The translations under genes and the position numbers were made by a program. From positions 1 through 31,282 of IMG/VR virus record IMGVR_UViG_3300037520_000528: a DNA stretch of 31,282 nt, one strand, 5' to 3'. The notes beneath the pieces were generated by a model. The model was not told where the DNA came from. It worked only from the letters and a program-made list of their open reading frames with translations, and searched no databases. The stretch is from a virus. Below, in pieces: positions 1-31,282 of the stretch; position 1 is the stretch's first letter, and each line of letters starts with the position of its first letter.

Positions 1-1
1 C

Positions 2-655
2 AACTTAGATAATCAAACTATTAAAAACGTAGCTGGTTTTGTTTATGAGTACGTTTTAGAAAATTATAAGGGTGCAACACTATCCGAGCTAAAAAAAGCG
101 TTTAAAATGGGAATAAGTGGTGAATTCGGTGAATTTGTAGGGTTTGGTACTGTAACATTCACTAAGTTTATTAAAAGTTACATGAGCTATTCAAAACGAG
201 AACAAGCTATTAAAGAATGGTTTAAATACCAAACACCAACAACTGAAAAACCAATCACTAAGTTTTTTGAGCAAAATTTACAGATAGCTAAATACTTTTT
301 TTCAATATGTGAAGAAAAAAACTCTGAACGATTCCATACAATAATAAACCATGAAGACAATGTAATGCATCTACCTTCTATTTATGAGTTCCTATATGCT
401 AATTATCAAATATCATTTACAGATGAAAGCAAAGAAATAATTAAGAAAAATGCTAAGATTAAATACAATAATTATATTAAAAAGTCAGGATTAAAAGATG
501 CTGATGCAAAAGGTTATCAAAACATAATTACTTCAGTAATAGATAATCAAAACAAAACATTTGACAATTATGTTAAAACACAGGCTTTAATCTTCTTAAC
601 TTTAAAACTAAAGAAACAAAATAAAACATTTGATAATTTAAAATCTTTAAAATGA
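2..655 (+). CDS. Conserved phage hypothetical protein, 5' end missing
   Basis: The reading frame is open from base 2 of the window, well upstream of the first in-frame ATG at 107, so the gene very probably begins outside the window. The visible product has about 217 residues. The segment around the ATG (pattern G-I-S-G-E-F-G-E-F-x-G-F, then T-F-x-K-F-I-K-S-Y) resembles a short conserved block that I associate with small proteins next to replication or recombination genes of Bacteroidota phages; this is family memory, not a search result. The rest is Lys/Asn-rich and predicted helical, with no catalytic motif that I recognise. The stop overlaps the next start (ATGA at 652-655), which suggests one transcription unit with the small genes downstream. 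Function unknown. Confidence 0.75.
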   Translation, partial: NLDNQTIKNVAGFVYEYVLENYKGATLSELKKAFKMGISGEFGEFVGFGTVTFTKFIKSYMSYSKREQAIKEWFKYQTPTTEKPITKFFEQNLQIAKYFFSICEEKNSERFHTIINHEDNVMHLPSIYEFLYANYQISFTDESKEIIKKNAKIKYNNYIKKSGLKDADAKGYQNIITSVIDNQNKTFDNYVKTQALIFLTLKLKKQNKTFDNLKSLK

Positions 656-825
656 AATATAAATTAAAAATTTGGGAATGTAATTCTAAAGGTCAAGAAA
701 AAATAGCTGATATATTTTTATTTAATACTATTGAGGAATTAAGAGAATATGTTAAAAATATAAATTTAGAAATGAAACCTTATAAAATGAATAAAAAAAC
801 AAAAGGATATTCTATAACATCATAA
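652..825 (+). CDS. Small hypothetical protein (57 aa)
   Basis: A 57-codon ORF starts at the ATG that overlaps the stop of the previous gene (ATGA). The product begins MKYKLKIWECNSKG and ends with a basic tail. The alternation of charged and hydrophobic residues looks protein-like rather than random, and the coupled start is typical of this phage. No domain recognised. It may be a small early or accessory phage protein. Support rests on the ATGA junction and on the lack of any other gene in this stretch. Confidence 0.55.
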   Translation: MKYKLKIWECNSKGQEKIADIFLFNTIEELREYVKNINLEMKPYKMNKKTKGYSITS

Positions 826-837
826 AAACAAATAAAC

Positions 838-987
838 ATGAAAACAAACAATCAAACAAATCTATCACTAATTTGTAAAACAGAATGGTGGGTAAAAAAA
901 TTAGATGTAAACTCAATAAGAGGAACATTCGACTGGAATCAATACATGAAATATTTAAAAGCTTTACAGAATAATGAAAAAAAATAA
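838..987 (+). CDS. Small hypothetical protein (49 aa)
   Basis: A 49-codon ORF follows 12 bases after the previous stop. The upstream sequence is A-rich (aaaaacaaataaac before ATG), which is the usual leader type for Bacteroidota translation starts and for other genes in this window. The product has an aromatic patch (E-W-W-V-K-K) and a short F-D-W-N-x-Y motif. It overlaps the next gene by 14 bases in another frame. No family recognised. Confidence 0.5.
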   Translation: MKTNNQTNLSLICKTEWWVKKLDVNSIRGTFDWNQYMKYLKALQNNEKK

Positions 988-1258
988 TATAACAGTTCTT
1001 TCATCATTACTAAATAGTGGAGAAAGCTATCAAGAAAAAAAATCAAAAGAGTTTGCTAATATTTTAAAAGAAATAATTGAAAAACATATTATTCCAAAGT
1101 TTGGAAGTAAACTTACCATGTCAATAGAACAAGGTTTATTTACATCTGGTGAATATGGTAGTTACAGAATTCCTTTTATAGATGAATCAAAAAAAGAAGT
1201 ATGCTATATTATAGCTGATACAATAATTGGAGAGTGGAAAGTTTATGAAAAAAAGTGA
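974..1258 (+). CDS. Hypothetical protein (94 aa)
   Basis: A 94-residue soluble protein with an N-terminal helical, Lys/Glu-rich part (about residues 15-45) and a C-terminal part that reads as beta strands (Y-R-I-P-F-I, V-C-Y-I-I-A-D, I-I-G-E-W-K-V-Y). No signal peptide, membrane segment or catalytic motif is visible. It overlaps the ORF upstream by 14 bases and a tiny ORF downstream by 14 bases, as in a compact phage operon. Function unknown; a start a few codons further in cannot be excluded. Confidence 0.65.
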   Translation: MKKNNITVLSSLLNSGESYQEKKSKEFANILKEIIEKHIIPKFGSKLTMSIEQGLFTSGEYGSYRIPFIDESKKEVCYIIADTIIGEWKVYEKK

Positions 1259-1316
1259 TTATCAATTAATTTTGTTTGCTATCTTTTTAATTATATCTTT
1301 GTTATTAAATAGCTGA
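1245..1316 (+). CDS. Possible tiny membrane peptide (23 aa)
   Basis: ATG at 1245, inside the end of the previous gene, opens a 23-codon frame: a charged N-terminus (MKKSDY) and then an almost uninterrupted hydrophobic stretch (LILFAIFLIISLLL) ending N-S. That is the architecture of a single-pass phage micropeptide. The stop lies two bases before the next start. An AT-rich genome readily gives Leu/Ile/Phe-rich random frames, so the call rests on position and on the clean charge-then-membrane layout. Confidence 0.3.
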   Translation: MKKSDYQLILFAIFLIISLLLNS

Positions 1317-1318
1317 GA

Positions 1319-1897
1319 ATGAAAATCCAAAAAGTAAAAATTACTGCGATAAAAAGCAATCCAAACAATCCACGATTAATTAAGGATGACAAGTTCCATA
1401 AATTAGTTAAGTCTATTAAAGAATTTCCTCAAATGCTTGAGTTAAGACCAATAGTCGTAAATGATGAAATGGTTATACTTGGTGGCAACATGAGACACAA
1501 AGCTTGTATTGAAGCTGGGTTAAAAGAAGTAACAATTGTAAAAGCAAGTGAATTAACCGAAGAACAGCAAAAGGAATTTATAATTAAAGATAATGTAGGG
1601 TTTGGTGAATGGGACTTTGATATGTTGGCAAATGAATGGAATGCTGAAAGTTTAGAAGAGTGGGGATTGGATGTTTGGAAAGCACCAGTTGATGTTGATT
1701 ACTCTATATTAGATGATGAAGACGTTTCTGAACAATTAGAGCAAATGACTGATGGTGTTAAAAAAGCTATTCAGATTGAATTTGAATCTGAACATTATGA
1801 ACAAGCATTTGAACTTGTAAAATTCTGGAGGGATAAAAAAGCTTATGTAGGCGGTATGATAATGGAATATTTAAAAGCTGAAAAAGATAAATTATGA
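1319..1897 (+). CDS. ParB-like nuclease-fold protein
   Basis: The 192-residue product has the ParB N-terminal (ParB/Srx fold) signature: N-P-N-N-P-R near residues 15-20, R-P-I-V-V near 43-47, and the key G-G-N-M-R-H-K-A box near 55-62. After it comes an E-x-x-x-F-I-I-K-D-N-x-G-x-G-E-W-D segment (residues 84-99), found in phage ParB-like proteins and in ParB-DNA methylase fusions. The C-terminal 90 residues are acidic and lack the helix-turn-helix of chromosomal ParB, so a role in plasmid-type partition is unlikely. Proteins of this kind often sit beside the terminase in Bacteroidota phages and are thought to act on DNA (nuclease or modification-linked); the activity here is inferred. Its stop overlaps the methyltransferase start (ATGA at 1894). 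Confidence 0.85.
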   Translation: MKIQKVKITAIKSNPNNPRLIKDDKFHKLVKSIKEFPQMLELRPIVVNDEMVILGGNMRHKACIEAGLKEVTIVKASELTEEQQKEFIIKDNVGFGEWDFDMLANEWNAESLEEWGLDVWKAPVDVDYSILDDEDVSEQLEQMTDGVKKAIQIEFESEHYEQAFELVKFWRDKKAYVGGMIMEYLKAEKDKL

Positions 1898-2592
1898 AGT
1901 TATTAAAATCAGAAATAAACGGAATTAAATTTTATCATAGAGAAGGAATGTCAGACCTTAAAACTTTTAATGAAGTCATAGGAAATGAAACTTATTTAAA
2001 AAAAGGAATGACAATTAAACAAGGTGAAACTTGGATGGATTGTGGTGGAAATGTAGGTGCATTTACTTTATTAGCTTGTTCAAAAGGTGCAAAAGTTACA
2101 GTTTATGAACCAGATCCGTTTAATTGCGATATGATTAAAAACAATTTAAAGTTAAATGGTTTTGAAGCTGAGATAAAACAAGTAGCCTTAGTTCATGATA
2201 ATAGAAAAGAAGTTATTTTATTTATTGGTAACAATGGCAATGTTTGGAGAAATTCAATAGTAAAGAAATGGAATAACAAAGGTTTAAAAGTATCTTGTTT
2301 AAATTTTGATGCTGAAGCTAAAAACTTTGATTGTTGCAAAATGGATATTGAGGGTGCTGAAATGTTAATTTTAGAAAATACAAATAAGGTATTTAATAAA
2401 TTAGTTTATGAGTGGAGTTTTGATATTGACGATAGTTTGCCACGTTTTTGGAATATAATTGAAAAGCATCAAAAACAATATTCAGATTTAAAAGATGTCG
2501 GTAATACTGGCAAATTTAAAAGTCGTGATTATGATGTTTGGCAAAAGTCTTGGTTTCCTGCGTGTACTAATGTTTTTGCATTTAATAAATAA
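1894..2592 (+). CDS. FkbM-type SAM-dependent methyltransferase
   Basis: 232 residues with a class I Rossmann methyltransferase layout. Motif I is M-D-C-G-G-N-V-G-A (about 48-56), motif II is the acidic end of strand 2 in V-Y-E-P-D (70-74), and the FkbM hallmark K-M-D-I-E-G-A-E (149-156) is clear. FkbM enzymes usually O-methylate sugars or natural products using S-adenosylmethionine. The gene is translationally coupled to the ParB-like gene and followed, three bases after its stop, by a dioxygenase-like gene. The trio suggests modification of DNA or of a glycan. The substrate cannot be read from sequence; the glycosyltransferase block at 17.9-22.4 kb could supply one. Confidence 0.88.
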   Translation: MKLLKSEINGIKFYHREGMSDLKTFNEVIGNETYLKKGMTIKQGETWMDCGGNVGAFTLLACSKGAKVTVYEPDPFNCDMIKNNLKLNGFEAEIKQVALVHDNRKEVILFIGNNGNVWRNSIVKKWNNKGLKVSCLNFDAEAKNFDCCKMDIEGAEMLILENTNKVFNKLVYEWSFDIDDSLPRFWNIIEKHQKQYSDLKDVGNTGKFKSRDYDVWQKSWFPACTNVFAFNK

Positions 2593-2595
2593 TAT

Positions 2596-3396
2596 ATGAA
2601 ACGTATAGATTTAATTGAGGTAAAGCATAATCGTAAAATTGGCGAAGCGTGTGAATATATCGAGCCTAATGTAACTGAAGATTGTATTTTTTATGTAGAT
2701 AATGAACCTATCGGTTTTTACTTAACTAAGATGCCTGAGAAGATGTGTAAACTTGCTGACTTAGCAAATGCTGAGTTTAGAAGTAAGAATGTGCCTAAAT
2801 CATTAATGGCAAGAGCTGGTAAGTTAAGAGCTTTACAAATGGGTAAAACAAAAGATGAAGCTAACGCAATTGATGTAGAACAGTATTCAACAATTATTGG
2901 TTCTGTGCCACCCAAAGCATTAATGAGAAGGGAATATAAAAATAGAAGTTCTGTTCATTCAGTAAAGTCAGCACAAACATTTATAAAGGCTATGTTATTA
3001 CTCGCTAAAGAAAGCGAACAACTTATTAAAGAATTACTGCCAAAACAATACGAACAACAAATTGAATTGTTTAAAGATGTTCCTGAAAAATGGAGATTTG
3101 GAAACTTATTTACAAGTTCAATTTCAAACTTTAATATTTCAGCCAACTTTCATAGAGATGCTGGTAATATAGTTGGTGCAGTTAATGTAATCATTTGTAA
3201 AAAACATAATTCAAAAGGTGGCGATTTACATGTGCCTGATTATAACGCTACAATAGGACAGCAAGATAATTCTATTTTAGTTTATCCTGCATGGAGAAAC
3301 GTACATGGTGTAACTCCTATAATACCAATTCACAAAGACGGATATAGAAATTCACTTATTTTTTACCCATTAAAAGCATTTAAAGGATTAGATTAA
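2596..3396 (+). CDS. 2-oxoglutarate/Fe(II) oxygenase-like protein, TET/JBP-like
   Basis: The 266-residue product has an all-alpha N-terminal half (to about residue 165) and a C-terminal double-stranded-beta-helix-like half. The C-terminal half carries a plausible iron and cosubstrate set: H186-x-D188 in F-H-R-D-A-G-N, H237 in V-H-G-V-T-P, and R251 in Y-R-N-S-L-I-F-Y. Between them lie G-G-D-L-x-V-P (208-214) and a D-N-S-I-L-V-Y strand. This order (HxD, GG..P, HG, R) is that of the TET/JBP nucleic-acid dioxygenases, which hydroxylate 5-methylcytosine or thymine. The family call is from motif order only; another 2OG oxygenase or a non-catalytic relative is possible. It follows the ParB-like and FkbM genes and precedes the terminase, a setting that fits DNA base modification before packaging. 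Confidence 0.6.
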   Translation: MKRIDLIEVKHNRKIGEACEYIEPNVTEDCIFYVDNEPIGFYLTKMPEKMCKLADLANAEFRSKNVPKSLMARAGKLRALQMGKTKDEANAIDVEQYSTIIGSVPPKALMRREYKNRSSVHSVKSAQTFIKAMLLLAKESEQLIKELLPKQYEQQIELFKDVPEKWRFGNLFTSSISNFNISANFHRDAGNIVGAVNVIICKKHNSKGGDLHVPDYNATIGQQDNSILVYPAWRNVHGVTPIIPIHKDGYRNSLIFYPLKAFKGLD

Positions 3397-3408
3397 AAAT
3401 ATAAAATT

Positions 3409-3744
3409 ATGCCAAGAAAAGGAGGAGTTCCTGAAAATCTTAAACCATTTAAGAAAGGACACGATGAAAGAAGAAACATGAAAGGAGCACCAGCTAAAAT
3501 TCCTTCATTAGACCAATTACTTGCTGAAGTTTTAGGAGAAGAAAAAGAAGGTATCGAAGCTGCAAAAGCAATCTTAATGGCACTAAGAGCAAAAGCGGTG
3601 AAAGGAGACACAAAAGCAGCTGAAATTTTATTAGATAGAGCATACGGAAAAGCAAAACAAACAATTGACCAAAATACAAACTTACAAGCCTTTACTATTA
3701 ATTTAATCAATCCTGAAGATATTAATAAAGTAAATAATCTGTGA
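3409..3744 (+). CDS. terS: Small terminase subunit-like protein (DUF5681-like)
   Basis: A 111-residue basic protein directly upstream of the large terminase. The N-terminus has the motif K-K-G-H-D-E-R-R-N-M-K-G-A-P (about 20-33), matching the G-x-R-N-x-x-G pattern of DUF5681 proteins, which sit at the small-terminase position in many phages. The middle is helical (E-x-A-A-K-A-I-L-M-A-L-R-A-K-A), followed by G-D-T-K-A-A-E-I-L-L-D-R-A-Y-G-K, typical of this family, where repeated helices form the oligomeric DNA-recognition ring. The expected role is to bind the packaging start and to stimulate the large subunit. The assignment combines motif and position. Confidence 0.75.
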   Translation: MPRKGGVPENLKPFKKGHDERRNMKGAPAKIPSLDQLLAEVLGEEKEGIEAAKAILMALRAKAVKGDTKAAEILLDRAYGKAKQTIDQNTNLQAFTINLINPEDINKVNNL

Positions 3745-3751
3745 AAATTCA

Positions 3752-4912
3752 GTGAACACGACAAATGTATTTAGTAAACTTTTAACAGCAGATACAAGGC
3801 TTATAATTAGTCAGGGTGGAACTTCATCCAGTAAAACATACTCAACACTTCAATTACTTTATTTAATAGCTTATAAAAGGCAAGGAACTCACATCTCAAT
3901 AGTAAGTGAAACACTCCCACATTTAAAAAGAGGAGCAATGAGGGACTTTTTTAAAATATTAAAAGAAGATAACCTTTATTCAGAAAAAAATCATAACAAG
4001 TCAGGAAACATTTATAACATAGGGGATTCAATAATTGAATTTTTTAGTGCAGATAATGGAGACAAAGTAAGGGGAGCAAGAAGGGATTACTTATTTATAA
4101 ATGAGTGCAACAATGTAAGTTTTGAAACTTATAACCAATTAGAAGTAAGAACAAAGAATCAAATCTATTTAGATTACAATCCAAGCCATGAATTTTGGGT
4201 ACATGAAAACCTTTTAAGAAATGAAGTTGAACACACATTTATCAAATCAACTTATAAAGACAATCCTTACTTAGATAATAATATAGTTAAGTCAATTGAA
4301 AGTAGAAGATTAACAGACCCAAACTGGTGGCGTGTATTTGGTGAAGGTGAACTTGGATTTGCTGAAAGTTTAATTTTCACACATTGGAAACAAACAAAAA
4401 GTATTCCTGAAGGAAATGTAGCTTATGGGCTTGACTTTGGTTATAACCACCCAACAGCATTAGTTAAAGTTACAGAACACGATGGAAAGTTTTATGCTGA
4501 ACAATTGATTTATGAAAGCCACATGACTAACCAACAATTAATTGAAAGGCTTAAACAATTAAATATTAACCGAACAGCAGAGATATTTGCAGACTATTCA
4601 AGACCTGAAAGCATACGTGAAATATATTTAGCTGGGTTTAATATAAAAGATGCTGTAAAGGATGTTAAAAAAGGAATTGACTCGGTTAAATCAAAGGAAC
4701 TTTACATTCATGAATCTTCTGTGGATTTAATTAAAGAATTACGTTCTTATTCATGGAAAAAAGACCGTAACGAAAAACTACTTGAAGAGCCTATAAAAAT
4801 AAATGATGACGCCTGTGATGCTTTAAGATATTGCATACATACATGGAAAGCTCCACAAATTACATTTATGAAACCAAAAATTACTAACTTTGGAAGCCGA
4901 AACAATTACTAA
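3752..4912 (+). CDS. terL: Large terminase subunit (packaging ATPase and nuclease)
   Basis: 386 residues of the PBSX-like terminase group. The ATPase half shows Walker A G-G-T-S-S-S-K-T (22-29), Walker B Y-L-F-I-N-E (113-118, catalytic Glu118) and a coupling-type segment D-Y-N-P (141-144). The RNase H-like nuclease half has Asp228 in G-L-D-F-G-Y, Asp281 in F-A-D-Y-S, and a C-terminal D-D-A-C-D-A cluster (352-357). The motor pumps DNA into the prohead and cuts concatemers. The start is GTG at 3752, seven bases after the small subunit stop; no ATG lies suitably close, and the Walker A spacing from this start is normal. Length is slightly short for the family (usually 400-450), but all motifs are present. 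Confidence 0.93.
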   Translation: MNTTNVFSKLLTADTRLIISQGGTSSSKTYSTLQLLYLIAYKRQGTHISIVSETLPHLKRGAMRDFFKILKEDNLYSEKNHNKSGNIYNIGDSIIEFFSADNGDKVRGARRDYLFINECNNVSFETYNQLEVRTKNQIYLDYNPSHEFWVHENLLRNEVEHTFIKSTYKDNPYLDNNIVKSIESRRLTDPNWWRVFGEGELGFAESLIFTHWKQTKSIPEGNVAYGLDFGYNHPTALVKVTEHDGKFYAEQLIYESHMTNQQLIERLKQLNINRTAEIFADYSRPESIREIYLAGFNIKDAVKDVKKGIDSVKSKELYIHESSVDLIKELRSYSWKKDRNEKLLEEPIKINDDACDALRYCIHTWKAPQITFMKPKITNFGSRNNY

Positions 4913-5463
4913 TGATAAAAGCGGATATTAAAGGAAAGGAATATGAAATTCCAACAAGTTGGGCAGATGTGCCTTACATTAAAGCAATTGAAGTAATAAA
5001 GATAAAAGAACCTGATTTAGCTTTATGTAAATTAATAGGAATTGAAATAGAAGAACTTAACAGCCTTCAAAACAAGTCAGTTGCTATTCTTTATAATTGC
5101 GTTCAATTTATTACTGATGTTTCAATAATGGAATCAAATGAGCCAAAAGAAAAATACAAAGATTTTGACTATGGTTCTAAAAGTTATGGTGATACCGAAA
5201 AAGTAAGAAACATTATAAGCCAAAATTCAGATAAAAACTTTTTGGATTTAGCACCTGAAATAATTAAACACTTAACTGGTGACGATATTAGCAATGAACC
5301 ATTTAGTGAAGTAATTGGAACTGTAGGTTTTTTTTTAAATCAATGGATGATTTCTATAAGCAATATTCAGAACTTAATGAAAGCAGTAGGGATGAAAAAC
5401 AACTTATTGCAGGAATTGAAAGAATCGACCGATTCGGAAGCTTCGGTACTTACGTTGAATTAG
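4912..5463 (+). CDS. Probable tail assembly chaperone, short (frame 0) product
   Basis: A 183-residue protein beginning at the A shared with the terminase stop (taATG). Its N-terminal part (residues 1-60) reads as beta then helix (K-G-K-E-Y-E-I-P-T-S-W, L-A-L-C-K-L-I-G-I). I recognise no motif beyond general likeness to small Bacteroidota phage proteins at the start of tail modules. The key evidence is gene layout: a second ORF overlaps its last 121 bases in the -1 frame, and a T TTT TTA heptamer lies in this gene's frame at 5331-5337. This is the classic arrangement of lambda G/GT-type tail chaperones, which coat the tape measure protein during tail assembly. The short product would end in a C-terminus specific to frame 0 (residues 143-183). 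Confidence 0.55.
   Translation: MIKADIKGKEYEIPTSWADVPYIKAIEVIKIKEPDLALCKLIGIEIEELNSLQNKSVAILYNCVQFITDVSIMESNEPKEKYKDFDYGSKSYGDTEKVRNIISQNSDKNFLDLAPEIIKHLTGDDISNEPFSEVIGTVGFFLNQWMISISNIQNLMKAVGMKNNLLQELKESTDSEASVLTLN
5331..5337 (+). promoter_or_regulatory. Candidate -1 ribosomal frameshift site T TTT TTA
   Basis: A run of nine T (5328-5336) followed by A gives T TTT TTA with the two codons TTT (5332-5334) and TTA (5335-5337) in the frame of the upstream gene. A slip of -1 reads on as AAA TCA ATG GAT and stays open to the stop at 5589-5591, giving a fusion of about 226 residues. T TTT TTA is a known X XXY YYZ slippery heptamer (the HIV-1 type). I see no clear stimulatory stem-loop just downstream, so efficiency is uncertain. 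Confidence 0.5.
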
Positions 5464-5591
5464 CAAGAAGAGGGGCTTTAGGTAGCACTATTGATGAGGT
5501 TTTAAAACAAACTACAAGAGTTGTTTATCATTTATTACTTTATGATAAATTAAAGTCAGATTATGAACGAGAATTAATAAAACAGAAATGA
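5343..5591 (+). CDS. Tail chaperone -1 frame extension or separate small protein
   Basis: This frame runs -1 relative to the gene above and is open from before the slippery site. It encodes a charged helical domain: F-Y-K-Q-Y-S-E-L, then I-A-G-I-E-R-I-D-R-F-G-S-F-G-T-Y (about residues 24-39), A-R-R-G-A-L and a C-terminal Y-D-K-L-K-S-D-Y-E-R-E-L. Similar short proteins occur just after the first tail chaperone gene in Bacteroidota phages. Two readings are possible: a T-type extension made by -1 frameshifting at 5331-5337, or independent translation from ATG 5343, six bases after the slip site. The 121-base dual-coding overlap favours the first. The stop is coupled to the next gene (ATGA at 5588). 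Confidence 0.6.
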   Translation: MDDFYKQYSELNESSRDEKQLIAGIERIDRFGSFGTYVELARRGALGSTIDEVLKQTTRVVYHLLLYDKLKSDYERELIKQK

Positions 5592-5761
5592 AGCCAACAG
5601 AATGTGCCTTTTATTTAATTGGAAAGTTTTATATTAATACTGTAATAAGGAGCAAAGAGGAAGCCATCAAATGTAGTATTTTAGCAATTGATGAAATATT
5701 AAAAGATACCACAAAACAAGAATATTGGATTGAGGTAAAAGAAATACTTAACAAGCTATGA
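5588..5761 (+). CDS. Small helical phage protein (57 aa), paralogue of the gene at 30959
   Basis: A 57-codon ORF with ATGA coupling on both sides (start 5588, stop overlapping ATG 5758). The product has the pattern K-C-S-I-L-A-I-D-E-I-L (about 28-38) and ends Y-W-I-E-V-K-E-I-L-N-K-L. The protein at 30959-31159 carries the same pattern (K-Q-C-A-I-I-A-V-N-E-I-I and Y-W-I-E-V-K-L-E-I-E-K-L), so the two are clearly related. Short proteins of this type are frequent in Bacteroidota phages; the role is unknown. The similarity is the best evidence that this untracked small ORF is real. Confidence 0.7.
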   Translation: MKPTECAFYLIGKFYINTVIRSKEEAIKCSILAIDEILKDTTKQEYWIEVKEILNKL

Positions 5762-6201
5762 CTATAATTCAAAATATTAGAGAATCAGTAAATAATTGCC
5801 CTTCAATAACAAATCCTTTATTTGTTCATGGTAGAAGTTCAGATACTGCATTAGATTCAGCAAAAGAACTTAATATTGGTACATTTGTTTATTTAGAACC
5901 AATTACTAAAACAATAGGCATTACAGACCAATTTAAAACTGATGCAATTGTAATTGGTTTTTTAACACAGGATGAACCTGATTCTGAAAGTGATGAGGTA
6001 ATAAATGAGGAAAGCCAATTATCAATGGAAGAAAAGATTGCACAAATGGAAACTGAATCTATTGCTTGGTTAAATTACTTTTTAGATAATTATACTTATT
6101 CAATTTCAGGAACTTTTACTTTGCAGCCTGTTTATAGAATTAAAGGTGTTATGACTGGGGTTTTATTAACATTAACAGTTATTGAGCCAAATCAATGCTA
6201 A
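5758..6201 (+). CDS. Probable tail completion / neck protein
   Basis: A 147-residue protein between the chaperone pair and an HK97-gp10-like gene, the usual place of tail terminator or head-tail joining genes. The N-terminus (N-I-R-E-S-V-N-N-C-P) and the strand-rich C-terminus (Y-T-Y-S-I-S-G-T-F-T-L-Q-P-V-Y-R, then G-V-L-L-T-L-T-V-I-E) enclose an acidic linker (about 78-92, D-E-P-D-S-E-S-D-E). The alternating alpha/beta layout is compatible with a tail terminator ring protein. No catalytic or membrane feature is visible. The assignment is positional. The stop overlaps the next start by seven bases. Confidence 0.5.
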   Translation: MTIIQNIRESVNNCPSITNPLFVHGRSSDTALDSAKELNIGTFVYLEPITKTIGITDQFKTDAIVIGFLTQDEPDSESDEVINEESQLSMEEKIAQMETESIAWLNYFLDNYTYSISGTFTLQPVYRIKGVMTGVLLTLTVIEPNQC

Positions 6202-6731
6202 CTTTAAGCCAACAGATTTTGATAGAACAATTTGCTCAAAAAGTTATTACTGACTTAAGAATAGTTTTAAAAACAAAGCCTATTCCAAGAAAGTCGGTAA
6301 GATATGAGCAAGGCAAAAGAATTGAAAAAACTTTTTCAGCTCCAGTAAGTGCAAGTGGAAGATTAGCTAATAGTTTACGTTATGAAATTACAGATACTCA
6401 ATTAATAATTTGGGGTGAAGATTATATTTATTTTTCTATTTATGGAAGAGCACCAACAACAAAAGCTGGTTCAGGAACTGTAAAGGATAAAATAAAACAA
6501 TGGATTAAAGATAAAGGAATTACAAGTGATATTTCAGAAAATCAATTAGCTTATTTAATTAGTCGCAAAATACATAGAGAAGGAAATTCAATTTATTTAT
6601 TTAGTGGAAAAAAGAATACAGGCTTATTAGATAATGTAATAACAAATGAAATGGTTAAGCAGTTTAATGATAAATTTACAAAACAAATAGAAGCGGATAT
6701 TGCAGCCGAATTTAATAAGGACTTAGGATAA
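6195..6731 (+). CDS. HK97 gp10-like tail completion / neck protein
   Basis: 178 residues. The stretch S-A-S-G-R-L-A-N-S-L-R-Y-E-I (about 52-65) followed by I-I-W-G-E-D-Y-I-Y-F-S-I-Y-G-R-A-P (71-87) matches the S-G-x-L-x-x-S-I ... V-x-x-x-x-x-Y-x-x-x-x-E-x-G pattern of HK97 gp10-like and related virion morphogenesis proteins that bridge the neck and the tail. The middle part is basic (V-K-D-K-I-K-Q-W-I-K-D-K-G) and the C-terminus helical. Expected role: completing the head-tail interface or the tail end. The family call is by motif; the exact place in the virion is inferred. Confidence 0.6.
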   Translation: MLTLSQQILIEQFAQKVITDLRIVLKTKPIPRKSVRYEQGKRIEKTFSAPVSASGRLANSLRYEITDTQLIIWGEDYIYFSIYGRAPTTKAGSGTVKDKIKQWIKDKGITSDISENQLAYLISRKIHREGNSIYLFSGKKNTGLLDNVITNEMVKQFNDKFTKQIEADIAAEFNKDLG

Positions 6732-7535
6732 ATGGCAACAAACGTATATTTAACAGACGCACCTAACTATCTTTGGAATGCAGCTTATTCCGACATTATT
6801 TATTTATTTGATTTTAAGCAATACCAAGTATTTTCAGCAACAGAACAAATAGCATCAAGCGTTGGAACTGGAAAAACACAAATAAATCTTTATTATACTT
6901 GGGACATCAATCCTTCTAAAAACGAATATGTTTGGATTGACACAGGAATTTATGCAGGAAAGCATAGAGTACTAAGTTCAACAAATAATTCAGTTATAAT
7001 TGATTTTCCTTTTGATGTTAATATAACAGGCGATGTATTCATAAAGTCGCTTAGATTACCTCAATTTGAATTATACAAAGGTTTTAATACTGGTGAACAA
7101 TTTGATGCTGCTTTGCCTTATACTTTAGTAACTTCATTTACTTATATTTTCAATTCGAATTATCAATTAGAAATAAACATAAAAGGTTTAGTTCAAAAGT
7201 GTTTTACTATTGAGCCACCAGTATTAACACAGGATTATGATTTTAGCGTATTCAATGCATTCCGTTTAGTTTGGGATGAGGAAATTACTGATTATGCTTT
7301 AGTTCTTAATTCAAGTATTCCAACAGATGAATTAAATGCTGTTTACTTATCAAATGGCTTACCATTGACAAATGTAGATGAACAATTATTGTGGGGATGT
7401 GGAAACACATTTTATACTATATTTGATGGCGGTTATCCTAAATTAAAAGCATTCAATGGATTTGAACAAGCGGTGGCAGGGTTCAATAATGCATTTCAAA
7501 CAAATCAATTTGCACAAGGTTTTGATATAACATAA
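6732..7535 (+). CDS. Virion structural protein, probable tail
   Basis: A 267-residue protein with start directly on the previous stop (taaATG). It is rich in aromatic residues and predicted beta strands (I-I-Y-L-F-D-F-K-Q-Y, Q-I-N-L-Y-Y-T-W-D-I, Y-V-W-I-D-T-G-I-Y-A-G-K-H-R-V). There is no signal peptide, transmembrane segment or enzyme motif. The strand-rich N-terminal 100 residues look like an immunoglobulin- or OB-like structural domain. Position between tail completion genes and larger tail proteins suggests a tail component, perhaps a distal tail or baseplate piece. I do not recognise the family with confidence. Confidence 0.6.
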   Translation: MATNVYLTDAPNYLWNAAYSDIIYLFDFKQYQVFSATEQIASSVGTGKTQINLYYTWDINPSKNEYVWIDTGIYAGKHRVLSSTNNSVIIDFPFDVNITGDVFIKSLRLPQFELYKGFNTGEQFDAALPYTLVTSFTYIFNSNYQLEINIKGLVQKCFTIEPPVLTQDYDFSVFNAFRLVWDEEITDYALVLNSSIPTDELNAVYLSNGLPLTNVDEQLLWGCGNTFYTIFDGGYPKLKAFNGFEQAVAGFNNAFQTNQFAQGFDIT

Positions 7536-7542
7536 TTACACA

Positions 7543-8127
7543 ATGGCAGTAAAAACAAAAGCACAGATACTAACTGAAATTTCAACTTTGTTGGCAGATA
7601 ATACAACAGGTGATATTTCAGCAAATGATGTAAGAACAGTTGTAAATGATATTACTGATTCATACGAAGATTTAATTACAGCAGGAACAACTTCTCAATA
7701 TTGGAGAGGTGATAAAACATGGCAAACATTACCTATATATGAATTAGATGGGACATTAACTGCTGCTCAAATAAATGCTTTAGATACGACACCTATACAG
7801 GTAATTGCAGCGCAAGGTGCAAATAAAATAGTTTTAGTAGAATCAGTAACAGCAAAGTTTACATATATAGCTCCTGCTTATACAACAACAGGGGAAGTTT
7901 GGACGACTTATGATGAAACAGATGTTAATCAAAGAATTACAACTTTAATAGACGATATTCGATTAACTGGCTCTAATAATGCGTGGATAACAAATACAGG
8001 GGTTCAAATTAAATTATATTCTACTTCAATAGAAAATAAACCAGTTAAATTATATTGCGATGCTGCAATTTCAGGAGGTGCAGGAACGTTAAAATATAAT
8101 ATTAAATATAGAATAATTTCATTTTAA
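7543..8127 (+). CDS. Virion structural / fibre-like protein
   Basis: 194 residues. The N-terminus (K-A-Q-I-L-T-E-I-S-T-L-L-A-D-N, then D-I-S-A-N-D-V-R-T-V-V-N-D) is a helical segment often seen at the start of phage fibre-type proteins. It is followed by Q-Y-W-R-G-D-K-T-W-Q-T-L-P (about 51-63), a recurrent linker motif in phage tail fibre and baseplate proteins. From residue 66 on, L-D-G-T-L-T-A-A-Q-I-N-A-L and T-P-I-Q-V-I-A-A-Q-G-A-N-K-I resemble the T-P-x-x-L-x-x-A-P-G-A-G-K domain of virion proteins. Probably a trimeric tail or baseplate appendage. No enzymatic residues seen. Confidence 0.6.
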   Translation: MAVKTKAQILTEISTLLADNTTGDISANDVRTVVNDITDSYEDLITAGTTSQYWRGDKTWQTLPIYELDGTLTAAQINALDTTPIQVIAAQGANKIVLVESVTAKFTYIAPAYTTTGEVWTTYDETDVNQRITTLIDDIRLTGSNNAWITNTGVQIKLYSTSIENKPVKLYCDAAISGGAGTLKYNIKYRIISF

Positions 8128-8151
8128 ATATAGAATAGTAACTACTTCTTA

Positions 8152-9261
8152 ATGTATCAAGACAGAATATTTAACTTAATAAAAGGGCAAGAATTAACTT
8201 TTGATTTAAACCGAATATACGTTTACGGTTATGAACCATTATACGATGTTTATTTAGATTATGAAGTTAATTACGTTGTTGGTGCTATGTTTGTAGGAAA
8301 TACACCCTCACAAATACCTAATTGGTTAACAATAACACAAACACAAAACGTAAACACATTAAATTACCCTTTAAGTTATGATGCTGCTCAATATCCTGAA
8401 AGTTTACAAAACGGAACGGATTATATTAAAGAATGTAAAATAAAAATTGATACTGCAGGGACTTACTTTTTAAAATTAGCAGGATTCTTTTTTAAAGATA
8501 GCTCAACAAGAGGCAGGTTTATAGGTAATGGATGGACTTTAAATGTAGTAGAGCCACCACCACCATTAGTTTATAATAATGCAGGAATAGTTTATAATAA
8601 ATATGACAGGGTTATAAGAGTTGAAAAAAACAAAACAACTGAAGTAAGTTTTGGGACTGATGGACTTTTTCCAAATGGTGAACAACTTATTATTAACAGC
8701 ACTTTACCAGCCTTTATAATTAACAACACAATTAATTCTTATACTCAAACATGGACTTTATCTCCGACTTCTACAGGAACTTTTTATTATAATGCAAGTG
8801 CTTATTTAAGAAATAGTTTTGAAGGGGCTGCAGCAATAACAGTAATTGTAGTTGATTCACTTTTTGAAGAAATAGACAATTGCTGTTCGGATGAAAATGT
8901 AAACATTGTTTGGTTTAACAGGCAAGGCGGTCGTGGTAACTTTATATTTACTCAAAGAAAAGATTTCAATGTTGAAATAGGTAAGAAATCAACTTACTTA
9001 ACAAACGATATAAAAAGATATTCTGAAATAAAAAATGTTCATAATGGATTCAAAGTTTATTCAACTGGATTAACTTTAAATCAAATAGACTTTTTAGATA
9101 CGCTTAGGTATTCAATACAGTGTTGGCAGTTTGTAAATGGTGTTTTTATTCCATTGATATTAGATATAGGTTCATTTGAAAAATACAATACAAAAGAAAA
9201 CATGTATGAAATTTCAATGAACTTTTTATATGCTGAAAGGTTAAACATACAAAGACAATAA
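8152..9261 (+). CDS. Large tail structural protein with Ig-like segment
   Basis: 369 residues, almost entirely predicted beta structure. Residues 1-145 form a first domain; a proline-rich hinge (V-V-E-P-P-P-P-L-V-Y, about 136-145) leads to an Ig-like segment (about 146-238) ending V-I-V-V-D. The C-terminal part, from C-C-S-D-E-N-V-N-I-V-W-F-N-R onward, contains N-F-I-F-T-Q-R-K-D-F and R-Y-S-I-Q-C-W-Q-F, a type of domain I associate with Bacteroidota phage tail-tip genes just before the large hub-like gene. A role in the distal tail or baseplate is inferred from position. No catalytic motif is visible. Confidence 0.6.
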   Translation: MYQDRIFNLIKGQELTFDLNRIYVYGYEPLYDVYLDYEVNYVVGAMFVGNTPSQIPNWLTITQTQNVNTLNYPLSYDAAQYPESLQNGTDYIKECKIKIDTAGTYFLKLAGFFFKDSSTRGRFIGNGWTLNVVEPPPPLVYNNAGIVYNKYDRVIRVEKNKTTEVSFGTDGLFPNGEQLIINSTLPAFIINNTINSYTQTWTLSPTSTGTFYYNASAYLRNSFEGAAAITVIVVDSLFEEIDNCCSDENVNIVWFNRQGGRGNFIFTQRKDFNVEIGKKSTYLTNDIKRYSEIKNVHNGFKVYSTGLTLNQIDFLDTLRYSIQCWQFVNGVFIPLILDIGSFEKYNTKENMYEISMNFLYAERLNIQRQ

Positions 9262-9263
9262 AT

Positions 9264-11360
9264 GTGGCTATTCTCGAAATTAAAATACAAGAAAAAATCA
9301 TTGATTTATACGATGAGGAAAGAATCGTGCAATCTTTTTCATTGATTAACATTGAAGATATTACCAAACGAGAAAGCGAATATTCAAACACATTTAAAGT
9401 ACCAAGAACAAATAATAATTTACAGGCTTTAGATTATATTGATTTTCTAAATTCAAACTCTTTACTCCCTTATTCTCGTTTAGATTGCCAAATTTTAATT
9501 GATGGCTTTTTATTCAAAAAAGGTTTTATTTCAATTGAAAGTATTGAAGAGGATATTACTTTACAGTTTTATACTGGAAACGCAGGATTCTATGAAATAA
9601 TAAAAACAAAAGAATTATCTGATATAAATACAGATAACACACCAAGTTTAGAAACTACTTGGAGTTTAGCAAATGTTATTTCAAAAAGGACTGCAAGTGA
9701 AGGTTTATTTTTTCCAATGATTGATTATAATGGAATGCCGACAGCATCAAGCTTAGTTGATGTACGTTTATTATTGCCTTCATTTTATCGTAAAACTTTA
9801 ATAGAAGCTATTGTTGAAGATGCTGGTTATACTTTAATTAACAATATAGGTACAGACACAATAGATGCTTATAATCACGATATAATACCAACAGCAACAA
9901 ATAAGCTTTATAATGACCAAAATACAATTGATGCTAACTTTTATAAAGGTGTTGATAATTATAGAAACAGAAATTTAAGTGTAGCAACAAAAGAATTTAC
10001 AGCACCAGTAACAACCTTTGATTTATCTTATACAGGTTTTGATGTATTTAAATTTGATTTTCTTGAAGGAAATGAGAATACATTTACAAACGTTCCAAAT
10101 GGCAGAAGTTATTTTACTTCAAACGTTGCAGGTGATTATAATGTAAATATTAATTTTAATATTAGTGCAGTAAATACTTTTAGATGGGGTAACTATGCCA
10201 ACACACAGGACATTCCAAGATTCATTGCAAATACTACAATAAGATTTTATTTAAGAATAGGAAATAGAGAAGTTCAATTTCATCAAATAAATAATAACTT
10301 TGAAAATCCAGCTAATATAATAGCACCTTATATTAATTCAACTTTTAGTGATGTAATAAACTATTCAGGAAAAATAAATGTTAATCAAGGTGAACAGGTT
10401 AGTATTCGAATAAATGTATCATGTGTATTTGCGGATTCTGATGTTACATACGCACCTATTGGAAATGTGCGTTCTAACGTTTTAGTTCAATGTGCAAAAG
10501 GTGATACCTTTGAAATAAAGTTAGCTGATAGTTTAGCATTTAACGGAATTGTTAATCCTGCAGGTTGTTTAAGAGGAATAAAACAAAGTGAATTTTTAAA
10601 AGACACTTTGATAAGATATTGTTTAATTCCAATTGTAGATGAGGATAATAAAAAAGTTACTTTATTTGAATTTAACCAAATTAAAGACAATATTACAAAT
10701 GCAGTTGACTGGAGTGGAAAATTAGATGAAACAAATGAAAAGGAATTAACTTTTAAAATTGATTCTTACGGTCAAAACAATTACTTAAATCATAAAGAAG
10801 ATAAATTTGTTTTACAATTACCACAAGGAAGTAATGGAGTTATTACAATAGGAAATCAAAACTTAGAATTAAATAAGGATTTATATGAAAGTCCTTTTGC
10901 AGCAACAGAAACAGTATTAAGGTTAAATGGAAAAAAAGTTATGTATATTAATTTACATGATGGTGTTTCTTTAACAACAACAGAAAGTTTTAAAAACGAT
11001 GTGCAGCCAAGAACAGGTTATACATCAAAAGAAAATTTCACAGTAACTTATACTGATGGAATTACAAGCACAATTGTTTCAACTGATATTCCATTAACAT
11101 GGTTCATTGATAGTGCTAAAAATTACAACGGGGGCTTTCAATACTTATTAGATTATTCAATTGACTTAATAGCTATTTTACAAAATTTAAAAGTAGTAAA
11201 AACAGATATTAGGTTAAATATTTTGGATATTATAAACTTAAATTATTTTTATCCTATTTACATTTCAGAGTTCAATTCATATTTCTTTTTAAGCAAAATA
11301 AATCAATTTGACTATACTTCTAATGAAAGTACAAAGGTTGAATTAATTAAATTAAACTAA
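9264..11360 (+). CDS. Large tail / baseplate hub-like protein
   Basis: 698 residues, starting with GTG two bases after the previous stop; an ATG at 9262 is in another frame. The N-terminus (I-L-E-I-K-I-Q-E-K-I-I-D-L-Y-D-E-E, then I-T-K-R-E-S-E-Y-S-N-T-F-K-V-P) is characteristic of a large Bacteroidota phage tail protein group. The rest is beta-rich with many Asn/Thr residues, including a central receptor-like stretch (about 255-400) that lacks charged catalytic clusters. It sits directly before the tape measure gene, opposite to the order common in lambda-like phages, where hub genes follow. Role as tail hub or baseplate is inferred from size and place. Confidence 0.6.
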   Translation: MAILEIKIQEKIIDLYDEERIVQSFSLINIEDITKRESEYSNTFKVPRTNNNLQALDYIDFLNSNSLLPYSRLDCQILIDGFLFKKGFISIESIEEDITLQFYTGNAGFYEIIKTKELSDINTDNTPSLETTWSLANVISKRTASEGLFFPMIDYNGMPTASSLVDVRLLLPSFYRKTLIEAIVEDAGYTLINNIGTDTIDAYNHDIIPTATNKLYNDQNTIDANFYKGVDNYRNRNLSVATKEFTAPVTTFDLSYTGFDVFKFDFLEGNENTFTNVPNGRSYFTSNVAGDYNVNINFNISAVNTFRWGNYANTQDIPRFIANTTIRFYLRIGNREVQFHQINNNFENPANIIAPYINSTFSDVINYSGKINVNQGEQVSIRINVSCVFADSDVTYAPIGNVRSNVLVQCAKGDTFEIKLADSLAFNGIVNPAGCLRGIKQSEFLKDTLIRYCLIPIVDEDNKKVTLFEFNQIKDNITNAVDWSGKLDETNEKELTFKIDSYGQNNYLNHKEDKFVLQLPQGSNGVITIGNQNLELNKDLYESPFAATETVLRLNGKKVMYINLHDGVSLTTTESFKNDVQPRTGYTSKENFTVTYTDGITSTIVSTDIPLTWFIDSAKNYNGGFQYLLDYSIDLIAILQNLKVVKTDIRLNILDIINLNYFYPIYISEFNSYFFLSKINQFDYTSNESTKVELIKLN

Positions 11361-11361
11361 C

Positions 11362-13992
11362 ATGGCAGAAGTTAAACTATTTGAAGTAAATCTAAACGAA
11401 ACGATTAATAACATTAAACGTTTAGAAGAGGAATTAAAAGCAATTAAAAAAGTTTATAAGGAAGCTGCTATTGGTAGTGAGGAGTTTGTTAAAGCACAAT
11501 CTGCAGGTAAAGATTTAACTGCTGAAATAAAGAAACAAAATGATGCATTAAAAGCAAACACAAATGCTTTAGGTGGTATTAATAGTGCTGCAAAGTTTGC
11601 TGAAGGTTCTTATGGAAAATTAAAACAACAAATAAAAGAAAATAAAGCGGCATTAGATGCTGCAGTTGAAGGCTCAAAAGAATTTGACGAAGCTTTAAAA
11701 GAAAGAATACGTTTAGAAAATCAAAGAATTGCTATTGAAGAAAAAATACCTTCATTACTTCAAAAAAGAATACAAGGCGGTATTGAAGAAGCTAATACTA
11801 TTCAAGAATTAAAACAGCAAATAAAAGAATATACAAATGCTGTTATAAGAGGTGAAGAGGGAGCTGCTGCAAAATTAGCTGAATTAAAAGATAAATTAGA
11901 AGATGTAAAAGATGCAACAGAAACTTTTAAAGGTAGTGGAGTTGAGGCATTACAATCGTCTATGGGTATGCTTCGTGAATCAATTGAAAATTTTGATTTA
12001 GATAAATTTAAAACAGGATTAAACGGTTTAGGAGCTTCAATGAAAGCTATTCCAATATTTTTAATTATAGAAGGGATTACTTTCTTACTTGAAAAGTTTG
12101 GAATAATGGATTTAATTGTTACCGCTTTAACAGATGCTTTTTATGCTTTAACTGATGCGTTAGGATTAACTAATAAAGAAGCTGAAAAAGCTGCAAAATC
12201 CATGATTGAAGGCATGGAAAAAGCAAATGAAATAACACAGGCTAAATATGATGCTGAAATAAAACTTGCTAAAGCTGCTGCTAAAAATACTGAATCATTA
12301 GAACTTGAAAAATTAAAAGAAGTTGAAAGAAATGCTTTTAATCAATTAAATATTTTAAAAATATTAGCAAATAAAAAAGGTGAATTAAATAAAGATGAAC
12401 AAAAAGATTTTGAAAAATTACAACTTGATTTAATTGCTGCAAGTGCTGAAAGAGCTGTTAAAGAAGCTGAAATAAGTAAAAGAATTTCAGATGCTCGAAA
12501 AGATTATGCAACAACTGTAAAAAACAGTGAAGATACATTAAGGAAAGCAAGACAAAGTGATTCTCAAAATGCTATTGATGAGGCAAAAAAAAGTAGGGAT
12601 GAACAATTAAAAATTTTAGAACAACAATTTCAAGATGGTAAACTTTACAATGGAAACACAAAACAAAACATTGCGGAGTTTGAAAAAGCAAAACAAAATA
12701 TAATTCAGGCTTCAAATATTGAAGTTGCTAAAATAAATTCTGAAGCTGCAAAAGAAGCTAAAGCAAAACGTGATAAGGTACATGAAGATGAATTAAAAAG
12801 ACAAAAGGAATTATTAGAAGGTGTTAAAAGAAACCAACAAGAAGAAATATCTTTATTAGAATCTAAGATTCAAGAACGTAAAAACTTACAAGAAAAAAGT
12901 TTTGCTGAACAAGAGGACTTAATTAAGTATCAATATGAAGTTGCTAAATACAATGCTAATGGTAATTATGAAGCCATGTATAAAGCGCAAGTTGATTTTG
13001 ATACTGCAATGTTGGAACTTCAAAAAAATCAAAAAGAAGAGGAAGAACGAATAAATAAAGAGTACTTTGAAAAAGATTTAAGTGCAAGAAAATTACAGCA
13101 AGAAATAATAATAAATGAAGAACAAGCATTTCAAGAGGTTAATTTTGAAGATGCAATAAATACTTTAGAAACTCAATTTGAAGCAAAACAAAATTTATTA
13201 TTACTTCAAAGAGAACAAGAGCTTTATGGTTTAGATGAACATTCTTTAAAATATCAAGAAATAATTTCAAGATATAACCTACAGGAAATAGAACTTGAAA
13301 GACAAAAGCAAGATGAAAAAGCAAAGTTAAGACAGGCAGAGGTTCAATCAGTTGCAAATACAATGCAAGTTATAATGAACTTAGGGGCTTTACTTGCTAA
13401 AGACCAAGAGAAACAGGGAGCTTTTGCAAAGATGGCTGCATTAATAAACATAGCAGCAAACACAGGTTTAGCAATTTCAAATTTAACAGCAACTTCCTTT
13501 TCACCATTATCACCTGACAACGTTGCAACTGGTGGTATAGCAGCTTATGCAAAGTTAGCAGCAGGTTTAGTTACCATTACTTCAAACATGGTACAAGCAA
13601 AACAATTAATTAATTCATTTGAGGAAGGTGGTTATACAGGCGAAGGAAATCCACATGAAGTTTCTACTAACTTAGGAAGTAAAAGTTACACATATCACAA
13701 GGATGAATATGTTGTACCTTCAAGGGTATTAAATACTTCAAAGGGTTCGGCTTTAGCAGGGCAATTAGAAAACATGAGGTTAGGAATGAGCAATCCTATG
13801 CCACATATAAGTGGTATGTTTGACGGTGGTTTTACAGGTCGCAGCGCAGGAATGGAAACTTCAAACATGTTATCAAACCAAATAATGATGCAAAAATTTA
13901 TTGAAAGTATGCCTAATCCAGTTGTAAGAGTAACTGATATAAATAAAACACAGAATAGTGTACAAAGGGCAGTAAACGTTAGTTCACTTTAA
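11362..13992 (+). CDS. Tail tape measure protein
   Basis: 876 residues, the largest gene in the window. Residues 1-190 are Lys/Glu-rich coiled coil; 205-275 hold hydrophobic helices (I-P-I-F-L-I-I-E-G-I-T-F-L-L); about 275-665 is a long coiled coil rich in Ala, Glu, Lys and Gln; 665-760 is a second hydrophobic, Ala-rich part. The C-terminus has the hallmark F-E-E-G-G-Y-T-G (about 752-759) and Y-H-K-D-E-Y-V-V-P-S (about 776-785), repeated in part as F-D-G-G-F-T-G. These are typical of tape measure proteins, which set tail length and help DNA pass the membrane. By the usual helix rise the rod would give a tail of roughly 130 nm (rule-of-thumb inference). The gene ends nine bases inside the convergent minus-strand gene. 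Confidence 0.92.
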   Translation: MAEVKLFEVNLNETINNIKRLEEELKAIKKVYKEAAIGSEEFVKAQSAGKDLTAEIKKQNDALKANTNALGGINSAAKFAEGSYGKLKQQIKENKAALDAAVEGSKEFDEALKERIRLENQRIAIEEKIPSLLQKRIQGGIEEANTIQELKQQIKEYTNAVIRGEEGAAAKLAELKDKLEDVKDATETFKGSGVEALQSSMGMLRESIENFDLDKFKTGLNGLGASMKAIPIFLIIEGITFLLEKFGIMDLIVTALTDAFYALTDALGLTNKEAEKAAKSMIEGMEKANEITQAKYDAEIKLAKAAAKNTESLELEKLKEVERNAFNQLNILKILANKKGELNKDEQKDFEKLQLDLIAASAERAVKEAEISKRISDARKDYATTVKNSEDTLRKARQSDSQNAIDEAKKSRDEQLKILEQQFQDGKLYNGNTKQNIAEFEKAKQNIIQASNIEVAKINSEAAKEAKAKRDKVHEDELKRQKELLEGVKRNQQEEISLLESKIQERKNLQEKSFAEQEDLIKYQYEVAKYNANGNYEAMYKAQVDFDTAMLELQKNQKEEEERINKEYFEKDLSARKLQQEIIINEEQAFQEVNFEDAINTLETQFEAKQNLLLLQREQELYGLDEHSLKYQEIISRYNLQEIELERQKQDEKAKLRQAEVQSVANTMQVIMNLGALLAKDQEKQGAFAKMAALINIAANTGLAISNLTATSFSPLSPDNVATGGIAAYAKLAAGLVTITSNMVQAKQLINSFEEGGYTGEGNPHEVSTNLGSKSYTYHKDEYVVPSRVLNTSKGSALAGQLENMRLGMSNPMPHISGMFDGGFTGRSAGMETSNMLSNQIMMQKFIESMPNPVVRVTDINKTQNSVQRAVNVSSL

Positions 13993-14172
13993 CTTTTTAA
14001 CATAATCCTTCCAACCGAAAGGTTCTTTGTCTTTATAATAATCTTTTAATATATCACGGATTTTTGCTGAAGCTCTTTGTTCACTATCTACTAAATCACA
14101 TTCAAATTTATGCAAAGTAGTTGAGCCTAAACACACTTGATATACTTTATAATTCTTTGGTTTTTTTGACAT
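13984..14172 (-). CDS. Small hypothetical protein on the minus strand (62 aa)
   Basis: This is the only minus-strand gene that I accept. It occupies the gap between the tape measure and protease genes, overlapping the former by nine bases at its 3' end. The product (starts M-S-K-K-P-K-N-Y-K-V-Y-Q) is basic with two Cys (C-L-G near 14-16, C-D near 25-26) and a helical C-terminus ending K-D-Y-V-K-K-L-K. The ORF fills the space fully and has balanced composition, unlike the hydrophobic shadow frames elsewhere. A TAAATTTG element 25-32 bases upstream could drive it. Cargo of this type (a self-transcribed gene in a late operon) often has a regulatory or superinfection role, but no function is recognisable. 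Confidence 0.65.
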   Translation of the reverse strand: MSKKPKNYKVYQVCLGSTTLHKFECDLVDSEQRASAKIRDILKDYYKDKEPFGWKDYVKKLK

Positions 14173-14196
14173 TTTATATTAAGTAATATTAAAAAA

Positions 14197-14204
14197 CAAA
14201 TTTA
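14197..14204 (-). promoter_or_regulatory. Possible -7 element for the minus-strand gene
   Basis: On the minus strand the sequence reads TAAATTTG, an exact match to the Bacteroidota -7 consensus TAnnTTTG. It ends 25 bases before the ATG of the minus-strand gene, giving a leader of roughly 18 bases. I find no TTG at the expected -33 distance. Because chance matches are frequent in such AT-rich DNA, support is only moderate. Confidence 0.35.
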
Positions 14205-14236
14205 ATTTTTTTCCTTTGAATAAATTTACTAATAAT

Positions 14237-15430
14237 ATGAAAATAGCTAAATTAAATATTGAAGGTTACATTGGAGGAAGTGATATGGTATCATTATTTT
14301 CAGGTGCAGAAACCTTTAGTTTAGCAACTTTAAAACGTTTTTTAGATACGTTGGAAAGTGATGTAACAGACATTCATGTTTACATTAACAGTGGTGGTGG
14401 TTCTGTGATTGAAGGATGGTCTATTTATGACAAACTAAAAACAAGCGGTAAAAAAATTACTACAATAGGTGAAGGAATGGTTGGTTCAATTGCAACCATT
14501 ATTTTTATGGCTGGTGATTATAGAAAGTTACATGAAAATTCACGTTTCTTTATTCATAATCCTTATTGGCAGCCTGATTCACCAACACCAATGGAAGCGG
14601 ATGATTTAATTTCTTTAGGCGAAAGCTTACAAGCTGAACAAAAAAAGATTTTAGATTTTTATTCTAATCAAACAGGAAAAGCAGTTGAAGATTTAGAACC
14701 ATTAATGCAAAAAGCAACCGACTTAACAAGCGCACAAGCTTTAGAAATGGGTTTTGCAAATGAAATTATATCAACAAGTGTAAATTATACACCTTATAAA
14801 TTAGTTGCTTTTGTCGCAACAGAAAACAAACCAAAACAAATAAAAATGAACAAAAACGAACAATCAGTATCGTGGATTAAAAGAGGATTCACGAAGTTAG
14901 CTGCATTGATAAACGGGGTTACTTTGAACATGGAAATGCCTGTTAAAGATGCGGAAGGAAATGAAGTGTTATTATACGTTGATTCTGAAACTGAAGATTT
15001 AGTTGGTAAGTCAGCTTACTTATTAGATGCTGAAGGTAATGAAAGCGCAGCACCAAACGGAGACTATACAGATGCTAATGGCAGAGTAATTAAAGTTGCT
15101 GAAGGTGTAGTTGCTGAAGTTATTGAAGTTGAAGCTAAAAAGCATGAAGGTGAGGAAGAAACTAAAATGGAAGATTTAATTGCAAAAATTGCTGAATTGG
15201 AATCAACAAAAGCAAATTTAACTTCTGAATTAGAATCTGTAAAAGCTGAAAAGTCAAAAGCAGAAACAGAATTTAATGCATTTAAAAACGAATTTGAATC
15301 ACTTAAAAAAGTGGTTATTGGTAAAGGTTCAAACTTCCAAGCAAGTGAACAAGACTTTACTAAAAAGGAAGCTACAAGCGACAATTCTTTTGGAGCATGG
15401 GCAATTAATAAAATAAAAAACAATAATTAA
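14237..15430 (+). CDS. Head maturation protease (ClpP-type) fused to scaffold
   Basis: 397 residues from ATG 14237; the frame is open to TTG 14216, but that start is less likely because ATG 14237 directly precedes the first ClpP strand. Residues 1-180 are a ClpP/S49-type prohead protease: N-S-G-G-G-S (51-56), nucleophile Ser84 in G-E-G-M-V-G-S-I-A, His107 in F-F-I-H-N-P, and probable Asp162 in T-D-L-T-S-A. Residues 205-300 are a linker domain with D-A-E-G-N-E repeats. A Glu/Lys-rich coiled coil (about 305-365) resembles a scaffold. Together these match protease-scaffold fusions that cleave themselves out as the capsid matures. The major capsid gene follows 20 bases later. An in-frame ATG at 14846 after an A-rich leader could start a separate scaffold. 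Confidence 0.9.
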   Translation: MKIAKLNIEGYIGGSDMVSLFSGAETFSLATLKRFLDTLESDVTDIHVYINSGGGSVIEGWSIYDKLKTSGKKITTIGEGMVGSIATIIFMAGDYRKLHENSRFFIHNPYWQPDSPTPMEADDLISLGESLQAEQKKILDFYSNQTGKAVEDLEPLMQKATDLTSAQALEMGFANEIISTSVNYTPYKLVAFVATENKPKQIKMNKNEQSVSWIKRGFTKLAALINGVTLNMEMPVKDAEGNEVLLYVDSETEDLVGKSAYLLDAEGNESAAPNGDYTDANGRVIKVAEGVVAEVIEVEAKKHEGEEETKMEDLIAKIAELESTKANLTSELESVKAEKSKAETEFNAFKNEFESLKKVVIGKGSNFQASEQDFTKKEATSDNSFGAWAINKIKNNN

Positions 15431-15450
15431 AAACTAAAAATTAAAACAAA

Positions 15451-16467
15451 ATGGCAGTAGTTACTTCGTTTACAACTTATACAGGTAAACAATCAGAATT
15501 TAGAGAATTGGTTATGAAAAAACTTGCTGGTTATGCAAGAGTTGACCAATTAGGATTTCAATTAGTTGAAGATGTACAATCTAACAAGATTATGTACAAA
15601 GACAATTACTTGGATAAAATCACAAAAAAATTTACAACTTGTCAAAACACCGAAACAGGAACTGGTATTGCGGTTTCATCTTTTACTTTGTCAGTTGCAA
15701 ATATGCAAGCACAATTAGAACAATGTGCTGCTGTATTTGATTCTACAATTGCAGAAATAGTTCGTAAAAAAGGTGCTGATATTAATGACTTAACAGGAAC
15801 TGAAATTGAAGCTTACGTTCTTGAAAAAGTTGCTGAAGCTGCAGCACGTGATTTATTTAGAGTTATGTTCTTAGGTGATACTACTTTATCTAATAGCGAT
15901 TACACTCAATTTGATGGCGTGTTTAAAAAGGTTAAAGCTGGTTACTTAGCAGGTGACGGTACTGTTTATGGCGGTACTATTTCAGCGAGTGATATTAATA
16001 CTTCAAACATTGTAAATGCTTTAGATTCTAAAATTTATGATGTACAACCATATGAATTAAAATTCATTGAAGATTCACAAAAAGTATTATTAGTAACTGA
16101 TAACATTTACAAAGCATGGGTTAAATATCTTTCATCAACTGCTTATGGAATTGTTGAACAGCGTTCTGCTTTAGTTAATGGTTTAACTGGTATTACTTAC
16201 AGAGGTATTCCAATGGTATCTTTAGGAGTTTTAGACAAATACATTGCAACTGATTTCGCAACAGGTTCTCCTGCAGCAGCAGCAACTCCTTACAGAGCTA
16301 TCTTAACAAAAGCTGATAATCATTATTTGGCTACAGATACTTTGACTTCTACTTCACAAGTACAAATGTGGTATGACCAAACAGATGACAAAAACTACAC
16401 TCGTTTACGTTACAAAGCTGGTTATAACTATGCATTCGGTGAATTAAACGTTTTCGCAGGATTCTAA
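15451..16467 (+). CDS. Major capsid protein
   Basis: 338 residues directly after the protease-scaffold gene, with an A-rich leader (aaattaaaacaaa before ATG). The product has the mixed composition of an HK97-fold capsid protein: an N-terminal arm, a helix-rich part (A-Y-V-L-E-K-V-A-E-A-A-A-R-D-L-F-R, about 121-138, the spine-helix candidate), and beta-rich domains later (V-Q-M-W-Y-D-Q-T, then Y-K-A-G-Y-N-Y-A-F-G-E-L-N-V-F-A-G-F at the end). No protease cleavage site can be assigned with certainty. Family call rests on size, position and overall layout; the final G-Y-N-Y-A-F-G-E type ending is common in Bacteroidota phage capsid proteins. Confidence 0.85.
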   Translation: MAVVTSFTTYTGKQSEFRELVMKKLAGYARVDQLGFQLVEDVQSNKIMYKDNYLDKITKKFTTCQNTETGTGIAVSSFTLSVANMQAQLEQCAAVFDSTIAEIVRKKGADINDLTGTEIEAYVLEKVAEAAARDLFRVMFLGDTTLSNSDYTQFDGVFKKVKAGYLAGDGTVYGGTISASDINTSNIVNALDSKIYDVQPYELKFIEDSQKVLLVTDNIYKAWVKYLSSTAYGIVEQRSALVNGLTGITYRGIPMVSLGVLDKYIATDFATGSPAAAATPYRAILTKADNHYLATDTLTSTSQVQMWYDQTDDKNYTRLRYKAGYNYAFGELNVFAGF

Positions 16468-16473
16468 TTTAAC

Positions 16474-16491
16474 GGGAGTAGAAACACTCCC
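16474..16491 (+). other. Stem-loop between capsid and tube-like genes
   Basis: Six-base perfect stem GGGAGT / ACTCCC with a six-base loop in the gap after the capsid stop. It is not followed by a T run, so it is a weak terminator at best; it may protect the abundant capsid mRNA 3' end or tune expression of the next gene. Confidence 0.4.
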
Positions 16492-16515
16492 TTAACAATT
16501 TAATTAAAATAAAAA

Positions 16516-17082
16516 ATGGCAACAAATTGTAATGACTTAATAAGCGGAATAAATCCAGCATGTGACGCACTTAATAAAGTAGGTGGTGTTAATAAGCGTG
16601 TTTGGATTGGCTTAAAAGGAAATATTACTTACACGAAAGATTCTAATGGTTATGTAAATACTGTTAGTATGGGTACTGTAGGTTCTTTACCTTCTAAACT
16701 TTATACATTCACAGGAAAACGTGATAAAAATTCTTTTGCATTTCCTTTAACTGCAGGTGAAAACATTAATACATTTAATCACCAAGCTATGATGGCATTG
16801 TATTATTCAACACCTTCAGAACTTGAAACACTTAATCAATTAGCAAATGCTGATGATGTTGTAGTTTTCATGGAAGGAAATGATTCTAAAATTTATGTTT
16901 TAGGTTTAGATAAAGGATTAAATGCAACAGCTGGTGAAGGTGGTTCAGGAATATTGTTAAATGATTCAACTGCTTACATGATTACTTTAAGCGGTGAACA
17001 AACAACTGCACCAAATATCTTCAGAGTAAATGCAGCTGCAAGTTTAGCAACAAACCAAGCTTACTTAGACGCTTTAACATAA
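16516..17082 (+). CDS. Virion protein next to capsid, tail tube candidate
   Basis: 188 residues with N-terminus A-T-N-C-N-D-L-I-S-G-I-N-P-A-C-D-A-L-N-K and a beta-rich remainder (R-V-W-I-G-L-K-G-N-I-T-Y, L-Y-T-F-T-G-K-R-D-K-N-S-F-A-F-P-L). The acidic, Gly- and Ala-rich C-terminal part ends T-N-Q-A-Y-L-D-A-L-T. The same type of protein follows the capsid gene in related Bacteroidota phages and is probably abundant in virions. I favour a tail tube; a head decoration protein is the main alternative. An intrinsic terminator directly after it closes the head operon, which fits a highly expressed structural protein. Confidence 0.55.
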   Translation: MATNCNDLISGINPACDALNKVGGVNKRVWIGLKGNITYTKDSNGYVNTVSMGTVGSLPSKLYTFTGKRDKNSFAFPLTAGENINTFNHQAMMALYYSTPSELETLNQLANADDVVVFMEGNDSKIYVLGLDKGLNATAGEGGSGILLNDSTAYMITLSGEQTTAPNIFRVNAAASLATNQAYLDALT

Positions 17083-17103
17083 TTGATAAAATTAATTATT
17101 AAG

Positions 17104-17128
17104 AGCCTCACATTAGTGGGGCTTTTTT
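17104..17128 (+). terminator. Intrinsic terminator after the tube-like gene
   Basis: Stem AGCCTCAC / GTGGGGCT (eight pairs, one G-T wobble) with loop ATTA, followed by TTTTT. It closes the head transcript, 22 bases after the stop of the gene at 16516-17082. Confidence 0.8.
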
Positions 17129-17131
17129 ATT

Positions 17132-17139
17132 TATATTTG
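17132..17139 (+). promoter_or_regulatory. Possible -7 promoter element before the HAD/glycosyltransferase block
   Basis: TATATTTG matches the Bacteroidota TAnnTTTG consensus and lies just after the terminator and 18 bases before ATG 17158. No TTG is found at the proper -33 distance. The location, between a terminator and a new gene set, is the main support. Confidence 0.4.
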
Positions 17140-17157
17140 TTGATATAAATTATAGTA

Positions 17158-17898
17158 ATGCCAAGACCAAGACCTAGAGAAACAGACGATGAATTTATAC
17201 AACGTTGCATGGGTGATTCTCAAATGCTAAGTGAATTTCCTGAAAATGACCAAAGATATGCAGTTTGTCAATCTAAATTAGAAACTTACGCAGCTGTTAA
17301 AATTTCATTTGATTATGATGGAACGCTATCAACAGCAAAAGGTAAAGAACTTGCAAAAAGTTTAGATGGTGATATTTACATAATTTCAGCAAGACAATCA
17401 AGAACAGGAATGCTTAGCACAGCAAGGAGTTTAAATATACCTATTTCAAGAGTTTATGCAACTGGTTCTAATAAAGCTAAGATTGAAAAAATTAAGCAAT
17501 TAGGAATATCTAAGCATTACGATAATAACATGGATGTTATTAAACAACTTGAAAAAATTGGTATTCATTTTACTAATTATTTAAATGCAGAAAGTTATAA
17601 TGATTATCCTGAAAGTGTTTCAAATAATGCTAAAAGAGGAATTGAATTAAACGATAAAGTAAATAATAAATGTGCAACGCAAGTAGGTAAAGTAAGAGCG
17701 CAGCAATTAGCTAATAATGAGAATTTAACTATTGATACAATACAGCGTATGTATTCTTATTTAAGTCGTGCAGAAACTTATTATGATGAAAGCAATACAG
17801 AAGCCTGTGGAACGATAAGTTATCTTTTATGGGGTGGTAAAGCTGGTTTAAATTGGAGCAGAAAAAAATTAATAGAATTGGGTTTATTAAATGAATAG
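17158..17898 (+). CDS. Phage head-type protein with embedded HAD-like domain
   Basis: 246 residues in three parts. Residues 1-45 (P-R-P-R-E-T-D-D-E-F-I-Q-R-C-M-G-D, then Y-A-V-C-Q-S) are the short Cys-containing module found in phage head morphogenesis or prohead protease proteins. Residues 47-145 are HAD-like: F-D-Y-D-G-T-L-S (Asp52, Asp54), I-I-S-A-R-Q (Ser77), a Lys near 106-108, and Y-D-N-N-M-D (Asp122/Asp126). Residues 159-240 (K-R-G-I-E-L-N, then V-G-K-V-R-A-Q-Q-L-A, W-G-G-K-A-G-L-N-W) resemble the K-R-G-L ... W-G-G-D-A-G-x-x-W module at the C-terminus of many phage head proteins. HAD enzymes hydrolyse phosphate esters; the substrate is unknown. It overlaps the next gene by eight bases and may be functionally linked with the sugar genes. 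Confidence 0.65.
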   Translation: MPRPRPRETDDEFIQRCMGDSQMLSEFPENDQRYAVCQSKLETYAAVKISFDYDGTLSTAKGKELAKSLDGDIYIISARQSRTGMLSTARSLNIPISRVYATGSNKAKIEKIKQLGISKHYDNNMDVIKQLEKIGIHFTNYLNAESYNDYPESVSNNAKRGIELNDKVNNKCATQVGKVRAQQLANNENLTIDTIQRMYSYLSRAETYYDESNTEACGTISYLLWGGKAGLNWSRKKLIELGLLNE

Positions 17899-18676
17899 TG
17901 AATTAATAAATAAGGTTAAATCAGTTTTAGATAACCCAAAACAAAGATTAAATGATTTGTTTGAATTATGTAAAACACTTTGCAATCATGCAGTAAATAT
18001 AAATTGTTCATCATGTGTAACGGAAGGAGTTATGCTTTTGACAAATTGGATTAAAGAAAACAATATAAAATTGGAAGCTCAAAACTATTTTAGGAAAGCA
18101 GTAAATGGTGAATATGAATTTAAGCCACTTAATTTATTTGTTCAATACTACCAACAAGATAATATTGAAAGACAAAAAGAAATTGATGCGTGTTCTAAAT
18201 TAAATCATTCATTAAAGCATTTCAATAAGGTTTTTAGCTTAACAGAACGATTAACATATAAACAAATATTTGAATTAACAAACGATTATCCTGACTGCAT
18301 TAATGTGATTGCAAATAGTGATATTTATTTCAATGAAACAATTTTATTTTCTCGTTTTATGAGAGAGGATGACTGTTATGCTTTAAGTCGCTGGGATTAC
18401 CAAGAAAATGGACTTGCTGTTTTATTTGACAGAAAAGATAGTCAAGATGCTTGGGTATTTAATGGAGCAGTTAAAAAAATACAAGATGGAAATTACCATT
18501 TAGGAACTGCTGGATGTGATAATCGAATAGCTTGGGAATTAAAACAAGCAGGTTACAATGTGCTTAATCCTTCAAAAACAATTCACTCAATACATTTGCA
18601 CCTATCTAATCATAGAACATATAAAGCAATAGACAGAATAAGCGAACCATATCACTTTATTTTTCCTCATCACTAA
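17891..18676 (+). CDS. Glycosyltransferase-like protein
   Basis: 261 residues. N-terminal 110 residues are helical and contain a Cys cluster (C-K-T-L-C, C-S-S-C). The second half has N-S-D-I-Y-F-N-E-T-I (about 142-151), S-Q-D-A-W-V-F-N-G (about 184-192) and G-T-A-G-C-D-N-R-I-A-W-E-L (about 205-217), ending with N-P-S-K-T-I and H-L-H-L-S-N-H-R-T-Y. The S-D-I / D-N-R-I / H-x-H pattern is that of a GT-A-like glycosyltransferase group seen in Bacteroidota sugar loci. A donor cannot be told from sequence. Its last base overlaps the next ATG. It opens a run of sugar enzymes that lies between virion genes. Confidence 0.6.
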   Translation: MNSELINKVKSVLDNPKQRLNDLFELCKTLCNHAVNINCSSCVTEGVMLLTNWIKENNIKLEAQNYFRKAVNGEYEFKPLNLFVQYYQQDNIERQKEIDACSKLNHSLKHFNKVFSLTERLTYKQIFELTNDYPDCINVIANSDIYFNETILFSRFMREDDCYALSRWDYQENGLAVLFDRKDSQDAWVFNGAVKKIQDGNYHLGTAGCDNRIAWELKQAGYNVLNPSKTIHSIHLHLSNHRTYKAIDRISEPYHFIFPHH

Positions 18677-19599
18677 TGAAATTATTACACATAGGTTTAT
18701 GCGTTTCCGAAGGTGAAAACGGATTTCAAAAAGCATTTAAAGATGTTTTAGGAAATGAAAATTATTTTGAATTAAGCACAGGCGAACAGCATTTAAATGT
18801 AAAGATTTTGCAAAAGTTTAATGAATGTAAACCTGATATTGTATTTTTTCAAATACAAGCTGAAAACATAGTTGCAAATCAAACATTTGATTATTTAAAA
18901 AGTAATGGTGCTTTTGTAATTAATTGGACTGGAGACAAAAGAAATACTGCACCACAATGGATGATAGATTGCGCACCTTTTGTAAGTTTAACAGCATTCA
19001 GTAATATGGAAGATGTAAGAGAATTAAATAAATTAGGATATGACAGTGAATACTTGGAAATTGGTTATGATGAAAACATTTACAATAGTTTTGGCGATGC
19101 TTATACTGATTATGAGGTATTGTTTATGGCTAATAATTATGGCTCTGGTTATTTTCCATTTAGTAAATTTAGAATTGAAATAGCAGAAAACTTAAAAAAC
19201 AAATTAAGTTCTTTTGGTTTATTTGGTAGTGGTTGGTTAAAAGGTAATGGAAATGTAAACCATTCGCAATTTGAGGAAGCTAAATGGTATAAAGGATGTA
19301 AGATTGCAATTAATTGCAGCCATTATAATGTTGCTCGTTATAATTCAGATAGGCTTTTAAGAATATTGGGAAGTGGTGCTTTCTGTTTGTCTTATAAGCA
19401 TCCTGAAATGGAAGAGGATTACGAAAATTATAAGCATTTAGTTTATTTTGATTCAATAGAAGATTTAAATAATAAGATTGATTACTATTTACAAAATGAA
19501 GATGAAAGAAAACAAATTGCTTATAACGGGCAGCAATTAGTATTGAACAGAAATACATTTAAGCATCAAGTAGAAAACATTATAAAATTAGTAAAATGA
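18676..19599 (+). CDS. GT-B glycosyltransferase (CgeB-like)
   Basis: 307 residues. The N-terminal Rossmann-like half begins K-L-L-H-I-G-L-C and includes P-D-I-V-F-F-Q-I-Q (about 54-62) and F-V-I-N-W-T-G-D (about 80-87). The C-terminal half has S-D-R-L-L-R-I-L-G-S-G-A-F-C-L (about 224-238), H-L-V-Y-F-D-S-I-E-D-L and R-K-Q-I-A-Y-N-G-Q, which are the signature of the CgeB/Glyco_trans_1_2 type. These retaining enzymes use nucleotide sugars and act in the cytoplasm. The stop overlaps the next start (ATGA). Acceptor unknown: phage DNA, virion protein or host glycan are all possible. Confidence 0.8.
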   Translation: MKLLHIGLCVSEGENGFQKAFKDVLGNENYFELSTGEQHLNVKILQKFNECKPDIVFFQIQAENIVANQTFDYLKSNGAFVINWTGDKRNTAPQWMIDCAPFVSLTAFSNMEDVRELNKLGYDSEYLEIGYDENIYNSFGDAYTDYEVLFMANNYGSGYFPFSKFRIEIAENLKNKLSSFGLFGSGWLKGNGNVNHSQFEEAKWYKGCKIAINCSHYNVARYNSDRLLRILGSGAFCLSYKHPEMEEDYENYKHLVYFDSIEDLNNKIDYYLQNEDERKQIAYNGQQLVLNRNTFKHQVENIIKLVK

Positions 19600-20336
19600 A
19601 AGTTTTAGGATTTATGACCATTCACTATGGTTTAGAATATTTAAAGGAAAGTTTATTATCAATTAGAGACCATGTAGATGGAATGGTTATTAGTTACGTT
19701 CATAAACCTTCACATGGATATAAAACTATTTTGGATTGCCCTGATAAAGCGGAAGATATTAGGAAAGTTTGTGAGGAAATTTTAGGAAATAAATTAATTT
19801 GGGATGAAGCTGAATTTTATGGGGCTGAATGGCAGCATAGAGAGGTAAGATATAAATACTCACAAGGATTTGATTTAATAGTAACTATTGATGCAGATGA
19901 GGTATTTGAACCAAGTGAAATAGATATAGCTTTAAAATACGCTTATACAAATCCTGAAAGGTATTTTGGAATAAAAGGTTATCTTAATTTTTGGCGATCG
20001 TTTAATTATATATGTTTAGATGGATTTAGACCAATAAGAATTGAAAATTTAAATAACCATAATAGTTTACAGAATATTAATTGCCCTTTAACCATTTATC
20101 ATTTTAGCACAGCGCAAAGCAAAGCTATTATGGAATATAAATATTCATGCTTTGGACATGCAAGTGAAATAAAAAAAGATTATTTAGAAAAGATATTTTA
20201 TAAATGGACACCTGAAAATAATTTTGGTGATTTGCATCCAGTTTCAATTGACCTTTGGAATGCAGTAAAATATAATAAAAATAATTTGCCTGAATTTTTA
20301 AAAAAACATCCTAACTTTGATAAAACTTTGATATGA
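19596..20336 (+). CDS. GT-A (family 2-like) glycosyltransferase
   Basis: 246 residues. The start M-K-V-L-G-F-M-T-I-H-Y-G-L-E-Y-L-K-E-S-L is typical of GT2-like enzymes that handle a first strand-loop-helix for nucleotide sugar binding. The metal-binding motif is D-A-D-E (Asp90-Glu93 region, I-D-A-D-E-V-F-E-P). Before it sits E-W-Q-H-R-E-V-R-Y, as in small GT2 proteins that carry H-R-E-x-R. The C-terminal part contains H-F-S-T-A and G-H-A-S-E. No membrane segment, so a soluble transferase. It is coupled to the preceding gene by ATGA and to a tiny ORF downstream. Confidence 0.75.
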   Translation: MKVLGFMTIHYGLEYLKESLLSIRDHVDGMVISYVHKPSHGYKTILDCPDKAEDIRKVCEEILGNKLIWDEAEFYGAEWQHREVRYKYSQGFDLIVTIDADEVFEPSEIDIALKYAYTNPERYFGIKGYLNFWRSFNYICLDGFRPIRIENLNNHNSLQNINCPLTIYHFSTAQSKAIMEYKYSCFGHASEIKKDYLEKIFYKWTPENNFGDLHPVSIDLWNAVKYNKNNLPEFLKKHPNFDKTLI

Positions 20337-20413
20337 TAGTTTACCATTTTTATGATGGAATATTTGAAGTTTGGAAATGTAAATTATACACGATTGAATT
20401 ATGCATGAATTAG
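20333..20413 (+). CDS. Possible tiny ORF (26 aa)
   Basis: ATG at 20333 overlaps the stop of the glycosyltransferase (ATGA) and opens 26 codons (M-I-V-Y-H-F-Y-D-G-I-F-E-V-W-K). It overlaps the next gene's start by 13 bases. It fills an otherwise empty 64-base gap, and the coupled start is like that of its neighbours, but it is too short to judge. It may serve only for translational coupling. Confidence 0.3.
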   Translation: MIVYHFYDGIFEVWKCKLYTIELCMN

Positions 20414-21012
20414 CAGCTGTAATAGTAGATACACGAAGATTAAGTTTATACCAAGTAATTACAGAACATTTATTTTACTTACCTAAGTACACAAATCTTT
20501 ATATTTTTAGTTCTGAAGATAACAGGCATTTACAAGAAATGCTGAACTGTGAATTTCACGTTGTTGAAGTAAATGATATTAGAGGATATAATAAGCTTTT
20601 AAAATCAAAAAACTTTTGGAATAAAATTAAAGAGGAAAACGTTTTAATATTTCAGGAAGATAGCAGACTATTAAGGGAAGGGATTGAAGATTTTTACGAA
20701 TATGATTACATTGGTGCAACTTGGGATTTTTATCCTTTTGTTGGTAATGGTGGTTTAAGCTTTAGGCATAAATCAGCAATGTTAAAAGTTTTAGAAATTT
20801 GCAATCCTGAAAACGATATTAATGAAGATGTATATTTTGCATGGGGCTGTAATGTTTTAAAATTAAATTTAGCACCAGTACATGTTGCAAATAAATTTAG
20901 CTGTGAAACTCAATTTCATTTAGGAACTTTGGGTTATCATGCAATAGAAAAATACTTACCTTTAGAAAAAGTAAACGAAATAAAAAAGCAATATGAATCA
21001 ATTACTAATTAG
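20401..21012 (+). CDS. DUF5672-type glycosyltransferase-like protein
   Basis: 203 residues. Motifs: N-V-L-I-F-Q-E-D-S-R-L-L-R (about 80-92), with the acidic pair E-D as a metal-site candidate; Y-D-Y-I-G-A-T-W (about 101-108); F-V-G-N-G-G-L-S-F-R (about 112-121); and N-E-D-V-Y-F-A-W (about 141-148). This set (Q-D-S, D-Y-I-G-A-P-W, G-N-G-G-F-S-L-R, E-D-V-F-F) defines the DUF5672 proteins, which are glycosyltransferase-like and common in Bacteroidota sugar loci and phages. The end is helical and overlaps the next gene by 20 bases. Substrate unknown. Confidence 0.8.
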   Translation: MHELAAVIVDTRRLSLYQVITEHLFYLPKYTNLYIFSSEDNRHLQEMLNCEFHVVEVNDIRGYNKLLKSKNFWNKIKEENVLIFQEDSRLLREGIEDFYEYDYIGATWDFYPFVGNGGLSFRHKSAMLKVLEICNPENDINEDVYFAWGCNVLKLNLAPVHVANKFSCETQFHLGTLGYHAIEKYLPLEKVNEIKKQYESITN

Positions 21013-21565
21013 AGATAATTACCACCAAGCTTGTAAAACTCCAAGTGATATAAACGAACATTTGGAAGTGCTTTACGATTTAGCAAAAGAATGTTCACAT
21101 ATTACAGAAATGGGGGTTCGTTCTGTTGTAAGTACATGGGCTTTTATGTACAGAAATCCAAGCGTTTTAGTTGGAATAGATTTACATGTTCATCCAAATA
21201 TTGATGAAGCTTTAAAAGTTTACCCTAATTGGAAATTCATCCAAGCAGATACGCTTAAAATTGATATAGAGCCAACAGAATTGCTTTTTATTGATACGTT
21301 ACATATTTACTCACAACTTAAAAAAGAATTATTTAAACATGCTAAAAAAGCAAAAAAATATATTGTATTACACGATACAACTACTTACGGGCAAAATGAT
21401 GAACCGACTGATTGGCAAACTCCTGAAATCATGGAAAACTACCAAACGGAAAACAAAAAAGGATTGATACCAGCTATTGATGAATTTTTAGAAGCTAATA
21501 AAGAATGGTATATTTACAGACAATATACAAATAACAATGGTTTAACTATTTTAAAAAGAGTATGA
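20993..21565 (+). CDS. Class I methyltransferase-like protein (CmcI/Methyltransf_24 type)
   Basis: 190 residues. After a helical N-terminus comes I-T-E-M-G-V-R-S-V-V-S-T-W-A-F (about 37-51), equivalent to motif I E-x-G-x-x-x-G-x-S/T; then L-V-G-I-D-L-H (about 58-64) with the acidic residue that would bind the ribose; then E-L-L-F-I-D-T-L-H-I-Y-S (about 95-106), the D-x-x-H-x-Y motif; and K-Y-I-V-L-H-D-T-T-T-Y-G (about 121-132). That series is typical of the cephalosporin hydroxylase-like/Methyltransf_24 group. The second and third Gly of motif I are replaced (M-G-V-R-S), so SAM binding may be modified. It may methylate a sugar laid down by its neighbours. Confidence 0.65.
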   Translation: MNQLLIRDNYHQACKTPSDINEHLEVLYDLAKECSHITEMGVRSVVSTWAFMYRNPSVLVGIDLHVHPNIDEALKVYPNWKFIQADTLKIDIEPTELLFIDTLHIYSQLKKELFKHAKKAKKYIVLHDTTTYGQNDEPTDWQTPEIMENYQTENKKGLIPAIDEFLEANKEWYIYRQYTNNNGLTILKRV

Positions 21566-21894
21566 ATTTAAAATTTAGAATTAAGCAAGAATTTATTCAT
21601 TGTGATATAATCACTAAGGATAAATCAGGAAATGATGTTTTAGTAAATCATTTAAACTTTAATGATTATTTTGCTAACTTGATGTTTGCTGCAGGGCAAA
21701 GCCATTTAATTGAATTAAATCCTTTGTACGATGTACAATTACAGGAAGAAAAAAAAACTTTCGAGCAAATATCGGAAAATGTTATTGCATTAACTTACAA
21801 TCCTCTGGAGATAGAAGAAAACAATTTAACCAAAATTCCAAAAGAGCAGGAATTAAAGCGAAAACGTGGAAGGCAACCGAAAGTGAAAGCATAA
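21562..21894 (+). CDS. Small phage protein; frame 0 product of a probable -1 frameshift gene
   Basis: 110 residues. The N-terminal part (K-F-R-I-K-Q-E-F-I-H-C-D-I-I-T-K-D-K-S-G-N) looks like a small conserved phage domain, followed by N-D-Y-F-A-N-L-M-F. The C-terminus is acidic and then strongly basic (E-L-K-R-K-R-G-R-Q-P-K-V-K-A), an ending often seen in real phage proteins. From about base 21774 the -1 frame of the same DNA encodes the N-terminal half of a GT25 glycosyltransferase. The switch can occur at A AAA AAA (21750-21756), so this gene probably gives two products: this 110-residue form and a 266-residue fusion. Start ATG 21562 overlaps the preceding stop (ATGA). Confidence 0.65.
   Translation: MNLKFRIKQEFIHCDIITKDKSGNDVLVNHLNFNDYFANLMFAAGQSHLIELNPLYDVQLQEEKKTFEQISENVIALTYNPLEIEENNLTKIPKEQELKRKRGRQPKVKA
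21750..21756 (+). promoter_or_regulatory. Candidate -1 frameshift site A AAA AAA
   Basis: A run of nine A (21749-21757) gives A AAA AAA with both AAA codons (21751-21753, 21754-21756) in the frame of the gene that starts at 21562. A -1 slip continues as AAC TTT CGA GCA and is open to the stop at 22359-22361. The alternatives are transcript slippage on the A run, or a one-base sequencing error. Confidence 0.55.
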
Positions 21895-22361
21895 AACATA
21901 ATGGATTTTTATTGCCGACTGAAATAGCAACGCTTAGAAGTCACATGGCAATACTTCAGCACTCTTTAAATGAAAATTTGGAGAGTGTTTTTATTTTAGA
22001 AGATGACGTTGATTTTACTGATGACTTTATAAATAAGTTAAAAGATTGCTTAAAGGAATTACCTGAAGATTGGGATGGCATCCATTTAGGTGGTTATTCG
22101 CCGAATGGAAGTACAGTTAATTATTCAATCATGCTAAATAAATGCTTTGCAAGTTGGGGTGGTTATGGTTACATAGTAAATAAAAAAGCTATTCCAATAA
22201 TTTTAAAAGAAATAGAAAAAGAGGAAAAACAAATTGATACTTACATTGCAGGATTAATGCCTACATTAAAATGGTTTAAAACAAAAGAAAAACTTGTTTT
22301 GCACCCACCTAATCAAAGTACTATATTAAACAAGTGGGTAGATTATAAAGATTTATATTAA
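21756..22361 (+). CDS. GT25 family glycosyltransferase (LPS-type), reached by -1 frameshift
   Basis: The frame from 21756 encodes 201 residues. Near its start is C-Y-C-I-N-L-Q-S-S-G-D-R-R-K (about 21777-21818), the GT25 N-terminal signature (I-N-L-x-x-S-x-D-R-R). It continues through G-F-L-L-P-T-E-I-A-T-L-R-S-H (like G-E-I-G-C-x-L-S-H) to the catalytic V-F-I-L-E-D-D-V-D-F and ends H-P-P-N-Q-S-T. There is no ATG, GTG or TTG in the frame between its opening at 21714 and TTG 21912, and that TTG lies inside the domain, after the D-R-R motif. The complete GT25 domain is therefore available only by a -1 shift at the A run, giving a 266-residue protein. It would transfer a sugar to an LPS-type or protein acceptor. 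Confidence 0.75.
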   Translation, partial: NFRANIGKCYCINLQSSGDRRKQFNQNSKRAGIKAKTWKATESESIKHNGFLLPTEIATLRSHMAILQHSLNENLESVFILEDDVDFTDDFINKLKDCLKELPEDWDGIHLGGYSPNGSTVNYSIMLNKCFASWGGYGYIVNKKAIPIILKEIEKEEKQIDTYIAGLMPTLKWFKTKEKLVLHPPNQSTILNKWVDYKDLY

Positions 22362-22388
22362 CTATCTTTAAAGAAATATATTAAAACT

Positions 22389-22396
22389 TAAATTTG
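22389..22396 (+). promoter_or_regulatory. Weak -7-like element before the portal gene
   Basis: TAAATTTG matches TAnnTTTG but ends only five bases before ATG 22402, so it would produce a nearly leaderless mRNA. No TTG lies at the -33 distance. It could be a chance match. Confidence 0.2.
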
Positions 22397-22401
22397 AAAT
22401 C

Positions 22402-23613
22402 ATGTTTAAACCACGCACTTTAACGTATAAAAATCGTGTTGTTAAAATCTACAAGGATAACAACACCGACTTAATAAAATACGGTGCAAATAATGACTTT
22501 CCTCAAAAGCTAATACAACAATTAGATGAAAGTGGAACTGCAACAGCTTGTATTGATGTACTTAGCCAATATATCTATGCAGATGGCTTAGTAAATGAGC
22601 AATTAGGGGATTTTAAGATTAATGAAAAGCAAACATTCAATGAATTAATTGCCGAAATTACAAGTTATGTAGCACCTTTTCAGGCAGTATCACTTTATGT
22701 AATGCGTGGTTTAAATGGAAAAGTAAGTGAATTAAAGATTGTACCTTTTGAGCAAATAAGAAAAACAGACAGAGGTACTTTTATTGTTAATAATACTTTT
22801 GGAACTGCTAAATATAAAAAGGAAAAAGATAAAGAATTTCCTTCATTTTATGGAGCTGAAATAAGCCCTGAACAATTACGTGAACATGTAATGGAATGGG
22901 GCGATAATACTGGTGAAATCCTTTATTACTTCAGAAAAAAACCAATGAAAAACTATTATCCTATTCCTACTTTTTATAGTGCGATTGAGGATATTAATAC
23001 AGATAGTGAGAATAGTAAATACGAACTTGAAAGCGTTACCAATTCATTTCTTCCAAGTGGAATTTTAAACATAGTTGGGAACTATGATAATACACAGGAA
23101 GATGAAAACGGAATGACGCAGCAAGATTATTTAGATTCTACTTTAGAACAGTTTACTGGAAATGTAAAAGATGAGACTGGAGCAAGTGGAAGGCAAAAGC
23201 TTTTAATCTTACAAGCTAAGACAAAAGAAGAACTTGCTGTTTACCAACCTTTAAGTAATGAAGGTATTTTAAATGCAATTGAAAACAGCACTAAAAGAGT
23301 TGCTGATAAAGTTGCAAGGGCTTTTGGAGTGCCACCATTTTTAATTGGATTGGGTGGCAACGTTGGTTTCTCAACTAATATAATTGCTGATAATATTGAA
23401 CTTTTTAATAATCGTGTAAAGGTTTTACAAAATCTAATTAGTCATGCATTACAACAGTGTTACCCACAATTAGAATTTACTATGACACAATTAAAACCGA
23501 TTAAATTTATTGATAGAGAAATTTTAAAAGATTTAACTATTGATGAACGTAGAGAAATAGCTGGTTATGAACCTTTAAATCAAAACAATGGCATACAAAC
23601 CACTAATAATTAA
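22402..23613 (+). CDS. Portal protein
   Basis: 403 residues. Residues 300-350 carry the portal signature V-A-R-A-F-G-V-P-P-F-L-I-G-L-G-G (about 307-322) followed by F-S-T-N-I-I-A-D-N-I-E-L-F-N-N-R-V, typical of HK97-type portals, where this helical part forms the wing and stem. The N-terminal domain (Y-G-A-N-N-D-F-P-Q-K-L-I, A-C-I-D-V-L-S-Q-Y-I-Y-A-D-G) matches the start of portals from Bacteroidota phages. The portal is the dodecameric ring through which the terminase pumps DNA. It lies 17 kb after the terminase and 6 kb after the capsid gene, an unusual place, behind the glycosyltransferase block. It overlaps the next gene by 26 bases. Confidence 0.88.
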   Translation: MFKPRTLTYKNRVVKIYKDNNTDLIKYGANNDFPQKLIQQLDESGTATACIDVLSQYIYADGLVNEQLGDFKINEKQTFNELIAEITSYVAPFQAVSLYVMRGLNGKVSELKIVPFEQIRKTDRGTFIVNNTFGTAKYKKEKDKEFPSFYGAEISPEQLREHVMEWGDNTGEILYYFRKKPMKNYYPIPTFYSAIEDINTDSENSKYELESVTNSFLPSGILNIVGNYDNTQEDENGMTQQDYLDSTLEQFTGNVKDETGASGRQKLLILQAKTKEELAVYQPLSNEGILNAIENSTKRVADKVARAFGVPPFLIGLGGNVGFSTNIIADNIELFNNRVKVLQNLISHALQQCYPQLEFTMTQLKPIKFIDREILKDLTIDERREIAGYEPLNQNNGIQTTNN

Positions 23614-24142
23614 AAGCGATTTTGATGCTTATTGCAGAATAAGTAAGAATATAAAAGATTCTGACTTAGATATTCATATTCGTGATACACAGGAAGTAGA
23701 ATTTGAATCATGGGTGAGTGAACCTTTTTATACTGACTTAATGGAAAACTTATCTACTAAGCCACAATTAACAGCTTTATTTAATGAATACATAAAGCCT
23801 TTTTTGGTTTTAGGTTCTTATTATCGTTTTCTATTATGGCATGGTGCTAATGTAAGTCAGTATGGAATAAGACAAAACAATGAAGATACAAGCTCGGAAG
23901 TAAGTGATAAAAGACGGGCTGAATTAATGGGTGATGTTCAAAGCAAAAAGAATGCATATTTAAATAAGTTGAAAGATAAATTGTTTAATGACAATTATAC
24001 TTATGACGGGGTGCAGTATAACTTTTATGACACTTACGATAAAAGGGAGTTAATGCAAGAACAAAATATTAGACAATTAGGGCAAAAAAAATTAATTAAA
24101 AAAGGAAGGGGGTTCTGTGGTTATCCGAAGGATTGTTGGTGA
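23588..24142 (+). CDS. Head-tail adaptor-like protein (DUF6712-like)
   Basis: 184 residues, helical throughout, directly after the portal. Motifs: N-I-K-D-S-D-L-D-I-H-I-R-D-T-Q (about 20-34), E-F-E-S-W-V-S-E-P-F-Y-T-D-L (about 37-50), and Y-I-K-P-F-L-V-L-G-S-Y-Y-R-F-L-L-W-H-G (about 67-85). This matches the kind of protein (DUF6712) that follows the portal in Bacteroidota phages and is taken as a head-tail connector. The C-terminus is basic (K-K-L-I-K-K-G-R-G-F-C-G-Y). Its end overlaps the next start by 26 bases. The adaptor role is inferred from position and helical make-up. Confidence 0.65.
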   Translation: MAYKPLIIKSDFDAYCRISKNIKDSDLDIHIRDTQEVEFESWVSEPFYTDLMENLSTKPQLTALFNEYIKPFLVLGSYYRFLLWHGANVSQYGIRQNNEDTSSEVSDKRRAELMGDVQSKKNAYLNKLKDKLFNDNYTYDGVQYNFYDTYDKRELMQEQNIRQLGQKKLIKKGRGFCGYPKDCW

Positions 24143-24452
24143 TACTTACCCAGTAAAAATTCAGATACTTTCTGAAGATGGCACTTCATTCGATTTAACA
24201 GGATGTACTTGCTTTTTTACTGTTAAAAAAAGATATGAAGATACAGATGCACAAGCTTTAATTAGTTTGAGTACAAGTTCACATGTAACAGCATTGGAAG
24301 GTATTACTCAATTTACTATGACTTCAGCAAATGTTAGTTTAGTTGGTTCATTTTTATATGATGTAAAAGTAAAGGACACAAATAATATTATTTATTCTGT
24401 TATTACTGATAAAATTATTTTTGAAAATCACGTTACAATAAGAACTTCATGA
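24117..24452 (+). CDS. Baseplate upper protein-like (BppU N-terminal fold)
   Basis: 111 residues. I-V-G-D-T-Y-P-V-K-I-Q-I-L, then F-D-L-T-G-C-T-C-F-F-T-V-K, A-L-I-S-L, and V-G-S-F-L-Y-D-V-K-V-K-D form an Ig-like beta sandwich with the pattern G-D-x-x-x-x-x-x ... D-L-T-G-x-x-x-x-x-x-v-r ... G-x-Y-x-y-D-I of BppU-like baseplate proteins. These link the tail tip to the receptor-binding fibres. The start is GTG 24117, preceded by aaggaaggggg, one of very few SD-like sequences in the window. It overlaps the fibre gene by four bases. Confidence 0.65.
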   Translation: MVIRRIVGDTYPVKIQILSEDGTSFDLTGCTCFFTVKKRYEDTDAQALISLSTSSHVTALEGITQFTMTSANVSLVGSFLYDVKVKDTNNIIYSVITDKIIFENHVTIRTS

Positions 24453-26485
24453 CACCTTATAAGCTTAAAATATTAAATGGAGTATTGAAGTTAAAATCAT
24501 TTGCGGATGTGGTTTTAAATATCTTTGGAATAAAGGATTTAGGAACGCAAACAGGCAATGTAGATAATGGTTTAGTAGATTGGAGCATTCAGCATTTAAC
24601 AAAGACTACAGCTCAATGGAATGCAGATACGACAACTATTTTATTAAAGGGGCAGTTAGGTATAGAAGATACAGCAAACGCAACATACAAGCTTAAAATA
24701 GGTAATGGCACTAATTTATGGAGTGCTTTATCTTACGTTGGTGGTGGTGGTGGTGGAAGTCAAGATTTACAAAGCGTTACTGATTTAGGAGCAACAACTA
24801 CAAATGCTATTAATACTGCAGGAATAACAAGTGATTATCTTTTATTAGATACAGCAGCAACAAATACAAATGCAGTTGGTAAGATAGTTTGGAATGATAC
24901 TTTAGGGACTGGTGAAATAGGTTTAAAAGGCGGTAACATAAATGCTAAATTAGCACAGGATTTATACGCAAGGGTTGTAAATAAAACAACTCAAAATTTA
25001 TTAAGAGCTAATTATCAAGCGGTAAAAGTACAAAGCGCACAAGGGCAAAGATTAGCAGTTAATTTTGCACAGGCTAACAATGATAATAACAGCGCAGATA
25101 CAATTGGAATTGTAGCTGAAAACATTAATAACAATCAAGAAGGGTTTGTAATTACAGTTGGACAAATTGAAAACATAAATACAACTGGTTCTTTACAAGG
25201 TGAAACATGGGAAGATGGCGATGTAATTTACTTAAGTCCTACAACAGCTGGTTCATTAACAAATGTAAAACCTAACGGAAGTACAGGACATATAATTGTA
25301 ATTGGTTACGTTGAGTATGCCCATCAAAACAATGGTAAGATTTATGTTAAGATAATGAACGGATGGGAACTTGATGAATTACACAATGTATTTATTTCAA
25401 GTCCATCTAATAATCAAATATTAACTTACGAAAGTTCAACTCAACTTTGGAAAAATAAAACAGTTAATACTGCATTAGGTTATACAGCGGAAAATACATC
25501 TAATAAAAGTATAGATGGGACATTAAATGCAAATAGTGATACTTTATATCCATCACAAAAAGCAGTCAAAACTTATGTAGATGGTTCAGTAACTGGTTTA
25601 TTAGATGACAGAGGAAATTATGATGCAAGCGGTAACGTATTTCCTTCAAGTGGTGGAAGTGGAACGGCAGGAGCTATATTAAAAGGAGACCTTTGGTATA
25701 TAAGTGTAGCAGGTACATTAGGAGGTACATCAGTTGTAGTTGGTAGTTCAGTTAGGGCTTTAGTTGATACACCTGATCAAACATCAACAAATTGGTCAAT
25801 ATTAAATGTTGGGTTAGGTTACACACCTGAAAATTCCGCAAATAAAGCAACGAGTTTTTCTACAATTAATAATACTTTATATCCGAGTGTTCAAGCGGTA
25901 AAAAGTTATATTGATGGAATAGTTACTACTAATTATATAGACACACGTTATTCAACAAAGTATTATGTACCTTATTTAAGTGGCGAATCTGCAAATCAAA
26001 GAATATTAACAAGTAATACATCAACTCATGCTGTTCCTTTCTTGAATATATTTAATGATATAATTACTAATATAAGTATAGAAATAACTACAGCAGTAGC
26101 ATCTTCAAGTGTTAGATTTCAAATATATAATGGTGATAAATCAACTTTATTACCAACCACATTAGTAATGGATAGTGATTTAATTGCATCAACAACAACA
26201 GGAATAAAAACTATTAGTGGTTTATCTTTAAACTTAACGCTTGATAATTTATATTTTATGGTTATTTCTACAAATACTAATAATGTAGGCGTGAGAGGTG
26301 TACCAACTTATTTAATGCAGCAATATTATGGTTCATTAACAAAATTTTTATTAGTAGGTAGGTCAGGAACTGGATATGATTATATGGGTGTTTCTAGTGC
26401 AGTACCTTCAACTTTTAATATATCAGGTTTAGTTGATACAACACCAACTTCTGGTATTTTTGCACCAACTTTATTTTTTAGATAA
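24449..26485 (+). CDS. Tail fibre protein
   Basis: 678 residues, Asn/Thr/Ser/Gly-rich, beta-structured. Residues 40-100 have the W-N-A-D-T-T-T-I-L-L-K-G-Q-L-G-I-E segment typical of fibre N-terminal domains (compare W-x-x-x-x-x-V-L-x-x-G-E-x-G). A six-glycine linker (GGT-type repeat at 24740-24757) leads to a Q-D-L-Q-S-V-T-D-L-G motif. Two related modules (25475-25591 and 25814-25924) contain L-Y-P-S-x-x-A-V-K-x-Y-x-D-G, a trimeric fibre repeat. The C-terminal 150 residues differ in composition and probably bind the receptor. No signal peptide. It is the likely host range determinant, with the adhesin genes downstream. Confidence 0.85.
   Translation: MTPYKLKILNGVLKLKSFADVVLNIFGIKDLGTQTGNVDNGLVDWSIQHLTKTTAQWNADTTTILLKGQLGIEDTANATYKLKIGNGTNLWSALSYVGGGGGGSQDLQSVTDLGATTTNAINTAGITSDYLLLDTAATNTNAVGKIVWNDTLGTGEIGLKGGNINAKLAQDLYARVVNKTTQNLLRANYQAVKVQSAQGQRLAVNFAQANNDNNSADTIGIVAENINNNQEGFVITVGQIENINTTGSLQGETWEDGDVIYLSPTTAGSLTNVKPNGSTGHIIVIGYVEYAHQNNGKIYVKIMNGWELDELHNVFISSPSNNQILTYESSTQLWKNKTVNTALGYTAENTSNKSIDGTLNANSDTLYPSQKAVKTYVDGSVTGLLDDRGNYDASGNVFPSSGGSGTAGAILKGDLWYISVAGTLGGTSVVVGSSVRALVDTPDQTSTNWSILNVGLGYTPENSANKATSFSTINNTLYPSVQAVKSYIDGIVTTNYIDTRYSTKYYVPYLSGESANQRILTSNTSTHAVPFLNIFNDIITNISIEITTAVASSSVRFQIYNGDKSTLLPTTLVMDSDLIASTTTGIKTISGLSLNLTLDNLYFMVISTNTNNVGVRGVPTYLMQQYYGSLTKFLLVGRSGTGYDYMGVSSAVPSTFNISGLVDTTPTSGIFAPTLFFR
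25475..25591 (+). repeat. Fibre module repeat 1
   Basis: A 39-codon unit in the fibre gene starting L-G-Y-T-A-E-N and ending A-V-K-T-Y-V-D-G-S-V. It shares L-G-Y-T-x-E-N, L-Y-P-S-x-x-A-V-K and Y-x-D-G with repeat 2. Confidence 0.75.
25814..25924 (+). repeat. Fibre module repeat 2
   Basis: A 37-codon unit, L-G-Y-T-P-E-N to Y-I-D-G-I-V, diverged from repeat 1 and two codons shorter, 222 bases after it. Suggests fibre growth by duplication. Confidence 0.75.
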
Positions 26486-26573
26486 ATTAAAATAAAAATA
26501 GAAAAGTTACGACCAAAAATATATGTTTAAATAACAATTAATAAAAAAAAAAGTACTTTAAAAAATAAAAAAC

Positions 26574-26852
26574 ATGATTACATTTTCAAATAGAGCAGGC
26601 GTTTCGGGTGGTTCGGAACTTATAGCAGATACAAATGCAAGAACAGGAAAACAAATTTGTGCTTTTTATGTTCGTGAAGATACAGTTGTAAGTGTTGCAA
26701 CTGGTGGTGGTAAAAATTATGTTACCATATTTGGAATAAGTGGTAAAACATTAAAAGCTGGTGATTGGTTTTATGTACCTTATTTTGAATATATCACAGC
26801 AATTACTTTAACAAGCGGAAGTATTATTGCTTACCAAGAAAAGAATATATGA
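26574..26852 (+). CDS. Small fibre-associated structural protein (92 aa)
   Basis: 92 residues, Gly/Thr/Val-rich, predicted all beta (V-V-S-V-A-T-G-G-G-K-N-Y-V-T-I-F-G-I-S-G, then A-I-T-L-T-S-G-S-I-I-A-Y). The first gene after the fibre, behind an 88-base AT-rich gap. Small beta proteins here are often fibre caps, chaperones or accessory spikes in Bacteroidota phages. No motif decides. The stop overlaps the next start (ATGA at 26849). Confidence 0.6.
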   Translation: MITFSNRAGVSGGSELIADTNARTGKQICAFYVREDTVVSVATGGGKNYVTIFGISGKTLKAGDWFYVPYFEYITAITLTSGSIIAYQEKNI

Positions 26853-27460
26853 TTGCTTTAAGTAGCACAATATATTATCAAAAAAAAAAATTTTGTGAGC
26901 CTATTTATAATTTAGAATGGGCAACAATTCAAGGTACAAGTAATGTGAGTGATTATCCTGCATACGGGCTTTATAATTTTTCTCACACAATGTTTATTAT
27001 AAAAAAAAGTGAATTAATAAGTGCAAAGCAAATAACAGGCTTACAAATACACATGGCTGGTTACTCTTCAGGTTACACTTATAATAATCAAATAATAAAA
27101 TTAGCACATATTACAGATTCACAATTTGGTACTAATGTTCAAGTATTAAATACAAATGGTGATGTAAGTGGAATAGCAGGAATGAAAGATTTAAAAACAG
27201 TTAAAACTTTTAATTGGACTGTAACTTCAGGATTTAATAATTTAATTTTTGATAAAAATTTTTGTTATAATGGAAGTGATAATCTTTTAATTATTTGGAT
27301 TAATAAAGATGGAAGTTGGCAAAGTGGCTATGGTTGGGCTGAATGCCATTCAACAAGCGCACAATTCTTAAGTTGGTATAAACAAAATGATGCAAGTTAT
27401 CCAACAGGATTAGGTACAAGAAATTCATCAACAAGACCTAATATGAAAATTAATTATTAA
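26849..27460 (+). CDS. Tail adhesin-like protein
   Basis: 203 residues, Asn/Ser/Tyr-rich beta protein. The first twelve residues are followed by K-K-K encoded in a run of eleven A (26880-26890). The body (S-Y-P-T-G-L-G-T-R-N-S-S at the end; I-T-G-L-Q-I-H-M-A-G-Y near residue 62) is like those of phage receptor-binding or host-lectin-type tail proteins. No catalytic motif. The A run near the start makes it a candidate for on/off variation. Coupled to the preceding gene by ATGA and to the next by ATG on the stop. Confidence 0.55.
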   Translation: MIALSSTIYYQKKKFCEPIYNLEWATIQGTSNVSDYPAYGLYNFSHTMFIIKKSELISAKQITGLQIHMAGYSSGYTYNNQIIKLAHITDSQFGTNVQVLNTNGDVSGIAGMKDLKTVKTFNWTVTSGFNNLIFDKNFCYNGSDNLLIIWINKDGSWQSGYGWAECHSTSAQFLSWYKQNDASYPTGLGTRNSSTRPNMKINY

Positions 27461-27663
27461 TGGAAGATTTAAGAATTGAATTAAGTCAATATGGGGAAGT
27501 TTTAAATTGTGAAGATTATGGAAAATATTTTCTAATAGTAATTAATAACTGGGAAAAAGACATTGACTTCTTTAATAATATTGCAAGAAAGTATTTAAGT
27601 AATCAAAAAATTTGCACATTAGTTGAAGGGATTTTAAAATCAGAATATGATTGGAATAGGTAA
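27460..27663 (+). CDS. Small hypothetical protein (67 aa)
   Basis: 67 residues beginning M-E-D-L-R-I-E-L-S-Q-Y-G-E-V and containing Y-F-L-I-V-I-N-N-W-E-K-D-I-D-F-F. It is acidic, soluble and helical to mixed. It sits between two adhesin-like genes and overlaps the next by 17 bases, so it may be a fibre chaperone or accessory part. No family recognised. Confidence 0.5.
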   Translation: MEDLRIELSQYGEVLNCEDYGKYFLIVINNWEKDIDFFNNIARKYLSNQKICTLVEGILKSEYDWNR

Positions 27664-28477
27664 AAATATATTTAAGTCAAATGTAAAAGTAGGTTCAACA
27701 GCACCTGTTTACGATGCTGATGCACAAGCTTATTTTACTGCAAATACATCAATAACAAGTGCAGCCGATAAAAACGCTATTAATACATTTTATTTAGGTC
27801 TTAAAAGTGATGGAATATATACAAAGTTAAAAGCAATGTATTTACCTATTTGGGGAAGTGCTACTTCATCAAAGTGGAATTTAATTAATCCTTTAGATAC
27901 TGACGCAGCATTTAGATTAAATTTTACAACTGGATGGACTTATGCAAGTAATGGAATAACACCAACTATAGCGTATGCAAATACTTTTTTTAATCCTTCT
28001 GTTCAATTATCATTAACATCAAATCATATATCAAGTTATATTCAAACAAGTAGGGCAGCAGCAATTTCTACTCCAATAGGAGCAAGGGTTACGGGTACTG
28101 TTAGCGCAATTAATATTTTTCCAAGAACAACAGGAGATGTTTTTAGGCATTTTAATAATATAAGCGGTTACATTGATATTTCAAGTACAGAAACAAAAGG
28201 TTTTTTTATTGGTGCAAGAAATGGGGGTACAACTTATTACAATGCTAAAAACGGAATTACTAATAATGGTTTATCAACAGCAACAACGGCGGTAAATCAA
28301 AATTTTTGGATTGGAGCAACTGCAAGCGGTTCACCAGGTTCTCCTACTGCATTTTATAACGAAACTGCGAGAACCTCTTTTTATTCAATAGGTGATGGTT
28401 TATCAATTACAGATATAACAAATTTTAATACAAGAGTAAATACATTAATGACTTATTTTGGAATAAACGTTTATTAA
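27647..28477 (+). CDS. Phage tail adhesin with SIGDGL-type C-terminus
   Basis: 276 residues. Order of motifs: D-A-D-A-Q-A-Y-F (about 24-31), I-N-T-F-Y-L-G-L-K-S-D-G-I-Y-T-K-L-K-A-M-Y (45-65), S-K-W-N-L-I-N-P-L-D-T-D-A-A-F-R-L-N-F (75-93), G-W-T-Y-A-S-N-G (95-102), A-N-T-F-F-N-P (108-114), and near the end Y-S-I-G-D-G-L-S. This is the series seen in a common Bacteroidota phage tail protein (D-A-D-A-x-A-F ... K-W-N-L-K-D-P ... G-W-T ... S-I-G-D-G-L-T). It is probably the adhesin that contacts the cell surface; I infer this from its place after the fibre. Confidence 0.75.
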   Translation: MIGIGKNIFKSNVKVGSTAPVYDADAQAYFTANTSITSAADKNAINTFYLGLKSDGIYTKLKAMYLPIWGSATSSKWNLINPLDTDAAFRLNFTTGWTYASNGITPTIAYANTFFNPSVQLSLTSNHISSYIQTSRAAAISTPIGARVTGTVSAINIFPRTTGDVFRHFNNISGYIDISSTETKGFFIGARNGGTTYYNAKNGITNNGLSTATTAVNQNFWIGATASGSPGSPTAFYNETARTSFYSIGDGLSITDITNFNTRVNTLMTYFGINVY

Positions 28478-28479
28478 TT

Positions 28480-28701
28480 ATGGAATACGGAAGAATAGTA
28501 ACAAACGAACAAGCAAATGAACTACAAGGCACGTTCATTGATGCTGATACATTTTTTAATTTTGTACAGGACATAAACGAAATTTACTTTTTATTTCTTA
28601 GTGAACAAGATGAAATTGATGTTGCTCAAACTCAATATGCTTATTTATTAGATATTCCATTAAGTCCTTATACACCACCACCAACACCACCAATAGAATG
28701 A
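28480..28701 (+). CDS. Small acidic protein with proline-rich tail (73 aa)
   Basis: 73 residues, strongly acidic, with a C-terminal S-P-Y-T-P-P-P-T-P-P-I-E. Middle: F-F-N-F-V-Q-D-I-N-E-I-Y-F-L-F-L. It follows the adhesin by two bases and overlaps the holin-like gene by four bases. The acidic body with a proline tail may be a small tail chaperone or linker; nothing decides this. Confidence 0.55.
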   Translation: MEYGRIVTNEQANELQGTFIDADTFFNFVQDINEIYFLFLSEQDEIDVAQTQYAYLLDIPLSPYTPPPTPPIE

Positions 28702-28901
28702 AAGAAGCATTAGACTTAATTAAGAAACATGGCGCAACTGCTGTTTTAGTATTGTGGCTATGGCACACTCATACTCGAGTAGAACATTTAGAAGCTAAGT
28801 TATATAATTGCTTAGAACGTGAAAGACTTGAACAGTTATATAGTAAACCAAACGAAGCTGTATTACCTAAGAAAATAGAAGATGAAACTAAAAGTAGTTA
28901 G
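28698..28901 (+). CDS. Holin-like small protein (BhlA/UviB-like)
   Basis: 67 residues: a short charged N-terminus, one hydrophobic helix (G-A-T-A-V-L-V-L-W-L-W, about 12-22), then H-T-H-T-R-V-E-H-L-E-A-K-L-Y and a charged tail ending K-S-S. This is the layout of BhlA/UviB holin-like proteins, which lie next to lysis enzymes. The helix is short for a single holin, so it may be a minor holin or a membrane anchor. It precedes and overlaps the DUF5675 gene by 20 bases. Confidence 0.55.
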   Translation: MKEALDLIKKHGATAVLVLWLWHTHTRVEHLEAKLYNCLERERLEQLYSKPNEAVLPKKIEDETKSS

Positions 28902-29307
28902 GGAAACAAAGAACGATGTTTGCACCATTGGTAGTTTATTTATCAATGATGTTTTCTTTTGTTATACCTTAGAAGATAAGGACAGAGGATTAAAGCAAAG
29001 TGATTCTTTACTTTTTATTCAAGCAAAAAAGATTTTCGGACTTACTGCAATACCTTCAGGCTTCTATAAATTAACAGTTAATCAAAGTCCTAAGTTCAAA
29101 AGAATGTTACCTCGTATTCTTGATATTAAAGGATTTGACGGGGTTTTATTGCACAGAGGTAATAACGCCAACCATTCACTCGGATGTATTCTTGTGGGTT
29201 ATAAAAAAGGCGATAACTCTATATTTGAAAGTACAAAAGCTGAAACTGATTTAGTAAACCGATTATTATTACATAATAACGAGGTTCACACAATAGAAAT
29301 AGTATAA
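28882..29307 (+). CDS. DUF5675 protein, probable lysis-region protein
   Basis: 141 residues. Motifs: C-Y-T-L-E-D-K-D-R-G (about 27-36), A-I-P-S-G-F-Y-K-L (56-64), G-V-L-L-H-R-G-N-N (87-95), H-S-L-G-C-I-L-V-G-Y (98-107). This is the DUF5675 pattern (T-x-E-x ... I-P-x-G-x-Y ... I-H-x-G-N ... x-G-C-I-x-x-G). The His-Cys pair (His91, Cys102) with Gly around it is reminiscent of L,D-transpeptidase-like active sites, though the family's enzymatic role is not settled to my knowledge. It sits between two holin-like genes, so it is the best endolysin candidate here. No signal peptide, hence export through holin is likely. Confidence 0.75.
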   Translation: MKLKVVRETKNDVCTIGSLFINDVFFCYTLEDKDRGLKQSDSLLFIQAKKIFGLTAIPSGFYKLTVNQSPKFKRMLPRILDIKGFDGVLLHRGNNANHSLGCILVGYKKGDNSIFESTKAETDLVNRLLLHNNEVHTIEIV

Positions 29308-29312
29308 AGCAG

Positions 29313-29336
29313 AAAAGCACCTTACGGGGTGCTTTT
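29313..29336 (+). terminator. Intrinsic terminator after the DUF5675 gene
   Basis: Perfect nine-pair stem AAAAGCACC / GGTGCTTTT with loop TTACGG. It is only five bases past the stop. The A-rich 5' side makes it potentially bidirectional. Confidence 0.8.
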
Positions 29337-29406
29337 AAGTGTTAGAAATTTTTATGAAAAAACACAAAGAACGAAGAGCAAATATAATAAAATAAAATAA
29401 ATAAAT

Positions 29407-29613
29407 ATGTTATTACAATTAGTAAATGATACACTAACAACAGTAGTTAGTGAGGTAGTTAATACAGCGGTGGCGGTACATGAAGTAACTGGTGGTGGAG
29501 CTTTCATCAATGGAGTTGATAATTCAGTAGTCGGATCAATAGTTACTTTATTAGTAGCAGCTATTATTCGCCATTGGGAAAAGAAAAAGATTAAAAAGAG
29601 AGCAAATAAGTAG
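29407..29613 (+). CDS. Holin-like membrane protein (68 aa)
   Basis: 68 residues. An amphipathic N-terminus (L-V-N-D-T-L-T-T-V-V) precedes a Gly-rich turn (G-G-G-A-F-I-N-G) and a transmembrane helix V-V-G-S-I-V-T-L-L-V-A-A-I-I (about 41-54), followed by a basic tail (R-H-W-E-K-K-K-I-K-K-R). The one-helix, positive C-terminal layout fits a holin. It lies just after the DUF5675 gene but behind its terminator, so it may be separately expressed. A second terminator follows 30 bases after its stop. Confidence 0.6.
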   Translation: MLLQLVNDTLTTVVSEVVNTAVAVHEVTGGGAFINGVDNSVVGSIVTLLVAAIIRHWEKKKIKKRANK

Positions 29614-29643
29614 TAAAATATTCTTATTGATTTTCAAGTAGAT

Positions 29644-29676
29644 AGCAATTATTTTAAAAAATAGTTGCTTTTTTTT
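29644..29676 (+). terminator. Strong intrinsic terminator closing the lysis region
   Basis: Stem AGCAATTATTT / AAATAGTTGCT (eleven pairs, one T-G wobble), a four-base loop, then eight T. It separates the lysis genes from the next transcription unit. Confidence 0.85.
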
Positions 29677-29677
29677 G

Positions 29678-29707
29678 TTGTTTATATTATAATTTGCTTT
29701 ATATTTG
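29678..29707 (+). promoter_or_regulatory. Bacteroidota-type promoter TTG-N19-TATATTTG
   Basis: TTG at 29678-29680, nineteen bases of spacing, then TATATTTG at 29700-29707, a full match to the -33 TTG and -7 TAnnTTTG consensus of Bacteroidota. It starts two bases after the T tract of the terminator and lies 23 bases before ATG 29731. This is the best promoter in the window. Confidence 0.7.
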
Positions 29708-29730
29708 CTTTATAATTAAAAACACAAACA

Positions 29731-29985
29731 ATGAAAGTAACAATTACAGTAACAGAAAAAGTAAAAAAAGAAATTGAAATACAATTTCCTTATTACACAA
29801 AAAGCGATTACAGGTTCTATAAATTTATTGATGAAAATACTTGCTTAGAAGTTTATAAAGGCATTACTGATTTCTCAATTGATTTCAGTCCTTATAAAAC
29901 ATTCGCTTTACCTTACGAACCTTCAACAGCTGAAGAGTTCAACACTAAATTTAACATTGTAAAATCTTTAATCGAATCATTATGA
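29731..29985 (+). CDS. Hypothetical protein (84 aa), first gene of a new transcript
   Basis: 84 residues: N-terminal strand with alternating charged and hydrophobic residues (K-V-T-I-T-V-T-E-K-V-K-K-E-I-E-I-Q-F) and an aromatic, acidic middle (Y-Y-T-K-S-D-Y-R-F-Y). No membrane or enzyme motif. It is the first gene of the block driven by the promoter at 29678-29707 and overlaps the next gene (ATGA at 29982). Function unknown; possibly early or moron-type cargo. Confidence 0.6.
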   Translation: MKVTITVTEKVKKEIEIQFPYYTKSDYRFYKFIDENTCLEVYKGITDFSIDFSPYKTFALPYEPSTAEEFNTKFNIVKSLIESL

Positions 29986-30293
29986 ATAACGCAAATCAAA
30001 TAGAACTCAATAATAACCTTGAATATTGGTACGGGTTCATAGATGCTAACTTAGTTCACTACAACCGAATAAATATAAGTAATGTTAGCTTAGATAATAC
30101 AACAATGGAAATGTTTATAACTGATATAGAAACTCACTTTTGTTTTGACTTCTATAAAAAAGGTCAGGTTGTAGGTAAGCATAAAATTTACATTGGAAAT
30201 AACCAGCTTGAGTTTGATTGGAACTTACAATTCAGTCAGGAACTTATTAAAATGTTTAAAAGCATTGATGTTAAAAATCAAGTTATATTATAA
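29982..30293 (+). CDS. Hypothetical protein (103 aa)
   Basis: 103 residues, with N-L-E-Y-W-Y-G-F-I-D-A-N (about 12-23) and two strand segments (E-T-H-F-C-F-D-F-Y, K-H-K-I-Y-I-G-N). Coupled to the previous gene. Its stop codon TAA at 30291-30293 lies inside a motif (TTATAACG at 30288-30295) that forms the edge of an attC-like element. Function unknown. Confidence 0.6.
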   Translation: MNNANQIELNNNLEYWYGFIDANLVHYNRINISNVSLDNTTMEMFITDIETHFCFDFYKKGQVVGKHKIYIGNNQLEFDWNLQFSQELIKMFKSIDVKNQVIL

Positions 30294-30385
30294 CGTTTTG
30301 CAGCTAACAGAAGTGGCTGCTTAAATAAAACTTCAATTTATAAACCAATGCTGATAGCAGCCATTTTTGTTAGGTGCTGTTATAA
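30288..30385 (+). repeat. attC-like imperfect inverted repeat
   Basis: An element with arms TAACAGAAGTGGCTGCT (30305-30321) and AGCAGCCATTTTTGTTA (30356-30372): seventeen pairs with two G-T wobbles, separated by a 34-base AT-rich spacer. The right edge is GTTAGGT (30369-30375), an exact match to the integron core GTTRRRY; the left is AGCTAAC (30302-30308), one mismatch from RYYYAAC. Total 74 bases between cores, within the range of attC sites. Outer TTATAA / TTATAA flank it. It lies between two unknown small genes. Alternatives: a bidirectional hairpin terminator or operator. Confidence 0.5.
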
Positions 30386-30403
30386 GCTGTAAAAATTACG
30401 ATT

Positions 30404-30670
30404 ATGGATTTAAGACTTCATTCGACAGACAAAATTAGATTGGTAACTGGAAGTAGCAAAAATAACTTTATTGATTGCTCATCAGAATATCAAGAGATGG
30501 CACTAACTGTTTCTTTTTTATGCTCACAAACATATATGGAGATAAGAAAAAAGGCTAATCAAGTAAAGACTTTCTACTTTGAAAGTAAAAGGCATAAAAA
30601 AGAATTTGATTTCGGATACTGGGATGATGCAGAAGTTATTTTTGCGTTTAACGAGGTAGTTCACAAGTAA
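30404..30670 (+). CDS. Hypothetical protein (88 aa), possible cassette gene
   Basis: 88 residues, charged and soluble (N-terminus M-D-L-R-L-H-S-T-D-K-I-R-L-V-T-G, C-terminus E-F-D-F-G-Y-W-D-D-A-E-V-I-F-A-F-N). It is flanked by the attC-like element upstream (19 bases between) and a copy of the TTATAACG motif eleven bases after its stop, so it stands alone as a one-gene unit with its own spacing. No family recognised. Confidence 0.6.
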   Translation: MDLRLHSTDKIRLVTGSSKNNFIDCSSEYQEMALTVSFLCSQTYMEIRKKANQVKTFYFESKRHKKEFDFGYWDDAEVIFAFNEVVHK

Positions 30671-30680
30671 TTTTTATTGC

Positions 30681-30695
30681 TTATAACGGTTTGCA
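30681..30695 (+). repeat. Second copy of the TTATAACGkTTTGCA motif
   Basis: TTATAACGGTTTGCA differs in one base from TTATAACGTTTTGCA at 30288-30302. Both directly follow a stop codon, or nearly so. This copy has no matching right arm, so it looks like a partial or degenerate element. Confidence 0.5.
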
Positions 30696-30744
30696 AATAG
30701 GCTTAGTTTTTAGGTAAAATAATAACAATAAAATAAATTTATAT

Positions 30745-30915
30745 ATGAGAAAATGGACAGAAAAAGAAGATAAACTTATTATTGAGTTTGCTGAAAAAAA
30801 TAAAAATCACATTCGCAATGGATTTAAACAATTATCTACAATTATAGATAGAAGTAGCGAAGCCATTGTGAGTAGATTTTATAATAAATTAAATAAAATA
30901 AAACCTAAAAATTGA
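30745..30915 (+). CDS. Myb/SANT-like DNA-binding protein (56 aa)
   Basis: A 56-codon ORF too short for usual gene callers. The product R-K-W-T-E-K-E-D-K-L-I-I-E-F-A (2-16), then G-F-K-Q-L-S-T-I-I-D-R-S-S-E-A-I-V-S-R-F (26-45) has the Myb/SANT three-helix layout: W-T-x-x-E-D at the first helix, then an R-S-x-x-A-I-x-x-R recognition helix. Small Myb-like proteins occur in Bacteroidota phages, probably as regulators. It has an A/T-rich leader. Confidence 0.65.
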   Translation: MRKWTEKEDKLIIEFAEKNKNHIRNGFKQLSTIIDRSSEAIVSRFYNKLNKIKPKN

Positions 30916-30958
30916 GCTTATTTGCTGTTAGTTTTTAGTTTAATTTAAAGTTTTAATT

Positions 30959-31159
30959 ATGACACCAAAAGAAAAAGCATTTAGTTTATATTTTAAATAT
31001 ATTAGGGATGTAATTGCTGATAACAAAAAAGCGAAACAATGTGCTATAATTGCAGTTAATGAAATAATTTTAGCAAATCCACATAGTAATCCTTTTTATG
31101 AAGTATATTCAACTATGGATTATTGGATTGAAGTGAAATTAGAAATAGAAAAACTTTAA
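30959..31159 (+). CDS. Small helical phage protein (66 aa), paralogue of the gene at 5588
   Basis: 66 residues with K-Q-C-A-I-I-A-V-N-E-I-I (about 25-36) and a Y-W-I-E-V-K-L-E-I-E-K-L ending, shared with the 57-residue protein at 5588-5761. The type is common in Bacteroidota phages; function unknown. It is soluble, mostly helical and lies downstream of the Myb-like gene. Confidence 0.7.
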   Translation: MTPKEKAFSLYFKYIRDVIADNKKAKQCAIIAVNEIILANPHSNPFYEVYSTMDYWIEVKLEIEKL

Positions 31160-31186
31160 ATTAAATTGAAACTAACTTACATCTTT

Positions 31187-31203
31187 GCGCTAAAATATAG
31201 CGC
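31187..31203 (+). promoter_or_regulatory. Inverted repeat GCGCTA-N5-TAGCGC
   Basis: A perfect six-pair palindrome with a five-base spacer in the gap between the 66-residue gene and the last ORF. It could be a repressor operator or a small terminator (followed by CTTATTT). A TTG (31166-31168) and CATCTTTG (31180-31187) overlap it, but their spacing is too short for a standard promoter. Confidence 0.45.
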
Positions 31204-31230
31204 CTTATTTAAAAATAAATTAAAAAAAAT

Positions 31231-31282
31231 ATGAAAATACCCGAAACAATTAAAACAAAAATGACAGAGTATTACACTCATG
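31231..31282 (+). CDS. Partial ORF at the window end
   Basis: ATG at 31231 after an A-rich leader opens a frame that runs to the end of the window (17 codons seen: M-K-I-P-E-T-I-K-T-K-M-T-E-Y-Y-T-H). The N-terminus I-P-E-T-I-x-x-K-M resembles that of small Bacteroidota phage proteins. Cut by the window end, so no function can be given. Confidence 0.45.
   Translation, partial: MKIPETIKTKMTEYYTH

Follow-up and report, generated by a model that had tools for sequence, protein, structure and literature searches.

The window, meaning the whole stretch of 31,282 nucleotides analyzed here (IMG/VR virus record IMGVR_UViG_3300037520_000528, positions 1 to 31,282), carries two complete cassettes, 30292-30687 and 30685-31176, flanked by conserved phage genes. 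The features of this region are the following (a slash within a sequence marks a junction).

29982..30293, + strand: conserved phage gene of 103 aa, flanking the insertion site and outside the cassettes; its stop codon falls within TATAAC, and it has 45 relatives in viral contigs.
30289..30294, + strand: left recombination box TATAAC, of R-box type, on the host side of the insertion and common to empty and filled sites.
30292..30381, + strand: attC-type hairpin of cassette A (AAC...GTT), fold z -5.4, with relatives elsewhere.
30379..30399, + strand: start of cassette A, which pairs with its own end at 30667-30687 (21 nt, 90%).
30404..30670, + strand: cassette A gene, 88 aa, no assigned function, with a 91% match in L012/L013.
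30667..30687, + strand: end of cassette A, GTAATTTTTATTGCTTATAAC, complementary to the cassette A start.
30685..30929, + strand: attC-type hairpin of cassette B, spanning 245 bases; its arms, 30693-30715 and 30903-30925, are 87% complementary, and an ORF lies in the loop.
30745..30915, + strand: Myb-like DNA-binding ORF, 56 aa (PF13921, E 4.7e-7), wholly within the loop of the second hairpin.
30959..31159, + strand: cassette B gene, 66 aa, no assigned function (phrog_21441).
31174..31189, + strand: right junction AAC/TTACATCTTTGCG, the last box and the start of the conserved flank, which is promoter-like for the next gene; the same flank is found in filled and empty relatives.

The inverted repeat that the initial annotation described at 30288-30385 is present at that position. 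As single-stranded DNA, its + strand folds with -21.2 kcal/mol (the z of -5.4), and none of 200 shuffles was as good; as RNA the same strand has a z of -6.4, and the minus strand a z of only -1.2. The helix extends past the arms first proposed, with TATAAC(G) at 30289 pairing with GTTATA at 30379 outside AGCTAAC and GTTAGGT, and four unpaired bases form a bulge on the left arm only. AGCTAAC and GTTAGGT had been taken for the recombination cores, but they form the inner stem, which is an L''/L' stem of the attC type; the actual boxes are TATAAC (30289-30294) and GTTATAA (from 30379), and the junctions described below rule out the former pair as boxes. An AACG...GTT hairpin alone is not rare, since a loose scan for AACG-stem-GTT elements gave 2 in the window against 0.69 per shuffled window and at least 2 in 13 of 100 shuffles, so the case depends on comparison. 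Two things set the window hairpin apart from chance: the end of each unit is complementary to its start, and about 80 other viral contigs show the same arrangement. An Rfam search of the window gave nothing useful, with two sub-threshold hits that are apparently chance. At 16945-17134 there is a sub-threshold match to STnc100 (E 0.0086, under the gathering score), probably a chance match.

The exact left arm of the hairpin was found in nine viral contigs. Viral contigs also contain 85 stretches with the pattern TATAACGKTTTGC-N20-50-GCNGTTA, most but not all of which have real stems. The matches are intergenic, with constant ends, a very variable inner stem and divergence directly after GTT. 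Among the cassette genes, the recurrent recognizable match is to DNA methyltransferases, and most have no assigned function.

The limits of the mobile unit can be seen in relatives of the 103-aa gene. Most of the 45 viral-contig relatives share the downstream gene as well, and the region between both was compared. Two contigs, L117 and L127, have no insert and read AAGTTATATTATAAC/TTACATCTTTGCG (also given as TTATATTATAAC/TTACATCTTTGCG). Filled sites are found in 23 records, including the window, with 17 distinct inserts (our count from the junctions) whose terminal AAC has TTACATC or a closely similar sequence directly behind it. In L112-L114, L132 and further relatives, the site is absent or unrelated genes lie there. 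Empty and filled sites join at AAC, giving a crossover at AA/C (G/TT), the exact base within AAC being indistinguishable from sequence. In 15 of the 17 inserts, the last unit has an end that is complementary, at 8-11 of 12 positions, to bases following a GTT within that insert; L109 and L125 are the exceptions. The inserts of these two are bounded by AAC at the same site, have no recognizable hairpin at the left end and are either decayed or of another type.

Units from this site also occur in other contexts. For example, the L110 unit is present whole, AAC to AAC, in the array contig L066 (93% over 743 bases), the L133 unit in L047/L042 (81%), and most of the L133 cassette in the integrase-bearing L218 (87% over 194 bases). 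The homology of the cassette A gene with L012/L013 spans GTTATAAGC to GCTTATAACG, and the hairpins on either side differ. A cassette gene at the same phage site in L105 (1319-1921) encodes 200 aa with a possible methyltransferase motif (NPPY) and has no Pfam match. The empty sites, along with the varied inserts that have the same junctions, bear out the earlier suggestion that the window holds a captured cassette. As judged from these comparisons, the mobile unit is a hairpin, the gene downstream of it and the terminal AAC, which means that the classical reading direction is the minus strand. The classical unit, a gene followed by its attC, was rejected because a variety of hairpins occurs behind the same upstream gene, and no hairpin at the empty site. 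A search of annotated phages with the window's end gave nothing useful.

In a classical integron, the R boxes are fully paired only in the circular cassette. The corresponding prediction is that the bases after the GTT of hairpin i pair with those before the AAC of hairpin i+1 and not with those before hairpin i. In 253 units, this pairing scored 8.81 out of 12. Shuffling the partners lowered the score to 4.66, with 4.88 as the highest value in 200 shuffles, and comparing the left and right sides of a single hairpin yielded 4.69. Related phages are among the sources of these units, which are therefore not independent. In fixed register, cassette A of the window pairs at 10/12 and cassette B at 8/12. 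Pairing of a unit's own start with its own end is what the folded attC model would predict. When circular sites were reconstructed, the ORF strand gave the better fold in 146 of 148. At position 8 of these circles, the start has a G in 131 of 148 and the end a T in all 148; this G-T combination can wobble-pair on the ORF strand but is mismatched on the opposite one. The phage sites have 3-5 unpaired bases on the left arm and 0-3 on the right, compared to 5 and 6 in the class 1 aadA1 site, and the unpaired central spacer that aadA1 has on both arms is absent from them. With regard to extrahelical bases in L'', a one-sided bulge and a recurrent G-G mismatch were seen. Among units with a clear ORF, 181/189 have it oriented towards attI. 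The pairing, the AAC junctions and the inner stem support the initial reading of an attC-type site, and the window elements are very probably integron-type cassette sites, with 30292-31176 a two-cassette array.

The window has no tyrosine recombinase, as was observed at the outset, and some array contigs encode one of about 265-290 aa. A search for the family gave 80 loci, 64 of which had at least 1 kb upstream and were used for the hairpin count. Same-strand hairpins lie upstream of the recombinase in 61 of the 64, at 1.43/kb compared to 0.025/kb downstream. For the recombinase family, 328 same-strand hairpins were counted, whereas Markov sequence gave 12 and the opposite strand 9; these loci come from related metagenomic phages, so the counts are not independent, and the hairpin scan was designed after the first examples, the pairing test being separate from it. 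For 53 arrays it was possible to locate where the last cassette ends, and in 50 of them this point is 25-85 bases ahead of where the recombinase match begins. Most of those 50 arrays have AAC and then a TATTATATATA-like sequence about 50 bases 5' of the recombinase gene. We infer that this AAC/TATTATATATA-like sequence is an attI-like site with attI function, and the layout in these phage contigs reads as integrase, attI and array. The likeness of the window site AAC/TTACATC to the phage attI is limited to AAC. Among the recombinase-bearing fragments, 15 of 50 records contain terminase and 16 of 49 (0 of 14 control genomes) contain major capsid genes of T4 type, so many of them are phages, and several of the phages exceed 250 kb.

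The closest cultured-phage relative of the recombinase is 41% identical (50,697 records). The catalytic residues R132, K157, H216, R219, H242 and Y251 are invariant in 42 sequences, and the K-to-H distance is 59 residues compared to 106 in IntI1. The IntI-specific additional domain is absent from the phage recombinase, with the matches to TIGR02249 and 2a3v split in two parts. The TIGR02249 score is 148-171 bits, under the 265-bit cut-off, and the best profile is XerA NF040815 at 165-195 bits (cut-off 220). The predicted fold (pLDDT 84.7, pTM 0.60) has 5hxy (XerA) as its top match and the Vibrio integron integrase 2a3v as the next. The phage system is thus said here to work like an integron, and its enzyme is not called IntI because it has no IntI-specific domain, scores below the IntI cut-off and is nearest in fold to XerA and the Vibrio integron integrase. 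From the XerA/NF040815 recombinases, its nearest by profile and fold, the phage family differs by its linkage to cassette arrays and an attI-like site.

One could consider the cassettes as bacterial, inserted by a host chromosomal integron and carried passively by phages that contribute nothing to the process, especially as recombinase relatives lie on Bacteroidota chromosomes, some with similar arrays, and the window phage has no integrase. However, the narrower form TATAACG...GTGCKGTTA has one match among the 84,980 species of a genome collection, in a Bacteroidota MAG where three of these elements lie in tandem, compared to dozens in viral contigs. A pattern scan of 395 Bacteroidota genomes found the pattern about as often as its reversed control, with real stems noticed only in G001 and G293, and an integrase and an attI-like site are present on the phage contigs themselves. 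Passive carriage therefore seems unlikely to us, and there is a fair probability that the phages encode their own active integron system of this variant. A transposon or MITE that is bounded by terminal inverted repeats and mobilized by a transposase of the DDE or Y1 type would explain why cassette start and end are inverted repeats and why AAC at both junctions resembles a 3-bp duplication, but it is highly improbable, since the insert includes a hairpin outside the inverted repeats, the units follow one another in the same orientation, each with a single AAC, and the enzyme linked to the arrays is a tyrosine recombinase, with a conserved site where the array ends. The strong RNA fold and intergenic location would suit a transcription terminator or RNA-processing hairpin between phage genes, a reading with very little left to it: terminator prediction made no call at the hairpin, which is not a stem with a T-run behind it at a fixed position, its sequence varies with the inserted gene and is missing from the empty site, it lies 5' of the gene it moves with, and empty sites with exact AAC junctions refute this as its main role. 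The case of a terminator conserved at a fixed site, named beforehand as contrary, is likewise excluded by the empty sites and by the differing hairpins at one site, and the hairpin may attenuate transcription as a side effect. Counting against the integron reading are the spacer geometry, an integrase without classical features, a window without an integrase and a window insertion site that shares no more than AAC with the phage attI.

With classical integrons, both class 1 and sedentary chromosomal, the phage system shares a tyrosine recombinase, an adjacent attI, tandem cassettes with palindromic sites, AAC/GTT boxes and one strand that folds better. In classical cassettes, start/end pairing reaches past the box (PMC2727003), as it does in the phage system. 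Unlike them, the phage sites have a one-sided bulge of 3-5 bases and conserved G-T wobbles and no two-sided spacer, and the phage ORFs run towards attI, whereas those of class 1 run away from it. In class 1 integrons, taken as a yardstick, intI1 and the cassette genes are on opposite strands. The additional domain that the phage recombinase lacks is an IntI feature (PMC9668308). Spirochaete-type integrons with reversed intI (PMC9668308) have integrase and cassette genes in the same direction, as in the phage system; the difference is that the phage attC sites keep the classical direction with respect to the integrase, whereas the ORFs are turned round. As cited in PMC12901181, insertion of integron cassettes at non-classical genome sites, termed attG, is known (Loot 2024); there, likewise, a GTT site away from the integrase is used, as with TATAAC/TTACATC, and here one phage site is reused.

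Phage-borne attC sites are already known. Qi et al. 2023 (PMC9892861) described attC clusters (CALINs) in phages and found that IntI1 recombined 5/6 tested sites; one predicted attC site of the Polaribacter phage P12002L recombined with attI1. This cultured lytic phage (L235) has several hairpins of the present type on its gene strand, around methyltransferase genes at 32224-40948, and the Qi 2023 coordinates are unmatched to them. The clusters in such phages were reported as integrase-less, with directions read as divergent, and a phage integrase-attI of this family was not described. A literature search, with preprints and most subscription journals outside its scope, found only Qi 2023 and general work on phage or Bacteroidota integrons of this kind; on this weak evidence, a phage integrase-attI-array of this type is apparently undescribed.

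In the IntegronFinder 2 survey, complete integrons are very rare in Bacteroidetes, with one named in Bacteroidetes proper, Salinibacter (PMC9024848). A homologue of the phage recombinase is present in 87 of 296 Bacteroidota genomes at E 1e-40. Recombinase relatives with attC-like arrays downstream, often 345-375 aa, were seen in the Bacteroidota genomes L278, L281, L282, L284, L285 and L290. In these arrays, the hairpins follow the genes and pairing scores reach 11/12. They are possibly overlooked Bacteroidota integrons. A phage-like layout was seen in L271 (Bacteroidota; recombinase 9617-10402), where the array lies 5' of the recombinase and shares its strand.

The locus is best explained as follows. 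The array was very probably inserted in trans at one site (TATAAC/TTACATC) of a small tailed phage, each cassette comprising an attC-type hairpin, one or two short genes and a terminal AAC. In an excised circle, the hairpin would be completed by the cassette's own end and start. An Xer/IntI-type tyrosine recombinase, from co-infecting larger phages or the host, would recognize the folded ORF strand and join it at AA/C (G/TT on the other) to attI, another attC or a secondary site like that of the window. The sequences show the units, their junctions, the empty sites, the pairing and the linkage of recombinase, attI and array; we infer single-strand folding in vivo, which enzyme served the window phage, and activity at the present day.

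To our knowledge, integrons are known almost exclusively as bacterial devices. We lean towards the view that large T4-like phages, probably of Bacteroidota, run their own integron lineage. It would be marked by an Xer-like integrase lacking the IntI domain, an attI that is conserved, hairpins with one bulge and a strand bias, and genes oriented towards attI. Small genes of phages would be traded as cassettes, also in trans into unrelated small phages, and sister integrons on Bacteroidota chromosomes would be missed by current surveys. The phage system offers a natural test of whether recombination of folded single-stranded sites really requires the IntI-specific domain and extrahelical bases. 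If true, the phage integrase-attI-array would give phages a dedicated means to capture and trade single genes, and it would account for the mosaic patches of small unknown genes in phage genomes.
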